Source of the DNA: Symmachiella dynata
GTDB lineage: Bacteria; Planctomycetota; Planctomycetia; Planctomycetales; Planctomycetaceae
Direction of reading: 5' to 3'
Assembly (NCBI RefSeq): GCF_007747995.1
Contig: NZ_CP036276.1
Span: forward strand, 4,703,001-4,767,000
Length of the DNA stretch: 64,000 nucleotides
The notes under the pieces are model-generated. The model saw only the letters and a list, made by a program, of their open reading frames with translations. It made no database searches and was not told the origin of the DNA. Below, piece by piece: positions 1-64,000 of this stretch. Every line of letters starts with the position of its first letter. Position 1 is the first letter of the stretch. Both the position numbers and the translations under genes were made by a program.

Positions 1-326
1 CCTCCATTCGCCATTTGGTGGAAAGCAATTTCGACGCCCAAGTTGTGCAAGCCCACAATCACGAGGAAGCTCTCAGCGAACTCCGCGAGGGCGAGTTCGC
101 TTTGGTGCTCATCAATCGCAAATTGGACCGCGACTATAGCGACGGCATCGAGATTCTGAAAGCAATCAAGGCCGATGCGGCCATCGCCGACGTGCCGGTG
201 ATGCTGATCACCAACTATGCCGACCACCAAGAACTGGCCCAAGCCGCCGGCGGGGAACCCGGTTTCGGCAAAGACTCGCTCTCCACGCCGATGGCCCGCG
301 AAATGCTCGCCCCTTACCTGGGCTGA
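1..326 (+). CDS. Response-regulator receiver-like protein (C-terminal part, cut by window start)
   Basis: The frame is open to the window edge (codons for SIRH precede the TTG at 15), so the true start lies upstream. The visible 103-108 residues have the second half of a CheY-like fold. There is a hydrophobic strand LVLIN where the phosphoacceptor Asp normally sits, a conserved DG (SDGIEIL), the strand PVMLITNY and a Lys in FGKDSL. The Asp of the usual LVLLD motif is Asn here. This should prevent normal phosphorylation and suggests a pseudo-receiver. Its partner is unknown because the upstream context is missing. The fold call is fairly sure; the role is not. Confidence 0.7.
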   Translation, partial: SIRHLVESNFDAQVVQAHNHEEALSELREGEFALVLINRKLDRDYSDGIEILKAIKADAAIADVPVMLITNYADHQELAQAAGGEPGFGKDSLSTPMAREMLAPYLG

Positions 327-359
327 GCGGCAGCTGTGCAATAATGCCGCGGAACTGGG

Positions 360-400
360 TTGACACTCTTCGACAGCCTGTAGTAGATTATTCCTCTACA
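360..400 (+). promoter_or_regulatory. Probable blaI promoter with overlapping dyad operator
   Basis: A perfect -35 box TTGACA (360-365) is followed after 18 nt by TAGATT (384-389). An imperfect dyad, TGTAG (379-383) with CTACA (396-400), overlaps the -10 region 38 nt before the repressor start at 438. BlaI/MecI/CopY proteins are known to bind TACA/TGTA-type dyads over their own promoter. Autoregulation is therefore the natural reading, though it is an inference. Confidence 0.5.
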
Positions 401-437
401 AACCGTCGAAGAATCACCCATTCCGGATATTGGCCCC

Positions 438-839
438 ATGCCCCCCAATTCGCAACAACTCAGCGACGCCGAAAGCGATGTCCTCAAGACGCTCTGGCGG
501 CTCGGCCCCAGCACAGCGCGGCAGATCAATGAAGATCTGCAACAGCAAGGACAGACCTGGGCGCACACAACCGTGCTCACGCTGCTGCAACGCTTGGAAG
601 CGAAACAGTGCGTACACATCGACAAGTCCTCCTTCGCGCACATCTTTCGCCCAGCGGTCACCCGAGACAAACTGTTGCGCGGCCGCGTTACGGATTTGAT
701 CGAGAATTTCTGTGACGGCGCCGCCAGTCCCATGCTCCAAGCGCTCGTCAAAGGACACCGCTTCTCCGACGACGAAATTGCCCAATTTCGCGACTTGTTG
801 GACAAATTGGAGCAACGCGGAAAACGCACCCAGGACTGA
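438..839 (+). CDS. BlaI/MecI/CopY family transcriptional repressor
   Basis: This 133-aa protein is the usual length for the family. The winged-helix part covers about residues 5-80: LSDAESDVLKTLWRLGPSTA, then the recognition-helix stretch TTVLTLLQRLEAKQCV. A short dimerisation tail resembles the sequence normally cut by the partner peptidase (LVKGHRFSDDEIAQFRDLLDKLE). The M56 peptidase follows 57 nt downstream on the same strand, giving the classic repressor plus sensor-protease pair. In the known systems the membrane peptidase inactivates the repressor on sensing a signal. In planctomycetes the signal is generally unknown, and no beta-lactamase gene is present here. A dyad overlaps the promoter just upstream, pointing to autoregulation. 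Confidence 0.93.
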   Translation: MPPNSQQLSDAESDVLKTLWRLGPSTARQINEDLQQQGQTWAHTTVLTLLQRLEAKQCVHIDKSSFAHIFRPAVTRDKLLRGRVTDLIENFCDGAASPMLQALVKGHRFSDDEIAQFRDLLDKLEQRGKRTQD

Positions 840-896
840 TGCTCCGCGTGCGTCCTCCAAAACCAATTCATTCATCTCACGGCAAGGCGGTCTGAC

Positions 897-3044
897 ATGA
901 TGTGGTGGCTCACACAACATTTGATTATCGCGGCAGCATTAACGGTCGTCGTCTTCGCCATCACGCGTTGGCGACGGATTCGCCCCTCCGTTGCGCATGC
1001 GCTCTGGTTGTTGGTGCTCATCAAACTCCTCGTGCCTCCGCTGGTCGTGTGGCCCTGGACGCCGTTGCCGGCAGCGGCGGTCGAAGCCCCGATTTATGAA
1101 ATGCCTGCCACAACAACCGGTGTTGAAATCACATCCTTAGAAGTACCAGACAATTTTTTGGAACTGGCTCCACCACCGGTCGCCACAACAGCAGCCCCCA
1201 TTTCCTTCACGACCGCGGCGCTCGCCGTGTGGCTGACGGGAGCGGTTCTCGTTGTTTGCTGGCGATCACTGCAAGGGTTTCGACTGTGGCGAATGGTTCG
1301 TTGCGGTAGTCCTGCTCCTGTTGGACTTCAGCAGGAAGCAGCGGATGCAGCTGTGCGGTCAGGAATCGCGCCGCTGCGAATACGGCTCGTGCCCGGTTTA
1401 GCTGCACCAGGTATTTGGTGTACTGTGCGACCGATTTTACTATGGCCGCGCGGCTTGGCACCGGCGCTTTCACCACAGGGTCTTCGCAGCGTATTGTTGC
1501 ACGAACTAGCACATGTCCGCCGTAAGGATCACCTGACCGCTTGGTTGGTGCTGTTGGGGGAAATCATCTGGTGGTGGAACCCCTGTTTCTGGATCACCCG
1601 CCGACTACTTCATGAAAACGCTGAACTGGCCTGTGATGCATGGGTCACGACCGTACTCCCCGAATCGCGGCGCGACTATGCCGAGGCACTGCTCGCCTTC
1701 GCGTCCCCCCGATCACAATATTTCACCCCGCAGCCCGCACTCGGTCTGCATTCGACACTCAAGAAAACCTTTACCAGGAGATTGACGATGATCATGGAAG
1801 AAACCCGTCACCCCCGCCACATGTCGCGTTGGGGCATTTGCGCCATTGTTCTATTCGGCTTAGCGGTCTTACCGGCGTGGTCGCGTGGGGAGGATGAGCA
1901 AGCCAAGCCGATCGTGGAAACGCCAGTGGCAAATGAGCCATCAAGTATACCTGAGTCAGAACAGAACACTGCGTCGGAAGCGGAACCGCCGGCGATCTAT
2001 ATTGATCGTCATGGCGAAATCACCCCCAGCCTCATTGGGGATGATTATATTGAGTTATTGAAACAGCCTAATGCGGAAAAGCCGACACAGGCACTTCATG
2101 TTTTTGTAGATTTAGGGACGGAGAATAACGTCGTGGTGAAAGCCATAAAGGACTTGCGAGACTTAGGTTTCACGCGCGAGCAGTTGATCGTTCGGCGAAT
2201 TCGTGGAGGCCAACCGCAACTAAATTCCTTCTTCACAACGCGAACCTACGCCGTTGGTCATATCGTCGTACCAAGCGACACTCGTTCCATAATGGAACGA
2301 GCGAAAGCAATAGGTCACAAAAACCCCAATATGTTTCTCAAGCAAGATGAAATCGTTAAGGGGCTGAATTCGCTGAACGAATTGATCAAGTCGACGGTTT
2401 CGCCAGATACATGGCATCGGGTAGGTGGCCCAGGATCGATTTCAGTTGATAACACAAACTTGTCACTCGTCATTCACCAGACAAATGGCGTTCACGATGA
2501 GATTGGTGAGCTGTTGGACCAGTTAAAGAGTTTGCAGTTGAAAAGTGCGGAGGCATATGTTGCCTATTTGAGGGATGTGCCGGATTCAGTAGAGATCCCC
2601 AATGAATCAGTCTCGTCGCCCCCGAAACCGCGTGTTAATTCGCAGGAACCACAGCTCATCGCAGTCTCCTATATGGTCGAAGACTTGCTATACGATTATG
2701 AGCCGGTCAGTCTCAAGGGCTTATCAATTGACGAGCACCGAAGAAGAATCAAGAAGTCGTTGACGTCCGACGACTCGAAGATTGAGCCAGAGTTCCCCAC
2801 CCTTATCAAAATCATCAAGACGGTATTGGGCAGCGAGAAATGGATCGATGCGGGAGGCAGAGGTACGATGGGCGAATTCCGAACGACACTCTCCTTAGTC
2901 GTCCGCCAAACGGAACAGGAACACAAGGCATTGGCCGATTTGCTGGACGCAATGCGCAAGGCCAATCTAGGCCGCGCCATTGCCGATGGCGACAAACAAG
3001 CCATCCGCGAATTTACCGAAAACTATCAGGCAAAAAATAAATAG
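897..3044 (+). CDS. M56 family (BlaR1/MecR1-like) membrane metallopeptidase with long periplasmic extension
   Basis: This is a 715-aa membrane protein. Membrane segments lie near residues 8-25, 33-53 and 103-121, around the Trp-rich 213-232, and at 312-328. The zinc motif HELAH is at 202-206 and the downstream acidic ligand motif ENAELACD at 240-247, as in M56 peptidases. In place of a penicillin-binding sensor it has a roughly 385-residue tail. The tail contains two related modules at about 485-550 and 630-695 with the pattern W..(V/A)GG.G......LSLV(I/V)xQT...H..(I/L)..LLD. Each module is preceded by a strand such as YAVGHIVVP or VSYMVEDLL. The start is ATG at 897, with a second ATG immediately after it. 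It is likely co-transcribed with the repressor and should cleave it. The tail presumably senses something in the periplasm; the ligand is unknown. Confidence 0.88.
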   Translation: MMWWLTQHLIIAAALTVVVFAITRWRRIRPSVAHALWLLVLIKLLVPPLVVWPWTPLPAAAVEAPIYEMPATTTGVEITSLEVPDNFLELAPPPVATTAAPISFTTAALAVWLTGAVLVVCWRSLQGFRLWRMVRCGSPAPVGLQQEAADAAVRSGIAPLRIRLVPGLAAPGIWCTVRPILLWPRGLAPALSPQGLRSVLLHELAHVRRKDHLTAWLVLLGEIIWWWNPCFWITRRLLHENAELACDAWVTTVLPESRRDYAEALLAFASPRSQYFTPQPALGLHSTLKKTFTRRLTMIMEETRHPRHMSRWGICAIVLFGLAVLPAWSRGEDEQAKPIVETPVANEPSSIPESEQNTASEAEPPAIYIDRHGEITPSLIGDDYIELLKQPNAEKPTQALHVFVDLGTENNVVVKAIKDLRDLGFTREQLIVRRIRGGQPQLNSFFTTRTYAVGHIVVPSDTRSIMERAKAIGHKNPNMFLKQDEIVKGLNSLNELIKSTVSPDTWHRVGGPGSISVDNTNLSLVIHQTNGVHDEIGELLDQLKSLQLKSAEAYVAYLRDVPDSVEIPNESVSSPPKPRVNSQEPQLIAVSYMVEDLLYDYEPVSLKGLSIDEHRRRIKKSLTSDDSKIEPEFPTLIKIIKTVLGSEKWIDAGGRGTMGEFRTTLSLVVRQTEQEHKALADLLDAMRKANLGRAIADGDKQAIREFTENYQAKNK

Positions 3045-3098
3045 GCGCCAATCCAAACCCCCTCGCGGTCACGCCAGCGCATCACGTGCCGCGGCGGG

Positions 3099-3635
3099 TT
3101 ATTCGTCTTGGAAGACCTTGGTGTTCGGCAGTGCTTCGCGCAGCAGTTTGCGGCCTTCATAGGTGACCGATGTGCCGCCGAGATAGACTTTTTCTAGGCC
3201 GGTCATTTTGGCCAGATGCTGCATCCCCGCGTCGGTCACTTGGGTGTGGGAGAGGTCCAGCTCCTCTAACGTGGTCAGGCCGCTGAGAGACTCCAACCCC
3301 TTGTCGCCAATCTGTGTCCCCCTCAGCGTCATTTGCCGGATGCGGGGGAGCTCGGACAGGTTCTTCATCCCGGCGTCGGTGATTGATGTTCCGGCCAGAA
3401 TCAGCATTCGCAGATGCTTGACGTGTTTGATCGGTTCCAGACCGGCATCGTCGACGCCCATGTGCGTGAAGTCGACTTTGGCAGCTCCCCCCTTCTGCAC
3501 CGAAATGAGAGCCCCGGTTTCTTGCTGGATCACCGCCAAGGCTATCTTTTCTTGCTCGGTCGGCCCGTTTTCACATCCGGCCAAACCGGCTACGCTGCTA
3601 AGTGCCACCAACGCCGCCAGAACATGGTGATTCAT
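3099..3635 (-). CDS. Leucine-rich-repeat lipoprotein
   Basis: This 178-aa protein has a lipoprotein signal peptide ending in the lipobox LAGC (residues about 15-18), so the mature protein should be membrane-anchored outside the cytoplasm. From about residue 50 there are four to five LRR units of about 24 residues of the planctomycete type, GTxITDAGMxxLxxLxxL. Examples are GTSITDAGMKNL, GTQIGDKGLESL and HTQVTDAGMQHL. The start at 3635 is chosen because AGGTG lies 5 nt before it and the signal peptide begins there. An in-frame extension upstream to 3917 does not look coding and overlaps the neighbouring gene. LRR proteins of this class are probably interaction modules; no partner is evident. 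Confidence 0.85.
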   Translation of the reverse strand: MNHHVLAALVALSSVAGLAGCENGPTEQEKIALAVIQQETGALISVQKGGAAKVDFTHMGVDDAGLEPIKHVKHLRMLILAGTSITDAGMKNLSELPRIRQMTLRGTQIGDKGLESLSGLTTLEELDLSHTQVTDAGMQHLAKMTGLEKVYLGGTSVTYEGRKLLREALPNTKVFQDE

Positions 3636-3673
3636 TTCCCACCTCGCGATCGACGTCCCTGTATGTTTCAGAC

Positions 3674-4090
3674 TCAATCTCTGCGCAGAGATTTGACGTG
3701 GCCGGCGGAGGTTTGGAAGAACTTGCGGCGTCGCTGCTCCACTTCGGGCGTCTGATTTCTCGATTCTTCCAGGTCCCGCAGGTTCGCCGCGCAATAGCGA
3801 CAACCAACCGTCCGAATATGGAAATCGATATAATCCTGTTCTTCCTGGTCCAATGCTTCCAGCAAGAAACTCCCCAATTGCCGCCGCGAGGGACAACTGA
3901 GGCGATGTCGCCGCCAAATGTCGCCGACGGAGTGAAATCCGTCATCCCGTCGCCGCAAGAGCATTGCCGCCCGTTGTCGCAGCGATTCCGAACTCCGCAG
4001 CGCCGATTCCACAATCGACATCCGCTCGACGGGCAGGGATTCCTCGAGATACCCGAGAAGATCTTCATCGGCCAAGTCAGTGGAGGGCAT
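3674..4090 (-). CDS. Conserved planctomycete CxxC protein, anti-sigma/regulatory type
   Basis: This 138-aa soluble protein starts MPSTDLADEDLLGYLEE. It contains a helical acidic N-terminus, an Arg-rich stretch and, near residues 95-115, DYIDFHIRTVGCRYCAANL. That is an H-x5-C-x2-C arrangement like the zinc-binding site of anti-sigma factors. The segment HSVGDIWRRHRLSCPSR plus GSFLLEAL is a pattern I recognise from unnamed planctomycete proteins, often near ECF sigma genes; no sigma gene is adjacent here. An earlier in-frame ATG at 4159 is possible. The 4090 start is favoured by sequence, although its ribosome site is poor. It ends 38 nt before the LRR lipoprotein on the same strand, so an operon is likely. 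Confidence 0.7.
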   Translation of the reverse strand: MPSTDLADEDLLGYLEESLPVERMSIVESALRSSESLRQRAAMLLRRRDDGFHSVGDIWRRHRLSCPSRRQLGSFLLEALDQEEQDYIDFHIRTVGCRYCAANLRDLEESRNQTPEVEQRRRKFFQTSAGHVKSLRRD

Positions 4091-4189
4091 GGATTTACGT
4101 AACCCCGTTTCTGAGAAATCTTGATAAAATTTGCATCGTCGCTCCTTCAGGATAATCACTCACCGGCGTGCTTGCCAGTGCGTTCCAGG

Positions 4190-4387
4190 CTAGTTAGGAT
4201 ATGGAGCCGCTAGGCAGGTGTCGCAGGGGCATGCATCCTGGCACAGCATGTCGGTGCAGAAGCATCCCGGAGCAGACGTCTCTGGGTGCAATCGGGTGAC
4301 ATCGGCTGCAGACTGAGACACGGCCTGCTGCGTGCGCCCGGCTGCGTTCGCCAACATTCGTGTCTGTTCAGACGAATCAAATCGCAC
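4190..4387 (-). CDS. Possible small Cys-rich protein
   Basis: This 65-codon frame ends in a dense cysteine cluster, CFCTDMLCQDACPCDTC (six Cys in 17 residues), which would suit metal binding. The N-terminal part is helical and polar. An alternative ATG lies at codon 11 (MLANAAGRTQQ). Base choice at third positions is unremarkable for this genome. Against it, no clear ribosome site is visible, and the start is only 36 nt from the divergent transketolase gene. I do not recognise a family. It could be chance. Confidence 0.35.
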   Translation of the reverse strand: MRFDSSEQTRMLANAAGRTQQAVSQSAADVTRLHPETSAPGCFCTDMLCQDACPCDTCLAAPYPN

Positions 4388-4423
4388 AAAATAGTATTCA
4401 CTTTCAGTTTTGAGGAATAAGGT

Positions 4424-5272
4424 GTGTCTGCTGAATTAAAAAGTATGTCGGTCGACGAATTAAAGGTCCAAGGCCGGACAATCCGCGAGCTCATTATACG
4501 GATGACCACTGCCGCCGGCAGCGGACACCCATCCAGTAGCCTCTCCGCTGTAGAAGTGGTAACGGCACTTTTCTTCGGGGGGATCATGAAATATGACCCC
4601 AAAAAACCACATTGGGCAGGTCGCGACCGCTTTATCCTCAGTAAAGGGCACGCGGTTCCCGTGCTTTATGCGGCCATGGCCGAAGCGGGCTATTTTACGC
4701 CCGAAGAAACCATGACGCTCCGCAAACTGGGCAGTAAGTTTGAAGGGCACCCCAACATGAAGCGGATGGACGGCATCGAAGCCAGTACCGGTTCGCTCGG
4801 ACAGGGGCTTTCTATCGGCATCGGACACGCGTTGGCCGGAAAAATGGACTCCGCCGATTACAAAGTGTTTGTCATGCTGGGCGATGGCGAATTGGGCGAA
4901 GGCCAAGTTTGGGAAGCAGCTGCCACAGCTCACAAATACAAACTGGGCAATCTGACCGCCATCGTCGATCAAAACGGCTATCAACAAACCGGTGCCACGA
5001 AGGATGTGCTCAACATGTCCTCAGTCGCCGACAAATTCGCCGCATTTGGCTGGCATACACAGGAAATTGAGGGGAACGACCAAGAAGCCGCCCTCAAGGC
5101 ACTCCAAGCCGCCCAAGCCGTGACTGACCAGCCGACCATGATTGTTTCCCGGACCCAAAAAGGATTCGGCATTTTGCCGTTGTTAGAGCAACAGGGAGAC
5201 GTCAATTACCACGGCAAGCCGTTGTCGCCGGAATTGGCCGAAAAAGCGATCGCGTTGTTGGAACAATCGTAG
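4424..5272 (+). CDS. Transketolase, N-terminal (thiamine-diphosphate-binding) subunit
   Basis: This 282-aa protein is the N-terminal half of a split transketolase. It has the conserved AGSGHPSSSLSAVEVVTALF at the start of the fold, SKGHAVPVLYA, and the ThDP/Mg motif GDGELGEGQVWEAA ending in VDQNGYQ. Transketolase moves two-carbon units between sugar phosphates in the pentose-phosphate pathway. The single-chain enzyme is about 650 aa; here the two halves are separate genes, as in many archaea and some bacteria, and should form a heterotetramer. GTG at 4424 is chosen over the ATG at 4445 because GAGGA lies 7 nt upstream. The partner follows 65 nt downstream. Confidence 0.93.
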   Translation: MSAELKSMSVDELKVQGRTIRELIIRMTTAAGSGHPSSSLSAVEVVTALFFGGIMKYDPKKPHWAGRDRFILSKGHAVPVLYAAMAEAGYFTPEETMTLRKLGSKFEGHPNMKRMDGIEASTGSLGQGLSIGIGHALAGKMDSADYKVFVMLGDGELGEGQVWEAAATAHKYKLGNLTAIVDQNGYQQTGATKDVLNMSSVADKFAAFGWHTQEIEGNDQEAALKALQAAQAVTDQPTMIVSRTQKGFGILPLLEQQGDVNYHGKPLSPELAEKAIALLEQS

Positions 5273-5337
5273 CGGCGACTGACGAATTTCCGATTCACAC
5301 AACAAATATCCCATAGATTTTTCAAAAGAGCAGTTTC

Positions 5338-6291
5338 ATGTATTTTGGCGAGGCCAGCGGATACAAGTTGGGGCAAGCACCCCGTGACGCCTTCGGTGAC
5401 GCACTCGTGGCGTTGGGCGCTGAGAATAAAGACGTGGTCACAGTCGACGGTGACGTGGGGAACTCCACGCGGACCGAACCGTTTGCTCTGGCCCATCCAG
5501 ACCGAGCATTTAATGTCGGGATTGCCGAAAGCAATATGGTCAGTGTGGCGGGAGGCTTAGCCGCCTGCGGTAAAATTCCGGTCGTGGCCAGCTTTGCCTG
5601 TTTTCTGCTGAGCAACGCCCACGATCAAATGCGGATGTCGGTTGCGTTTCCCGGCCTGAACGTCAAGTTCGTCGGCACGCACGCGGGGATTTCCATCGGC
5701 GAAGATGGCCCGTCCCAAATGGGCATTGAGGACGTCGCTTTGGCCTGTACATTGGCGGGAGTCAAAGTGATTGTGCCGGCCGACGGCCCTTCCAGCAAAG
5801 CCGCCACCGCCGCCACATTGGCCGACAACGGTCCCACCTATTTGCGATTGGGACGCGGAAAAGTCGCGGAAGTTTATCCCGATGGCTGCGATTTCACGAT
5901 CGGCAAAGCCAATCAGCTCCGGGACGGCAAAGACGTGACGATCATCGCCAATGGCCTGATGGTCGGTGCTGCTTTGGATGCCGCCCAGGAATTGGAAGCG
6001 GCCGGCATCTCCGCCCGCGTGCTAGATATGCATACCGTTAAACCGATCGACGAAGAAGCGATTGCCAAAGCTGCCCGCGAAACGGGCCGCATCGTGGTCG
6101 CCGAAGAACATCTGTCACACGGAGGCCTGGGATCAGCTGTGGCGATGGCTGCCTCAACCTCACATCCCGTGCCGATCGCCTACGTCAACGTGGGTGACCG
6201 TTACGCAGAAAGCGGCGACCCCATGGGACTGTTGCAGAAATACGGTCTGACTCCGCAGGCCATTGTTGAAGCAGCCAAATCTCTAAAATAG
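5338..6291 (+). CDS. Transketolase, C-terminal (pyrimidine-binding) subunit
   Basis: This 317-aa protein carries the Pyr and C-terminal domains of transketolase. Visible motifs are DGDVGNSTR, FNVGIAESNMVSVAGGLA (with the catalytic Glu that activates ThDP), and GTHAGISIGEDGPSQMGIED. The C-terminal domain includes ARVLDMHTVKPID and VVAEEHLSHGGLGSAVA. It pairs with the N-terminal subunit immediately upstream and the two should be co-expressed. The ATG at 5338 has only a weak purine-rich site (AAGAG). A related split enzyme, 1-deoxyxylulose-5-phosphate synthase, is less likely because that enzyme is usually one chain. Confidence 0.93.
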   Translation: MYFGEASGYKLGQAPRDAFGDALVALGAENKDVVTVDGDVGNSTRTEPFALAHPDRAFNVGIAESNMVSVAGGLAACGKIPVVASFACFLLSNAHDQMRMSVAFPGLNVKFVGTHAGISIGEDGPSQMGIEDVALACTLAGVKVIVPADGPSSKAATAATLADNGPTYLRLGRGKVAEVYPDGCDFTIGKANQLRDGKDVTIIANGLMVGAALDAAQELEAAGISARVLDMHTVKPIDEEAIAKAARETGRIVVAEEHLSHGGLGSAVAMAASTSHPVPIAYVNVGDRYAESGDPMGLLQKYGLTPQAIVEAAKSLK

Positions 6292-6467
6292 GTGCACCCG
6301 GCATAGTCCCAAGCGAAAATCGCTGAGACTGCCACAAGTCGGATGCAAACGATTGAAATGGGTTGTGAAGATTTGCGGTGACCACTAAAGTCACCGCAAA
6401 CTGTTGTATCACCGATTGGATTCCGCCCGTTTCTGGCGTACGGAAACACGTGTGGGTCCCGCGCCCG

Positions 6468-7436
6468 ATGGTTGGGAAAATCGCATTGATCGAATACCGG
6501 CCTTTTCGGAATTCCGATCCGCCTCGGCTCGTCAAGCTGTGGAATGCGTGCGAGATGGGTCGCGGAGCAGTCCACGGCATCACCTGCGACATTCTGGACG
6601 CCCTGGTCTTCGCTGAGCCGTACTGGGACAGCCAGGGGCTTATTGTGGCGATTGCCGAGGGCGAGGTCGTGGGATTCGTCCACGCCGGATTTGGCCCCAA
6701 CGAATCCGAATCCGCACTCGACTTCACCACCGGCGTCATCAGCATGGTGATGGTCCATCCTAAATATTACCGGCAGGGAATTGGCCGGGAACTGGTCCGC
6801 CGGGCGGAGGAGTATCTGCGGACCAAGGGAGCGGAGCGTTTTCAAGCAGGCGAATCCCCCGAGCGAAATCCGTTTTACCTCGGATTGTACGGCGGCAGCA
6901 ATTCCCCTGGTTTTCTAGAGTCCGACCCCGCTGCCGATCCCTTTCTGAAAAAGCTGGGATACGAGCCGAAACGTCGAATTTTGGTATTCCACAAAGATAT
7001 TCGCGAGAAAAACGATCCGTTCGATGTCCGCATGGTCGCCATTCGCCGAGCGATGGAACTGATCGTGACCGACCAGCCGGCCCATGCGACCTGGTGGTGG
7101 ATGACCCGGCAAGGACGCTTCGATTCCATCCGTTTCATTTTGCGGCCCAAACAAGGGGGCGCCCCCGTTGCGGAACTCTCCTGCTGGGGACTCGACCTGT
7201 TTGCGATGACTTGGCAGGAACGGGCCGTCGGTTTCACGCATTTGATCGTCTCCGACAACGAGCGCAAAAAAGGTTACGGCAAAACCGTCGTCGTCGAAGC
7301 CATTCGCCGCTTGCGGGAAGAAATGGTGACCAAAGTCGAATTGCAGGTTGAAGACGATAATCAAGTCATCATCTCGCTGGTGGAATCGAACAAATTCCAA
7401 CAGGCCGATGTCGGCATCATCTACGAAAAGGCCTAG
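6468..7436 (+). CDS. Tandem GNAT N-acetyltransferase
   Basis: About 322 aa with two GNAT-like units. The first spans about residues 5-190 and has the acetyl-CoA loop pattern HPKYYRQGIGRELVRRAEEY (Q/R-x-x-G-x-G/A). The second covers the last 100 residues and has SDNERKKGYGKTVVVEAIRR followed by VELQVEDDNQ and a C-terminal N-K-F strand. It probably acetylates an amine of a small molecule or protein; the substrate is unknown. A GTG at 6378 would add 30 residues that do not look conserved, so ATG 6468 (MVGKIALIEYRPF) is preferred. It lies after the transketolase pair on the same strand with a gap, and converges on the phosphatase gene. Confidence 0.8.
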   Translation: MVGKIALIEYRPFRNSDPPRLVKLWNACEMGRGAVHGITCDILDALVFAEPYWDSQGLIVAIAEGEVVGFVHAGFGPNESESALDFTTGVISMVMVHPKYYRQGIGRELVRRAEEYLRTKGAERFQAGESPERNPFYLGLYGGSNSPGFLESDPAADPFLKKLGYEPKRRILVFHKDIREKNDPFDVRMVAIRRAMELIVTDQPAHATWWWMTRQGRFDSIRFILRPKQGGAPVAELSCWGLDLFAMTWQERAVGFTHLIVSDNERKKGYGKTVVVEAIRRLREEMVTKVELQVEDDNQVIISLVESNKFQQADVGIIYEKA

Positions 7437-7462
7437 ACGGCTGGCTTGACCGACTGCTGTCG

Positions 7463-7954
7463 CTACAGCAGTTCTTTGGGCCGCTGGACCGTCACCAACC
7501 GCCCTCCTCCTTCGATGCTGATGTCCCGCCACGACTCCACCGGCAATTCCACATGGGCGATCGCCGCGGTTGGCAAACGCTCATACTGTCCGGTTAGTTG
7601 CTCAAGAAAATCCTCCACACCAGGATTGTGCCCCACCAACATGACACACACGGCCTCGGTCTCGGTGTTCCGCAATAACTCGACCCAACTCTCCGGATCT
7701 CCGAAATAAAGTTCGCGATTCAATTCAAGCCGTTCAGCGACACCGCAGCGATTCGCTATTTCCTCAGCCGTCTTGCGTGCACGTTTCGCCGTAGAGCTAA
7801 CAATCCGGTCAGGAATCCTCCCGTACTCGAACAACCACTGCGCCATTCGGGGAGCATCTCGCTTTCCTCGACGATTCAAAGGACGATCGTGGTCCGATAA
7901 TTCCGGCGCATCCCAGCTCGACTTGGCGTGCCGCACAATAAATAGATCCTTCAT
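7463..7954 (-). CDS. SixA-like phosphohistidine phosphatase (histidine phosphatase superfamily)
   Basis: This 163-aa protein is typical in size for SixA. The catalytic RH motif is at the N-terminus (FIVRHAKSSW, His about residue 9). The phosphate-pocket Arg lies in SSTAKRARKTAE and the second catalytic His in LVGHNPGVEDFL. These match SixA/phosphohistidine phosphatases rather than phosphoglycerate mutases. SixA removes phosphate from His of phosphotransfer proteins, in E. coli the PTSNtr protein NPr. No such partner is nearby. It is convergent with the GNAT gene and divergent from the propeller gene. Confidence 0.88.
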   Translation of the reverse strand: MKDLFIVRHAKSSWDAPELSDHDRPLNRRGKRDAPRMAQWLFEYGRIPDRIVSSTAKRARKTAEEIANRCGVAERLELNRELYFGDPESWVELLRNTETEAVCVMLVGHNPGVEDFLEQLTGQYERLPTAAIAHVELPVESWRDISIEGGGRLVTVQRPKELL

Positions 7955-8185
7955 CGCAATCTTCGATCCTCTGCGGTACGCCTGTGCTCATCGGTCAATT
8001 TGGATACAATCGCCCAGGTGTCCTGCCTAACTTTGAGATGCCCTCTTACAAGTAGTTCCAAAACCCTCTGACGCGTCACGTAATCTCTTGTATTATAGAT
8101 TCCTGAACAGGCGCAACCGGGTTTTGAAACTGGTTCTAGGACATGCTACCTGCCTTCCGTATCTTACCGCGAGGTTCTTCGTCAT

Positions 8186-9463
8186 ATGAAGCGCAACGTC
8201 ACAATTTTCGCCAGCTGCGGAATTATCGTCTTCCTCACGTCAGCCGCTCTCCGTGCCGAAAATTGGCCGCAATTTCGCGGGCCAACGCGACAGGGGATCT
8301 CGAGCGAAGTGGGACTCCCCGTCGAATGGGATGCAGAGACGGGCGAAAATATCGCCTGGAAACAAACGGTTCCCGGCAAGGGGTGGTCCTCACCGGTGGT
8401 CGTCAACGGACGGATTTATCTCACCACAGCTGTGGCTGATAGCGACGGGGACAATCCGGACCATTCACTGCGCGTCCTTTGTCTCGATGCGAAATCGGGC
8501 AAAGAGCTTTTTAACGTCGAGGCGTTTCAGCGACGCGCCGACGACGCCAACCGGATTCACCCTAAAAACAGCCATGCCAGTCCCACCCCGATCGTGGATG
8601 CGGGACAGGTCTTTGTGCACTTCGGCACACACGGGACCGCTTGTCTGAATTTAGACGGCACCTTTGTCTGGAAGAACACTGAATTGGTCTACGAGCCGCA
8701 ACATGGGAGCGGCGGCTCGCCGGCGCTAGTTGACGATGTGCTGGTGATTAGTTGCGATGGCCGAGACAAGCAGTATATCGCCTGCTTGGACCGCAATGAT
8801 GGTGAGATTCGCTGGAAGGTGAATCGCGACACCTTTGATGCAGACAAGAAATTCGCATTTCATACCCCCTTGGCCATTGATGTAAACGGCCGCAAGCAGG
8901 TCGTTTCCACGGGAGCCAATTCTGTGAGTGGCTTTGACGTGCAGACAGGCGAGGCAATCTGGACTGTACGGCACGACGGCTATTCGGTCGTGCCACGGCC
9001 CGTCTTTGCGCACGGTTTGGTGTTTATTTGCACGAGCTTTCAGCGTTCTTCGCTATTAGCGATTCGCCCCGATGGGCAGGGCGACGTGACCGAGACGCAT
9101 GTCGCTTGGAAGTCGAATGATACGGTTTCGCATAGCCCTTCGCCGATTATTGTGGGCGATAATCTCTATATGGTCTCCGACCGGGGCGTGGCCTCCTGTC
9201 GCGATGCCCGTAGCGGTGACCTGCACTGGAAAAAGCGGGTCAATGGCAGCTATTCCGCCTCACCCATCTTCGCCGACGGCCACCTGTACTTCCAAAGCGA
9301 ACAGGGAGAAGGCGTGGTCATCAAGCCAGGGGAGACATTTGAGGTCGTGGCTCGCAATTCCATCGGCGAGCCAACCTTAGCCTCATATGCGGTGAGCGAG
9401 GGAGCGCTGTTTGTCCGTTCCGAAAACCAGCTTTACCGGATCCAACAGGACGAACGTCGATAA
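8186..9463 (+). CDS. Secreted PQQ-like beta-propeller protein
   Basis: This 425-aa protein has a signal peptide (MKRNVTIFASCGIIVFLTSA, cleaved around ALRAEN). It opens with NWPQFRGPTRQGISSE, the standard opening of the large planctomycete PQQ-binding-like propeller family. Repeated blades carry W strands such as GEIRWKVNRD, GEAIWTVRHDG and GDLHWKKRVNG. No catalytic or calcium-binding residues of true PQQ dehydrogenases are apparent, so a structural or binding role is more likely. GAGG lies 10-11 nt before ATG 8186. It ends at a strong bidirectional terminator. A paralogue lies at 16012-17262. Confidence 0.85.
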   Translation: MKRNVTIFASCGIIVFLTSAALRAENWPQFRGPTRQGISSEVGLPVEWDAETGENIAWKQTVPGKGWSSPVVVNGRIYLTTAVADSDGDNPDHSLRVLCLDAKSGKELFNVEAFQRRADDANRIHPKNSHASPTPIVDAGQVFVHFGTHGTACLNLDGTFVWKNTELVYEPQHGSGGSPALVDDVLVISCDGRDKQYIACLDRNDGEIRWKVNRDTFDADKKFAFHTPLAIDVNGRKQVVSTGANSVSGFDVQTGEAIWTVRHDGYSVVPRPVFAHGLVFICTSFQRSSLLAIRPDGQGDVTETHVAWKSNDTVSHSPSPIIVGDNLYMVSDRGVASCRDARSGDLHWKKRVNGSYSASPIFADGHLYFQSEQGEGVVIKPGETFEVVARNSIGEPTLASYAVSEGALFVRSENQLYRIQQDERR

Positions 9464-9496
9464 ACCGCTGCGATGAAAAATTGCGGGCAAGAATGC

Positions 9497-9541
9497 AAAA
9501 AAGACCTCAATGCGGGGTAGATACCGCGTTGAGGTCTTTTT
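9497..9541. terminator. Bidirectional rho-independent terminator
   Basis: AAGACCTCAATGCGG pairs with CCGCGTTGAGGTCTT (15 bp, one G-U). The hairpin is flanked by an A-run on the left and a T-run on the right, so it can terminate from both sides. It sits between the convergent genes ending at 9463 and 9561. Confidence 0.9.
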
Positions 9542-9560
9542 AATGCGTTTCGGAGAAGCG

Positions 9561-9911
9561 TTATTCTTCTTCGTTCAAGCTGTCTTCTTTGTCTTCGAAA
9601 TCAAATTCGGAGAAGTCCAAATTCAGCGGCTCTTCTTCCTGCAAAGCACTCCCTTTGAGTTCTGGCTCGCGCGGTCCGTGCTCGTCGCAGTCTTCATCGT
9701 GCCACAGCGGCAAACCCAGATCGTAACGTGCGGACAACATCAGGACTTTTTCTTCAGAGCCGGGTTTGGCCGGTGTTGAAGTGATGGGGTCGAGGCCAAT
9801 CGCCTCTAAATCATCAAATTCGACTGAGTCTTCCGACGCAATCGTTTGCTCACTGACGTCACTGCCGAACGAAAATCCGGGTTCGAGATCAACTACGAAC
9901 ATCTGTTCCAT
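9561..9911 (-). CDS. Acidic hypothetical protein
   Basis: About 116 aa and strongly acidic, ending in a run rich in Glu, Asp and Phe (LDFSEFDFEDKEDSLNEEE). It has no membrane segment or signal. GGAG lies 8 nt before the ATG at 9911 (MEQMFVVDLE), which favours that start over the longer frame reaching 10004. I do not recognise a family. The composition suggests a disordered, charge-rich binding protein. It ends at the bidirectional terminator and is preceded by a long AT-rich leader region. Confidence 0.6.
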   Translation of the reverse strand: MEQMFVVDLEPGFSFGSDVSEQTIASEDSVEFDDLEAIGLDPITSTPAKPGSEEKVLMLSARYDLGLPLWHDEDCDEHGPREPELKGSALQEEEPLNLDFSEFDFEDKEDSLNEEE

Positions 9912-10004
9912 TACTGACACTCCAACAAATCTGGCAATTGGATAAAAAATAGGGGCAACCGCTTTGTGCTGCTTTTTGAAATTACAGCACTTGAGCAACG
10001 TCAA

Positions 10005-10418
10005 AACCTAACTGTCGCCGACTCAACGTGGCGACGTCTAAGTCAAAGGCACCTGCCTGAACCCTGCTACGCATTCCGTAGTCTCATCCCGGAAGAAGTC
10101 GTGGGCATCCAACACGTTTAACATCTAGTGGCGTCGGATTGACTCCCGAGGGATGTACTGTTCTCTCGGAGTAAGCAAAGGGGGGATCTCAAGGTAGGGG
10201 GGCCGTCTCAGATCACTTGTGCCATTCTTCGGCCTTTTGGCCCAATTGTCAACGACATTTTTGTTTTTTTAACGATTCACATAAAAAAAACACCTTCTTC
10301 ACACTAGCGCGCCCTGCTGCGACAGTCAACAGCAACCATCATCCCGATTAGGTAAGCCAAGTCTCCAACGATTTTCCGAAATCTGGCAATGCCATTCCCA
10401 GTTCTAGGAACCAATCAA
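10005..10418. other. AT-rich intergenic region
   Basis: No convincing gene is seen. A short hairpin GTCGCC...GGCGAC lies around 10013-10034, and A/T runs occur at 10260-10290. The region presumably holds the promoter of the acidic protein gene (9561-9911) and the 3' end signals of the sigma54 activator. Confidence 0.4.
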
Positions 10419-12419
10419 TCACACATCATTCGGCCGCGTCACCGCATAGCGTTTCAATTTGCGATCCAACGTCGATCGTTCAATCCCCAGGATTTGGGCT
10501 GCCTTGGACTTGTTCCACTTGGTCTCTTCCAACGTGGCCAGAATATGCTCTTGCTCCAATTTTTCGATAGAAATTTCCCGGTAATTCGCTGCCACTTCCG
10601 TTTCGGGAGGCAACTCTTCGTCAATTCCTAACCCGGAGAGGTGAATATCATGGTCGGCGATAAATTCACCGGTGGAGAAGATGACGGCCCGTTCTACCGT
10701 ATTTTGCAATTCCCTCACATTTCCAGGCCAATCATAACCGGCCAGTTTTGCCAAAGCCTGCGGCGTAAACCCGCGCGCCGGCCGCCCCGTGCTTTTGACA
10801 AACCTTTCTAAAAAGTGATTGGCAAGTTCAGGGATGTCCGAGGGATGGTCCCGCAAAGGTTCGACAATAATCTCAACCACGTGCAGGCGAAAATACAGGT
10901 CGCGGCGGAAGCTGCCTTCTTTGACCGCCAACTCGAGATCGCGGTTCGTGGCCGCCACGATCCGCACATCGACATTCACAGGCGTCCCGCCCCCCACACG
11001 CTCGAAGGGATGGCCCTCTAACACCCGCAAAAATTTTGCCTGAATCGCCTGACTCATCTCGCCAACCTCATCAAGCATTAACGTCCCTTTGTCCGCCTGC
11101 TCAAATTTGCCGACCTTCCGCCCAGTCGCTCCGGTAAACGACCCCCGCTCGTGACCAAACAGTTCGCTTTCCAGCAAGCTTTCGCTCAAAGCAGCACAGT
11201 TCATGCACACAAACGGCCCATTCCGGCGTTCGCTGCTGAAATGGATCGCGCGAGCCACCAATTCCTTGCCCACCCCGCTTTCACCGCGAATCAAAGCCGT
11301 GGTGTCGGTCGGCGCAATCCGGGCGATCTTTAGACTCAAGCGATGCATGGCGGGACTTTGCCCCACCAATTCGCTTTGAATCGCCAATTGCTCCCGCAGA
11401 TGCTTGTTCTCGTCGCGAACCTTCTCTAGGCCCTCAGCCAGTGACTCTTGCCTGCGGAGGTTTTCCATGGCCACAGCGAATTGATCCGCGACCGCCAAGG
11501 TAAACTCCAAGTCGTCGGGATCGAGCGGATCTTTCGCGTTCGTCGTATAAAGATGCACCAATCCGTACACCACCTGCCCCAGGCAAATCGGTGCGCAGAT
11601 GACACTTTGGGCATGAATTTGCCCCAAACTGTCACGATTGATCAACCGGCTATCGTCGGCCACATCACGCGCCAAAATCGCCTCGCGCTCGCGCAACACG
11701 ATTCCCGACAGATAATCGGAAATGGTTTGATAGGGCCGGTCATTTTGTGTTTGATAGGCGACGACATTCAAAGATCCTGGAGAATTCGCCGGATCTGTCC
11801 CTTCGGGCAGCAGCAGAATGGCGCCGACGTCGGCCCGGGAACTTTCGAAAAGTCCGCTGAGCACCACTTCCGCCAAGCGGCGATAGTCTTTTGCCGACCC
11901 CATTTCCAACGCCAACCGATACAACTGCGCCAAGACTTGACTGGTGCGGTCGACGGCAATCGGGTCACGGTCCGTGGTGATCCGGAATCGCGTGCGGCGG
12001 CGACGATGGATGATCGCCGGCTCGGTCATGGGTGGAGGATGATCCAGCACATCCTCGAAGGCCGTTCCAGTATCGTCCTCGACTCCGGAACCCTCTTCGT
12101 CCAAAATCGGAAACGCGCGGGACAGGTCGTCGGTAAATGCTAATTTGCAGGCACCGATCTCGATCAGCTGCCCCGGTTCTAACGGGCAATCCCCGGTGAC
12201 GGCTGTTCCTTCCACGTAGGTGCCGTTTCGGCTTCCCAGGTCGCGCAAAACCCACGCGCCTTCGCTGTGGTAAAGTTCACAATGGTTGCGGCTGCAGACC
12301 TCGTCCTGCAATGCGATTCGATTCGTGGCAGCCCGTCCCACAGTGATGACCTGACCGGGCATCAAGCGGTAGATGTCGCGCCACTTGTTGTCTTCGCGGA
12401 CAACCAAGTAAGCTATCAT
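10419..12419 (-). CDS. FHA-GAF-sigma54-dependent transcriptional activator
   Basis: About 666 aa with four parts. An FHA domain covers about residues 1-100 ([33 protein letters not shown]), binding phosphothreonine. A GAF domain covers about 165-320. A sigma54-interacting AAA+ domain covers about 350-590, with Walker A GESGVGKE, loop GSFTGA, Walker [12 protein letters not shown] and the arginine-finger region [12 protein letters not shown] Fis-type helix-turn-helix ends the protein ([20 protein letters not shown]). The GAFTGA loop that contacts sigma54 reads GSFTGA here. The N-terminus suggests control by a Ser/Thr kinase instead of a histidine kinase. MIAYLVV at 12419 is the probable start; an extension to 12455 is possible. 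The target genes are not evident. Confidence 0.9.
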
Positions 12420-12761
12420 AGTCACATTTTCACTATACGAGGTGACGCTGCGCAATTGGTGATTTGCGTAGCGATACTAAAGCGGCCCGCAGCCCTCGCT
12501 GGGTCGGTACTTTTCCGCGTCGAAATGGCAGTTCTCGGTCGGCGCGGTCTCAGCGGCCTCCATTCAATTCATCCGCCGCTGTAAAAACAGCCCGCGCGAT
12601 TGGTGTGATCACACTCTCTAGGATACTCAACACGATTCATTACCCGCAAGTGCCATGGAGGTCAAATCAGTCGACACACTGTTTACCCGTTCACCCCAAG
12701 GAGGCGACACCTGGGTGATTGGGACGAAGCAAGCCACTCAACGCCTTGAGTTCAACGGCTT
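12420..12761. other. Intergenic region between thrS and the sigma54 activator
   Basis: No gene is supported. A small nested hairpin (ACTCAA/TTGAGT within AAGCC/GGCTT, about 12731-12760) lies next to the thrS stop codon and may help end its transcript. The rest should contain the activator's promoter, but no clear sigma70 or sigma54 box was found. Confidence 0.35.
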
Positions 12762-14936
12762 TTAGTACTCATTCGCTGCTTCGTCTTCGCCGTCGAAGGC
12801 GTCAAACGTCGACTCTGCGACTTGGCGTATCCGCCGTTCGGCAACCTCTTCTCCCAGTCGTGCGGCGGCTTCGTCGGGGGTCATTGAGCCTAAATCCCCG
12901 TCGATTCGGCAACGTAGTGCAACGGTGTTGTTTTCCGCCTCTTTTTCGCCAACGACCAACATATAAGGAATCAGGTCCAATTGTGCGTCGCGAATCTTGT
13001 GGCCGATTTTTTCGCTGCGAGTGTCGGTTTTGATGCGGAACCCGGCGGCGGTGAATTTTTTCTCCACTTCTCGGGCGTAGTCCAAAAACCGGTCGCTGAT
13101 CGGCAACACGCGGATCTGTTCCGGTGCCAACCAGAGTGGAAATGCGCCGGCGAAATGCTCGATCAACATCCCCACGAACCGCTCCATCGATCCAAACGGA
13201 GCACGGTGAATCATCACCGGACGATGCGGGCGATTGTCAGCACCGATGTACTCCAACTCGAACCGCTCCGGCAGATTGTAATCGAGTTGCACTGTTCCCA
13301 ATTGCCATTCGCGACCGATGCAATCGCGGACCATAAAGTCCGCCTTTGGCCCGTAAAACGCCGCTTCCCCTTCTTGTTCTGAGAACGGCAGCCCCGCCTC
13401 TTGTAACACCTTACGGAGACTCGCCTCAGCACGTTGCCAATTCTCGTCGCTGCCGACGTACTTATCGCTGTTCGGATCGCGAAGCGAAAGTTGCACGCGA
13501 TAATTCTCCAGACCGACGCTCCCCAAGACGTATTTCACCAAATCCAAGGTATTGCGGAATTCTTCTTCGACCTGTTCGGGAGTACAGAATTGATGCGCAT
13601 CGTCCTGGGTCAAACCTCGCACGCGCAACATGCCGTTCAGTTCGCCTGATTGTTCATGACGGTACACAGTCCCAAATTCCGCCAACCGTACGGGCAGATC
13701 GCGATAGCTCCGCGGCTGCGCTTTGTAGATTTGCACGTGGTGCGGACAGTTCATCGGTTTGAGCAAATACCGCTCTTGCTGATGCTGCCAGTCTTGCAGA
13801 GTCTGCAGACGATCATCGACCGGATACTTGGGATCATAATCATCCAGCTCACACCCCAATCGCCGGGCGGTTTCGATAAACTGAGCTTCGTCTTCAGCGG
13901 TCAGCGATTCATCCTTCAGGCGTTCGGTCCAGACATCGACCAGTTGTCCGGCATCGTGCCCAAACATCGGCGGGAATTGCGATTCACGATAATACGGGAA
14001 GTGCCCGCTAGTTTCGTACATTTCCACACGGCCAATGTGGGGGGAATAAACCGGTTCGTACCCCAATTTGACCAGCTCGGCTTTAATGAAGTCCTCCAAC
14101 AGTGCGCGAATGGTCGCCCCCTTAGGCATCCACAGACATAGCCCCTGGCCAACGGCATTGGAGATGGTAAACAGCCCCAATTTCTTGCCCAACACGCGGT
14201 GATCGCGGCGTTTGGCCTCTTCCATTTGCGCCAAATAGGCCTTGAGTTCCTTTTTATTGAACCAAGCGGTGCCATACAGCCGTTGCAACTGTTTATTGCC
14301 GGCGTCCCCTTTCCAGTAACTCCCAGCGACGGACATCAGTTTGAAGGCTTTGATTTTGCCCGCATGTGGAATGTGCGGACCGCGGCACAAGTCGACAAAT
14401 TCCCCTTGCCGATAGAACCCCAATTCCGAATGCTCAGCCAATCCGGTCTGGATGTGTTCCACCTTGAGTGCTTGATGTAGCCCATCACAAAACTCGACCG
14501 CTTCATCTCGGGGAAGCGAAAACTGCTCAAACGGCTCAGCTTCCTTGATAATGGCCTTCATTTCTTCTTCGATGCGCGGGAAATCATCCTCGCTGATTTT
14601 GTGTTCCAGATCGAAGTCGTAATAAAAACCATTCGATAAGGTCGGACCAAAAGCCAACGAAACACCGGGATACAACCGCATCACCGCCCGCGCCATCACA
14701 TGGGCCGCCGAATGCCGCATCACGGCCAGAGCTTCGGCGTCTCGATCGGTTAATAGCCGGAGATTGACGGTTCCCTCTTCGGGAAGTGCCCGGTTGAGGT
14801 CGACGATTGTGCCGTTCACCTCGGCAGCAATACAGGCTCCGGCCAAACGTTCACCGATACTAGCGGCGACATCGTAGGCGGAACTCCCGGCGGGATACTC
14901 TTTTTTCGATCCATCAGGAAGTTGGACTTCGATCAT
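12762..14936 (-). CDS. thrS: Threonyl-tRNA synthetase
   Basis: About 724 aa, charging tRNA-Thr. An N-terminal TGS domain begins [17 protein letters not shown]. The editing domain has the His-rich [10 protein letters not shown] motif. The class II core follows: motif 1 around [13 protein letters not shown], zinc Cys in [13 protein letters not shown], motif 2 [13 protein letters not shown], zinc His in QDDAHQFC and motif 3 [12 protein letters not shown]. An anticodon-binding domain ends the chain. Between motif 1 and the NCPHH Cys there are roughly 50 extra residues not found in the E. coli enzyme. The frame extends to an ATG at 15005 (23 more residues). I favour 14936 by homology, but its ribosome site is weak and the longer form is possible. 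Confidence 0.96.
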
Positions 14937-15262
14937 GACTTTTTTGATTTCTTCAACAGATTTCGCCCGCGGCTCCACCGAAACAAAGGGTGAATCAGAC
15001 CGCATGAGGGCGTCGGAACACGCCTAATATAGGCGAATCCCCCAAGCGGTCAACTGGCCGATTGGGGTGCAAATCCCCTGTGAATCACGGGCGGAGAGAA
15101 GAATCCAGCACAGTTTTTTCACTCCCCCCTGCCCCACAGCCCCTGCCTTGTATTAGATGCACAATCGCGCCGCTGGGTTCGCCAAGAAAAAACTTGGCCC
15201 GGTTTGGCGGATTTATGCTTGAAATTTTCCGCCGCAGGACGTAAGTTCCCCTATCGGAATCG

Positions 15263-15336
15263 GGACGATTAGCTCAGTTGGCTAGAGCGCCACGTTGACA
15301 TCGTGGAGGTCACTGGTTCAAGTCCAGTATCGTCCA
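15263..15336 (+). tRNA. tRNA-Val (GAC anticodon)
   Basis: A complete cloverleaf can be drawn. The acceptor GGACGAT (15263-15269) pairs with ATCGTCC (15329-15335) and the discriminator is A. The D-stem GCTC/GAGC and the anticodon stem CCACG/CGTGG enclose TTGACAT, giving anticodon GAC (valine). The T-stem ACTGG/CCAGT encloses TTCAAGT. CCA is not encoded. A strong terminator follows at 15373. Confidence 0.95.
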
Positions 15337-15372
15337 CTCGGCTCCACATGTACCAATTGGTACTGAGTCGCT

Positions 15373-15399
15373 AACCCCTGCCGTTGCAGGGGTTTTTTT
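15373..15399 (+). terminator. Terminator of the tRNA-Val transcript
   Basis: ACCCCTGC and GCAGGGGT form an 8-bp GC-rich hairpin with loop CGTT, followed directly by seven T residues. It lies about 40 nt after the tRNA. Confidence 0.9.
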
Positions 15400-15536
15400 A
15401 TGCGCGGGGGGCGGCTTTGGGTACAATTTGTTGGTTTGGCCTGTTTTCCTAGCTGTCCAATCAGCCGGAGTTTGCATTAAGCGGCTGTAACGTGTGCCTT
15501 GGTGGTAGGGCTCGCCTTCACGATGCTAATCCACCT

Positions 15537-15959
15537 TCACGAACCATCGCGCAACCTCTGGTCGGTGTCTTCGGCGATCACGTCGTTCCATGTCATCTCT
15601 TGGCCGGTTTCTTGCGCGCGGATCATTGCCAACACCGCTCGTTCCACATCGGCTCCTTGCAATGCCGCTGCCTCTAGCTCTTTTGCTGAAATTGCAACGC
15701 CGGCTTGCGCTGCCATGATTTTCCAGCGGACGATATCTTTGACAGGCGAGCGGCGCAATTTCATCCCGACCACCTGTATCAAGGAAATGTGGGTTCGAGC
15801 CAGAAATGCCTGTAACCACAAACTGCCGATCTGGAAGTAAAAGACGCCAGTCACGATGACCATGAGAAACATTACACCAATAAACGCAACAGCTAACCAT
15901 TCTCCCATTTTCTGCGCTGGAGCTGCAATCACCGCCGTCCACATTTGTAACTGAATCAT
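15537..15959 (-). CDS. Truncated flotillin-like FloA-family membrane protein
   Basis: This 140-aa protein has one membrane segment at about residues 18-42 (WLAVAFIGVMFLMVIVTGVF). It then matches the N-terminal part of FloA (UPF0365): FLARTHISLIQVVGMKLRRS, then IVRWKIMAAQAGVAISAKEL and ALQGADVERAVLAMI, and a stretch equivalent to the start of the FloA core. Full FloA proteins are about 330 aa; the long scaffold region is absent here. The start at 15959 is supported by AAGGA 7 nt upstream. It follows the PQQ-propeller gene by 52 nt on the same strand, so they may be co-transcribed. It could be a distinct short family or a decayed paralogue. Confidence 0.72.
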   Translation of the reverse strand: MIQLQMWTAVIAAPAQKMGEWLAVAFIGVMFLMVIVTGVFYFQIGSLWLQAFLARTHISLIQVVGMKLRRSPVKDIVRWKIMAAQAGVAISAKELEAAALQGADVERAVLAMIRAQETGQEMTWNDVIAEDTDQRLRDGS

Positions 15960-16011
15960 CCTCTTGTCCTTCCGTAGGGTCCAATGGGAAAAACGCAGCC
16001 ATTGGCCAGGC

Positions 16012-17262
16012 TTACTTCGGTGTTCGCACGTCCACACAGACGATCTCGCGGCCGTCGCGTAGATAGAGCAATCCCGCGCAGAGGGCCGGGGCTTGGCGGG
16101 TTGGACCGAGTAGCGGTGTGCGGCCGATCTCTTGGTAGTGCTGGGGAGAGGCTTCTATCACGACCAGTTCGCCTTTGATGGTCGAAATGAATAGTTTGCC
16201 GTCGCCAGCGATTAGGTTGCCTTTGCCGAAACGTGTTTGTCGCCACACCCGTTCACCGGTTGCTGCATTGACGCAGGTCAGGTGGGTGACCGGTCCGGCG
16301 CTGCCGACGTTGTCGAAGCCGTATAGATAGCCATCCATCAGTATCGACGTTTGCCACTCGTTGCGCAGCACACTTTTGACGCCTTGTGAGGCCCAGACTT
16401 CGGTCGGACGGAATCGGTCGCCGTCGGGTAACAGTTTCAACAGCACGCTGCCGTGATTCTCCGCAGCGGAAATGAACACCTGCTCTTTGAATGACAGTGG
16501 GGTGGCGATGTTGCAGTCGTAATCGGTCTTGTATGGATAGCGCCACAGGTCAGCGCCGTCTTGGGCTGCAATGCCAATCACCGAACTACCGGTGAACACG
16601 ACCGCTTGCTCTCGTCCCCCCACGTTGAGTAATGCCGGGGAGGAATACCCCGCCGTCTCCTCTGTCCCCGCTTTCCAAGCGGGTTTGCCGGATTTTATGT
16701 CGTAGGCAACTACCGTTGCTTGAGGCGCGCCGATCGTCACAATGACCCGTTCGGCGGCAACCAATGGCGAACAGGCCATGCCGTAATCCGCTGGCTGTCC
16801 GCCATGTTCTTCAAGCGTGTTGTGTGACCAGAGGATATCCCCGTTGGAAAATTTGAGAGCAACGAGAATTCCTTCCCCAGTGAACGCAAACACCTGGTCG
16901 CCCACAATCGTCGGAGTCGCTCGCGGACCGTCCCCCTGCCCGTTGCGGTACTCGGGTGCGACGGGTGTACTCCAGATCGGCTTGCCGGTCGCCGCATCGA
17001 TACAAATGACCCGTTGCTTACCATCGGTTTGTACCATCGTCAGCAACCGTCCACGGCTGATTGCCAATCCCGACATGCCCACACCCCCGGGCATGCGCCA
17101 GACTTCTTTGGGCCCCTCGTCCGGCCATTTGTCGAGTAAATCCGTTTCTGCGGAGATGCCGTTACGGTGCGGCCCGAGAACCTGTGGCCATTCCTCTTCA
17201 GCCTGAACGTCGACAGCAAGGATGAGTAAAACCGCACAAACACAGGACCATGTTTTCAGCAT
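16012..17262 (-). CDS. Secreted PQQ-like beta-propeller protein
   Basis: This 416-aa protein has a signal peptide (MLKTWSCVCAVLLILAVDVQA) and then EEWPQVLGPHRNGISAE, a divergent form of the planctomycete WPQFRGP opening. Propeller blades carry repeated strands such as GKPIWSTPVAP, GDILWSHNTLEE, GADLWRYPYKT and GERVWRQTRFG. As in its paralogue at 8186-9463, I see no PQQ-dehydrogenase active-site signature. The truncated FloA-like gene lies 52 nt downstream on the same strand. A shared membrane-surface role is possible but is only inferred from this. Confidence 0.85.
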   Translation of the reverse strand: MLKTWSCVCAVLLILAVDVQAEEEWPQVLGPHRNGISAETDLLDKWPDEGPKEVWRMPGGVGMSGLAISRGRLLTMVQTDGKQRVICIDAATGKPIWSTPVAPEYRNGQGDGPRATPTIVGDQVFAFTGEGILVALKFSNGDILWSHNTLEEHGGQPADYGMACSPLVAAERVIVTIGAPQATVVAYDIKSGKPAWKAGTEETAGYSSPALLNVGGREQAVVFTGSSVIGIAAQDGADLWRYPYKTDYDCNIATPLSFKEQVFISAAENHGSVLLKLLPDGDRFRPTEVWASQGVKSVLRNEWQTSILMDGYLYGFDNVGSAGPVTHLTCVNAATGERVWRQTRFGKGNLIAGDGKLFISTIKGELVVIEASPQHYQEIGRTPLLGPTRQAPALCAGLLYLRDGREIVCVDVRTPK

Positions 17263-17596
17263 TGGGACTTCCTACTGTTATGTCCGCAGAAACGAGGCGA
17301 GAAGTCCGGTTCTCGCTTTACCGCAGATATTCTAACAACCAATGAATCGTGTTGCAGGTGCGGTTTTGCTCCCGTGCCAGGAATTATCGAGGTGATGGTC
17401 CATCCCTTGAGCAACTGCTCGATTCTGATCTTCTGCGACCTCCTTGGTGAGTCGAGTTCCACACAGAACAAAGGGCGTTATAATGACGTGTCTCGCAAAC
17501 GGGTTATCAATGGGCTGTTAGGGCTTCTCGAACAAGAAAACGGCGGCGGCTTGATATTGTCCGCATCTGTTCTCGATGGCAAGCGGGCGATGATAC
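17263..17596. other. Divergent intergenic region
   Basis: This region separates the divergent propeller gene and the polytopic membrane-protein gene. I see no gene, repeat or clear promoter box. It presumably holds both promoters. Confidence 0.35.
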
Positions 17597-19252
17597 ATGA
17601 CCGAAGGGCAATCTCCTCAATCCGGTTTCGCAATCCCCTGGTGGCCGGTCATCGTGACTATCGCCGTCTGGGCGATCACGGAATGCCTTTATCTGTTTGG
17701 TTATCAGCAGGCACCTTTGGGAACTGTCTTTGACGGGTTTGTGGGGACGACTGATGACCAGAACATGTATTTTTCCTTCATCCGTCAAAGCGCCGACGGG
17801 CATTGGCTGTTCACCAACCGATTGACGCATATCCCGCACCAACCGGCGCTGTTCAATCTGGAATGGCTCATGGTCGGTAAGCTGATGACATTACTGGGCG
17901 GATCGCAGCGGTGGGCCTATTCGATTTGGCGGGCCATCGGGACGGCTGTGCTCATTTTTGGATTTTGGAGTCTGGCCTGCGCAGCACTGCGCTCGCAATT
18001 TCATCGCCGAGTCGCCCTGTTGCTGTGTGCGTTTGGATGCGGATTTGGTTGGGTTTTTCTGATTTTGGAAAAAGCCGGCCTCACAGCAAAATGGCCGGCG
18101 GCCATGCTCGACCTTTCGGACGCCATTTATCCGTTCGGGCAGATCCTGATCAATCCCCACCTCTCGATATCGCACGGATTATCGTTGCTCTTTCTTGCGG
18201 CATTTATTGTCGGTGAGAAAACTGAACAACCGCGCTGGTATGGATTCGCTGCGGCGATTGCCGTGCTGCACGGGCTGATTCGTCCCTACGATTTGATTCT
18301 CCTGACCGGCGTGATCCCCCTGTATTGCCTGTTGGAGTCGGTCGTCACGCGCAGTTTTTCGTGGAGGAAGCTCGGTCTTCGCGCGGTGCCGTTGATCGCG
18401 ATTGCCCCATTGGTTGGCTATTACGTTTGGTTGTTCCATTACCACCCCGTTTTTAAATATTGGGCCGGGCAAGGCGCCGTTAAGGAGATGCCCTTGGGGG
18501 GGCACCTCTTCAGCTTTGGTGCGATTGGGTTGCTCTGTGCCGTGCGATTGTGCTGTTTTCGCCGCTATCCGCTCAACGGACCGGCCGACCGATTGCTCTG
18601 CGTTTGGATTGCCGGAGCACTGGTGTTGGTGCATGCCAACAAACTACCGCTGTTTAGCTTCTTGCCCTACAGCCCGGTGTTTGGCATCACGTTGATTACG
18701 CCCATGGTCATCTTGGCGGTCCCTTTGAGCGATGCGATTAAAAATCGATTGGCCACCCGTCGTGTCCGGGTTTTGGTGGGTGTGTTCGTGGTCTTGATCG
18801 CCATCAATTCACTGGGCAGCGGAGTGTGGGTGTTGAAGACGGTCTATAACCTCCGGTCGTTTCCTGATCACTACATCGCTACGACCGATGCCCAAGCATT
18901 CGACTGGTTGAATACACATAGCCAGGAATCGGATGTTGTACTGAGCACGCTGTATACGGGAAATCGCATGGCCAAACAGGTCTCCGCCCGGATGGTGCTG
19001 GGCCATTGGTCCGTCACCCCACACGTCCGCGAAATGACCCGCACGGCTGTGGATTTTTATGCTGGAGAAATGTCGCCGACCAGCGCCAAAGCATTCCTGG
19101 ATGAGTTGGATGCCGAATGGATCTATGTGGGGCGCGACGAAGAACAGTTCGGAACGATCGCGCTAGAAGAAATTCCGGGAGTGACCCTCAGCTATGCCAA
19201 TGACGAGGTGCGGATTTACTCTTACAGCGGTGCGGCACACGATCCAGAATGA
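17597..19252 (+). CDS. Polytopic membrane protein, glycosyltransferase-C-like
   Basis: This 551-aa protein has about ten hydrophobic segments from residue 14 to about 400, then a soluble domain of about 130 residues. The early loop after the first membrane segment contains DGFVGTTDDQNMYFSF. An acidic pair there (DD) resembles the first-loop acidic motif of lipid-phosphosugar-dependent GT-C transferases. The C-terminal domain (DAQAFDWLNTHSQESDVVLS, MVLGHWSVTP) resembles the soluble parts seen in planctomycete mannosyltransferase-like proteins. The likely role is transfer of a sugar from a lipid carrier at the outer face of the membrane. The substrate is unknown and the family call is tentative. 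Confidence 0.6.
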   Translation: MTEGQSPQSGFAIPWWPVIVTIAVWAITECLYLFGYQQAPLGTVFDGFVGTTDDQNMYFSFIRQSADGHWLFTNRLTHIPHQPALFNLEWLMVGKLMTLLGGSQRWAYSIWRAIGTAVLIFGFWSLACAALRSQFHRRVALLLCAFGCGFGWVFLILEKAGLTAKWPAAMLDLSDAIYPFGQILINPHLSISHGLSLLFLAAFIVGEKTEQPRWYGFAAAIAVLHGLIRPYDLILLTGVIPLYCLLESVVTRSFSWRKLGLRAVPLIAIAPLVGYYVWLFHYHPVFKYWAGQGAVKEMPLGGHLFSFGAIGLLCAVRLCCFRRYPLNGPADRLLCVWIAGALVLVHANKLPLFSFLPYSPVFGITLITPMVILAVPLSDAIKNRLATRRVRVLVGVFVVLIAINSLGSGVWVLKTVYNLRSFPDHYIATTDAQAFDWLNTHSQESDVVLSTLYTGNRMAKQVSARMVLGHWSVTPHVREMTRTAVDFYAGEMSPTSAKAFLDELDAEWIYVGRDEEQFGTIALEEIPGVTLSYANDEVRIYSYSGAAHDPE

Positions 19253-19287
19253 TGGGTTGGCTAAACCGTCGGTTGCTTGGTGAAATA

Positions 19288-20280
19288 TTATTCCAAATGG
19301 CGACGGATTTCCTGAGCGGCCATGCGCACGGCGGATTGAATGGCCGGAACTTGGCAGAGCGCGTTAGAATTCCCAAAATCATGCGTTAAGCCGTTCACCC
19401 GCACGCACACCACGTCCACACCTGCTTCACCGAGCTTGCGGGCATACGCTTCTCCCTCGTCGCGCAGCACATCGAATTCCGCCGTCTGGATCAACGTGGG
19501 CGGCAGTCCGTTGAGTTGATCGAGCGTGGCGCTAAGCGGCGAAGCCCAGATACTGCCGCGTTCGGATTCGTCGGTCGTGTAATGGTCCCAGAACCAATAC
19601 ATCATGGCGCGGGTCAGAAAATAGCCTTCGTGAAACTGTGCATACGAAGCGGTGTCGAAACGCGCATCGGTGACCGGCCAGAATAAGACCTGTTGGCGAA
19701 TCGGTGGTCCGTTTTCCAGTCGACATCGTAGGGCCACCGCCGCAGCCAAATTGCCGCCGGCGCTGTTTCCTACCACTGACAGACGACTCCCATCCACGCC
19801 GATTTGCTCGCCATGCTCGGCGACCCACTGAGTCGCCGCATAGACCTGATTCAAGGCGACCGGATAACGCGCTTCGGGCGAACGTTCGTAGTCGACGAAC
19901 ACGGCAACCGCTCCCGACTGGGAGACAAGCTCGCGCACAAATCGCTCGTGCGTCGAAAAGTCACCAATCACCCAACCGCCGCCATGAAAAAACATGAATC
20001 CCGGCAACAGGTCTTTGGACTGCGAGGGACGAACGATGACCAACCGAATCTCGTGCCCGTCGACCGTGATGGTTTTCTCCAACACGTCCGCCGGAGGAAG
20101 ATCAAACGGCACGGATGACTGGGCATCCGTCATCATCTCACGCGCTTCGGCAGGGCTGACGGTCTCCATGGCAGGAATGTTGCTGCGATTGAATTCGTCC
20201 AGAAGTAGTTTCGTCGTGCGTTCCATCACCGGCTGGCGAAAGTTCTGAGAATCAAAGGGTGAGTCGGCAGTCGATGTCAT
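19288..20280 (-). CDS. Alpha/beta hydrolase, hormone-sensitive-lipase type
   Basis: This 330-aa esterase carries the oxyanion-hole motif FFHGGGWVIGD and the nucleophile elbow VGNSAGGNLA (Ser). The acid is in the strand TAEFDVLRDEGEAYA and the catalytic His in GLTHDF. These are the marks of the HSL/bacterial lipase (Aes-like) group, which cleaves short-chain esters. There is no signal peptide, so it should be cytoplasmic. It lies 74 nt downstream of another alpha/beta hydrolase on the same strand, and the pair may form the end of a longer minus-strand transcription unit. It converges on the membrane-protein gene. Confidence 0.9.
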   Translation of the reverse strand: MTSTADSPFDSQNFRQPVMERTTKLLLDEFNRSNIPAMETVSPAEAREMMTDAQSSVPFDLPPADVLEKTITVDGHEIRLVIVRPSQSKDLLPGFMFFHGGGWVIGDFSTHERFVRELVSQSGAVAVFVDYERSPEARYPVALNQVYAATQWVAEHGEQIGVDGSRLSVVGNSAGGNLAAAVALRCRLENGPPIRQQVLFWPVTDARFDTASYAQFHEGYFLTRAMMYWFWDHYTTDESERGSIWASPLSATLDQLNGLPPTLIQTAEFDVLRDEGEAYARKLGEAGVDVVCVRVNGLTHDFGNSNALCQVPAIQSAVRMAAQEIRRHLE

Positions 20281-20354
20281 CGCAAGGTTTCCGAGTCAGG
20301 TGTATTGAATGATGTTCTCTGCAGCAGATTGTGTGAACAGTATGCGTCTGAAGA

Positions 20355-21260
20355 TTATTTGTCGAGCAATTCCAGACACTCCAATTCTGCGCACAGCCGC
20401 AGCAGAGGGATTTCGTTGTGCCCTGCCCCAGGGATCTTGATGAATTGGCCATCAGCGGCCGCCTCTGCCAATTCGCGTCCATGAGCCACAGGAACCATAT
20501 CGTCCTCGGTACCGTGAAACACGACGACTGGTGCTGTCACACGCGTAATGCGTTCAATAGAGGGCCAACGATCGAGCAGAAGATACTGAAACGGAAACAG
20601 CGGGTAAAGCCCAGCGACTGTGCGGGGCATCGAGACGAACGTCGCATTCAAAATCAATGCTCCAGGCTGTGGCGGGTTCGCATTTTCCGATGTCCACAAC
20701 GAGAGCGCCACCGCTCCGCCTAGGGACTCGCCAAAAATGACAATACGTCCCGGTTCGTAGCCAAGGTCCCCGCAGGCATAGTTCCAGACGCGCATCGCAT
20801 CGGATGCCAGATGTTGTTCCGATGGCGAACCGGAACTGTCGCCGTAGCCGCGGTAGTCGAAGATCAACACATCAAATCCGCAGCGGACAACCTCGCGCAG
20901 GTCGTTGATCCGTTCGTATCGGTTTAATGAATTGCCGGGAAAATAGACAACCAACGGCCTTTGAACTGCGCCATCATCGCCGGCTTGCTGCATCAACCAG
21001 CCGTTGAGCTTCTCTCCATCTGGCGTCTGAATCTGAACATCGCGGACCGCTTCCGCATCAAGCCCCACGGTCGTTACCCGCAGATCGTTGGCCACGGTTG
21101 GTCGATAGATCAACTTGCGTTGTAACACAACAAAGATAATCACGACCGCCAGATAGGGTACGAGCAGATAGAGCACAACTGCGCGGCGTATCCGTTTCCA
21201 CCACCCCACTTTGAGGGGCGGCGGTGTTCCGGTGAGTTGTTGATCACCTGCGGCGTCCAA
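20355..21260 (-). CDS. Membrane-anchored alpha/beta hydrolase (BEM46-like)
   Basis: This 301-aa protein begins with a charged tail and a single membrane segment (about residues 28-46, VVLYLLVPYLAVVIIFVV). It is followed by a hydrolase domain: VVYFPGNSLNRYER, FDYRGYGDSSGSPSE, nucleophile elbow IFGESLGGAVAL, acid region FHGTEDDMVP and His in GAGHNEIP. This order matches the BEM46/ABHD13 type of serine hydrolase. The substrate is unknown. It lies 97 nt after the HEAT-repeat gene and 74 nt before the next hydrolase, all on the minus strand. Confidence 0.85.
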   Translation of the reverse strand: MDAAGDQQLTGTPPPLKVGWWKRIRRAVVLYLLVPYLAVVIIFVVLQRKLIYRPTVANDLRVTTVGLDAEAVRDVQIQTPDGEKLNGWLMQQAGDDGAVQRPLVVYFPGNSLNRYERINDLREVVRCGFDVLIFDYRGYGDSSGSPSEQHLASDAMRVWNYACGDLGYEPGRIVIFGESLGGAVALSLWTSENANPPQPGALILNATFVSMPRTVAGLYPLFPFQYLLLDRWPSIERITRVTAPVVVFHGTEDDMVPVAHGRELAEAAADGQFIKIPGAGHNEIPLLRLCAELECLELLDK

Positions 21261-21357
21261 ATAACGCTCCCGGTCGGGCCCTCAAAGTCTGCTGACAACT
21301 CCACAGATGCGCCCGCCGGACGATGGGGTGATCCCATCGCCGGCGGTGGCGATCGAT

Positions 21358-23505
21358 CTACTTGGGCATCGGCAAAACAATCACAGCGTTCTCAGCAAAG
21401 GTGGCTTCGCCCTCTTTGCCGTTGATGCGATATTTGACAGTCAATTCCTTGCTGGAACCGGGAGCCGGGTCTCCGCCGAAGCTTTTGTTATAACTTCGTT
21501 TGCTCAACAAAATCAGCGGCAAATCGCGGACCTGTTTTTGCAAATTCTTGGTGACATCCTTGTACGTGTTCCCGGCTCCATACTTCGCTTCGATGATTTC
21601 CAGCTTGATCTTTTCCAAGCCTGCTTGCGCCAAAAGCTTTTGCACGTTGCCTCCTTTGTCCCCCAATTTCTGGGCGATGACCAACGTGGATTCGTAAGCT
21701 TTGTCTTTGACCTCAGGATCGGCCAGAGAATCGATGGCCAGTTTGAGCGTCTCGGCATTCGGATACCGCGCCAGCACTTCCAACACCAATTTGCGCTCGG
21801 CCGCCCTGCGCGAAGCGTCCAGCGCCTTACCACACATTTCCGCACGTTGGTCTTCAGGCAGATTGAACTGCCGCGCGATGCGGACATAACCCCGCAGCGC
21901 ACGCACGTGATATTTTTCCGCCGGAAGTGTTTTCGCCAAGTCGAGTAGTACCGGCGCCGCATCGGCGGTCATCCATTTCCCCAGCAACGCGCTGCTGGAC
22001 TCTTGCAGTGGAATACTGTTGCTTTTCGCCGCTTCGGCAATCGTCGCTAGCGCATTCGTGCCGCCCATTTCGGCTAGGATTTCGAGCAGGGCAACTTTGG
22101 TCGGGACGGACTTCGTTTGTTTAACCGCTTCGGCCAGTTGAGCCGCGCAGGCTTCCCGATCCGGCATGCGAATGCTCGCCGCCTTCAATGCCCGCTGAGC
22201 GACCGGTGTATCTTCGGAATGCTTCGGCTTGGTCGCCCGGGCGATGAGGGCGGATAGATTCTCTAGTTCGACCGTTTCGCCGAGTGACGATAATGCGGCA
22301 TGCCGCACGTCCGCATCATCATGGTCCAAGGCTTTGAGTAGCGTGGGGACGGCCGCAATGCGACGCGTTCCGACAACCTCCAACAGCAGCGGATATTTTT
22401 TGCCTTCAGCAGCGGGTAGGAGCGCGACGACCTGTGCGTTCACGTTTTCCCCGGGAAGATCGGCCAATGTGGCTTTCGCAGCTTGCGTCAGTTCCTTATT
22501 GCCTTCGGTCGCGATATTCAGCAGTGCCGAGAGACAGGAAGCATCCCCCACGCGGCCGAGCGCGTCAATGGCGGAGAGCCGCACGGCTTGGGGACCTTTC
22601 GCGGCAGCCTGTAAGATGGCAGGCAGAATCACTGTCTCGGGCCGGTCGGCCATGGCTTGAACGATCAAAGCCGCCCGCTGGGGTTTCGCACGCGCCAATT
22701 CATCGGCCAGCGCCTGATCGACTTTGTCTCCGGGAAATTCACGGGCTGTGCCTAAAGCCAACTGAAACTTCGCTTTGTCCGGCGACTGAAATTGTTCGAT
22801 CAACAGCGGAATTCCGTCCTGACCTCGTGCGAGAATTGCACCACGCAACCCTTCGATAATTCGTTGTTGCGGGACATCGGCGTTGCGGACTTCGTCGTAG
22901 ATTTCCACAGCAACCGCAGCGTCTCCGGCAGCCAGCGATTGTTCGGCACACAGGACACACCCTTCGGCGATGGCAGAACGGATCTTTTCAGGACCGGCGG
23001 CCAACGACTTGCGTAACACTTGAGTGGCCTCGGAATTTCCGATGTGCCCCAGGGCGACTGCCGCAGCGGAGGCGACTTCCACATCGTCATCCTGCAATCG
23101 CTTGGTTAACAGCTCGACCGCTTGAGCATCTTGGCGGACGCCAATGGAGTTGAGCACGCCGACCAACAGTTGTCCGTCGAGCGAATCGGTCGCATTTCGT
23201 AATGCCTCACCGGCGGTACTACCTGGAATCGCCTCTAGGGCAATCCGCGACCAGGAGGCCAATTGCTCATTGGATAACAGTTCTGCCAAGTCGGGCACAG
23301 CGGCGTCTGAGCCGTGGATCGCCAACAATTTGCAGGTGATCGCCTTCTCCGCGGGTGGTGCGTCGGAACGGAGGACGGCGAGCAGTTCTTGCTCTTTTTC
23401 CGACGACGCTTTGGCTGCATTATCGGCTCGCAGTGAAGTGGTGGCAATGCCAACAACAACGGCGAACAAAATGAAGCCGCGTGCCATTTGTCGATTCATA
23501 TACAT
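21358..23505 (-). CDS. Secreted HEAT-repeat protein
   Basis: This 715-aa protein has a signal peptide (ARGFILFAVVVGIATTSLRA). Most of the chain is HEAT/PBS-lyase-type alpha repeats of about 30-35 residues. Examples are DDDVEVASAAAVALGHIGNS, AVRLSAIDALGRVGDASCLS and DDADVRHAALSSLGETVELE. The final 80 residues are strand-rich and may be a separate small domain. Such solenoids are protein-interaction scaffolds, and planctomycetes export many of them. The downstream hydrolases and upstream oxidoreductase are on the same strand with gaps under 100 nt. The start may be the ATG at 23505 or the one two codons later. Confidence 0.85.
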   Translation of the reverse strand: MYMNRQMARGFILFAVVVGIATTSLRADNAAKASSEKEQELLAVLRSDAPPAEKAITCKLLAIHGSDAAVPDLAELLSNEQLASWSRIALEAIPGSTAGEALRNATDSLDGQLLVGVLNSIGVRQDAQAVELLTKRLQDDDVEVASAAAVALGHIGNSEATQVLRKSLAAGPEKIRSAIAEGCVLCAEQSLAAGDAAVAVEIYDEVRNADVPQQRIIEGLRGAILARGQDGIPLLIEQFQSPDKAKFQLALGTAREFPGDKVDQALADELARAKPQRAALIVQAMADRPETVILPAILQAAAKGPQAVRLSAIDALGRVGDASCLSALLNIATEGNKELTQAAKATLADLPGENVNAQVVALLPAAEGKKYPLLLEVVGTRRIAAVPTLLKALDHDDADVRHAALSSLGETVELENLSALIARATKPKHSEDTPVAQRALKAASIRMPDREACAAQLAEAVKQTKSVPTKVALLEILAEMGGTNALATIAEAAKSNSIPLQESSSALLGKWMTADAAPVLLDLAKTLPAEKYHVRALRGYVRIARQFNLPEDQRAEMCGKALDASRRAAERKLVLEVLARYPNAETLKLAIDSLADPEVKDKAYESTLVIAQKLGDKGGNVQKLLAQAGLEKIKLEIIEAKYGAGNTYKDVTKNLQKQVRDLPLILLSKRSYNKSFGGDPAPGSSKELTVKYRINGKEGEATFAENAVIVLPMPK

Positions 23506-23601
23506 AGTAGCGGTCCCAATATTTTTAAGGACGTTTTGATGGTGAGTCTCAACCGCAATGCGGGTATACGTGGGGTGTCAGACGTGCCAATAAGCCGGAG
23601 C

Positions 23602-24888
23602 CTACAGCCGCCATGGCTCGCGCAGTGCTTCGGATCGCAGACGATTCGCCTGTTCGTCATCGATGAACGTGTGCGTTTCGTTGTCGTATTTGACTTGGCG
23701 ATCCAGAGACAGGGCGATGTTGGCGGCGTGACACGCGATATGTGCGTTGCACGCCGCATCGGCGTTGCCTTTGGGTTTCGAGCGGGTTTTCACGCAGTCG
23801 AGGAAATCGCGGACGTGGAACGTCGCCGGATAACCGCCGATTTCTTCCACGGTCCGACCAGCCAATAACGCGGGTGAACTGAGCACGAGTTTGCCGCTGT
23901 CCCCCGCTTCGACCCAGCCATCTTCGCCTTCGAACCGCACCGGGCAGGAGCCGAGTGGAATCCAGCCGTCTTCGCGGAAGACCAACTCCACACCGTTTTC
24001 GTAACGGGCGACCAATTGGCCATCCTTGGGCGGATCGTACACAACCGGCGGCGGGCAATCGTCGACCGCCCATTGGCAAAGATCGACACAGTGCGAACCC
24101 CATTCGAGCACGCCGCCACCGACCAAGCCGCCTCCTTTTTCGAAATTAAAACCATCCAGCAACTTCGCATTAAACGGCCGCCAGGCTGCCGGTCCGAGAT
24201 ACATGTTCCAATCGACGACTTCCTTGTCCGGCTCCGGTTCCGCCGGCAGCCAGCCGCTCATCATCGCTTGCATCCCGGCGGGATGGGCATAGACACGTTT
24301 GAGTTTTCCCAGTTTTCCCGTCCGTGCCAATTCGCAGGCAAACGCGAAGTGCGGCAGATTTCTCCGCTGCGTTCCCGCTTGAAACACCCGTCCAGTCCGC
24401 CGCATGGTGTCCTTGAGGATCAAACTTTGGGCAATGTTTTTGGTGCACGGCTTTTCGCAATACATATCCTTGCCGGCTTTGGCCGCTGTCATCGCGGCGG
24501 TTGCATGCCAGTTCGGGCCGGTGGCGATCAGCACCGCGTCGATATCTTTGCGGTCCAGCAATTCGCGAAAGTCGCGATAGGTGTCACAATTCTGGTTGCC
24601 GTGATGGTCGTCGGCGATCTTCTTAACGGCCGTGCGGCGGGCTTCCTTGATATCGCAAACGGCGGCAAATTGAACGTCCGGTTGTTCCAAGAAGCAACTG
24701 AGATCGTAAGTACCACGATTTCCAATACCGATGCCCCCCACGACAACCCGCTCACTGGGAGCGACAGCGCCGTCCAGCCCCAATGCCGAACTGGGGATGA
24801 CCATCGGCGCGATTGCGGCAGCACCGGCGGTCGCCAAAGTGGACTTCAAAAACCGACGGCGAGGAATCTTGTTTTCCGGAGCTGACAT
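23602..24888 (-). CDS. Tat-exported Gfo/Idh/MocA family oxidoreductase
   Basis: This 428-aa protein has a twin-arginine signal (PRRRFLKSTLATAGAAAIA), so it should be folded with its cofactor and then exported. The Rossmann domain starts VVVGGIGIGNRGTYDL. The catalytic-lysine motif MYCEKPCTKNI (EKP) follows, then the GFO_IDH_MocA C-terminal domain with WGSHCVDLCQWA. The family oxidises or epimerises sugars and related polyols with NAD(P). The exported versions are typical of Planctomycetota, and their substrates are mostly unknown. A second, more distant member lies at 32479-33945. It is the middle gene of the minus-strand run. Confidence 0.92.
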   Translation of the reverse strand: MSAPENKIPRRRFLKSTLATAGAAAIAPMVIPSSALGLDGAVAPSERVVVGGIGIGNRGTYDLSCFLEQPDVQFAAVCDIKEARRTAVKKIADDHHGNQNCDTYRDFRELLDRKDIDAVLIATGPNWHATAAMTAAKAGKDMYCEKPCTKNIAQSLILKDTMRRTGRVFQAGTQRRNLPHFAFACELARTGKLGKLKRVYAHPAGMQAMMSGWLPAEPEPDKEVVDWNMYLGPAAWRPFNAKLLDGFNFEKGGGLVGGGVLEWGSHCVDLCQWAVDDCPPPVVYDPPKDGQLVARYENGVELVFREDGWIPLGSCPVRFEGEDGWVEAGDSGKLVLSSPALLAGRTVEEIGGYPATFHVRDFLDCVKTRSKPKGNADAACNAHIACHAANIALSLDRQVKYDNETHTFIDDEQANRLRSEALREPWRL

Positions 24889-24940
24889 CTCGTTATCTCC
24901 TAAAGGTTGTAATTTGTATTGCTAAAAACGCTGGTGAATC

Positions 24941-25023
24941 CGGGTGCCACTGCTGGCTTGTCCAGCAGTGTTGTTGGCGGTTATGAAATTAGCACTGGCG
25001 GACAAGCCGCCAGTGGCACCCCG
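24941..25023. repeat. Nested palindromic (REP/BIME-like) element
   Basis: Two 9-bp hairpins face each other: CACTGCTGG-cttgt-CCAGCAGTG (24948-24970) and CACTGGCGG-acaag-CCGCCAGTG (24993-25015). The loops are complementary, and outer arms GGGTGCCACT and AGTGGCACCC make the whole element one larger inverted repeat. The two hairpins differ at two base pairs, each changed on both sides so pairing is kept. It sits in the 151-nt gap between the NHL propeller and the oxidoreductase. Confidence 0.85.
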
Positions 25024-25039
25024 TATTTTGCTTCGTAGG

Positions 25040-26044
25040 TTAATTGACTCGCACGAGTTTCATGATCCGGCCTGAGGTATTCCAATCCTGGACGTACAGG
25101 TTTCCATCCTTATCCCAGTAGGATCCGTGCGTCCCACTGAAGAGGCCCTCGACCCAGTCCTTTTGCGGCACATTAAAAGACCTCCCTGCTTTGGCATCCG
25201 GATTGTGCCCCAACACAGCGATGATGGTGTTTGTCTTATCGAGAATCACCACGCGGCCTTTCAAATCGGGAACCGAAACGAAATCCCCCTGGACGGAGAC
25301 AGACGTTGGCATTCCCAATCCGGTCACGACTTCATCGATGTAATTTCCATCGAGATCGTAGTGTAGCAAGCGTCCTTTGGGTTCATGGTTGCGATCGCAG
25401 ATCAACAGGCGGGGCGGATTGTAGCGGGTATCCAAGGTCATCCCGTGCGCTGTGTTGAATTGTTTGAGTTCGTTCCCCTTGGTGCCGAAGTGCATCAAGT
25501 ATTTGCCGGTCTTGTCGAACTTAAAGATGTGGTTGCTGGCGTAACCGTCGGAGAGAATGATGTCGCCGTTGGGCGCCACCGTAATCGCCGTGGGGCTGAA
25601 TTTCTTCAGTGCCAGTCCCGATTCTTCGGGGAACGGCAGCTTCAGCACGATGTCGCCGGTCTGGGCATTGAATTTGATCCCCTCGGCGTTGGCGTTGCGT
25701 GCACCGTAGATGTATTCGACGCCCTCTTCTTCACGGATCTCCATATCGTGAATGTTGGAGTACTCATCTCCCACAAAGCGGCGAATGACTTTGCCATCCG
25801 GTGTAAAGACAAACACACCGATCTGTGCGCTGGTGTAGATATTGCCATCGTTGTCGATCACCACAGCCCCGTGCGTCGGCCCCAGCACCGATTTGCCATC
25901 TTCGTCCAGCCCCCAGCCCGGGACGGTGTCGAAGGTCATCGCCCCAGCCCCCATCCGCACCGGCGCGGTTTTCTCACCCGCATTGACTGGTCCAGCAATG
26001 AACAACATGATCGCCACAGCGATGTAAGCCGAGAACTGTTTCAT
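25040..26044 (-). CDS. Secreted NHL/6-bladed beta-propeller protein
   Basis: This 334-aa protein has a signal peptide (MKQFSAYIAVAIMLFIAGPV, cleavage near NAGE). NHL-type blades follow: HGAVVIDNDGNIYTSAQIGV, GVFVFTPDGKVIRRF, AITVAPNGDIILSDGYASNH, IFKFDKTGKYLMHFG and DKDGNLYVQDWN. The pattern is close to that of peptidylglycine alpha-amidating-lyase-like propellers, but the catalytic zinc ligands cannot be confirmed by eye. It is the first gene of the minus-strand run and its promoter should lie in 26045-26443. The downstream gap holds the palindromic repeat. Confidence 0.8.
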   Translation of the reverse strand: MKQFSAYIAVAIMLFIAGPVNAGEKTAPVRMGAGAMTFDTVPGWGLDEDGKSVLGPTHGAVVIDNDGNIYTSAQIGVFVFTPDGKVIRRFVGDEYSNIHDMEIREEEGVEYIYGARNANAEGIKFNAQTGDIVLKLPFPEESGLALKKFSPTAITVAPNGDIILSDGYASNHIFKFDKTGKYLMHFGTKGNELKQFNTAHGMTLDTRYNPPRLLICDRNHEPKGRLLHYDLDGNYIDEVVTGLGMPTSVSVQGDFVSVPDLKGRVVILDKTNTIIAVLGHNPDAKAGRSFNVPQKDWVEGLFSGTHGSYWDKDGNLYVQDWNTSGRIMKLVRVN

Positions 26045-26443
26045 GAATTGGATTCCTAATTGTTGTTATTGTGAGGGCGTTTTCGGATCGGCGGCAAAGT
26101 TCGCCAGAAAACCGCAGCGACGCAGGCTAGTGCGCGTTCTGCCGTAGAGCATTTAGTATCCAGTGGCGAGCGATGAAATTCAACCGGTAAAGCTTTTCCG
26201 GCGGTCTGAGCTGTGTCGATGGCTCAAACAATTTCTTTAAGATGACGATAATTTCAAAGCGGCAAGAGGGGCTTTGCTTGGTGTCTGACCTTAGCAACAC
26301 CGGGTTATTGACAATCAAACATATTGCAATCGCACTGAAAGCCCCCAAAAGAGACACGATGTCAGTTTCTTACCGACTTGTCCTCACCAACCGGGTTTCT
26401 TACTGTATCGTTTTTGCCGATTCCGCCTGATACGAGAAACACC
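26045..26443. other. Divergent intergenic region
   Basis: This region lies between the NHL propeller (minus) and the ROK kinase (plus). It is AT-richer than its neighbours. I see no gene or repeat I can support; it should hold two outward promoters. Confidence 0.35.
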
Positions 26444-27445
26444 ATGGCTACCAAAGAGGATACGCGGCACTGGGTCGGATTTGACTTAGGCGGCACGAAG
26501 ATGCTGGGTAAGGTTTTTGATTCGCAATTTCGTTCCCTCAGCCACGATCGCGCCAAGACCAAGGGAAACGAGGGGGTGGAGTCCGGTCTGGTCCGTATTA
26601 CGAAAACCATCCACAAAATGCTGGATCGAGCGGACCTGAAGCCCAAAGATATTGCCGGCATCGGCTTCGGTTGTCCCGGTCCGCTGGATCTTGAGCGCGG
26701 GATTGCGCACAGTGCGCCGAATCTGGGCTGGGAGAACGTTGCACTCAAGGATCATTTGGAAGACGAATTCGGCTGCCCGGCTGTTATTTTGAACGATGTC
26801 GACGCCGGAGTGTATGGCGAATACCGCTTCGGCGTTGCTGCGAAAAGCCGGGTGGTCGTCGGCGTTTTCCCCGGCACGGGAATCGGCGGGGGTTGTGTCT
26901 ATGAGGGAAGCATCATGCGCGGAGCGACCGGTTCCTGCATGGAAATCGGCCATGTGCAGGTGGCACCCGAAGGGCCATTGTGCGGCTGCGGACAACGTGG
27001 CTGCCTCGAAGCGGTCGCCAGCCGTTTAGTGATCGCCTCCCGGGCCGCAGCGGCTGCCTACCGCGGGCAAGCCCCATATTTGCTGGAAAATTCCGGCACC
27101 GATTTGACAAAAATTCGCAGCAAAGCATTGGCCGATTCCATCGCCGCCGGTGATACCGCCGTGGAAAACATCGTCCGCGACGCCGCACGGCAAATCGGAC
27201 GGGCGGTCGCCGGCGTCGTGCACCTGCTGGGTCCTGACTTGGTGGTCCTGGGGGGTGGACTTGTTGAAGCGATGCCGAAGTTGTTTGTCACCGAAGTCAA
27301 TGAATCGGCAAAAAAACGCGTCCTCCCCGCTCTGATGAAAACGTTCGAGGTCGTTCCCGCCAAACTGGGAGACGACGCCGGAGTCATGGGTGCCGCCGCC
27401 TGGGCACAACACAACGTCGACACCGATGCTCAGGAAGAAGCATGA
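26444..27445 (+). CDS. ROK family sugar kinase (glucokinase-like)
   Basis: This 333-aa protein has the ATP-binding phosphate-1 motif GFDLGGTKMLGKVF and the substrate region NDVDAGVYGEYRFG. Next come phosphate-2 GTGIGGGCVYEG, the catalytic and zinc-adjacent segment EIGHVQVAPEGPLCGCGQRG and the ROK signature CGCGQRGCLEA. There is no helix-turn-helix, so this is a kinase and not a ROK repressor. It probably phosphorylates glucose or a related sugar. The start is ATG 26444 (MATKEDTRHWVG) with a weak GAGAA site; upstream codons in the same frame do not look coding. It converges on the RND exporter gene. Confidence 0.9.
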   Translation: MATKEDTRHWVGFDLGGTKMLGKVFDSQFRSLSHDRAKTKGNEGVESGLVRITKTIHKMLDRADLKPKDIAGIGFGCPGPLDLERGIAHSAPNLGWENVALKDHLEDEFGCPAVILNDVDAGVYGEYRFGVAAKSRVVVGVFPGTGIGGGCVYEGSIMRGATGSCMEIGHVQVAPEGPLCGCGQRGCLEAVASRLVIASRAAAAAYRGQAPYLLENSGTDLTKIRSKALADSIAAGDTAVENIVRDAARQIGRAVAGVVHLLGPDLVVLGGGLVEAMPKLFVTEVNESAKKRVLPALMKTFEVVPAKLGDDAGVMGAAAWAQHNVDTDAQEEA

Positions 27446-27472
27446 GGCCAAGGCATGGCCAGCATTTTTTTT
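27446..27472 (+). terminator. Probable terminator after the ROK kinase gene
   Basis: GGCCA-aggca-TGGCC forms a short hairpin directly after the stop codon, followed after four bases by eight T residues. The stem is only 5 bp, so confidence is moderate. Confidence 0.5.
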
Positions 27473-27498
27473 CTTCCTCAAGCCTGTCCCCTCAAACC

Positions 27499-30189
27499 TC
27501 AAGCCTTTTGAAACGTGCGTGACTGAAACCATTTCCCGGCAGGACTGTTCAATAGTGCGGGGAGAAAAACCAAGTCCCCCACGAGCGTTGCGGTCAATAA
27601 CGTAAGCATCAGCCAGGCGAATCGCCCTGTCGGCACGAAGCCGCTCAGCGCGAACACGACCATTCCCATTCCACAAATGACCGTGGTCTGGATCATCGCC
27701 CGCGCACAATGTCCAAAGCAGAGGCGTACTGCTTCAGCCCGGTCGTGGCCGCGCGTGGTTTCGATGCGAAACCACGTTAGAAAATGCAATGTGTCATCCA
27801 CGGCGATCCCCAAAGCCACGCTAGCGGTCATCATCGTGCCGATCCCGACGGGGAGATCCCACCACCCCATCGCGCCAAACACGACGGCAGCGGGAAAGAC
27901 GTTGGGCAACATGGCGATCAGGCCGGCACGGATCTTGCCCAACACAAAAATCATCGCCAGCGCCACCAATCCAAACGCGGTTAAAAAACTGCTGTAGAGG
28001 TCGTGCAACAATATGCGTTGCGATTTGGAGACGACCGGCATGACACCCGTATATTCCGCCGAGATCGTCGGTCGTTGACCCGTTTCAACTTCTTCCAACA
28101 CAGGGTCGACCACCTGACGCAAATCGGTCAGCGACTGGTGGTAATCTAATTCTTGCATCGCCGGGAGTCGCGCGCTGATTCGCCAACTTTGACGTCCGTC
28201 CGTTTCGTAAAAATAGTTTCGTTGAATCAACTGTTGACGAATCTCTACCTCTGCGACAGCCAGTGCACGCGACTTCAACAGTTCGACCGGTGGAACTTGA
28301 TAGGTGGGGAATGACGCCGGAAATTCGTCCACAGCATACGTCACCGGTTCTGACGCGCTCGATTGCAATCGCCCCTGGGCAAAGGCCTGCAATGCCGCAA
28401 GTGATGTTCGAGGCGGACGGCTCAATGCCTCGACCACGAGAGCATCGGCGAACTTGGCACCCTCGCGAAATGTCGAGTGATGCAGACTCACCATCGTCAC
28501 TGCCGTTGCGGGCCGCGTAAACGCAAGCGCCGCCCGGTGTGATTCAGTTGTTGACAATGCATGCGGTATCAAAGAGGCCTCTGGCAAATCGCGCGGGATC
28601 GGCAACTGCAAGCGTGCGGCCACCGCCATAGCTTGTTGCTCGTCCGGCGCGTTTTGCGTGAGAATTGGCGTGAACGTCGCTCCCGACAGAGTCCCGGCAA
28701 TGTGCGGGACGCGACGAATCGCCTGCTCAACGCGTCGCACGACATCAATCCGATCGCTAAACAGTAAATCGTTCCGGTCATCAAAATTTAGAATGACTTC
28801 CACCGGCACGAGCGGGCCCAGGTCCCGTTCCAAGACCTCATAATTCCGCGAAATCCGACTCTCCGCCGGGAACAGACTATCGAAGGCAATTGAGGAGCGA
28901 ATGTTTTGCAGTCCATAGCCAGCGACCAAAGTGCCGATGAGAAACAAGACACAAAGCGGCAGCGCATACCGCTGAATTCCGGTAGCATAAACGTCAAGAA
29001 TCCGGTCGAAACGGCGCGGGCGCGGCAGTGGTGCTCCGTCTTCAGCCACCGTCATTGCTGGAGTGATAATCGCGGGCCATTTGACCAAGGCTCCCGGTAG
29101 TACATACAGCAACAAGGCAATCGTCACCGAGACGCCTCCTGCGGCGAAGAGACCGAATTGCACGATCGGTTCAATGTCACTGACGCACAAAGACAATAAT
29201 CCCATGGCCGTCGTCACCACAGCCAAGATGCACGGACGACGCCCCGCTTGAAAGGCACGATCGGCGGCTCCGGGAACTCCAAATCGGCGGACCGCATCGT
29301 AATAGTAATTGACCAAATGCACGCCGGCCGAGACCGTGAGCACCAACACCAACGTGGGCAACACGATCAGCAGGGCATTCATCCGCACACCCGACCAATG
29401 CATGCTGGCTAAAACCAGTCCCTGCCCAAACAGGGCTGTGCACAGCACGATCGTCGTATACCGCCAAGACCGCAAACACCACCAGCACAAGAGCGCTGAG
29501 ACAATCGTCGAGGGAATACTCAATCGATTGGCGTCGAACGTCGCTTCAGCATCGAGAAATGCTCCTTCCACCGCTGGTCCCGCCAACAAGAACTGCGCTT
29601 CATCAATTCCGGTCACTCGCTCCGCCTCACGCAGAATCACCGAAATCGACTCATCCCGCTCATAGAGGCCCTTTTCGGTCAAAACGACAACCAGACAACT
29701 AAAATCGCTGTCCTTCCCCACCAACGAACCGCGCAGCCGTGACAATGCTTCATCGCGCGACAAACTCAACGGAGGCTCCATCAATTCCTGAAGCGCCGTA
29801 TAACCACTGACAGTTTCGTCGAAGTAAGCGGCCTCTTCAGCGTGAGACTCGTCACCGCGCAGCGCCGTGATTGCCGCTGCGACTTCTGCCAACCGGGGAT
29901 CGTCGACCGAGCAACCGGGCCAACTGAGTAGCACCGAATTGCCACTTTCAAATTCATCGATGAACCGTTCCAACGCCTGCCGTTCCGGAAGCGAGTCGGG
30001 TAGCCACCGTGATGGCAACGTCAACATGCTGTGCATGGTCTGCTGCGCGGCAATGCCGATGAACGGCACCATGCAGAGCATCAAGATCGACGCCATGAGC
30101 CAACGACGACGAAAACGCGTTTCGATGGCGGTGATGCTGTCTGCAGAACAATTTGCGGGCGCGAGCGGTGGGTTACCGAGGGGAGTCAT
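27499..30189 (-). CDS. RND/MMPL-superfamily exporter
   Basis: This 896-aa protein has the two-fold RND layout. There is a membrane segment near residue 30, a large outer loop, and five to six membrane helices around 225-370. Another helix lies near 420, then a second outer loop, then the last five helices from about 720. Sterol-sensing-domain-like stretches appear at LIVLPTLVLVLTVSAGVHLV and VALGIAVDDTLHFLTWFRIE; the second contains the conserved Asp pair of the proton relay. This fits the MMPL/HpnN-like branch that moves hydrophobic lipids. The cargo is unknown, with no hopanoid genes nearby. It converges on the ROK kinase and is divergent from the cytochrome fusion gene. Confidence 0.85.
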   Translation of the reverse strand: MTPLGNPPLAPANCSADSITAIETRFRRRWLMASILMLCMVPFIGIAAQQTMHSMLTLPSRWLPDSLPERQALERFIDEFESGNSVLLSWPGCSVDDPRLAEVAAAITALRGDESHAEEAAYFDETVSGYTALQELMEPPLSLSRDEALSRLRGSLVGKDSDFSCLVVVLTEKGLYERDESISVILREAERVTGIDEAQFLLAGPAVEGAFLDAEATFDANRLSIPSTIVSALLCWWCLRSWRYTTIVLCTALFGQGLVLASMHWSGVRMNALLIVLPTLVLVLTVSAGVHLVNYYYDAVRRFGVPGAADRAFQAGRRPCILAVVTTAMGLLSLCVSDIEPIVQFGLFAAGGVSVTIALLLYVLPGALVKWPAIITPAMTVAEDGAPLPRPRRFDRILDVYATGIQRYALPLCVLFLIGTLVAGYGLQNIRSSIAFDSLFPAESRISRNYEVLERDLGPLVPVEVILNFDDRNDLLFSDRIDVVRRVEQAIRRVPHIAGTLSGATFTPILTQNAPDEQQAMAVAARLQLPIPRDLPEASLIPHALSTTESHRAALAFTRPATAVTMVSLHHSTFREGAKFADALVVEALSRPPRTSLAALQAFAQGRLQSSASEPVTYAVDEFPASFPTYQVPPVELLKSRALAVAEVEIRQQLIQRNYFYETDGRQSWRISARLPAMQELDYHQSLTDLRQVVDPVLEEVETGQRPTISAEYTGVMPVVSKSQRILLHDLYSSFLTAFGLVALAMIFVLGKIRAGLIAMLPNVFPAAVVFGAMGWWDLPVGIGTMMTASVALGIAVDDTLHFLTWFRIETTRGHDRAEAVRLCFGHCARAMIQTTVICGMGMVVFALSGFVPTGRFAWLMLTLLTATLVGDLVFLPALLNSPAGKWFQSRTFQKA

Positions 30190-30556
30190 AGGTCCTTCTC
30201 TCTCACAATGTGCCAGCCTCTCCGGATGATCCGGCGAGGCGAATTCAACGGTGTCGTCAAACAGTCGTGGCTGTGAGAGAAAGATTCATTTTTTCTAGAG
30301 CGGCGTCGATCAAGCAGGATCCAACCGCTGTACTGCCCAGAATGCGTTCCCGGCGACATTCTGCAGGCATTGTAGACAATCGTCGGCCGTATGTCACGTG
30401 ATTATGTAGTCGCTGTCGACGAACGAATCCGCATGTTTTTTTGCTGGCGATTGCCGCCGCGCGGCGCGATATCCCATAATGGCCCCTACGCCAGTTGCGC
30501 CCCCGTACCCGCTGTCTTCTCGCGTCTGCCTTTAACACTGAGTAAGGAACTCCTGC
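30190..30556. other. Divergent intergenic region
   Basis: This region lies between the RND exporter (minus) and the propeller-cytochrome gene (plus). No gene or recognised element is seen; it should hold both promoters. Confidence 0.35.
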
Positions 30557-32389
30557 ATGCGACGTTTTGCGTTTGTTTTTGTGCTGCTTGGACTCACCGC
30601 GCCTCTCGACGCGCTGGCCGGTACGTCCAATAGCTTGATGGATATCTCCGCCGACGGCCGTTTATTAGCTTGCTCAAATCGCGACAACGGCACGGTGAGT
30701 CTTGTCGATCTGCAATCGAACGCCGTGATACGCGAAATCCCCGTCGGGCATCATCCCGAAGGAGTCAGTTTTCTGGGAGAGACGCACAATCTAGCAGTGG
30801 CGGTCTATGACGAGGATCAAGTTCTCTTCATTGATGGTCAAACGGGAAAAATTGATGCTCGCATTGATGTGTTCGACGAACCGTACGGCGTCGTTTCCAA
30901 CAGCGACGGCAGCCGCGTTTACGTGACCTTGGAATATCCCGGCACCGTGTTGGAAATCGATACGGCTGCACACACGGTGCTGCGCTCCTTGCCTGCCGGA
31001 AAGTTCCTCCGTGGCATTGCGATCGAACCGGGTGAGGAACGACTGTTAGTCTCCGAATACCACACCGGCATTGTCAAAGCGATCGAATTGAAGTCCGGCA
31101 AAGTCGTCGACAGTTGGCAAGGTTCGCGAGATGATAACCTAGCGCGGCAACTGCAACCGCACCCCACGCGTCCCAAGGTCTATCTGCCCCACATCCGCTC
31201 CAAAATAACCGTCACACATGGTGCCGGTTCCATTTTCCCCTACGTGACCGTCATCGACTCCGCCCCCGGCGAGGGTCGCCGCCGCAAACCGATTGCCATG
31301 GATTCCTTCAAAGGAACCTTGGTCGTCGCCAACCCTTGGGAATTGGCGATTTCGCCCGACGGCCAACGGCTGTATGTGGTCTTTGCCGGGACGGACGACA
31401 TGTACGTCTGCGACATTTTGGATGACAATTATCGCGAAATCAAATTTGTGAAAGTCAAAAACCTCGGCCGCAATCCCCGCGCGGTCCGCGTCGCACCGGA
31501 CAATCAATCGTTTTACGTCTACAACGCTCTCGACTTTGCTGTGGTCAAATACGATGCTCACACACTGCGGCCGATTGCGACCATCCCCGTCTGTGAAAAC
31601 CCGCACGATGAACAAATCCTGCTGGGCAAGGTGCTATTTTATTCCGCACAGCAACCGATGGTCGGCCGCCGTTGGATTTCCTGCGCCAGTTGTCATCCGG
31701 ACGGGCACAGCGATGGACGGACTTGGCATAACCCCGAAGGACTACGCGATACGACCGCTCTGTTCGGCATGGCCTGGACGCATCCCATTCACTGGTCGGC
31801 GGATCGCGATGAGGTCCAAGACTTCGAACACACCATTCGCAGCCAACTGATGCAAGGTCGCGGACTGATCCGTGGTGACGTCAACCCGGCGTTGGAAACC
31901 CCCAATCGCGGACTCTCCGCCGAATTGGATGCCATCGCTGCCTATTCCAATTCCCACAAATTCACCCTCAGCCCACACGCCAAAACAGGCTTAAACGCGG
32001 CTGCCAAACGCGGACAAAAGCTGTTTTTCGATGAAGAAACCCAGTGCGCCACCTGCCACGGCGGACCTTTCTTCACCGACTCTCGCATGGAAAAACCATT
32101 CCGGCTGCACGACGTGGGCACAGGCAACGACGACCCCTCAGAAATCATGGGCCCCAAATACGATACCCCGACGCTGCTGGGGATTTATCGCACCGCCCCC
32201 TATCTGCATCACGGCAAAGCCAAGACGCTCCGGGATGTGCTCACGACACAAAACAAAAACGACCAACACGGTCAAACCAGTCATCTGTCAGCGGAACAAA
32301 TCGATGATCTCGTCGAGTTCCTCAAATGCCTACCGTACGAGGATCCGGAACCGGCGGCGATCAAGGCGGGTTTGCGGCGCGTTGATTGA
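30557..32389 (+). CDS. Exported YVTN-type beta-propeller fused to dihaem cytochrome c (MauG/CcpA-like)
   Basis: This 610-aa protein has a signal peptide (MRRFAFVFVLLGLTAPLDAL). Residues about 25-345 are YVTN-like propeller blades, e.g. GTVSLVDLQSNAVIREIPVG, GTVLEIDTAAHTVLRSLPAG and FAVVKYDAHTLRPIATIPVC. The C-terminal part has two haem c sites, CASCH (376-380) and CATCH (497-501), in a context like cytochrome-c peroxidase/MauG: LFFDEETQCATCHGGPFFTD, then YDTPTLLGIYRTAPYLHHGK. It should act outside the cytoplasm in electron transfer or peroxide or cofactor chemistry. The propeller may bind a partner. It ends at a strong terminator. Confidence 0.88.
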   Translation: MRRFAFVFVLLGLTAPLDALAGTSNSLMDISADGRLLACSNRDNGTVSLVDLQSNAVIREIPVGHHPEGVSFLGETHNLAVAVYDEDQVLFIDGQTGKIDARIDVFDEPYGVVSNSDGSRVYVTLEYPGTVLEIDTAAHTVLRSLPAGKFLRGIAIEPGEERLLVSEYHTGIVKAIELKSGKVVDSWQGSRDDNLARQLQPHPTRPKVYLPHIRSKITVTHGAGSIFPYVTVIDSAPGEGRRRKPIAMDSFKGTLVVANPWELAISPDGQRLYVVFAGTDDMYVCDILDDNYREIKFVKVKNLGRNPRAVRVAPDNQSFYVYNALDFAVVKYDAHTLRPIATIPVCENPHDEQILLGKVLFYSAQQPMVGRRWISCASCHPDGHSDGRTWHNPEGLRDTTALFGMAWTHPIHWSADRDEVQDFEHTIRSQLMQGRGLIRGDVNPALETPNRGLSAELDAIAAYSNSHKFTLSPHAKTGLNAAAKRGQKLFFDEETQCATCHGGPFFTDSRMEKPFRLHDVGTGNDDPSEIMGPKYDTPTLLGIYRTAPYLHHGKAKTLRDVLTTQNKNDQHGQTSHLSAEQIDDLVEFLKCLPYEDPEPAAIKAGLRRVD

Positions 32390-32409
32390 TATTGAACATT
32401 CAAGTAGAC

Positions 32410-32447
32410 AAACAGGCCCGCGTCTCGTGAGAAACGCGGGCCTGTTT
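32410..32447. terminator. Bidirectional terminator
   Basis: AAACAGGCCCGCGT pairs perfectly with ACGCGGGCCTGTTT (14 bp, 10-nt loop), with T residues on both sides of the stem ends. It lies between the convergent cytochrome-fusion and oxidoreductase genes. Confidence 0.88.
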
Positions 32448-32478
32448 CGATTTCAATCCGTCATTTTAACGCGATGAT

Positions 32479-33945
32479 TTACGCCTGCGCGGGAACTTCA
32501 TATCCCTTGCGGTATTCCCGCGTCGTCAAGGCGTTTGCGGCGGCGTTGTCGATGAACGATTCCGTTTTCTTATCGACCATCAACTTCGGCCCCATGGCGA
32601 ACTTCACCTGCGAAGGATCGACATTGTTGTCCTTCAAGTGCGACTTGGTCCGCTCGAAGACATCGACCGCAAATTCATTACCCGCCAAGCCAGCTGGGGC
32701 AGCCCCGAAATCGCTGGACTCACCCAGGCGATAGGAAATGTTCGCCAGATGGCACAACGCGCTCGACAGATGGCCTTCGTTGATCTCGCCATTGAGATCT
32801 TCAACACGACGGCTACGGACGGCATCGACAAAGTTGTTGTAGTGATAACTATCGTCCCCTTCGCTGAAGCGTTTGATCTCATTACCATCTGGATCAAACA
32901 CGACGGCTGAGGTATAGCTGCATTTCATGTAGCCATTTTCGCAATGGAAAATATTGCCGACGTCATTGCCGCCCGCATCGCCACCTAAGTAATGCTTCGT
33001 CGGCAGTCCACGGGTTTCGAAGACCAACAGTTTGTCGCCGTATTCCATGATCGACATTTCGGTGTTCGGCGTTTCGCCGTCGTCGACGTAACCAAACCGG
33101 CCGCCGAATGAGATCACACTGTCAGCCAACGTATCGGCCCCAATGCCCCACCGGGCGACGTCCATTTGGTGGATCCCTTGGTTCCCCAAATCGCCGTTAC
33201 CGTACTCCCATTGCCAATGCCAGTCGTAGTGCAGGCTCTTGCGGGGCACATCGGCCCGCAGCGGTGTCGGTCCCAGCCAGAGATCGTAGTCCACCCCTTT
33301 GGGGACCGGCGTCTCTCCAACGTGGTCGATGCTTTTGCGCCGCTTGTAGCACAACGCCCGAGCGACCTGAAGTTCACCCAGGCCGCCCTCTTTGAGAAAC
33401 TTGATCCCTTCGATCACACCAGGATTCGAGCGAATTTGTGTGCCCGCTTGGCAAACACGGCCTTCTTTGCGGGCCACATCCACCATCACGCGGCCTTCGC
33501 GAATATTGTGGCTGACCGGTTTCTCGACGTAGACATCTTTACCGGCCTGCATCGCCCAAATCGCGGCCAGCGAGTGCCAATGGTTCGGCGTGGCGATCGA
33601 GACCACATCGATCGAGTCGTCGTCCATCACGCGTCGCAGGTCTTGATAATAAGTCGGTTTCTTGCCGGTTTTCTTATGAACGTTTTCCACTCCCTTGATG
33701 TGTCCCACCGTCTCGTCCGGATCACACACAGCGACAACATCGCAGTTCTCCACACCCGTAAAGCCGTTAATGTGGCTGCGGCCTCGACCGTTGACGCCCA
33801 ACACAGCGACACGGACGGTTTCATTCGCGCTTTTGTTCGCTTTGGCTGCCTGAAGAATCGGCTGCCCCATCAAGCCACCCGCCGTAGCGGTCGCCGTGGC
33901 CAACATCGTGTTTTCTAAAAAGCGCCGTCGAGTTTGATTTGCCAT
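32479..33945 (-). CDS. Tat-exported Gfo/Idh/MocA family oxidoreductase
   Basis: This 488-aa protein starts with a twin-arginine signal (TRRRFLENTMLATATATAGG). The Rossmann motif is VAVLGVNGRGRSH, followed by TPNHWHSLAAIWAMQAGKD and the catalytic VEKPVSHNIREG (EKP). The long C-terminal domain contains WQWEYGNGDLGNQGIHQMD, a hallmark of the exported planctomycete branch. It is related to, but distinct from, the copy at 23602-24888, being 60 residues longer. It likely works on sugars or polyols in the periplasm. It ends against a bidirectional terminator and is followed upstream by a long AT-rich region. Confidence 0.92.
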   Translation of the reverse strand: MANQTRRRFLENTMLATATATAGGLMGQPILQAAKANKSANETVRVAVLGVNGRGRSHINGFTGVENCDVVAVCDPDETVGHIKGVENVHKKTGKKPTYYQDLRRVMDDDSIDVVSIATPNHWHSLAAIWAMQAGKDVYVEKPVSHNIREGRVMVDVARKEGRVCQAGTQIRSNPGVIEGIKFLKEGGLGELQVARALCYKRRKSIDHVGETPVPKGVDYDLWLGPTPLRADVPRKSLHYDWHWQWEYGNGDLGNQGIHQMDVARWGIGADTLADSVISFGGRFGYVDDGETPNTEMSIMEYGDKLLVFETRGLPTKHYLGGDAGGNDVGNIFHCENGYMKCSYTSAVVFDPDGNEIKRFSEGDDSYHYNNFVDAVRSRRVEDLNGEINEGHLSSALCHLANISYRLGESSDFGAAPAGLAGNEFAVDVFERTKSHLKDNNVDPSQVKFAMGPKLMVDKKTESFIDNAAANALTTREYRKGYEVPAQA

Positions 33946-34498
33946 TGTGGAATGACCCTTTGCAAGATTTCCAAAACAGGATGTAACTGATCGATACGAA
34001 ATTCATGGAGGCGTCGGAAGTGATGCGTTGTGCATGGTTGTGACCTTGTCGATTGCGACCACACGACTCACAAACCAAGCTAGCAATTGACAACAACTCG
34101 ACGTCAGAGTTTTCAAGTGATCCCTCAAATCCCTCAGGGATTATTGTACTAAACAGCCAATCGTTACAAAACCCGACGAAGCGGCAGTTGCCGCTGATTT
34201 TTCTCAGTTTTTTCCGTTTGGGCTTGTTGTCTCATTCTCCCCCCGGGTATCATTTTAATGGGCAATGCATAAGTGACACGAGTTGAAGTTCTCGGTAATT
34301 TCTCCTCAACAGGTTCACTTTTCGGAAGACTCTGATTAGCAATCAGTCATCACTCTCCAAGAACACGTTTTGAACGTGTTTTCTAACTGCAACAACACCA
34401 AAGTGATATGATTGGTTTGCGACATAGTCGCCCTTCAAGTTGCTTGCGTATTCAGCAGCTTGCAAAAACTGAAGACCCTTGGGGATGAGGAGTAAAGC
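33946..34498. other. Long AT-rich regulatory region upstream of the FixJ-like gene
   Basis: No gene is supported in 553 bases. The region is AT-rich and carries two perfect small palindromes near 34332-34383, listed separately. It separates divergent genes, so it should contain both promoters. Confidence 0.4.
34332..34383 (+). promoter_or_regulatory. Two palindromes upstream of the FixJ-like regulator
   Basis: CTGATT-agc-AATCAG (34332-34346) and AACACGTT-ttg-AACGTGTT (34362-34380, followed by TTTC) are perfect dyads 115-170 nt before the regulator's start. They could be operator sites. The second could be a weak terminator or attenuator. Nothing in the sequence decides between these. Confidence 0.35.
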
Positions 34499-35158
34499 AT
34501 GGCTGTTGATCAAGCGGCGCCACAACACCAGGAAAAATCGACCACAGTCGATGCTCAAGCGACTGTCTTCATTGTCGATGACGACCCCGCAGTGCGTGGT
34601 TCGATGTCTTGGTTACTGGAATCCGTCGACCTGCCTGTCGAGGTGTGTGCTTCGGCTCAAGAATTTCTCGACACCTATAACCCCGCAATCCCCGGTTGTC
34701 TTGTCCTTGATATTCGTCTGCCCGGTATGGGTGGGATGGAGCTGCAGAAAGAACTCGCCAAGCGGAACATCCACATCCCCATCATCATCGTCACCGGTCA
34801 CGCCGAAGTTCCGATGGCTGTCCGCGCAATGAAAGCCGGTGCTGTCGACTTCATCGAAAAACCGTTCAGCGATCAAGTCTTGTTGGATTGTATCCGCACC
34901 GCCCTGCAACGCGATTTCGAATCACGTGGCGACGATATCCGCCGCGAAGAAATCGCCGCCCGCATCCGCACACTGACCCCGCGGGAATTCGAGGTCAAGG
35001 AAAAAGTCGTCGAAGGCAACTCCAACAAAATGATCGCCGCCCAACTGGGTGTGAGTCGCAAAACCGTTGAAGCGCACCGCGCCGGCGTGATGAAAAAAAT
35101 GAAAGCTCAATCGGTCGCCGACCTCGTCCGCATGGTCACCGAATACCGGTCGCTCTAA
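34499..35158 (+). CDS. FixJ-type response regulator (receiver plus LuxR helix-turn-helix)
   Basis: This 219-aa protein has an N-terminal receiver domain (about residues 20-135): the acidic pocket VDDDPAVRGSM, phosphoacceptor Asp in LVLDIRLPGMGGME, Thr in IIIVTGHAEVPMAVRAMKAG and Lys in DFIEKPF. The C-terminal LuxR/GerE DNA-binding domain follows: LTPREFEVKEKVVEGNSNKM and QLGVSRKTVEAHRAGVMKKM. The order and the GHAEVPMAVRAMKAGA block are typical of FixJ/TodT regulators. No histidine kinase is adjacent, so its partner is elsewhere. GAGGAG about 9 nt upstream supports the ATG at 34499. Confidence 0.93.
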   Translation: MAVDQAAPQHQEKSTTVDAQATVFIVDDDPAVRGSMSWLLESVDLPVEVCASAQEFLDTYNPAIPGCLVLDIRLPGMGGMELQKELAKRNIHIPIIIVTGHAEVPMAVRAMKAGAVDFIEKPFSDQVLLDCIRTALQRDFESRGDDIRREEIAARIRTLTPREFEVKEKVVEGNSNKMIAAQLGVSRKTVEAHRAGVMKKMKAQSVADLVRMVTEYRSL

Positions 35159-35270
35159 CAGACGACTCAACCCGTGTAGCCGCGATTGCAATAGCAACCG
35201 TGGCCAGCACAACCGGCAAGAAACAGCAATCTCAGCGATCACCCGCACGATCCAGTCTTGGCACGCCCAA

Positions 35271-36152
35271 TCAGGCACTCGGCAACCGATGCTGCTGGAA
35301 GAACTTCCACAGCACGGCATTGGCATCCAAGTTCTTCGTGCTCTTGCCCAAAAATAACAGCGGCGGCTTTTGCCCCGGCCATGTGTGTCCGCCCCCTTCG
35401 ATCACATACAATTCGATCACAGCCCCCGTATCACCGGGCGGAAACACTTCGCGCCACACCGACGTTCCGTCATCCACAAGAACCGGGAACTCCGTTCGCA
35501 GTGGCGTCTCTTCACAACGATTCGCCGCTTTCCAACAATCCAATGTGTGCGCCACGGAAAAGAACTCGGTCCGTGATGGACTCCGTTTTCCACGGCCTCC
35601 TTCCAGCGGAACGAAATAATCCTCAGTCCCGTGCATATGCAAAATCGGCACCGGACGCGCGGGTGAACAGCACTCCGTCCCCATCGTTCCCCCAATCGAA
35701 GCGATCGCCGCGATCCGCTCCGACAACTCCGCCGCCAACCGGTAACTGAGCATCCCGCCGTTGGACATGCCCGTCGCATACACGCGTGCAACATCCACCG
35801 GCAGCCGCGCCGACAAATCATCCAACATGGCCGCGACGAAACCGATTTCATCCGCCGGCGGGTGATCAGGGGGATGATCGTTGCAACAAATCCCCGCATC
35901 CCACGACAACAAATGCGGCTGCGGCCCCGTCCCATTGGGATAGACGACAACAAACCCCGCCTCGTCCGCAACAGGATTCAACCCACAAAACCGCACCATC
36001 CCCTCCGCATTCGACCGCCCGCCATGAAAAGCCAGTACCACAGGAAGCGGCCTTGAGGCATCGACCCCAGAAGGAACGTGTACCAAATAACTCCGCTCGG
36101 TCCCGTCGACGTCGATGGTGTGCAGCGTATCGTTTTCGTGTGAATTGTGCAT
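35271..36152 (-). CDS. Polyhydroxybutyrate-depolymerase-like esterase (LpqC/feruloyl-esterase group)
   Basis: This 293-aa alpha/beta hydrolase has RSYLVHVPSG, then PVVLAFHGGRSNAEGM. The glycine-flanked nucleophile elbow is YATGMSNGGMLSY. The acid strand is in HMHGTEDYFVPLEGG and the catalytic His in EGGGHTWPG. The WDAGICCNDHPPDH segment with paired Cys is common in this group. There is no signal peptide, so export is doubtful. It could cleave hydroxyalkanoate oligomers or phenolic esters; the sequence does not show which. It lies alone, convergent with the FixJ-like gene. Confidence 0.88.
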   Translation of the reverse strand: MHNSHENDTLHTIDVDGTERSYLVHVPSGVDASRPLPVVLAFHGGRSNAEGMVRFCGLNPVADEAGFVVVYPNGTGPQPHLLSWDAGICCNDHPPDHPPADEIGFVAAMLDDLSARLPVDVARVYATGMSNGGMLSYRLAAELSERIAAIASIGGTMGTECCSPARPVPILHMHGTEDYFVPLEGGRGKRSPSRTEFFSVAHTLDCWKAANRCEETPLRTEFPVLVDDGTSVWREVFPPGDTGAVIELYVIEGGGHTWPGQKPPLLFLGKSTKNLDANAVLWKFFQQHRLPSA

Positions 36153-36483
36153 AAAATCCGTTGTTCATTAAATCCATTGGGTAGCCTGGAAAGATTTTTT
36201 CAGGCCGACGAAGTCGGCAAGAAGCCTCTATTACGGCGATCCATACCACAAATATGTTGCAACAAAAACCCTCGGGTGTCTGTCTCGCTCCATAGAATCT
36301 TTCCGGGTCACTCGTGACCAATTATGATGATGCCCTATCGCACCCGCAATCACAACCTTGCACTTCCACGACACCGGCAACGATTCGTTGGCTTTGCACC
36401 TGCTGATGACGCAGCAAGACTCGACGCTCCACAGAAAAAGTGGTATCGTCACGGCCACACATTTTGCAAAGGAGCCCCTGAAA
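36153..36483. other. Divergent intergenic region
   Basis: No gene is supported. The region lies between the esterase (minus) and a small conserved gene (plus). A run of T followed by CAGGCCGACG occurs near 36196-36210, with no clear structure. Confidence 0.3.
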
Positions 36484-36753
36484 ATGACTGAACCAGACGC
36501 AGCCGCCGCGCCGGATGGACCGACCAACGAAGAACTCAAACGCGCGCTAAAAGCCTTCAAAAAACGCCTCAAACTGACCCGTACCGATGACGAGGCCCGG
36601 CTCGGTTACGGCGGCATGACCAGCGGCCGCAAATCAGCAATCACCGGCATCACCCCGCCCAACCAATACCCCCCCGCCGTCTGGCAAGAGCTGGTCAAAC
36701 GAGGCAAACTCAAACACATCGGCCAAGGCCTGTACGAGTTGGTGCCAGTCTGA
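36484..36753 (+). CDS. Small conserved hypothetical protein
   Basis: This 89-aa basic protein has a helical N-terminal half (NEELKRALKAFKKRLKLTR). Then comes a Gly/Ser-rich turn (GYGGMTSGRKSAITGITPP) and a compact end (WQELVKRGKLKHIGQGLYEL). AAGGAG lies 9 nt before the ATG at 36484; the frame upstream to 36358 is not needed. I recognise the pattern from unnamed planctomycete proteins but know no function. The C-terminal shape, WQELVKRGKL followed by GLYEL, resembles a small winged-helix wing. This is only an impression. Confidence 0.7.
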   Translation: MTEPDAAAAPDGPTNEELKRALKAFKKRLKLTRTDDEARLGYGGMTSGRKSAITGITPPNQYPPAVWQELVKRGKLKHIGQGLYELVPV

Positions 36754-36819
36754 TGGGTGGTGGTTAACGAACGGACTTACAGGACTGTTTTCGGACCAAG
36801 ACGAGTATAGGTTGAAGCG

Positions 36820-37278
36820 ATGCCGCAAGAACCTAATTCCGACTGTAATTGTGGCGTACCTCAACTTTGTGCAGCGGATAGGAATTGCCCAATCGACTGG
36901 GATTCCGAATTGCATGAATTCCAATTGGGCGATTTTGAAGGTCGCCAGTCTTGGGTGATTCGTTACTGCTTCAATTGCGGGAAGCCTCTCTCTGGATCCA
37001 AGCGAGCTGACCTCTTCTTCGAAATGAATGCTATTGAAGTTGATGACGTCCAACGACGATTCAAATCAATTCAGTCCGTCGAAGCGTTGGTTCACCAGTT
37101 GGGTGAACCAGACGTTTGTACATCGACGGGTGGCGAGGATGTTGATTGGCCCCATGACTTATCCAACGAAGAGCGCGCCTACCTAACATACCTACGATAC
37201 TGGACGACTGTGGACGTGATGGTTCCGGTAGAAAAGGGAAATTTAGCCGGGTTTATCTGTAGCCCGAGGCGAAAGTGA
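36820..37278 (+). CDS. Cys-rich zinc-ribbon-like hypothetical protein
   Basis: This 152-aa protein has Cys at CNCGVPQLC near the start and a zinc-ribbon half, IRYCFNCGKPLSGSKRADLF. The pattern C-x2-CGKPL with following S-K-R resembles the DUF6980-type small proteins seen as immunity or accessory proteins. The rest is mixed alpha/beta with a conserved-looking VEALVHQLGEPD. No signal or membrane segment is present. It sits just before the direct-repeat-bounded cassette. An immunity-like role is a guess from resemblance and context only. Confidence 0.6.
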   Translation: MPQEPNSDCNCGVPQLCAADRNCPIDWDSELHEFQLGDFEGRQSWVIRYCFNCGKPLSGSKRADLFFEMNAIEVDDVQRRFKSIQSVEALVHQLGEPDVCTSTGGEDVDWPHDLSNEERAYLTYLRYWTTVDVMVPVEKGNLAGFICSPRRK

Positions 37279-37301
37279 CTTTTATCGCGCAGTCGATAAT
37301 C

Positions 37302-37420
37302 AGTTCAAGTAGGTCCGACTGTGCCGGACGATAACAGCGAGGGTGACAACAAACAGGTAACCACTGACAGCGCATGTCTCCCCAATCAGCGGCCGGTAGA
37401 ACCGGCCCGGCCCTACGGGA
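37302..37420. repeat. Long direct repeat, copy 1
   Basis: This 119-nt repeat is about 98 % identical to 38039-38152. The differences are two substitutions and a 5-nt tandem GGCCC duplication present only here. It contains two hairpins: GTCCGAC/GCCGGAC (one mismatch) around the sequence TGT, and GGCCGGT-aga-ACCGGCC. With copy 2 it brackets an AT-rich segment of about 618 nt. Confidence 0.9.
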
Positions 37421-37653
37421 CTGGCCTAGGGAAGGAAGCAAGAGACCGAGCTGTAGCTGCCTTCTGTGCCGCTAAACCTGGGCATCCTATTTGCAAAGAT
37501 GGGCACGGAGGTTGGATGGATTCAATTCTAGATATTGCAGCGAATCACTCGTGTGTTTACTGGGAACAGTTCGCATTTGGTTTATGCGGTAGTTGGATCG
37601 GTGGCCTTATACGAGAAAGCTGCGAGGATTGCTGTGACAAACATCATCCGTAA
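37321..37653 (+). CDS. Small Cys-rich protein, possibly a gene tail fused to the repeat
   Basis: This 110-codon frame starts with GTG inside direct repeat copy 1. Its first 30 or so codons are therefore repeat sequence, and the same peptide MPDDNSEGDNKQVTT also occurs in copy 2. The unique part (from about residue 34) looks coding: ARDRAVAAFCAAKPGHPICK, then helical segments and CGSWIGG, ending ESCEDCCDKHHP, with seven Cys in total. This pattern could be the C-terminal tip of a larger secreted or polymorphic-toxin protein whose 5' part was replaced by the repeat, or a short disulfide or metal-binding protein. I do not recognise a family. Confidence 0.4.
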   Translation: MPDDNSEGDNKQVTTDSACLPNQRPVEPARPYGTGLGKEARDRAVAAFCAAKPGHPICKDGHGGWMDSILDIAANHSCVYWEQFAFGLCGSWIGGLIRESCEDCCDKHHP

Positions 37654-38038
37654 GGTTGTGGTATATTCCATCTCTAAGAGAGACAGAGTCTTTGGGTGGG
37701 CAAGTGTAATGCTAATTGGCTCATCCCTAATGCTGCAGTTTTTTATTTTTGCTATATATAATATGGATACTAGTCCCTCTGTGGCAGTGCCGCCTAGTGC
37801 CATTGATATAACACCGGCACGCGCCGATTTGTTAGAAGACATTAAAATGCGACGCATAACTATTAATGTAAGAACTCGTAGCATCTTTGGTTCGGTTCTT
37901 GATCTAAGTTGCATTTCCATGTACTGCCTATTGCTGGGCGTAATAAGCTTTATGGCCATGAAAGGCTCCGAAAAAAAGAGGGCAAACCTGAGGTGCGCGA
38001 GGTCCAAAAACAATGACGTACGAAAACTGAACCCATAA
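37634..38038 (+). CDS. Small two-helix membrane protein in the cassette
   Basis: This 134-aa protein uses GTG at 37634 (VTNIIRKVVVYS), with GAGG about 7 nt upstream. It overlaps the end of the preceding frame by 20 nt, suggesting coupled translation. Membrane segments lie at about residues 20-42 (WASVMLIGSSLMLQFFIFAI) and 90-112 (SCISMYCLLLGVISFMAM). Between them is an extracytoplasmic or loop region with a charged helix. The end is basic. The sequence is AT-richer than all neighbouring genes, suggesting foreign origin. There is no family match I can name. An immunity-type membrane protein for the preceding Cys-rich product is one reading. Confidence 0.5.
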   Translation: MTNIIRKVVVYSISKRDRVFGWASVMLIGSSLMLQFFIFAIYNMDTSPSVAVPPSAIDITPARADLLEDIKMRRITINVRTRSIFGSVLDLSCISMYCLLLGVISFMAMKGSEKKRANLRCARSKNNDVRKLNP

Positions 38039-38152
38039 AGTTCAAGTAGGTCCGGCTGTGCCGGACGATAACAGCGAGGGTGACAACAAACAGGTAACCA
38101 CCGACAGCGCATGTCTCCCCAATCAGCGGCCGGTAGAACCGGCCCTACGGGA
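38039..38152. repeat. Long direct repeat, copy 2
   Basis: This is the 114-nt partner of 37302-37420. Here both hairpins are perfect: GTCCGGC-tgt-GCCGGAC and GGCCGGT-aga-ACCGGCC. It ends 25 nt before the DJ-1/PfpI-family gene. The reading frame carried by the repeat runs in phase into that gene. Confidence 0.9.
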
Positions 38153-38177
38153 TTATAGCAATCACGAACGAAAATCC

Positions 38178-38774
38178 ATGACGACGCGCAATCTCGCCAT
38201 CCTACTGTTTGACGACGTGGAAGTGCTCGATTTCTGCGGACCCTTCGAGGTCTTTTCGGTGGCCGGCCATTTTGTCGATCCCGTCGCATTTGAAGTTTAT
38301 ACGGTGGCCGAACAGGCCGGTCCGGTCATCGCTCGCAACGGACTGAGCGTTAATCCGCATTACGGGCTACACGACTGCCCGCCGCCGGATCTGCTGATCG
38401 TCCCCGGCGGACAGGGAACCCGTACGCAGATGCACAATCCCGTTCTGATCGAGTGGATCAAACAGGTCGCCGGAGAATCCGAACTCCTGCTGTCGGTCTG
38501 CACGGGAGCATTGATGCTGGCCCGAGCGGGCTTGCTCAACGGACTGGAGGTGACCACCCACGCCAATTCGATCGAAGCATTGCGAGAACTCGTCCCCGAT
38601 GCCACCGTCCATCCCGACCGACGCTTCGTAGACAATGGCCGCGTGATCTGCTCCGCCGGCATCGCCGCCGGAATCGACATGAGCCTGCACGTCGTAGCGC
38701 GACTGTTGGGAACCGAAGTCGCAGAGAAAACATCACAGCACATGGAGTATCCCTGGGAACCAGCAAGCCGGTAG
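38178..38774 (+). CDS. DJ-1/PfpI family protein
   Basis: This 198-aa protein has the flavodoxin-like DJ-1/PfpI fold: LAILLFDDVEVLDFCGPFEV, LIVPGGQGTRTQM, and the nucleophile elbow LLLSVCTGALMLARAG with the conserved Cys. The pattern DVEVLDFCGPFEVF is that of the amidase-like subgroup often fused to AraC regulators; no helix-turn-helix is present here. Possible roles include glyoxalase or isonitrile-hydratase-like chemistry. The start is ATG 38178 (MTTRNLAILLF). Upstream in-frame codons belong to the direct repeat and are probably not part of the protein. Confidence 0.88.
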   Translation: MTTRNLAILLFDDVEVLDFCGPFEVFSVAGHFVDPVAFEVYTVAEQAGPVIARNGLSVNPHYGLHDCPPPDLLIVPGGQGTRTQMHNPVLIEWIKQVAGESELLLSVCTGALMLARAGLLNGLEVTTHANSIEALRELVPDATVHPDRRFVDNGRVICSAGIAAGIDMSLHVVARLLGTEVAEKTSQHMEYPWEPASR

Positions 38775-38784
38775 CGCACGATCG

Positions 38785-39807
38785 TCAATCACCTTCGCCG
38801 AACCGTTTAATGGAAAACTTGCTCGTCTTTGAGTTATAGTCAATGTCCCAACCATTCCACTGCAGGACAGCGGCTCCCAGAAAGAAAAGACACATCACAG
38901 TCACCAGCGCCGAAAGTCCATAGCCGCCGACCGGCGTCTTCAAGAAGTCGTCTTCATGAACCTCGCCATGTTGCAACCGGCTGAGGGAGGGTTCCGAAGG
39001 GACGAAGATCACTGGAACGGTCTTGGCGCCGGCCTTGGTCAGTTCTGCGTAATAGGCTGGTTCGATCTCCGCGTTCCGGCTTCCCGTTTCACCCGCCTCG
39101 TTTGTGCAGGTGTATTCGACACGCGTTGTGACTCCATTGGGTGCAAGAAACAACCGATCAATGGTCGCGACCCCTTCGACCGCTTCGGTCTTCAGCAGCT
39201 TAGCGGCGCGTTGTTCCTCATGGGTCATCCAGGCAATGGAAGCCGAGACGAGTAGCATCACCACTGCAAAGCATGCGATAAAAACGGCGCTCTTGCGGGC
39301 CTTACGAAGTTGAATGTCGCCGGCAACCGCCGGGCGCTGATCGGCGACCTTTGATTTTACCGTGGCGACCAAATCGTCAAACTCTTCGATCGCTTCACTC
39401 ACCGAGGCGACCTTCACGCCCGATTGATCGAACAGATCCAACCGTTTTTGTTGGGCCATCGACGTGGTATTCACCGTGACCCAGCCGATTTCACTCCACC
39501 GGTGCTGGCTGGTCCCGCTGCTTTGCTCAATCTCAATCCCCTCCTCACCGACGCGCACGCGCCGCGGACCACGGATGAGCGTCCACCCACCCATGAACAG
39601 GCCGAAAGCGATAATCATCGGAAAAGTGCTCATGGAATGCAGAGCGAGTTGATCAACCCGCCGAAAGAGCGCGAGCACGAACCCAAGCACGCTCACAATT
39701 GCCGCCCCAACCCCTCCGACCAACATCCACCCGCCGAGCACCTGCTTATTCGCCGCTCGCTCATAAACAAAGATCGGCTCGGAGTGTTCCAATTCTTGCG
39801 ATTCCAT
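38785..39807 (-). CDS. DUF3592-like membrane protein
   Basis: This 340-aa protein has four hydrophobic segments, at about residues 27-48, 60-78, 173-193 and 295-315. The region after the second segment (RRVRVGEEGIEIEQSSGTSQ) resembles a small PH-like strand domain. The part after the third (VEGVATIDRLFLAPNGVTTR, then VEYTCTNEAGETGS) matches the DUF3592 pattern, a periplasmic all-beta domain. There is no known function. It faces the DJ-1 gene convergently with an 11-nt gap. It is the first of several unrecognised membrane-protein genes in this stretch. Confidence 0.7.
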   Translation of the reverse strand: MESQELEHSEPIFVYERAANKQVLGGWMLVGGVGAAIVSVLGFVLALFRRVDQLALHSMSTFPMIIAFGLFMGGWTLIRGPRRVRVGEEGIEIEQSSGTSQHRWSEIGWVTVNTTSMAQQKRLDLFDQSGVKVASVSEAIEEFDDLVATVKSKVADQRPAVAGDIQLRKARKSAVFIACFAVVMLLVSASIAWMTHEEQRAAKLLKTEAVEGVATIDRLFLAPNGVTTRVEYTCTNEAGETGSRNAEIEPAYYAELTKAGAKTVPVIFVPSEPSLSRLQHGEVHEDDFLKTPVGGYGLSALVTVMCLFFLGAAVLQWNGWDIDYNSKTSKFSIKRFGEGD

Positions 39808-40061
39808 AATCGGTGTCCTGCGATTCCATGATCTGTCATCGGTCGAAGGGTGGCCGGATCACCTAGTGAGAAACGATTTGATGTCTCACCTGCAGGCGGC
39901 AAGTCAGCAGCCTAGCGCCCAGCCACTCGATTCTCACAGGTCGCATTGTACCAATGATATTCGCGTTTTTCACACGTTTTTTTTGGGGGGGGCTACGGTG
40001 ATTGCGTACTTGCGTGTTGAACATTGTTAATAGGTTTGGCAGGCTTAAGTCGCCTCTGGTT
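39808..40061. other. Short intergenic stretch with a T8G8 tract
   Basis: A homopolymer pair (eight T, then eight G) occurs at about 39977-39992. No gene is seen. Confidence 0.5.
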
Positions 40062-40493
40062 TCAGTCATCCGTGTCGGTCGTCTCTGCTCCCACCTCGTC
40101 GCCCTTCATCTTTCCGAAATTTGATATCGTGAAAAAAAACAGGACGACATGCACCATTAACGAGAAGAGATAGAAAACGATGCCAACAACAACAGTCCAA
40201 GTTGAAAAAGAAAACGGAAATCGGTCCAAATTTGCGAAAACGACTGCGAAGAAGAGTCCAGAGGCAACCCCTCCACAAATCATCCGCAATGTTGAGAATT
40301 TAAACTCTGCAACGTCCTTCGATTGACTCTCAGCCATGAAACCGAAAAGAGGATACGAAAAGAACATTCCGTAAAGTCCCGCCAATGGTGCCACGGTTCT
40401 CGTGTCAATATCACCAGACAGCCACAGCATGGCAAGCATTGAGGCAATCGAAGTAAGTTCGAAACCCAATGCGAAAGACCACAGTTTTATCAT
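40062..40493 (-). CDS. Small four-helix membrane protein
   Basis: This 143-aa protein has about four hydrophobic helices covering almost the whole length (FALGFELTSIASMLAMLWL, PLAGLYGMFFSYPLFGFM, GVASGLFFAVVFANL, TVVVGIVFYLFSLMVHVVLF). The tail is acidic (GDEVGAETTDTDD). It is AT-richer than average. I do not recognise it. It belongs to a run of small minus-strand membrane genes in an accessory-looking region. Confidence 0.6.
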   Translation of the reverse strand: MIKLWSFALGFELTSIASMLAMLWLSGDIDTRTVAPLAGLYGMFFSYPLFGFMAESQSKDVAEFKFSTLRMICGGVASGLFFAVVFANLDRFPFSFSTWTVVVGIVFYLFSLMVHVVLFFFTISNFGKMKGDEVGAETTDTDD

Positions 40494-40649
40494 GGGAGTC
40501 GCACCTCAGGCTAATCAAACTGAAACCCAAATTCGTCGAGACCGGTTATTGATCGTTTAGTGTGATTCGCAGACCCCGCTGATTTATTCACTTGTGCGAA
40601 AACAAACACCATTTTGCTCAACACGTCCACCCGTAGGTCAGTGTGCAGG

Positions 40650-40664
40650 TCAGGCAGCCGCCTG
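40650..40664. repeat. Short hairpin repeat, copy 1
   Basis: TCAGGC-agcc-GCCTGc (five paired bases plus a mismatch at the end), in the gap between two small membrane-protein genes. Related copies lie at 41092 and 43445. Confidence 0.65.
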
Positions 40665-40752
40665 CCCTAAGTTTCCTGTGAATTTAACACCCAACCGAAC
40701 GCCCATCGCGACCGCACAACCCGGCGACTTCTGGCCGTGCCAACTTGCAGAA

Positions 40753-41079
40753 TTAGCCGTCGCTTCGGTTGCGCCACTGCCACAGTTCGACGACGGTGTA
40801 TCCGATCAAGGCGACCCTGCAGAATAACTGCAACGTGAACCCCTTGATCAACAGCATCTCGATACCACTGACGGTTGCAAATGAAAAGTAAAGCATCAAC
40901 GGGATCGCCACCCATTTGAGGTCGAACCAAACAAGCAACGACATCAGTCCCAGCGTTCCGTACAGCACAGTGAAGCCGATTGACCCCTCGCGAACGTTGA
41001 TGAATGCGAGAAAAAAACCGGCCAGCGCCAGCAGGGGAGAAAGCCAGATGAGATTTCCGCCAGGACTTTTGAAGCGCAT
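40753..41079 (-). CDS. Small three- to four-helix membrane protein
   Basis: This 108-aa protein is hydrophobic throughout: WLSPLLALAGFFLAFI, TVLYGTLGLMSLLVWF, WVAIPLMLYFSFATV, LFCRVALIGYTVVELW. It ends in a short basic tail (QWRNRSDG). Family unknown. The gene is bracketed by short hairpin repeats at 40650 and 41092. Confidence 0.5.
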   Translation of the reverse strand: MRFKSPGGNLIWLSPLLALAGFFLAFINVREGSIGFTVLYGTLGLMSLLVWFDLKWVAIPLMLYFSFATVSGIEMLLIKGFTLQLFCRVALIGYTVVELWQWRNRSDG

Positions 41080-41091
41080 GCTACATGTAGA

Positions 41092-41107
41092 TCAGGCAAC
41101 CGCCTGA
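41092..41107. repeat. Short hairpin repeat, copy 2
   Basis: TCAGGC-aacc-GCCTGA is a perfect 6-bp palindrome with a 4-nt loop, just upstream of the membrane-protein gene ending at 40753. Confidence 0.7.
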
Positions 41108-41167
41108 CTCCTTAAAGACTTGATCATCAAATGTGGTTTGCACCATGCGGCCGCCTGGCCTGCGTCG

Positions 41168-41494
41168 CTAAAAATTGGCATAGGGATGTGCGATCGCGAA
41201 GTCGGTGCGCCAGTGTTGTGCGAATGTCGTGATGACGAATATCGGGATGAATCCGAAACGCACAGCGAGTAAATCACAGCGTGTCGGATTTTGTGGCCGG
41301 CGGTAGGTAATCAGCGTAATTAGAAGCCATTGGGAGATGATTGCCACGGTGCAGGCACGGTTCATTTGCCCAAAGTCGAGCATCAACAGCGTGAGCAACC
41401 AGATCGGGAGTTGCTGATACGCGGCAAACCGAATAGCGCGGTCCATTTTCGGATCAATTGGTGTCGCGGCTTTTTCTTCAGAAACCCGTGACAT
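41168..41494 (-). CDS. Small membrane protein
   Basis: This 108-aa protein starts MSRVSEEKAATPIDPKMDRA and has two to three hydrophobic helices (LPIWLLTLLMLDFG, CTVAIISQWLLITLITY, VRFGFIPIFVITTFAQ). The start at 41494 has a GGTGG site upstream; a start eight codons earlier is possible. I do not recognise it. Like its neighbours, it may belong to a set of planctomycete-only inner-membrane proteins. Confidence 0.5.
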   Translation of the reverse strand: MSRVSEEKAATPIDPKMDRAIRFAAYQQLPIWLLTLLMLDFGQMNRACTVAIISQWLLITLITYRRPQNPTRCDLLAVRFGFIPIFVITTFAQHWRTDFAIAHPYANF

Positions 41495-41636
41495 AGGAAC
41501 CACCACGCTACGAATCACGTACGAAGATGTTGATTAAATTCTCACTGGACCGTCCACTTGCCTAGGAGGCAGTGTTTCGCTGCAGCGTTCTGGTTAGCAC
41601 GACTTTTTGCGAAACGCTTGCAGCCTCTCCGAATCA

Positions 41637-42077
41637 TCATTCTGTTGGGTCAAGCCTTGCCCCCTTCAGGTGAAGCTCAATGCCTTTCCGGTTGTGAAAT
41701 CCCGCAGCAAGCTCGCCAAGCTGGTCATAGACCAACGAGAGCAATTGGATACGCGACCAAAAGTCCTGCTCTTTGGGAACGGGACACTTCAAGGCGAACA
41801 CCAATTCAAACCGGTACTCCTTTCCCCACAACAGCACTTCTACGTGTGACATCTTCGAAGAAATACGCTCGCTAAAAGGAACTAAAGCGATTCCTGGTGC
41901 GGTGCTTGCCAACTGCGAGACGAACCCGCTGACCTCGTCGTATGCCTGGCGTAGGCCATCGAAAGCCACCTGTGATGTCCGCGCATCACTGTGAAGTGTC
42001 ACAGGCACGAGAAAACTCTCCGACGCAAGCACTGCGCCGTTTGATGCTGAAAGACGGGTGTCTGGTGATTTGAACAT
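41637..42077 (-). CDS. Hypothetical soluble protein
   Basis: This 146-aa protein has alternating helix and strand character: VAFDGLRQAYDEVSGFVSQL, MSHVEVLLWGKEYRFELVFA, IQLLSLVYDQLGELAAGFH. There is no signal peptide or membrane helix. Sequence quality supports a real gene on the minus strand. I cannot assign a family or function. Confidence 0.55.
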   Translation of the reverse strand: MFKSPDTRLSASNGAVLASESFLVPVTLHSDARTSQVAFDGLRQAYDEVSGFVSQLASTAPGIALVPFSERISSKMSHVEVLLWGKEYRFELVFALKCPVPKEQDFWSRIQLLSLVYDQLGELAAGFHNRKGIELHLKGARLDPTE

Positions 42078-42235
42078 GATGGCTGGCGGCGAGTGCTAAC
42101 TAGTATTTTTTAACAACCTTCGTCGAGAATACTCCCGAGCCAGCGGAAGCGTCAACACAATCCATCGCAAACCCGCTCCCACCAAGCCGGTTTCGTCGAC
42201 TCGGCATAAGTTCCGAATTTGGGACAGTCGCAATT

Positions 42236-43327
42236 TCACACATTGTTGCGGAGACTGTTCAATTTTCGCTGCAGCAACTCAGCGACATAAGCAGCGTCTT
42301 GACGATTTGCCATCCAGATAAAGAATTCTTTTTTCGGGGTCGACAAAGTCGCTACGCAGTTATGGTCCGAATTTTCGACGTCATCGATCCGTACCCGTTT
42401 TTTTTGCTCAGCGGCTAGGCGAGCTTCGAATCCAATGATTTCAGCGATAGGAACCGACAAAGTTACACGACAAGGGCCAAACAACGATGTCTGGCGAAGT
42501 TGCAACTCGGTCAGTTCCACAATGTTTGTTCCCCGAATCACCCAAACGGCCATGAGTAGGCAAACACCAGCGGGGACGACGTAGTAGGGCCACCACCAGT
42601 TAAATTCGATTCCCAGGAATACGGGTATCATTCCCAGCGTGATTCCTAAGATGATACCACCTGCTTTGGCCCCACACGTAGCTGCCGTCGGGAGTCGAAG
42701 CCGTAGACCGTTGGGCGGCATCTCCTCAACCTTCACAGTTGCTGGGGCTTCTCGATCGAGGATTTTCGCCCGTAACGCTAACTGCTCAGAGACCTCAGGG
42801 TCAAATTCCGCTCCCAAGAACCCATTGATCGTGTCGACCATCCAGTTCAGATCGCTCTCAGTCAGAGATTCGCCGAAACTTACAACGCCATCAACGCATT
42901 GAACTTCGATACGATAATCTGGGCCATCATCATTAGAGACAAGATCGGCACGCGAACTGGCATTCAGAGTCAATTGTTTTGTCCGGCTCCAGCCAAATAG
43001 ATTGCGCCTGACGACGATGCGATCTGGTTCCAGAAAAACGAGGACGGTTTCAAAGCACTTTTTGAACCAATAGCCCAGCAGGCACAAACCAATGACCAGC
43101 ATTACGCACAGCGCTATTGCAAAAGGCCACGCCTGCCAGATCCCATTTATCTTAAAGCATGTGAAGGCTATTATGCCGAGCCATTGCAAGGAAAATGACA
43201 GCAAAAACAAGCTACGTTGGCCAGCACCAGGGAGCCGAAACAGAATGGTCGTCTCATCCGGCTGAGTGAAGACGATTCGCGTTCTGCCGGGAGGTGTTAC
43301 CGCTGGTGAGTCGCTTGAGGTCGTCAT
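42236..43327 (-). CDS. Membrane protein with internally duplicated helix-pair plus PH-like module
   Basis: This 363-aa protein is built from two similar halves. Each has two membrane helices (about 40-60 and 67-88; then about 222-240 and 246-262). A strand-rich domain follows, beginning RIVVRRNLFGWSRTKQLTL in the first half and LQLRQTSLFGPCRVTLSV in the second. The layout recalls bacterial PH-domain (YdbS/DUF304-like) membrane proteins. The role is unknown. It is the longest of the unrecognised minus-strand membrane genes in this region. Confidence 0.6.
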   Translation of the reverse strand: MTTSSDSPAVTPPGRTRIVFTQPDETTILFRLPGAGQRSLFLLSFSLQWLGIIAFTCFKINGIWQAWPFAIALCVMLVIGLCLLGYWFKKCFETVLVFLEPDRIVVRRNLFGWSRTKQLTLNASSRADLVSNDDGPDYRIEVQCVDGVVSFGESLTESDLNWMVDTINGFLGAEFDPEVSEQLALRAKILDREAPATVKVEEMPPNGLRLRLPTAATCGAKAGGIILGITLGMIPVFLGIEFNWWWPYYVVPAGVCLLMAVWVIRGTNIVELTELQLRQTSLFGPCRVTLSVPIAEIIGFEARLAAEQKKRVRIDDVENSDHNCVATLSTPKKEFFIWMANRQDAAYVAELLQRKLNSLRNNV

Positions 43328-43444
43328 GTCGTTTTTTATCGTGCGAGCGCTTCACTGACATGGTGAAAAGGCCGTACACGTGAATTTTATCCGGACTCTG
43401 TGCGGGAATTCTATATCGCTCCGTGAAATTCCTTAGTGATTCGG

Positions 43445-43460
43445 TCAGGCAGCCGTTTGA
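43445..43460. repeat. Short hairpin repeat, copy 3 with extended partner
   Basis: TCAGGC-agcc-GTTTGA (two G-T pairs) is followed by GTCAAAC near 43479 and TCAGGCGGCTGG near 43496. A larger hairpin can therefore form over 43445-43508, reaching the stop codon of the WD40-type gene. Confidence 0.55.
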
Positions 43461-43508
43461 CGACCGCTCGGGTTGATGGTCAAACGCCGTTTGTATCAGG
43501 CGGCTGGC

Positions 43509-44624
43509 TTACCTACCCCCCTTACCGTTTTTCGCTCCTCTGGCCGAGCCTTTCTCTTCGCGGCCCAGAAGGAGATTCCACACGGCAACCGCACCGTCGT
43601 CCGTGCCGATTGCGATGGATGTCCCATCACCGCTGAACGTCACCGCGCTGATGGTTTGCGTTCCATAGGTCGTCGATGAAAGCGTCGTCCCAGTACGAAC
43701 GTCGCACAACACAAGCCGAGAACCGGAACCGTATGCCAGCATTTTGCCATCAGGACTCATGGCAAGGCCGCCGCAGTCCTCTTCCTTTGACCAAAGGCGT
43801 TCCCTTCGATCCATCGACCAGCAGACCAATGCTTCGTCACCTGATCCACGGACCACCTTGCCTGATGCACCGACCAAGTACTCACCGTTTGGAGAAATAG
43901 CGAGATGCCGAACAAAGGCAGGGGAATGAGGTTGCCGTTCATCGAAAACGATACGCCCCGAAGGCAGTTTTCGAACCAGCATACGGCCGCTGTCCAACTT
44001 ATTCTCAAGACCATAGGACTCCCAGCCAAGAGCGATCCTTGCTGCGTCCTTTGCCACTTGCAGCGAGAAAACGTTCCGGCCCGCTCCCTTCAATACCATC
44101 GTTTCTTTGCCATTTAAAGGGTTCCAAAAATGGAGATTCCCGCTAGACGAGGTGACAACCATTTCGGTTCCGTCTTTGCGCCAACTCGATACTGCCGGGG
44201 CGAACCCCTCGCCGTCACTCCCAAGAGTTCGGAGTGTCTTGCCCGACGAAGCATCCAATACAAGGGGATCGCGGTAATACGGTGCCAGCACGAGCATCTT
44301 GCCGTCACCAGCAAACGTCAGGGCGATCTCCTCTTCAGATACAGCGCCCACGGGCGGCAAACTGACTTCCCATGCTTTCACTCGCGTCTTCAGATTCCAT
44401 AGGTAAACACTACGGACCACGTCAGCAGAAGCCAAGTATTCCCCATTTGGCGAAAACGCAACAGACGACAATGACCAGCGACGCATTTTGAACTCCATTT
44501 CCGGCATCGCCGGCAGTCGGACGTCATCATCTGCCGAGGCCGCACGTGACGCTGCAAAAGGCACGACCAAGGCAAAAGCAACTGGCAGGAAAACGCCCAA
44601 GAAAACGTCTTTGATCCAATTCAT
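43509..44624 (-). CDS. Exported WD40-repeat protein
   Basis: This 371-aa protein has a signal peptide (VFLGVFLPVAFALVVPFAAS, cleavage near ASADD). WD40-like blades follow: SVAFSPNGEYLASADVVRSV, YLWNLKTR, MVVTSSSGNLHFWNPLNGKE, LAISPNGEYLVGASG, LAMSPDGKMLAYGSGSRLVL, AVTFSGDGTSIAIGTDDGAV, AVWNLL. At least six blades can be counted. Such proteins are interaction platforms; the partner is unknown. The end of the gene touches the third short hairpin repeat. Confidence 0.82.
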   Translation of the reverse strand: MNWIKDVFLGVFLPVAFALVVPFAASRAASADDDVRLPAMPEMEFKMRRWSLSSVAFSPNGEYLASADVVRSVYLWNLKTRVKAWEVSLPPVGAVSEEEIALTFAGDGKMLVLAPYYRDPLVLDASSGKTLRTLGSDGEGFAPAVSSWRKDGTEMVVTSSSGNLHFWNPLNGKETMVLKGAGRNVFSLQVAKDAARIALGWESYGLENKLDSGRMLVRKLPSGRIVFDERQPHSPAFVRHLAISPNGEYLVGASGKVVRGSGDEALVCWSMDRRERLWSKEEDCGGLAMSPDGKMLAYGSGSRLVLCDVRTGTTLSSTTYGTQTISAVTFSGDGTSIAIGTDDGAVAVWNLLLGREEKGSARGAKNGKGGR

Positions 44625-44744
44625 TCTTGCACCTCTGGAATGTCGCTGTGACAGTTACGTAAGGCCTATTGCACGGGCTAACATTTGCGATTAGGCAATC
44701 CATCGCGTTCTCATAACCAACTTCCGCCGACCACCAGCCGGAGC

Positions 44745-46067
44745 CTACCCCTCCACACCCCCGCGCCGCTCCGCAATCTCCGCCAACCGCCGGCGGATCT
44801 CCGCTTCGTACCCACGGTCCACCGGCTCGTAGTACGTCCGGTCCACTCCCAGGTAATCTTGATCCACCCAGCCCGCTTCGGAATTGTGGGCGTATTGGTA
44901 ACCTTCGCCGTGTCCCAATTGTTTCGCGCCGCCGTAGTGCGAGTCCTTGAGGTGTTTGGGGACCGGGATGATGCGTTGTGTGCGGACGTCTTCTATCGCG
45001 GCGTTGATGGCGGCGTAAGAGGCGTTGGATTTGGGGGCGGTGGCGATGTAGGTGACGGCTTGCGCCAAGGGGATGCGGCATTCGGGCATGCCGATGAATT
45101 CGGTTGCTTGCGCAGCTGCGTTGGCCAATACCAAGGCCTGCGGGTCGGCGTTGCCGACATCTTCGGCGGCGGCGATGACGATGCGTCGCGCTAGAAACCG
45201 CGGGTCTTCGCCCGCTTCGAGCATCCGCGCCAGCCAATAGATTGCCGCATCGGGATCACTGCCCCGCATGCTTTTAATCAGCGCGCTGGCTGCGTCGTAA
45301 TGTTCGTCGCCGTCGGCATCGTATTGAATCGCCTTCTTCTGAATCGATTCCTGCGCGACCGATAGGTCCAACGCCTGCCCACTGCCGGCGATCGACAAAG
45401 CGGCGATTTCCAAAGCGGTCAGCGCCCGTCGCACATCGCCATCGCAAATGTCGGCTAAAAAATCGAGTGCTTCATCTTCGGCTTGAATGCGATGCTCACC
45501 CAGCCCGCGTTCAGAATCTTTGAGCGCCCGCTGCAGCACACTGCGAATCTCAGCGGCCGGGACCGATTTGAATTCAAAAATCTGGCTGCGGCTGACCAGC
45601 GGGGAGACCAGCGAGAAAAACGGATTCTGCGTCGTCGCCCCGACGAGGCTGACGACTCCTTCCTCGACATCGGGCAACAACACGTCTTGTTGCGATTTGT
45701 TGAAGCGGTGCAATTCATCGATGAACAACACCGTCCGCTCGCCGGAACCTTCCAACCGCCTGCGGGCCGTATCCAGGGCGGCGCGTAACTCTTTGACCCC
45801 GGAAGCAGCTGCGTTTAACTGCGCGAACTGCGATCGCGTGTTGGCGGCGATGAGTTGGGCCAGCGACGTTTTGCCGGTGCCAGGTGGTCCGTAGAAGATG
45901 ACGGAGCTAATGCGGTCAGCTTGCAGCATCCGCCGCAGCAGTTTGCCCGGCCCGAGAAAATGCGCTTGGCCGATGAATTCATCCAGCGAGCGAGGACGCA
46001 TTCTGGCAGCGAGCGGTTTTGCCGACTCTCGGAACTCACGTTCCTGGTCGTCGAAGAGTCCCTTCAA
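44745..46067 (-). CDS. rarA: Replication-associated recombination protein A (RarA/MgsA), AAA+ ATPase
   Basis: This 440-aa protein is the normal length for RarA. Walker A GPPGTGKTSLAQLIA, Walker B VLFIDELHRFNKSQQD, sensor 1 LVGATTQNPFFSLV and the arginine-finger region are present. The C-terminal tetramerisation domain follows, with SALIKSMRGSDPDAAIYWLA and GMPECRIPLAQAVTYIA. RarA acts at stalled replication forks with single-strand-binding protein. The start is taken as TTG at 46067 (GLFDDQEREF) because GGAGG lies 8 nt upstream. The longer frame to 46124 is not supported by the family. Confidence 0.95.
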   Translation of the reverse strand: MKGLFDDQEREFRESAKPLAARMRPRSLDEFIGQAHFLGPGKLLRRMLQADRISSVIFYGPPGTGKTSLAQLIAANTRSQFAQLNAAASGVKELRAALDTARRRLEGSGERTVLFIDELHRFNKSQQDVLLPDVEEGVVSLVGATTQNPFFSLVSPLVSRSQIFEFKSVPAAEIRSVLQRALKDSERGLGEHRIQAEDEALDFLADICDGDVRRALTALEIAALSIAGSGQALDLSVAQESIQKKAIQYDADGDEHYDAASALIKSMRGSDPDAAIYWLARMLEAGEDPRFLARRIVIAAAEDVGNADPQALVLANAAAQATEFIGMPECRIPLAQAVTYIATAPKSNASYAAINAAIEDVRTQRIIPVPKHLKDSHYGGAKQLGHGEGYQYAHNSEAGWVDQDYLGVDRTYYEPVDRGYEAEIRRRLAEIAERRGGVEG

Positions 46068-46409
46068 AAAAATAAACCTCCACCGGATGCCGGTCGAGCT
46101 GATTTGTGTGAACCCGCAATACAAAGGGGGGACCGACGACCGGGTTGTGTGAGCCGCATTCCTGACTAGGTCAGGGGGAGCGGATATACACGCTGCCGAC
46201 CAGAAATGGTCCCCTGCGGATATGTCATAGGGTCAACAAATAAGGGCCCGTATCGTACATGGCAGAGGTGCATCGAATCCTAGGGATCCAACAGCGTTGA
46301 TCCTAGCATCGGCCGCGCGGGTTCTCAAGAAGAAAGCGTCCGCAGGTGACGTTTTTCCCGGATCCACTTCACGGCGATTTTCGCCGACTCCGCGACTGGC
46401 GGTTGTCGC
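46068..46409. other. Intergenic region between DUF4912 gene and rarA
   Basis: No gene is seen. It contains a short dyad CTGAC-tag-GTCAG near 46162-46174. It should hold the rarA promoter and the 3' end of the DUF4912 transcript. Confidence 0.35.
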
Positions 46410-47573
46410 TCACATTTCTGTGCCGTCGAAATGCCGTGCTTCGAGGTATTTGGTGTTTCGCTCGACTGCCAGGACCACGGTTTGTTGCTTGACGCCGCTG
46501 GAGGAGGTGATGGTTGCCGGGACAACCTGCCGCCCTTCCGGCATGCTCAACCGAATCGTAAACGAACCATCTTCGCGCAGGTCGACATTCTCTTCAGAAA
46601 TAGTGAGCCGCGCTCCGGGAGTCGCATTACCGAATACGACCAACTCAACTCCCATATCCAATTCGATGCTATCGTCGTCTCCGCCCCGCGCGCCGGTTGG
46701 TAAAAAGTCGGTCAGCGGATGTGAACTCATCGGTCGACGCATCTGCTGATCCATCATCTCCCGAATTCTTGTGTCGCCATTGCGTTTGCCGTTTTGCGAA
46801 TGTCCGTTTTCGTATTGCTGAGCTGTTTTGCTCCAGTTTTCATCCACAATCCCACAAGCGCCCGGTTCGGGTGTTGTGACGACATTGGAACGTGCCATTC
46901 CAAAGAACCGCCCGCTGGCAGCGAGATAACCGATCTGCAACTGATACACACCCGGCGGATTGGCGACTTCGATATACCAGTGATTGATTCCACCGTGTAT
47001 AGCGACGTCTTTGACTGTCTTTTCCACACAGCGACGATTTTCGTCGGCCGAAACGTCCAGTACGCGAATCACCGGTTGCGCAGTATGCCATTCATGCGCC
47101 AAGCCCGCCTCAGCCCGTTGGATCGTCGCCGGACTCAATTCCCACAAAGCGTGCAACCAAAAGGCATCGTGAGCGACCACAAATAACCGGTCCTGCAGGG
47201 CGGCGTCTTGTCCGTTCTCAGTGGCCAGGTTTTTGGAGATCCCGGCGGTCACCGAACGCTGATGGGTGTGTCGCCCGTTGCCGTTGGAGCCGTTCCTGTT
47301 TTTAGGGTTGCTCGTTTTGCCACCGTTCATTCGCACATTTGGCGAATTCCCGTTCGTCGAACTCCCATTGGCCGTTGCGGTCCGCACCCGCTTGCCATTG
47401 AGCGTTGAGGAGCGGCTTGTGCTGCCATTTTTGCGACGGTCCTTGCGAGCCAATCGGCTGAGCGCCTTGACCAGCTCATCCTTCCGCATTGCATGCCAGC
47501 CGGCCACGCCACGGGTTTTAGCCATTCCGGCCAGATCTTTACGGGTCTGCGACTTCAACTCATCGACGGTCAT
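46410..47573 (-). CDS. DUF4912 domain protein with Rho-N/SAP-like head
   Basis: This 387-aa protein has three parts. Residues 1-45 (MTVDELKSQTRKDLAGMAKT, GVAGWHAMRKDELVKALSRL) match the Rho N-terminal/SAP-like helix pair that often binds nucleic acid. A low-complexity Asn/Gly/Ser/Lys linker covers about 46-120. The DUF4912 domain covers about 127-235 (RLFVVAHDAFWLHALWELSP, WYIEVANPPGVYQLQIGYLA), followed by a beta-rich tail. DUF4912 has no settled biochemical role. The start codon is followed upstream by an unusual triple 14-nt repeat that may be its operator. Confidence 0.85.
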   Translation of the reverse strand: MTVDELKSQTRKDLAGMAKTRGVAGWHAMRKDELVKALSRLARKDRRKNGSTSRSSTLNGKRVRTATANGSSTNGNSPNVRMNGGKTSNPKNRNGSNGNGRHTHQRSVTAGISKNLATENGQDAALQDRLFVVAHDAFWLHALWELSPATIQRAEAGLAHEWHTAQPVIRVLDVSADENRRCVEKTVKDVAIHGGINHWYIEVANPPGVYQLQIGYLAASGRFFGMARSNVVTTPEPGACGIVDENWSKTAQQYENGHSQNGKRNGDTRIREMMDQQMRRPMSSHPLTDFLPTGARGGDDDSIELDMGVELVVFGNATPGARLTISEENVDLREDGSFTIRLSMPEGRQVVPATITSSSGVKQQTVVLAVERNTKYLEARHFDGTEM

Positions 47574-47690
47574 AATTCAACTCCGACTCAATTCCTTAAG
47601 GAGCGGCTTTTTACTCCGAGGAACAGTCGCAGCCATCCATGACTCTATCTGATGGGGCCCAAACCCCCGCATCCGAGCGCACGGTGTAAG

Positions 47691-47732
47691 AACACTGTTG
47701 AAACAACACTGCTGTAATAACACTGTGGACGA
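47691..47732. repeat. Triple 14-nt direct repeat upstream of the DUF4912 gene
   Basis: AACACTG occurs at 47691, 47705 and 47719 with an exact 14-nt period (AACACTGTTGAAAC, AACACTGCTGTAAT, AACACTGTGGACGA). It lies about 118 nt before the DUF4912 start on the opposite strand. It could be a set of regulator-binding sites. Confidence 0.6.
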
Positions 47733-48589
47733 CACAATCCTCGTTGAAATCGGCGAATCATCTCGCCGTTCTCACACAAAATGATCGCAAACAATCGCGA
47801 TTTTTATCGGCGCCTGAAAACTGCAGCGCACGCTTCGATCTGAGAAAAGAAAACTACGGAAATGTCAGACTCAACAACCGGCGAGAACTTAGAAACGTTG
47901 GCAGCCACGAGGAACGCCCCGAAATCGCAACATGTTCACCGTCCAGACCAAGACAGATAGTCCGCACTTCCCTTCTACCAACGCAACTCCGAACATTCAA
48001 TGCCCATCCAGCCCATCCGGCCCTGGGGTTTGTACCTAACCCTCCATAACCTCTTGACTGCATGAAAGATACGACACGCTGTCTTTGCTTGTCCTTGGAA
48101 CGCTAACCACTGTTGAGCAATGAACGCCCCCCAAAACAGACGACTCTGTCAACTCATTGAGTTGCGTTCCCCGACAGTTTTGTCCAGGTAGTTAGCGGCC
48201 CCCATCACAGCAGTCTCAATGCCCAGGTGTTTTCTACCTGAGACGTCACGACGAACACGAAAACCGGGGCAACCAGAATCAGTCATTGCTCAGACGTCTT
48301 GAACTCTTGAAATTTCAATCCGCCACACTGTTCAATGCGCCACCGTGACAGTGTCGCCGCTTCGCACTTCTCAAGATGATTTCAACGACACGGATTCAGT
48401 CTTTCTCTAGCTTGATCTAGCTGCCGTTCTCTAGCTGCGATTTCGAGCGCTTCAGAAATTGCTTGGTCATTGATGCGATACAGCCATCGATGCGAGACAG
48501 TGATCGAGTTGGACAGTCCCAGAAATGAGAATGGGATTCTGGCGGCGCGCCCAAGTTTGAGAAAATTGAAAACAACGTAAGCAGGGACT

Positions 48590-48618
48590 TTGACATGGGT
48601 TGAGTGGCTGGCTAGACT
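48590..48618 (+). promoter_or_regulatory. Probable sigma70-type promoter of the ATP-synthase operon
   Basis: TTGACA (48590-48595) and TAGACT (48613-48618) are separated by the ideal 17 nt. They lie about 170 nt before the first gene of the operon. A GGGG...CCCC mini-hairpin in the leader follows near 48636-48650. Confidence 0.5.
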
Positions 48619-48789
48619 GGCCCCTCTTGAACGCCGGGGAGAGGCCCCAATTGTTCAAAATTGATGCCGTGTGGACATGGTTTTTCGATGTCTACGCTTT
48701 CTGGAAACGGCATAGCGCGGACTCCCGTTTTTGACGGTGTGTTCGTAACTCATCCCGTTTTCAACAAGCTTCGCAAGTAAGGCGAGTTT

Positions 48790-49038
48790 GTGCCGCCCGA
48801 CGACCAAAACAAACGCTCACCCGCAGCCATCGGTTACGAATGGGTTTCGCGAGTGACTACGGTGTGCCTGGAAATGGTTTTGCCGGGAATTGGTGGGCAA
48901 TGGCTGGATGAGAGGTGGGGGACGAATTACCTTACCTTGCTAGGGTTAGTGATTGGGGTCACGGTGGGGATCACACATCTGCTGGCGATGACAAAGCAGG
49001 CAGAGCGATCCAAAAAAGATAAAAATTCTCAAGATTGA
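48790..49038 (+). CDS. AtpZ/AtpI-family small membrane protein
   Basis: This 82-aa protein starts with GTG, with AAGG 8 nt upstream. Two membrane helices (TTVCLEMVLPGIGGQWLDER, then NYLTLLGLVIGVTVGITHLL) are linked by the conserved GxWLDERWGT turn of the AtpZ/ATP-synthase gene 1 family. These proteins are encoded first in many atp operons and help assemble the c-ring or import Mg/Ca for it. The next gene starts in the stop codon of this one, so translation is probably coupled. Confidence 0.82.
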   Translation: MPPDDQNKRSPAAIGYEWVSRVTTVCLEMVLPGIGGQWLDERWGTNYLTLLGLVIGVTVGITHLLAMTKQAERSKKDKNSQD

Positions 49039-49496
49039 ATATTCGGGAACGGCCGGTTTTGAAACTTCAAACGCTCCAAAGGCTAGATCGACTTTTTCCG
49101 CGAACGCTCGCGGGAAGCTGTGTCGTATTAACGGTCGTTGTTGCGTTGGTGTTACCGGTTGTTGCCCTAGCGTTGCGAGCCCGCAACGGGAGCGATGGGG
49201 TTCTCGCCGCATGCATTGCAGCGGGCATCTGTTGGGTGGCATCAGTTGCGGCATTGGTTGTTGCTAAGATCACGACGGAGACTCAGTTGCGTTTGGCCGG
49301 TGTCTTTGCATCGATGGCTTTACGAACCGGGATCCCGTTGATCGCAGCGATCGTTTTGACATCCACAAGTCCTACATTGGCCCGCGGCGGTATATTTGGA
49401 GCCACAGTAGTATTCTATCTGCTAACGCTCATGCTTGAGACAGTGTTGTCGGTACGGTTAGTCAATTCCACGAGCGACATGTCCGGGGTTTCTTGA
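49035..49496 (+). CDS. Small membrane protein in the atp operon (AtpI-like position)
   Basis: Up to 153 aa with four membrane helices: LAGSCVVLTVVVALVLPVVA, AACIAAGICWVASVAALVVA, MALRTGIPLIAAIVLTSTSP, GATVVFYLLTLMLETVLSV. This is the layout of AtpI-type proteins, although sequence similarity is weak. TTG at 49035 overlaps the previous stop; a TTG near 49062 (KLQTLQRLDRLF) is an alternative start. It ends 4 nt before atpB. A role in ATP-synthase assembly is inferred from position. Confidence 0.7.
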   Translation: MNIRERPVLKLQTLQRLDRLFPRTLAGSCVVLTVVVALVLPVVALALRARNGSDGVLAACIAAGICWVASVAALVVAKITTETQLRLAGVFASMALRTGIPLIAAIVLTSTSPTLARGGIFGATVVFYLLTLMLETVLSVRLVNSTSDMSGVS

Positions 49497-49500
49497 ATTC

Positions 49501-50430
49501 ATGGCTGATCCGGTCCTGCACATAAAAGACAGTTACTACTTCGAAGTGCCGCGCATGTTTTGGCGGCACGATTACGAAGATCTTAGTCAGGTCCCGGAAT
49601 ACCTGCGTGAAGCGCATCCGGACACGACTGTTGAAGAATTCAACGATGCCTTGCACGGCAAGATTTTGATTCCTCAGCCGTTCGGGACCCCGGCCAACCA
49701 TCACGACCCGGCCACCGGGTTTTGCATCTCGAAGTTCATGATCATTGAAGTGGTCGTGGCGATCATCTTGGTGCTGATCTTTACTAAACTGGCGAAATTG
49801 ATCTCCACCGGGGAACGGCCTCGCGGGATCTTCTGGAATATGTTCGAGTCGGTCCTGCTGTATGTACGGGACCATATCGCCCGTCCTGCGATCGGACTAC
49901 ACGATGCGGACAAATTCGTGCCGCTGCTTTGGACGATTTTCTTTTTCGTGCTGTTTTGCAATCTCTTCGGCCTGCTTCCGTGGGCCGGGTCTCCAACCGG
50001 AGCCTTCGGCGTCACGTTGACCTTGGCGTTTGTGATCTTCGGCGCGGGGCTGATTGCTGGCATGCAAAAGTTTGGTCCCGTGGGATACTGGTTGAATCAG
50101 GTGCCCACCATGGATCTGCCTTGGTATGTCGCACCATTGAAGTTGTTGATTTTTGCGATCGAAGTTTTGGGAATGTTCATCAAGCATGCCGTGCTCGGTA
50201 TTCGACTTTTAGCGAATATGGTCGCCGGCCACTTGGTGTTACTAGGAATCATGGGACTCATCGCAGCGGCAGCAGCAGCCCCGCTTGCGAACTGGAGCCT
50301 CGTGGCCACCATCGGCATTTTAGGCTCGACGATCTTTAGCCTCCTCGAGTTGTTTGTGTCGTTTCTGCAAGCCTATATCTTTACCTTTCTGTCGGCATTA
50401 TTTATCGGTGCCTCCGTTCACCACCACTAG
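49501..50430 (+). CDS. atpB: ATP synthase F0 subunit a
   Basis: This 309-aa protein forms the proton half-channels beside the c-ring. A long N-terminal tail (about 75 residues, DPVLHIKDSYYFEVPRMFWR) comes before the first helix. The key Arg lies in the conserved helix HAVLGIRLLANMVAGHLVLL. The last helices include LELFVSFLQAYIFTFLSALF, ending in HHH. The order a-c-b-delta-alpha-gamma-beta-epsilon is the standard F-type operon. There is no clear ribosome site; coupling with the preceding gene (4-nt gap) is likely. Confidence 0.95.
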   Translation: MADPVLHIKDSYYFEVPRMFWRHDYEDLSQVPEYLREAHPDTTVEEFNDALHGKILIPQPFGTPANHHDPATGFCISKFMIIEVVVAIILVLIFTKLAKLISTGERPRGIFWNMFESVLLYVRDHIARPAIGLHDADKFVPLLWTIFFFVLFCNLFGLLPWAGSPTGAFGVTLTLAFVIFGAGLIAGMQKFGPVGYWLNQVPTMDLPWYVAPLKLLIFAIEVLGMFIKHAVLGIRLLANMVAGHLVLLGIMGLIAAAAAAPLANWSLVATIGILGSTIFSLLELFVSFLQAYIFTFLSALFIGASVHHH

Positions 50431-50500
50431 TCGTGGGGGGATGGATGTATCCATTTGTCGGCAACCATAAATGCACTACCTAAATTGGGAGACGGAATCC

Positions 50501-50806
50501 GTGAGTAGAATGAAAACTGTGTTGGTTGGTATGGCCGCCTTCTTGGCAGCCACTCCCGTGATGGCCCAAGACGGCTCCGGCAGCGTTTTGATCGAGTTCT
50601 CAGGTGCCTTGGGAACCGGCCTGGTCGTGATCGGTGCCGCACTGGGCATCAGCAAATTGGCATCCGCCGCGCTGGAAAGCATGGCTCGCCAACCCGAAGT
50701 TGCGGGTAGCATTCAAACGGCAATGATTATTGCCGCGGCGTTGATCGAAGGTTTCACCTTCTACGCCATTTTCGTTTGCTCCGGTCAAAACCCCTGGGGA
50801 ACCTAG
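50501..50806 (+). CDS. atpE: ATP synthase F0 subunit c with N-terminal signal peptide
   Basis: This 101-aa hairpin protein of the rotor ring has, after a cleavable-looking leader (MKTVLVGMAAFLAATPVMAQ), helix 1 (GALGTGLVVIGAALGISKLA), the polar loop ARQPE, and helix 2 with the proton-binding Glu in ALIEGFTFYAIF. Bacterial c subunits usually lack a signal peptide and are about 75-85 aa, so the leader is a notable addition. GTG at 50501 is preferred (GGGAG 8 nt upstream); ATG at 50510 would remove three residues. Helix 1 lacks the Gln and helix 2 lacks the Ser expected for sodium binding, so protons are the likely ion. Confidence 0.93.
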   Translation: MSRMKTVLVGMAAFLAATPVMAQDGSGSVLIEFSGALGTGLVVIGAALGISKLASAALESMARQPEVAGSIQTAMIIAAALIEGFTFYAIFVCSGQNPWGT

Positions 50807-50864
50807 TCGTTCTCCAAGGGATGTGCGTTAACCGTCTGTCACTTGCTGCGTATTGAGGAATCCC

Positions 50865-51551
50865 GTGTACGCAAAATTTTCAATTGCCGCACTGTTGGTC
50901 CTGGGACTGGCTCTTTCTCCTGGTTTCGTTTTCGCTGAAGATGACGCCAAGGCAGAAGATCATGCCGCTGCGCATGATCCTGAACACAAAGAGGGTCACG
51001 CCGACGACCATGGACACGATGATCACCACTCGATCGGCACCAAAGGTGTCGATATGAGTCCGGCTGAATTCAAGTCGGACTTGGCGATTTTCACGTTTGT
51101 AGTCTTCGTGTTGTTGCTGTTCATATTGAAAAAGTTTGCCTGGGGCCCCATCGTCGCTGGTCTCGAAAAACGCGAAGGGGGCATCCAACAGCAGATCGAC
51201 GATGCCAACGACGCGCACGAAAAGGCCAAAGCCTTATTGGCAAAGCATGAGTATCAGATGGATAAGGCGCAAGACCAAGTCCGTGAAATCTTGGCTGAAG
51301 CCCGTCGCGATGCCGAGCACACCCGCGATGAAATGATTGCGGCCGCTCAAAGCGAAACCGAGGCCATGAAAAACCGCGCGGTGAACGATATTAATCAGGC
51401 GCGGGACCAAGCCTTGGATCAACTCTTTTCGCACATGGCGAAGAGCGTGGCTGAGGCGACCGAACATGTGCTGGGACGCACAATCAGCGAGTCGGATGAC
51501 AACAAGCTGATCGATGACGCCTTAGCGCAGTTCGCACCCAGTAAGAATTGA
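50865..51551 (+). CDS. atpF: ATP synthase F0 subunit b with signal peptide and His-rich segment
   Basis: This 228-aa stator protein starts with GTG, GAGGA 5 nt upstream. It begins with a signal-like helix (FSIAALLVLGLALSPGFVFA). A His/Asp/Glu-rich stretch of about 35 residues (HDPEHKEGHADDHGHDDHHS) follows, then the usual membrane anchor (LAIFTFVVFVLLLFILKKFA). The long charged dimer helix runs to the end (ILAEARRDAEHTRDEM). Standard b subunits are about 160 aa without the first two parts. The His-rich segment would lie outside the cytoplasm and could bind metal ions. Confidence 0.93.
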   Translation: MYAKFSIAALLVLGLALSPGFVFAEDDAKAEDHAAAHDPEHKEGHADDHGHDDHHSIGTKGVDMSPAEFKSDLAIFTFVVFVLLLFILKKFAWGPIVAGLEKREGGIQQQIDDANDAHEKAKALLAKHEYQMDKAQDQVREILAEARRDAEHTRDEMIAAAQSETEAMKNRAVNDINQARDQALDQLFSHMAKSVAEATEHVLGRTISESDDNKLIDDALAQFAPSKN

Positions 51552-51556
51552 GCGTC

Positions 51557-51597
51557 GGCGACATTCACTAGCGGAACGGCTGCTAGTGGGATTCGCC
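51557..51597 (+). promoter_or_regulatory. Intercistronic hairpin between atpF and atpH
   Basis: CACTAGC (51566-51572) pairs with GCTAGTG (51582-51588). An outer GGCGA/TCGCC pair (51557-51561 and 51593-51597) can extend it. There is no T-run, so it is more likely an RNA-processing or stability element than a terminator. Confidence 0.45.
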
Positions 51598-51694
51598 AGA
51601 TGGATTTACTTTTGAATTCGGTTACCACACCGGTGGCCGGTTACGGCACTGTCCGTGCCCGACATCGTCATGGTTTTGAAATATCAGTAACGAC

Positions 51695-53828
<2,134 letters not shown>

Positions 53829-53910
53829 TCGCGTCCGCACGAGACGCATAAAAGAGATGAGCGTTGTTTTTCCCAGTTAGTTTTTGATTCGTTCTCGGTA
53901 AAATCGCAAC

Positions 53911-54801
53911 ATGGCTAAAGCTCGAGCAATTCTGAAACGGCTCAAAGCGGTCAAGAACATCCGCAAAATCACGCGGACGATGGAATTGATCGCGACCGCC
54001 CGCTTCAAACGGGCTATGGACCGCGCCACCGAGGCGGCTGCCTATACGCGCAAGATCTCCGAACTGGTGGCCGACTTGGCCGAAGCAGGGGGCGAGTTGG
54101 ATCACCCCCTACTCAAACCTCACGAAACCCGAGAAAATCGTATCCTGCTCGTCCTCACGTCCAATCGCGGATTGTGCGGCGGTTACAACGCGAGTGTGCT
54201 GCGACTTGTCCAACGTGAGATCGTTACCAGTCGGGAAACCGACGAACAACTGCAACTCGAAGTCTCCGGTAAACGCGGCTTGAATTTCATGAAATTCAAG
54301 AAGTATGACGTCGAACGCTCGTATACGCATTTCGAAGACAAACCAACCTTCGAAGAAGTTGACGAACTCGCACAACGCTACATCGACGATTATTGCGCCG
54401 GAAAACTGGATGCGTTGGACGTTGCCTATGTTCGCTTCGAAACCGCATCACGGCAAACGGCTGTGGTCGAGACCTTGCTTCCACTCGGGAAAGTCACCGA
54501 CGAATTAGCCGAACAGTCCGATGCCTCCGAGCAAAAAACTTCCGTGCAATACGAATTCAAACCCTCGCCACAAGAGATTCTCGAAGAGGTTCTTCCGGCG
54601 GCATTTAAAGCCAAGCTGCTCAAATGCTTCCTCGACAGTGCCGTCAGCGAGCAAATCGCTCGGATGGTGGCCATGAAGGGTGCGACAGAAAACGCGGGCG
54701 AAATGATCAGCGACCTGTCTCAGAATTACAACCGCGCCCGTCAATCACAAATCACCTCCGAACTCAGCGAAATCATCGGTGGTGCGGCGGCGTTGGAATA
54801 A
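53911..54801 (+). CDS. atpG: ATP synthase F1 subunit gamma
   Basis: This 296-aa central-stalk subunit has an N-terminal coiled-coil helix (ARAILKRLKAVKNIRKITRT, MELIATARFKRAMDRA). A nucleotide-fold middle follows (LVLTSNRGLCGGYNASVLRL). The C-terminal helix ends MKGATENAGEMISDLSQNYN then RARQSQITSELSEIIGGAAA, the gamma signature. It rotates inside the alpha/beta head. The gap from atpA is 82 nt. Confidence 0.96.
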   Translation: MAKARAILKRLKAVKNIRKITRTMELIATARFKRAMDRATEAAAYTRKISELVADLAEAGGELDHPLLKPHETRENRILLVLTSNRGLCGGYNASVLRLVQREIVTSRETDEQLQLEVSGKRGLNFMKFKKYDVERSYTHFEDKPTFEEVDELAQRYIDDYCAGKLDALDVAYVRFETASRQTAVVETLLPLGKVTDELAEQSDASEQKTSVQYEFKPSPQEILEEVLPAAFKAKLLKCFLDSAVSEQIARMVAMKGATENAGEMISDLSQNYNRARQSQITSELSEIIGGAAALE

Positions 54802-56379
<1,578 letters not shown>

Positions 56380-56380
56380 G

Positions 56381-56417
56381 GGCGGCGACGGCCGCCGGCG
56401 GGTGCGTGCTTCCGCAC
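56381..56417 (+). promoter_or_regulatory. GC-rich double hairpin between atpD and atpC
   Basis: GGCGGC-gacg-GCCGCC (56381-56396) starts right after the atpD stop and is followed by GTGCG-tgcttc-CGCAC (56402-56417). There is no T-run. It could stabilise or cut the transcript, giving less epsilon than beta. This role is inferred. Confidence 0.5.
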
Positions 56418-56546
56418 GAAGGGGTTGGGGCGTTCCCGTTGGTCACTGGATGAGTTGATATACCAGACGAAAACTGGTTGAACTGATACTGTTGGGTGGT
56501 GGAGCTTTTGCTTTGCTGTCACTTGAAAATCTAATGGAGCAGGCCC

Positions 56547-56954
56547 ATGGCCGCTGAAGGCCCGTTACGTCTTGTTGTCGTTACACCGGAGAAGACCGTT
56601 CTGGAACAGGACGTTGTCTCGCTACGGTTTGCGCTGTATGACGGACAAATCGGTATTCTGCCGGGACGGGCGCCGTTGTTAGGACGGCTAGGTTATGGCG
56701 AGTTGCAATACACCGACCCCAGCGGCAACAGCCACAGCTACTTCATTGATGGCGGCTTTGTGCAAGTCAACGGCCCGGTGGTTTCCATCCTCACCAATCA
56801 AGCCATCCCGGCCGAAAAAGTCGATGCGGACGCGGCACAGAGCAAACTTGAAGAGCTAAACGCCAGCCGCCCGAGTACGGATGAAGAATTCGCCGCCAAA
56901 GACCGCGACTTGTTGCGAACCCGCCAAATGATCGCCGTCGGCAAGCGCTTCTAA
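56547..56954 (+). CDS. atpC: ATP synthase F1 subunit epsilon
   Basis: This 135-aa protein has the beta-sandwich domain LRLVVVTPEKTVLEQDVVSL, DGQIGILPGRAPLLGRLGYG and YFIDGGFVQVNGPVVSILTN. A C-terminal helix pair follows. It binds gamma and can act as a brake on ATP hydrolysis. GGAG lies about 8 nt before the ATG at 56547. It is the last gene of the operon; no clear terminator is seen after it. Confidence 0.93.
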   Translation: MAAEGPLRLVVVTPEKTVLEQDVVSLRFALYDGQIGILPGRAPLLGRLGYGELQYTDPSGNSHSYFIDGGFVQVNGPVVSILTNQAIPAEKVDADAAQSKLEELNASRPSTDEEFAAKDRDLLRTRQMIAVGKRF

Positions 56955-57083
56955 AGGTCGTGTGCTTATTGTCGTGGCAACTGCCATGCAGCGTCACGGG
57001 AGGGTGAAGCTCCTGCTGAGCCTCATCGGTGCGTTTTGAGTGGATCAAACCTGACAAAAGCCAGCGCACCTCAATAATTAGGT

Positions 57084-57236
57084 GTGACAAACCTCCTCTG
57101 CGATGATGCCGCTGTCAACGCCCTTAAAGCTTGGCTGATCGATAAACTCAACGCTCTCCCCGCAGGCCTCGCTGATAACGCTGTTCGCGAGGGCCTATAC
57201 TTTCTCTGGTGCATAGGACGCGAATGCGCGGCTTGA
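57084..57236 (+). CDS. Possible 50-aa small protein
   Basis: Starting with GTG, this frame gives a plausible folded small protein: LLCDDAAVNALKAWLIDKLN, ALPAGLADNAVREGLYFLWC, IGRECAA. Codon choice and the amphipathic helix pattern look coding, but the ribosome site is poor. It may instead be the remnant of a larger gene. Family unknown. Confidence 0.3.
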   Translation: MTNLLCDDAAVNALKAWLIDKLNALPAGLADNAVREGLYFLWCIGRECAA

Positions 57237-57443
57237 TCGCCTCACGTGGCAAACTCTGCCAACCGAATTTGCGCGACGGGTTTCACTCATGAGGCCCGAA
57301 AGCGGTGGCCGAAATAAGATATGCATCAGGACGCTGCCCCCCACTGAACATTGGCTGCATCGCCCACGCATCGAAGTCGGTCGTGGCGGCGCAAATGCCA
57401 CCCTCCCCGCCTCCCTCCCTGCCGACATGAGGTTGACAGTATC

Positions 57444-58340
57444 GTGGTGATGAATCAATCAACCAAACGATTAACCTTTCCCGAAAATGCGGTCGTCACC
57501 GGCGACACATTTCTGACGCTCCAAGTCAGTCGCGGAAAGACAAATTTCCCCCACCGCCCCGTCACCGTACCACGCTTCGCCATCGGCGCAGGCAGTGGTT
57601 GCGACATGGTACTGGGCGATCCCAACGTTCCGGCTCTCCATACAATTCTACTGGTAGAAGGGGGATGCGTGATCGCCGAAGCCATTGCCCACTCGCCACT
57701 GTTGAAGGTCAATGGGAATGTCGTTAAGACGGCAATTCTTGAAGACGGCGACGTGTTGACGATTGGTGGATTTCAATTCGCCATTCAACTCAATCACGAA
57801 GCCATCGCACAAACCTTGGAATCGGATTCGCAGACATCCCTCGACCTACAGGACCTGGAAAGTGAATGCGAACTCGACGATGGAGAACTCTCCGCCGCTG
57901 AACTCGTAGACCGTCTCGAGGCCGAAATGGCCTTGGTCGATCAATTTGAACGCCAAATCCAAACCGGTCAAGCGGCGCTACTGCAATCAGCCATCAACCG
58001 CAATACGCAGCGGGAATCGTCTACGGATCCCGTGCATTCCGCTATCGCACCGCGTCACATTATCCATAGCAAACATACGTTGCGAGGACCTCGTTCCCAC
58101 CGGCACAGCGAAGCCGACGAACGCGTCGTTGACGAATTCGAACGCGTCCGTATGGAGTTGGAAGACTTTTCAGCTGACCTCGAACAACGTATTCACCAGG
58201 TCAATCACCGCGAAGATAATATCGATGCGGCAACCAAAGAGCTGGCTGAGGCACAAAACAAACTGGTCGCCCAACTCGGCCTGTTACTCGAACAGATCGC
58301 CGCACAACAACCGGCGGACGCCCCTCGAGCCATTGCCTAA
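57444..58340 (+). CDS. FHA-domain protein with coiled-coil tail
   Basis: About 298 aa. The N-terminal FHA domain (about residues 15-110) has VPRFAIGAGSGCDMVLGDPN, ALHTILLVEGGCVIAEAIA and LLKVNGNVVKTAILEDGDVL. The usual Arg/Ser phosphothreonine residues are only partly kept. A low-complexity acidic linker leads to a helical, probably coiled-coil region (EFERVRMELEDFSADLEQRI, LVAQLGLLLEQIAAQQPA). The start is one of GTG 57444, GTG 57447 or ATG 57450; GAGG 11 nt before 57444 favours GTG. It is probably a phosphoprotein-binding or scaffold protein. A strong terminator follows. Confidence 0.8.
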   Translation: MVMNQSTKRLTFPENAVVTGDTFLTLQVSRGKTNFPHRPVTVPRFAIGAGSGCDMVLGDPNVPALHTILLVEGGCVIAEAIAHSPLLKVNGNVVKTAILEDGDVLTIGGFQFAIQLNHEAIAQTLESDSQTSLDLQDLESECELDDGELSAAELVDRLEAEMALVDQFERQIQTGQAALLQSAINRNTQRESSTDPVHSAIAPRHIIHSKHTLRGPRSHRHSEADERVVDEFERVRMELEDFSADLEQRIHQVNHREDNIDAATKELAEAQNKLVAQLGLLLEQIAAQQPADAPRAIA

Positions 58341-58376
58341 TTCCCTGGGCCCGACTCGTATTCTCTGAGACAAACC

Positions 58377-58414
58377 ACGCTCGCCCGCTTCTTACAGCTG
58401 GCGAGCGTTTTTTA
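58377..58414 (+). terminator. Rho-independent terminator after the FHA gene
   Basis: ACGCTCGCC and GGCGAGCG form an 8-bp hairpin around a 14-nt loop, followed by six T residues. It separates the convergent FHA and serine-acetyltransferase genes. Confidence 0.85.
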
Positions 58415-58419
58415 TTGGA

Positions 58420-59373
58420 TCACGACGACTTTTTCAGCGAGGCATCACGGAACCGCAGGTCCGGTTTGTTGATCGTCACGATCGTATTGGGCGGCACGCT
58501 CTCATACAGGGACACGCCGGCACCGATGACCGAGTTCGCTCCGATCGTCGTATCGCCCCCCAAAACCGTCGCGCTGGCGTAGATCACAACCCCTTCTTCA
58601 ATGGTCGGATGCCGCTTCGTGTCGCGAACCACATTCCCCTCGGAATCTTTCGGGAAACTCAGCGCGCCTAAGGTCACTCCCTGGTAGATTTTCACATGCG
58701 CCGCAATCTCGCAAGTCTCGCCGATCACCACACCCGTTCCATGATCGATAAAGAAACTCGGCCCAATCTTCGCCCCGGGATGCAAATCAATCCCCGTCCG
58801 GCTATGCGACCATTCCGAGAGAATCCGCGGAATCAACGGCACGCCTAAGCGATACAATTCGTGTGCCATGCGATGAACCGTGATCGCTTCCAAGCCGGGA
58901 TAGCAGAAAATGATCTCGTCAAAACTCTTCGCCGCCGGATCACCGTCGTACGCCGCTTCGACATCCAAGGCCATCGATTCCCGCATTTGCGGAATCCGCT
59001 CCAAAAAACTGATCGCGGTTCGCTGCCCTTCCGCCTCGAAATCAATCGTCGGATCGGTCCCGCCGCACTCCAGCCGCATATTCAGCGAAGCATTGTGCCG
59101 CAGGGCGCGTGCGATCTGTTCGGTCAAGCGGTCATGCAGGCCGTCAATCAAGTCGCCGATATGGTACGTCACGTTGCCGTGATGCAAATTCTGCCGGCGG
59201 CGGTAGCCCGGATAGATAACCTCTTTGACATCCTCGGCAATCGCCATCACTGCTTCCGTACTGGGCAACGGACAGTGGCCAAGATGATTGATTCGATTGA
59301 TGTCGTAGTAGCTGGCAATAATCCGGTCGGTCAGTTCCGGAAGTTCTTCTTTGCGGCTGAGGTCAGTCGCCAT
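58420..59373 (-). CDS. cysE: Serine O-acetyltransferase
   Basis: This 317-aa enzyme converts serine and acetyl-CoA to O-acetylserine, the first step of cysteine synthesis. The N-terminal helical part includes [20 protein letters not shown]. The left-handed beta-helix with hexapeptide repeats begins [20 protein letters not shown], followed by [20 protein letters not shown] and [20 protein letters not shown]. The catalytic Asp/His pair lies in FIDHGTG. It is of the longer EpsC-like type. No cysteine synthase gene is adjacent. Confidence 0.95.
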
Positions 59374-59863
59374 GGTCGATCTCCTGGGTCATCGTCATGC
59401 GGGACGCGGCGGATTTCAGTGACCACGGAACGTTGGGGACCCGTCCCGATTAGTCAAACTGTAACGATTTCACCGACTCTACCGCCCTAGGCGCGAGTAG
59501 GATTGTAGGGAGCGGCATAATACGAAATCAAGTAGTAATCAGCATCGACCGAAAAACCGTTGTAAGTTGAGTGGATATCAGAATCGACACGACCCGCCGT
59601 ACAAATGTTCGCTACGAACGACGATCCCGGTTTGTAGCTGAAATCCCGCACACTTCGGCCGCCTCAAATCAGACCGCTCACCCCGGATAGGCAGCTCTGC
59701 AAGGGTTCTTCGATTCACGCGTCTCCTGCCGTTGAACACGATCGCGCATGCTTCTGCTCCCGTCCTGTAGGGGCGGCCTTGACGCTGTCGATGATATCCC
59801 ATGTCCGGCCCGGGAAACAACGCTGATTCCGCGCGCCGCCACTGGCTACACGAAGGACAGAAC
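59374..59863. other. Divergent intergenic region
   Basis: This region lies between cysE (minus) and the HD-GYP-like gene (plus). A small dyad GGGAC-cc-GTCCC occurs near 59436-59447. No gene is supported. Confidence 0.35.
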
Positions 59864-61129
59864 ATGAAGACAACCAGCGATCCCGTTTCCCCACCGCATC
59901 CACAGCCGCCGGAAGTCCGCTTAGACGCGGGGCATGATCGCGCGGCGCGCACCCCACATTCCAACGACACAACAACAATCCGACGCCGCTACGACCAACT
60001 CATGAGTCGTTTGCGACGGATCGCCATTGACCCTGTGCGGCGCGTGCCGGAGAACGATTACTTGCCCGCCTTGCATCGCGGAGCATTGACGCTCGCCAAG
60101 CGGGTTTATCATGACATTCGCCTATCCACTGCTAAAGGCGGCGACACGCCCAGCGACCAAATCTCACCCACAGCGTTATTGAAGGTCGGCGAATCAATGC
60201 TGGACCGTCACGATCAGCAACAACAACTTCTTGCCGAACTCAAGGAACTTTCGCTGGAATTGTGCGGGCTGATTTCTGAAATGCCGCGTGAACGGCCCCC
60301 CAAATACACGAAGATCGTGGAACTGACCGACCGCATCATTGAACAGTCCGCCACCCAAACCACGATCGAGCAGGTGCTGCCGCAACCCGGACTCCCCATT
60401 ACGGAGATCCTCACAGGCGAACTGCCGACAAGTCATACACGGGTCTACGTCGAAGCCATCACAGCGGCGCAGCTCATTGCCTGGACGGCTGGAGCGCACA
60501 ATGCCATAAAATCGCGTGAGCAATTGCAACACATCATGATCGCCGCCTTGCTGCGAGATGTCGGCTGTCTCGTCATCGATCCGCAAGTGATTCACAATCA
60601 CGAACAGCTCAAACAAACTCAACTCGGCTTGTATCGCCGGCATCCGCGATTGTCAGCGGCGATGATCGGTCGCATGCGACGCCCACCCATTTCCGTCGCG
60701 CGACTCGTCGCCCGGCATCACGAACGACTCGACGGGACCGGCTTTCCCGCGCAGTTATCGGACCTGCAATTCAACGAGGCCTTGCGACTCCTCACCGCTG
60801 CGACCGATTACGTTGCCATGTACCGCTCGACCGCCCCAGTGAATCATTTTGTCACGCATCCGGAATCTCGTCGTCGCGAGATGGCGCAAGCTCTCTCATC
60901 GCGCGCCAAGCGGGGTCAACTGGACCATGATTGGGTCGAACGTATTCTCATCGGCAGTGAGCAGTTGCACGAATTGGCCAGCCCCGAGAAAACCGGCACG
61001 CCACCACAGTTGCCGAAGCAACATCAACTGCACTCCGACCATGTCCGACCGTCGGCTCCGCATCATCAAACGCAACTGCCCAACGACGAGGTCACGACCC
61101 ACCAGTCGATCGTCGCACAACCTCACTGA
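59864..61129 (+). CDS. Degenerate HD-GYP-type protein
   Basis: This 421-aa protein has a Pro/His-rich disordered head and a helical middle with little similarity. The HD-GYP-like core covers about residues 200-345: IMIAALLRDVGCLVIDPQVI, LGLYRRHPRLSAAMIG, VARHHERLDGTGFPAQL. In working HD-GYP phosphodiesterases the first motif is LLHDIGK. Here it is LLRDVGC, so the first metal-binding His and the Lys are lost, while HP, HHER and DGTGFP remain. The enzyme may be inactive and act as a cyclic-di-GMP sensor. AAGGA 6 nt before ATG 59864 favours this start over 59801. CPBP protease follows after 20 nt. Confidence 0.82.
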   Translation: MKTTSDPVSPPHPQPPEVRLDAGHDRAARTPHSNDTTTIRRRYDQLMSRLRRIAIDPVRRVPENDYLPALHRGALTLAKRVYHDIRLSTAKGGDTPSDQISPTALLKVGESMLDRHDQQQQLLAELKELSLELCGLISEMPRERPPKYTKIVELTDRIIEQSATQTTIEQVLPQPGLPITEILTGELPTSHTRVYVEAITAAQLIAWTAGAHNAIKSREQLQHIMIAALLRDVGCLVIDPQVIHNHEQLKQTQLGLYRRHPRLSAAMIGRMRRPPISVARLVARHHERLDGTGFPAQLSDLQFNEALRLLTAATDYVAMYRSTAPVNHFVTHPESRRREMAQALSSRAKRGQLDHDWVERILIGSEQLHELASPEKTGTPPQLPKQHQLHSDHVRPSAPHHQTQLPNDEVTTHQSIVAQPH

Positions 61130-61149
61130 ATCCACGCCGGAAGCCTGAC

Positions 61150-61941
61150 ATGTTTCGCTCAAAACCAATCAACGACGCGCCTCCCCCGGAAGATCCCGCT
61201 GCGCTGACCGATGATGACTATTGGACCAGTTCCCGACGCCCGCTTTCTTGTTTGATCTTTCTCCTGCCGCTATTGGGTCTGTATGAAGTCGGCGTGCTCT
61301 GGTTGGGTGGCAGTGAACCGGCGTCGTACCGCAATGGGGCCGACCATTGGATGCGCACCGCACTGCAGGAAGTCGGGCTGGTGCAAGTTCACGTGTTGCC
61401 GGCGATTGTGATTGGACTGTTATTGGCTTGGCATCTGGGCGGCCGCTATTCCTGGAAGGTGAACCGCGAAACGTTGCTCGGCATGACCGCTGAGTCGCTG
61501 TTGTTTGCGTTGATGCTGGTGGTCATCGGACAACTGCAAAGCTTAGCATTTGCGGAACTCAACGAATCCACGTTGCCGGCTTCCACTGCATTGGCCTCCG
61601 CGGGCCTATCCAAAGTGGTTAGTTTTGTCGGCGCGGGCGTTTACGAAGAAGTCTTGTTCCGCCTATGGATGCTGCCGCTGTGCTACGCGGTGTTTTACGT
61701 GCTATTTCGCTCGGCGCGCTGGGCGGCCGGAACGGCGATTTTGGTAACCAGCGTCCTCTTTTCGCTGGCGCATTACGTCGGCCCTCACGGCGATGCGTTC
61801 TCCGCACTGACTTTCTCATTTCGCGCTATGGCCGGCAGTTTTTTCGCCTTGCTGTTTTTACTCCGCGGCTTCGGCATCACCGTCGGCTGCCACGCCGCCT
61901 ACGACCTACTCGTCGGCATCCTCCTAGTCGACCACACCTAA
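61150..61941 (+). CDS. CPBP family intramembrane protease
   Basis: This 263-aa protein has about six to seven membrane segments. The CPBP/CAAX-protease motifs are present in order: EEVLFRLWML (EExxxR), LFSLAHYVG (FxxxH) and GCHAAYDLL (HxxxD). Such proteases cleave within the membrane. In bacteria some process or resist bacteriocin-like peptides; the substrate here is unknown. It follows the HD-GYP-like gene by 20 nt and may be co-transcribed. Confidence 0.9.
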   Translation: MFRSKPINDAPPPEDPAALTDDDYWTSSRRPLSCLIFLLPLLGLYEVGVLWLGGSEPASYRNGADHWMRTALQEVGLVQVHVLPAIVIGLLLAWHLGGRYSWKVNRETLLGMTAESLLFALMLVVIGQLQSLAFAELNESTLPASTALASAGLSKVVSFVGAGVYEEVLFRLWMLPLCYAVFYVLFRSARWAAGTAILVTSVLFSLAHYVGPHGDAFSALTFSFRAMAGSFFALLFLLRGFGITVGCHAAYDLLVGILLVDHT

Positions 61942-62035
61942 CGTAGGATGCGTCGCAACGCACCTTTCTCACTTAGTACGTTCGATTCCCCCAAACGAAA
62001 CCAGCGCTGCATACTCATCCAGGTAAACCGCAACG

Positions 62036-62245
62036 ATGGACGAATCCAAACTGCAGATCTATCAAAACGACGAGAACTCCGCAGCGGCCAAACTGCAAAG
62101 CATCAGGGACCGCATGGGGGAGAAATATGCCGCCCGCATCGCGGCTGCCGGTCCGCTCCGCCGCGCGTTTTTGCATTGGCGGATGCGGCACGAGATCGAA
62201 GCTGAAATCGCAAAAGCGGCGCAGTCCATCGCCGCGCGGTTATGA
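62036..62245 (+). CDS. Small basic helical protein
   Basis: This 69-aa protein is predicted all-helical (AAAKLQSIRDRMGEKYAARI, AFLHWRMRHEIEAEIAKAAQ) with net positive charge. It has no signal or membrane segment. The sequence looks coding and it lies in a same-strand run after the CPBP protease. Function unknown. Confidence 0.6.
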   Translation: MDESKLQIYQNDENSAAAKLQSIRDRMGEKYAARIAAAGPLRRAFLHWRMRHEIEAEIAKAAQSIAARL

Positions 62246-62276
62246 CACTTACGACAAGCCTCCGGCCGGATTCTGC

Positions 62277-63041
62277 TCAAGCGGTCATTTGCTCAAACAG
62301 CGCTTTGTAATACCGCATGACTTTCAGCGGATCGGACGTGGCCGGGCTTTCGGAGAGACAGTAGCCGTCGTAATCTTGTTGTTTGAGCAACGAGAACAAC
62401 TCTTGATAGGGATACTGCTGGTCAAATAAATCGTGAATATGGAGCGTCCCGCCGAGTTTGTGTTTGAGTAGGTCAAAGTTCATCTTGATCGAACCGTTAA
62501 CCGTCTCCCCCGGATTGGCGTTCCAACACACGACCACTTGCGGGTGATCGGCTGCATCCATGATCTTACGGATCACTGCCGGATCTTTCGTCCCGCGACC
62601 GTGAACTTCGACGCGAATTTCCTGGCCATGATCGGCCGCGAATTTCCCGCACTCCCGCAATGCTTCGCCGATACGGGCGATGGTTACTTGAGGGTCTTCG
62701 CCTTTGACCAACCGATTCGGACGGACCTTTACTCCCGTCCCACCGATATCGGCCGACAGCTTCACGAACTCATTCGTCAATTCGATGTTGCGCTGCACGA
62801 TGCCATGGTCGGGATCGTGATATTCACACGCCGATCCCGGTCCCACAAACTCGACCGGTGAGTCATCAAACTTCTGCTTAACCTCAGCGCGCTGCGCTGG
62901 CGAGAGTTCGACCTCGACACCATGCTTGTGAGTAGATCGCAATTCCACGCCCGCGAAACCGGTGGCGGCACAATTCTTGATGACCGTATCCAGGTCCCAT
63001 TCCTTGCCCCACAAATACGTCACCATGCCCAGCTTCAACAT
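62277..63041 (-). CDS. Sugar phosphate isomerase/epimerase (xylose-isomerase-like TIM barrel)
   Basis: This 254-aa protein starts MLKLGMVTYLWGKEWDLDTV and has the AP-endonuclease-2/xylose-isomerase barrel motifs: GFAGVELRSTHKHG, IRVEVHGRGTKDPA, VVVCWNANPGETVN, GTLHIHDLF and YDGYCLSESPA. Metal-binding Glu, His and Asp positions appear kept. It probably isomerises or epimerises a sugar, in line with the many exported Gfo/Idh/MocA oxidoreductases. The start at 63041 excludes an in-frame extension that is made of the intergenic repeat at 63088-63123. Confidence 0.85.
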   Translation of the reverse strand: MLKLGMVTYLWGKEWDLDTVIKNCAATGFAGVELRSTHKHGVEVELSPAQRAEVKQKFDDSPVEFVGPGSACEYHDPDHGIVQRNIELTNEFVKLSADIGGTGVKVRPNRLVKGEDPQVTIARIGEALRECGKFAADHGQEIRVEVHGRGTKDPAVIRKIMDAADHPQVVVCWNANPGETVNGSIKMNFDLLKHKLGGTLHIHDLFDQQYPYQELFSLLKQQDYDGYCLSESPATSDPLKVMRYYKALFEQMTA

Positions 63042-63087
63042 TGTCGCTCCCCCGCAATTTCCAATATTCGCATCCACCAAAAACCGA

Positions 63088-63123
63088 CTCCCTCTCCCTC
63101 TGGGAGAGGGCCGGGGTGAGGGT
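63088..63123. repeat. Widespread GAGAGGG-type intergenic repeat
   Basis: CCCTCTCCCTCTGGGAGAGG followed by GCCGGGGTGAGGG is the intergenic palindromic sequence found in many unrelated bacterial genomes. It forms a hairpin (CCTCTCCC/GGGAGAGG) and lies upstream of the isomerase gene. Confidence 0.8.
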
Positions 63124-63177
63124 TTTCGCAAATCAATTGGCCGTCATCGCCGCAGGTCATTCGGGCCGTCTTTCGAC

Positions 63178-64000
63178 CTACCAGCGTAACAACCCCGTGC
63201 CCCAGGACAAACCGGCGCCGAAACCGCTCATCAAGATCGTGTCGCCCCGATTGATACGGCCCGCTTGGAACGCTTCGTCCAAGGCGATGGGAATCGACCC
63301 GCCTGAGGTGTTCCCCAATTTTTGTAGGTTCACAAACACCTTGTCGTCCGGGATGCCCAACTGTTCCATCGCGTAATTGATGATCCGAATATTTGCCTGA
63401 TGCAAAATAAACAGGTCGACATCGTGCACGCTCATGCCGGTTTTTTCCAGCATCAGTTCGATGGTATCCGTGACCACACGCACCGCCCACTTGAATACGT
63501 TGCGACCATCCATTTTTAGGAAATGTTCGCTCTTATCGATTTGTTCGTGAGTAATCGGCTGCCGTGATCCGCCCGCCGGACAATTCAACATTGGCCCGCC
63601 GCTGCCATCGGCACCAACCTGATAGCACATCAACCCTTGATGGGGATCCCCTTGAGCGAGCAATACCGCTCCCGCACCGTCACCGAACAAGGGCGCGGTC
63701 CGCTGATCGGTGGGATCAACAATCCGGCTATTGCAATCGCCGCCAATGACCAAGGCGAGCTGGCTGTTGCCGGTCGCGACGTATTGCGCGGCGGTGGTGA
63801 GTGCATACATGAAACCCGCACACGCTGCCTGCATGTCCACAGCGGCCGCATCCAATCCCAACGCATCCTGCACCAGACAGGCTGTTGAGGGAAAAGCAAA
63901 GTCAGGTGTAAAAGTACCAACTAAGACCAAATCAATATCTTGCGGATCGACCCCCGCGCGGCGGATCGCCTTGCGGGCGGCCGCGATACACATGTCGCTG
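63178..64000 (-). CDS. fabH: 3-oxoacyl-ACP synthase III (FabH), 5' end cut by window
   Basis: The visible 271+ residues cover most of FabH. The active-site Cys is in DMQAACAGFMYAL, the catalytic His in LFILHQANIRIINYAMEQLG and the catalytic Asn in LQKLGNTSGGSIPIAL. The ending MSGFGAGLSWGTGLLRW is the typical C-terminus. The frame stays open through the right edge (SDMCIAAARKAI), so the N-terminal part, about 50-60 residues, lies outside. FabH starts fatty-acid synthesis by condensing acetyl-CoA (or a branched acyl-CoA) with malonyl-ACP. Confidence 0.95.
   Translation of the reverse strand, partial: SDMCIAAARKAIRRAGVDPQDIDLVLVGTFTPDFAFPSTACLVQDALGLDAAAVDMQAACAGFMYALTTAAQYVATGNSQLALVIGGDCNSRIVDPTDQRTAPLFGDGAGAVLLAQGDPHQGLMCYQVGADGSGGPMLNCPAGGSRQPITHEQIDKSEHFLKMDGRNVFKWAVRVVTDTIELMLEKTGMSVHDVDLFILHQANIRIINYAMEQLGIPDDKVFVNLQKLGNTSGGSIPIALDEAFQAGRINRGDTILMSGFGAGLSWGTGLLRW

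Follow-up and report, generated by a model that had tools for sequence, protein, structure and literature searches.

Both near-identical repeats at 37302–37420 and 38039–38152 of the analysed window (a stretch of 64,000 nucleotides of the Symmachiella dynata genome) are copies of a REPIN, a non-autonomous element with two inverted GTAG-headed hairpins. Comparison with related genomes makes it fairly probable that REPINs of this family copy locally on one strand and that their edges are places of gain and loss of small genes.

The direct repeats described in the first-pass annotation were confirmed in position and similarity: 37302–37408 and 38039–38145 are 98% identical across 107 nt on the same (forward) strand at a spacing of 737 bp, with 2 mismatches among the 107 positions and, in copy 1, an insertion of 5 nt beyond which the match picks up again for 14 nt. 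Copy 2 (38039–38152) is intact, and each end of its 103-nt core (38046–38148) consists of GTAG, a perfect 7-bp stem, and a 3-nt loop, the left REP hairpin (38046–38066, forward strand) and the right REP hairpin (38128–38148, reverse strand) being mutually inverted and both GTAG-headed. Copy 1 (37302–37420, GTAG...CTAC core 37309–37416) has the same plan in a decayed form, since its first stem carries a G-to-A change and the 5-nt insertion separates the intact second stem from the CTAC foot. Outside the core the copies have 7 bp of left and 4 bp of right flank in common. The DNA of copy 2 folds better than its shuffles (z −2.1) and that of copy 1 no better (z 0.09), so that the two stable hairpins ascribed to each repeat were recovered in copy 2 only. 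The short open frame noticed in the repeat is present, but it looks incidental, continuing in both copies in frame into the next open frame. The proposed search of the repeat against its own genome, performed with copy 2, returned full-length or near-full-length matches at these two places only and seven further matches of 24–34 nt, all of them end pieces; in the Rfam search no family reached the gathering threshold at the two repeats.

The same ends with different middles were found elsewhere in the S. dynata genome. A strict left-end pattern gave 13 matches against 0 for the reversed-pattern control, and a looser pattern for either end was noisy, giving 37 matches but also 17 in the reversed control. 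A covariance model built on 14 members found matches in 8 of the 8 genomes searched, including 21 in S. dynata (G000), 20 in its sister species (G001), and 48 in a further genome of the genus (G002). Among the matches listed these correspond to at least 16, 18, and at least 36 distinct places, respectively, where some palindromic places stand on both strands and the counts cover 17 of the 21 S. dynata and 41 of the 48 G002 matches; one of the 16 S. dynata places, at 6004105, belongs to the CATG-stem family. The family thus has the many copies, mostly intergenic position, and preferred length of a REPIN: by home-made gene calls most members are intergenic and some overlap gene ends, and by hand count the middles measure 54–62 nt in 35 of 61 places, 27–32 nt in 15, and other lengths in 11. 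Some genomes carry hundreds of REPINs, more than were found here. Within the family the stems displayed no covariation beyond that of shuffles. The set of 61 places, which was also used for orientation, for the comparison of S. dynata with the sister species, and for the CT count given below, comprises 16 places of S. dynata, 17 of the sister species, and 28 of G002. Relative to the upstream gene the REPIN lies in the same orientation in 33 and in the opposite orientation in 28 of these 61 places, and a terminator-like role tied to the upstream gene was rejected on this ground.

Genes with the Pfam Y1_Tnp domain number 8 in S. dynata, 2 in the sister species, and 6 in G002. In the sister species one such gene (C1:3544031–3544390; 25.7 bits, cut-off 23) lies between two REPINs of this family, at 3543730 and 3544501, and the orthologous G002 locus encodes a 70% identical protein with a family REPIN on one side, so that a RAYT flanked by the same REPs is present in both genomes. 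The G002 protein belongs to NCBIfam NF047646, REP-associated tyrosine transposase (174.8 bits, cut-off 80); it was found by position, is not among the 6 G002 genes, and scores 20.8 bits in Pfam Y1_Tnp, under the cut-off of 23. At the orthologous site of S. dynata the RAYT gene is missing and the conserved flanks enclose 280 bp (6445100–6445379), which to the eye resemble hairpins belonging to a different REP family. The nearest S. dynata protein among those compared is 54% identical and has a different REP beside it, and two other RAYT-type genes of this genome (around 3180814 and 4660185) have GTAG-headed hairpins of other stems nearby. The dinucleotide CT occurs at positions 5–6 outside CTAC in 28 of 93 intact ends (16 of 46 on one side and 12 of 47 on the other), against a maximum of 18 at any position in 2000 shuffles, a comparison that gives no clean probability because the ends are partly related. 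TnpAREP is reported to cut at CT, probably guided by GTAG (PMC8266576).

The sister species is about 90% identical to the window around the site. Both flanks are conserved in it, namely an 89-aa open frame on the left (36484–36753, forward strand) and a gene of the DJ-1/PfpI family on the right (38178–38774, forward strand), and between them the sister species has one REPIN (C3:540654–540756), the positional orthologue of copy 2, with no insert, the left conserved block ending 14 bp before the REPIN. The empty site with one repeat and the same flanking genes, which the first-pass annotation had proposed to look for, therefore exists. In place of these 14 bp the window has 1283 bp of new DNA (36763–38045), containing a 152-aa open frame at 36820, copy 1, and the two bracketed frames ORF1 and ORF2. 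The right synteny break falls exactly on the left edge of the copy 2 core (38046), and on the left the foreign DNA goes about 540 bp beyond copy 1 and thus beyond the bracket. In G002 the match to this locus is in the REPIN alone. Over the whole element with gaps counted, the identity between the two copies is 92%, and their identities to the copy of the sister species are 81 and 87% (92–93% by BLAST, a different measure). Since the two copies are nearer to each other than to that copy, the pair appears to have formed in place, and by sequence comparison one copy was made from the other after the split from the sister species, unless conversion made them alike. The idea of a hairpin-bounded mobile unit holds insofar as the repeat is of a mobile-element type; a two-gene cassette moving on its own is not supported, as the repeats are sisters made in place and the new DNA runs about 540 bp past copy 1. 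Other variable stretches occur in the window: right of the repeats, 40027–44730 is largely without a DNA counterpart in the sister species (one 77-bp match), and at 32386–32413 the sister species (C3:535146–536416) has 1269 extra bases where the window has 26.

The 618 nt between the repeats (37421–38038) have a GC content of 45.3%, compared with 55.3 ± 2.9% in windows of 618 nt placed at 50-base steps, of which 0.16% are as low; the AT-rich interior noticed earlier was thus borne out by the composition check suggested with it. Two overlapping small frames are also present as described, at 37321–37653 and 37535–38038; like the 36820 frame, they were not called by the home-made codon-score gene finder. 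Within them, ORF1 (37411–37653, forward strand) is a frame continuing out of the repeat, and ORF2 (37637–38038, forward strand, from a GTG start of our choice) overlaps the end of ORF1 and encodes a small protein of no family, in which two hydrophobic stretches can be seen by eye. The statement that neither frame belongs to a known family agrees with the Pfam, NCBIfam, and PADLOC searches, but the end of ORF1 weakly resembles an Rhs tail: its last 57 residues are 35% identical to the C-terminal end of a protein of another genome (G029), with an E value of 1e-5 for that single comparison. The G029 protein carries an Rhs core, whereas in ORF1 no Rhs core was found by Pfam or NCBIfam. Searches of ORF1 and ORF2 in 98 relatives gave no match besides this one. 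The 152-aa frame (36820–37278, forward strand), within the new DNA to the left of copy 1, is weakly DUF6980-like, at 20 bits against a Pfam cut-off of 27. For ORF1, ORF2, and the 36820 frame together no match was obtained in the PADLOC defence search up to E 0.1 or in the NCBIfam search up to E 0.01. It is plausible that ORF1 and ORF2 are a putative remnant of a tip-and-immunity pair.

The arrangement in the window recurs. Among the 70 places listed for S. dynata, the sister species, and G002, all 13 of 13 neighbour pairs more than 200 bp apart have the same orientation, at distances of 272–1455 bp, and one further pair at 76 bp, which was left unscored, is also in the same orientation; uniform placement of 61 places would give about 0.4 spaced pairs. 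The interiors of neighbours are on average 69.4% identical, compared with 36.1% in 821 other pairs of places from one genome (0 of 20,000 resamples), and the neighbour is the closest relative within the genome in 18 of 26 tests. In the set of 61 places two weak ones (974251 in G001 and C53 87116 in G002) were kept for their nearness to another match, others of like score being left out. When the weak rows are removed from the 70 places, 11 pairs have a mean of 69.1% versus 38.4% (0 of 20,000), with the neighbour closest in 14 of 22 tests. Interior identity within the pair reaches 98% in the window and 100% at 705 kb. By mechanical frame calling, 12 of the 13 pair gaps contain an open frame longer than 100 aa, one of these frames running to the gap edge. 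Outside the genus, in a genome of another genus of the family (G045, C30:26500–34000), three REPINs lie 1.0–1.9 kb apart in one orientation with interiors 90–97% equal; there a neighbouring 137-nt repeat is duplicated too, which makes it a mixed case, and the REPINs and this repeat stand between leucine-rich-repeat-like frames. Segmental duplication including the cargo was rejected for the focal genus, as in the seven regions in which a repeat was found, and likewise in the window, the duplication spans no more than the REPIN with a few adjoining bp; in one further region there was no repeat of 40 nt.

Copy number at these loci differs between S. dynata and its sister species in both directions. 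At 705 kb two copies in S. dynata stand opposite one in the sister species, the S. dynata copies being surrounded by about 3.5 kb of additional DNA; at 4687 kb there are three REPINs opposite one; at 344 kb S. dynata has two and the sister species has a different 2.3 kb in which no covariance-model match is found among the matches listed; and at 93 kb the case is reversed, with two REPINs in the sister species and one in S. dynata. The extra DNA near 705 kb that is absent at the site of the sister species includes a reverse transcriptase of retron/defence type (703142–704527; PADLOC RT_other, 476 bits), which the NCBIfam retron models match only below their cut-offs. A REPIN edge stands no more than 40 bp away from 14 of 32 synteny break points, compared with 10.4% of random intergenic control positions, a result favoured by taking break distances to the REPINs of both genomes and control distances to S. 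dynata REPINs only. Each of 16 gaps contributes both its ends to the 32 break points, the gaps coming from 11 locus pairs chosen around REPINs, and neither the break-point count nor that of CT is a clean probability, as related ends and pairs are not independent. A repeat scattered without any link to cargo would have spoken against the first-pass reading; the hairpin ends are indeed scattered, yet they are linked statistically to synteny breaks and to bracketed genes.

The reading that we favour, local one-strand copying of REPINs with small genes exchanged at their edges, starts from what the sections above document, that is, the REPIN identity of the repeats, the association with a RAYT within the genus, the empty site, the sister relation of the copies, and the recurrence of the pattern. 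The element is a REPIN, a type of sequence that a RAYT mobilises in trans. A resident REPIN, here copy 2, would give rise to a new copy a short way off on the same single strand, probably with both sites in one gap at a replication fork, and copying of this kind would account for both the short distances and the equal orientation. Transposition on the lagging strand is documented for members of IS200/IS605 (PMC6006769). Copies landing inside genes would be lost, as a result of which the survivors would bracket one or two genes, and small foreign genes would be gained or lost at REPIN edges by breaks or recombination. In the window, a foreign stretch of about 1.28 kb may have been gained beside the REPIN and would now contain the new copy. 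Against this reading, the neighbour is not the closest relative in 8 of the 26 tests, the REPINs at 460 kb and 7037 kb stand in unbroken synteny, and the cognate RAYT is absent from S. dynata although its window and 705-kb pairs postdate the split from the sister species. It follows that the copying either predates the loss of the gene, or uses another RAYT, or is not RAYT-driven. A wider and more tentative form of the proposal is that REPINs in this genus are recurrent sites of gain and loss of single small genes, similar to a cassette system without an integrase: cutting of REPINs by the RAYT would open the DNA, foreign genes might be captured at the edge, and copying of the REPIN across them would yield islets of gene-REPIN-gene-REPIN type. 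The examples behind it are the Rhs-tip-like frame, membrane proteins, and a RAYT inside brackets, with a SUKH gene and the retron-type reverse transcriptase close by.

The same observations were weighed under other explanations. Loss in the sister species, where an ancestral array of REPINs and genes would have collapsed by recombination between direct repeats to leave one REPIN, appears unlikely. It agrees with the single REPIN found opposite three filled S. dynata loci, with several break points 0–40 bp from the edges of that REPIN, and with the fact that direct repeats permit such a deletion; however, in the pairs of the window and of 705 kb the S. dynata copies resemble each other (interiors 98% and 100%) more than they resemble the copy of the sister species, which dates the formation of at least these two pairs to after the split, and the low GC content of the insert points to gain. 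The single copy in the sister species also bears on gene conversion between old copies, which would make neighbours similar without recent local copying. Direct repeats at short distance can convert, and some pairs are of intermediate identity; nevertheless this seems improbable, since with only one copy in the sister species at the window and 705-kb sites the second copy must have been made in S. dynata or lost in the sister species.

Two further explanations concern the block as a whole. REPIN, cargo, and REPIN might move together as a composite unit, in the manner of a cassette that lacks an integrase, either through a RAYT that acts at the two outer ends or by recombination of a circular form into a resident REPIN, and the recurrent same-orientation bracketing of small open frames, the RAYT gene bracketed likewise in the sister species, the single-REPIN sites opposite filled ones, and the duplicated unit ending in the focal genus at the REPIN plus a few bp all agree with it. 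We regard it as quite unlikely, as the weak Rhs-tail match is the only one obtained for the cargo proteins in 98 relatives, the new DNA reaches past the bracket, the REPIN copies, being sisters of the resident element, are not foreign, and a genome-wide search, made for the block of the window, found no second location. Integron-like gene cassettes with attC-like recombination sites would likewise place palindromic repeats in direct orientation beside small unrelated genes. An attC site is oriented with its gene, whereas in the 61 REPIN places the orientation is not coupled to the upstream gene (33 same, 28 opposite), and this speaks against a site of the integron type; in addition, the elements have two separate end hairpins with GTAG/CTAC ends and not attC core sites, as compared by eye with the known core-site motif, and family members are scattered through the genome. 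This candidate was therefore rejected, and its probability is minimal.

The element agrees with the REPIN of Bertels and Rainey 2011 (PMC3116915) in its two inverted GTAG-headed REPs, fixed spacing, mostly intergenic location, and RAYT genes beside members. Tandem REPIN clusters and REPIN excision are also reported there, and in P. fluorescens SBW25 next-neighbour distances above 200 bp are described as having no significant deviation from random (PMC3116915); unlike those REPINs, the sister pairs observed here at 272–1455 bp are enriched, equally oriented, bracket open frames, and in several cases stand at synteny breaks. The GTAG foot, the palindrome, and the opposite-oriented dimers are common to the GTAG-tagged REP super-family of Di Nocera et al. 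2013, which is reported to occur in Planctomycetes, and the statements of that paper on Planctomycetes, as far as considered here, carry no link to gene gain or bracketing (PMC3733652). The BIME or palindromic units of Escherichia coli are also inverted palindromic units between genes and account for 8–16% of the variable segments or loci listed for sets of E. coli in PMC2884548, while the REPIN described here differs in flanking small insertions and in having locally derived paired copies. RAYTs share their Y1 HUH superfamily with the enzymes of IS200/IS605-type single-strand transposition, but the REPIN has no transposase inside and single-strand copying is here a conjecture from distance and orientation. 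REPINs and GTAG REPs are thus already known, also in this phylum, and it is the arrangement of local sister pairs bracketing genes that appears to be new; in the passages of the open-licence literature considered here, no report of REPs bracketing or attracting accessory genes was found.

To our knowledge, whether REPINs affect genome content beyond themselves has been little tested. Several of the REPINs analysed mark sites where one of two sister species carries a small block of genes that the other lacks, and the local same-orientation sister pairs may be a footprint of single-strand, short-range copying. Elsewhere in the window, on the reverse strand at 46073–46271, a 6S RNA was matched at 64.4 bits, above the Rfam gathering score.
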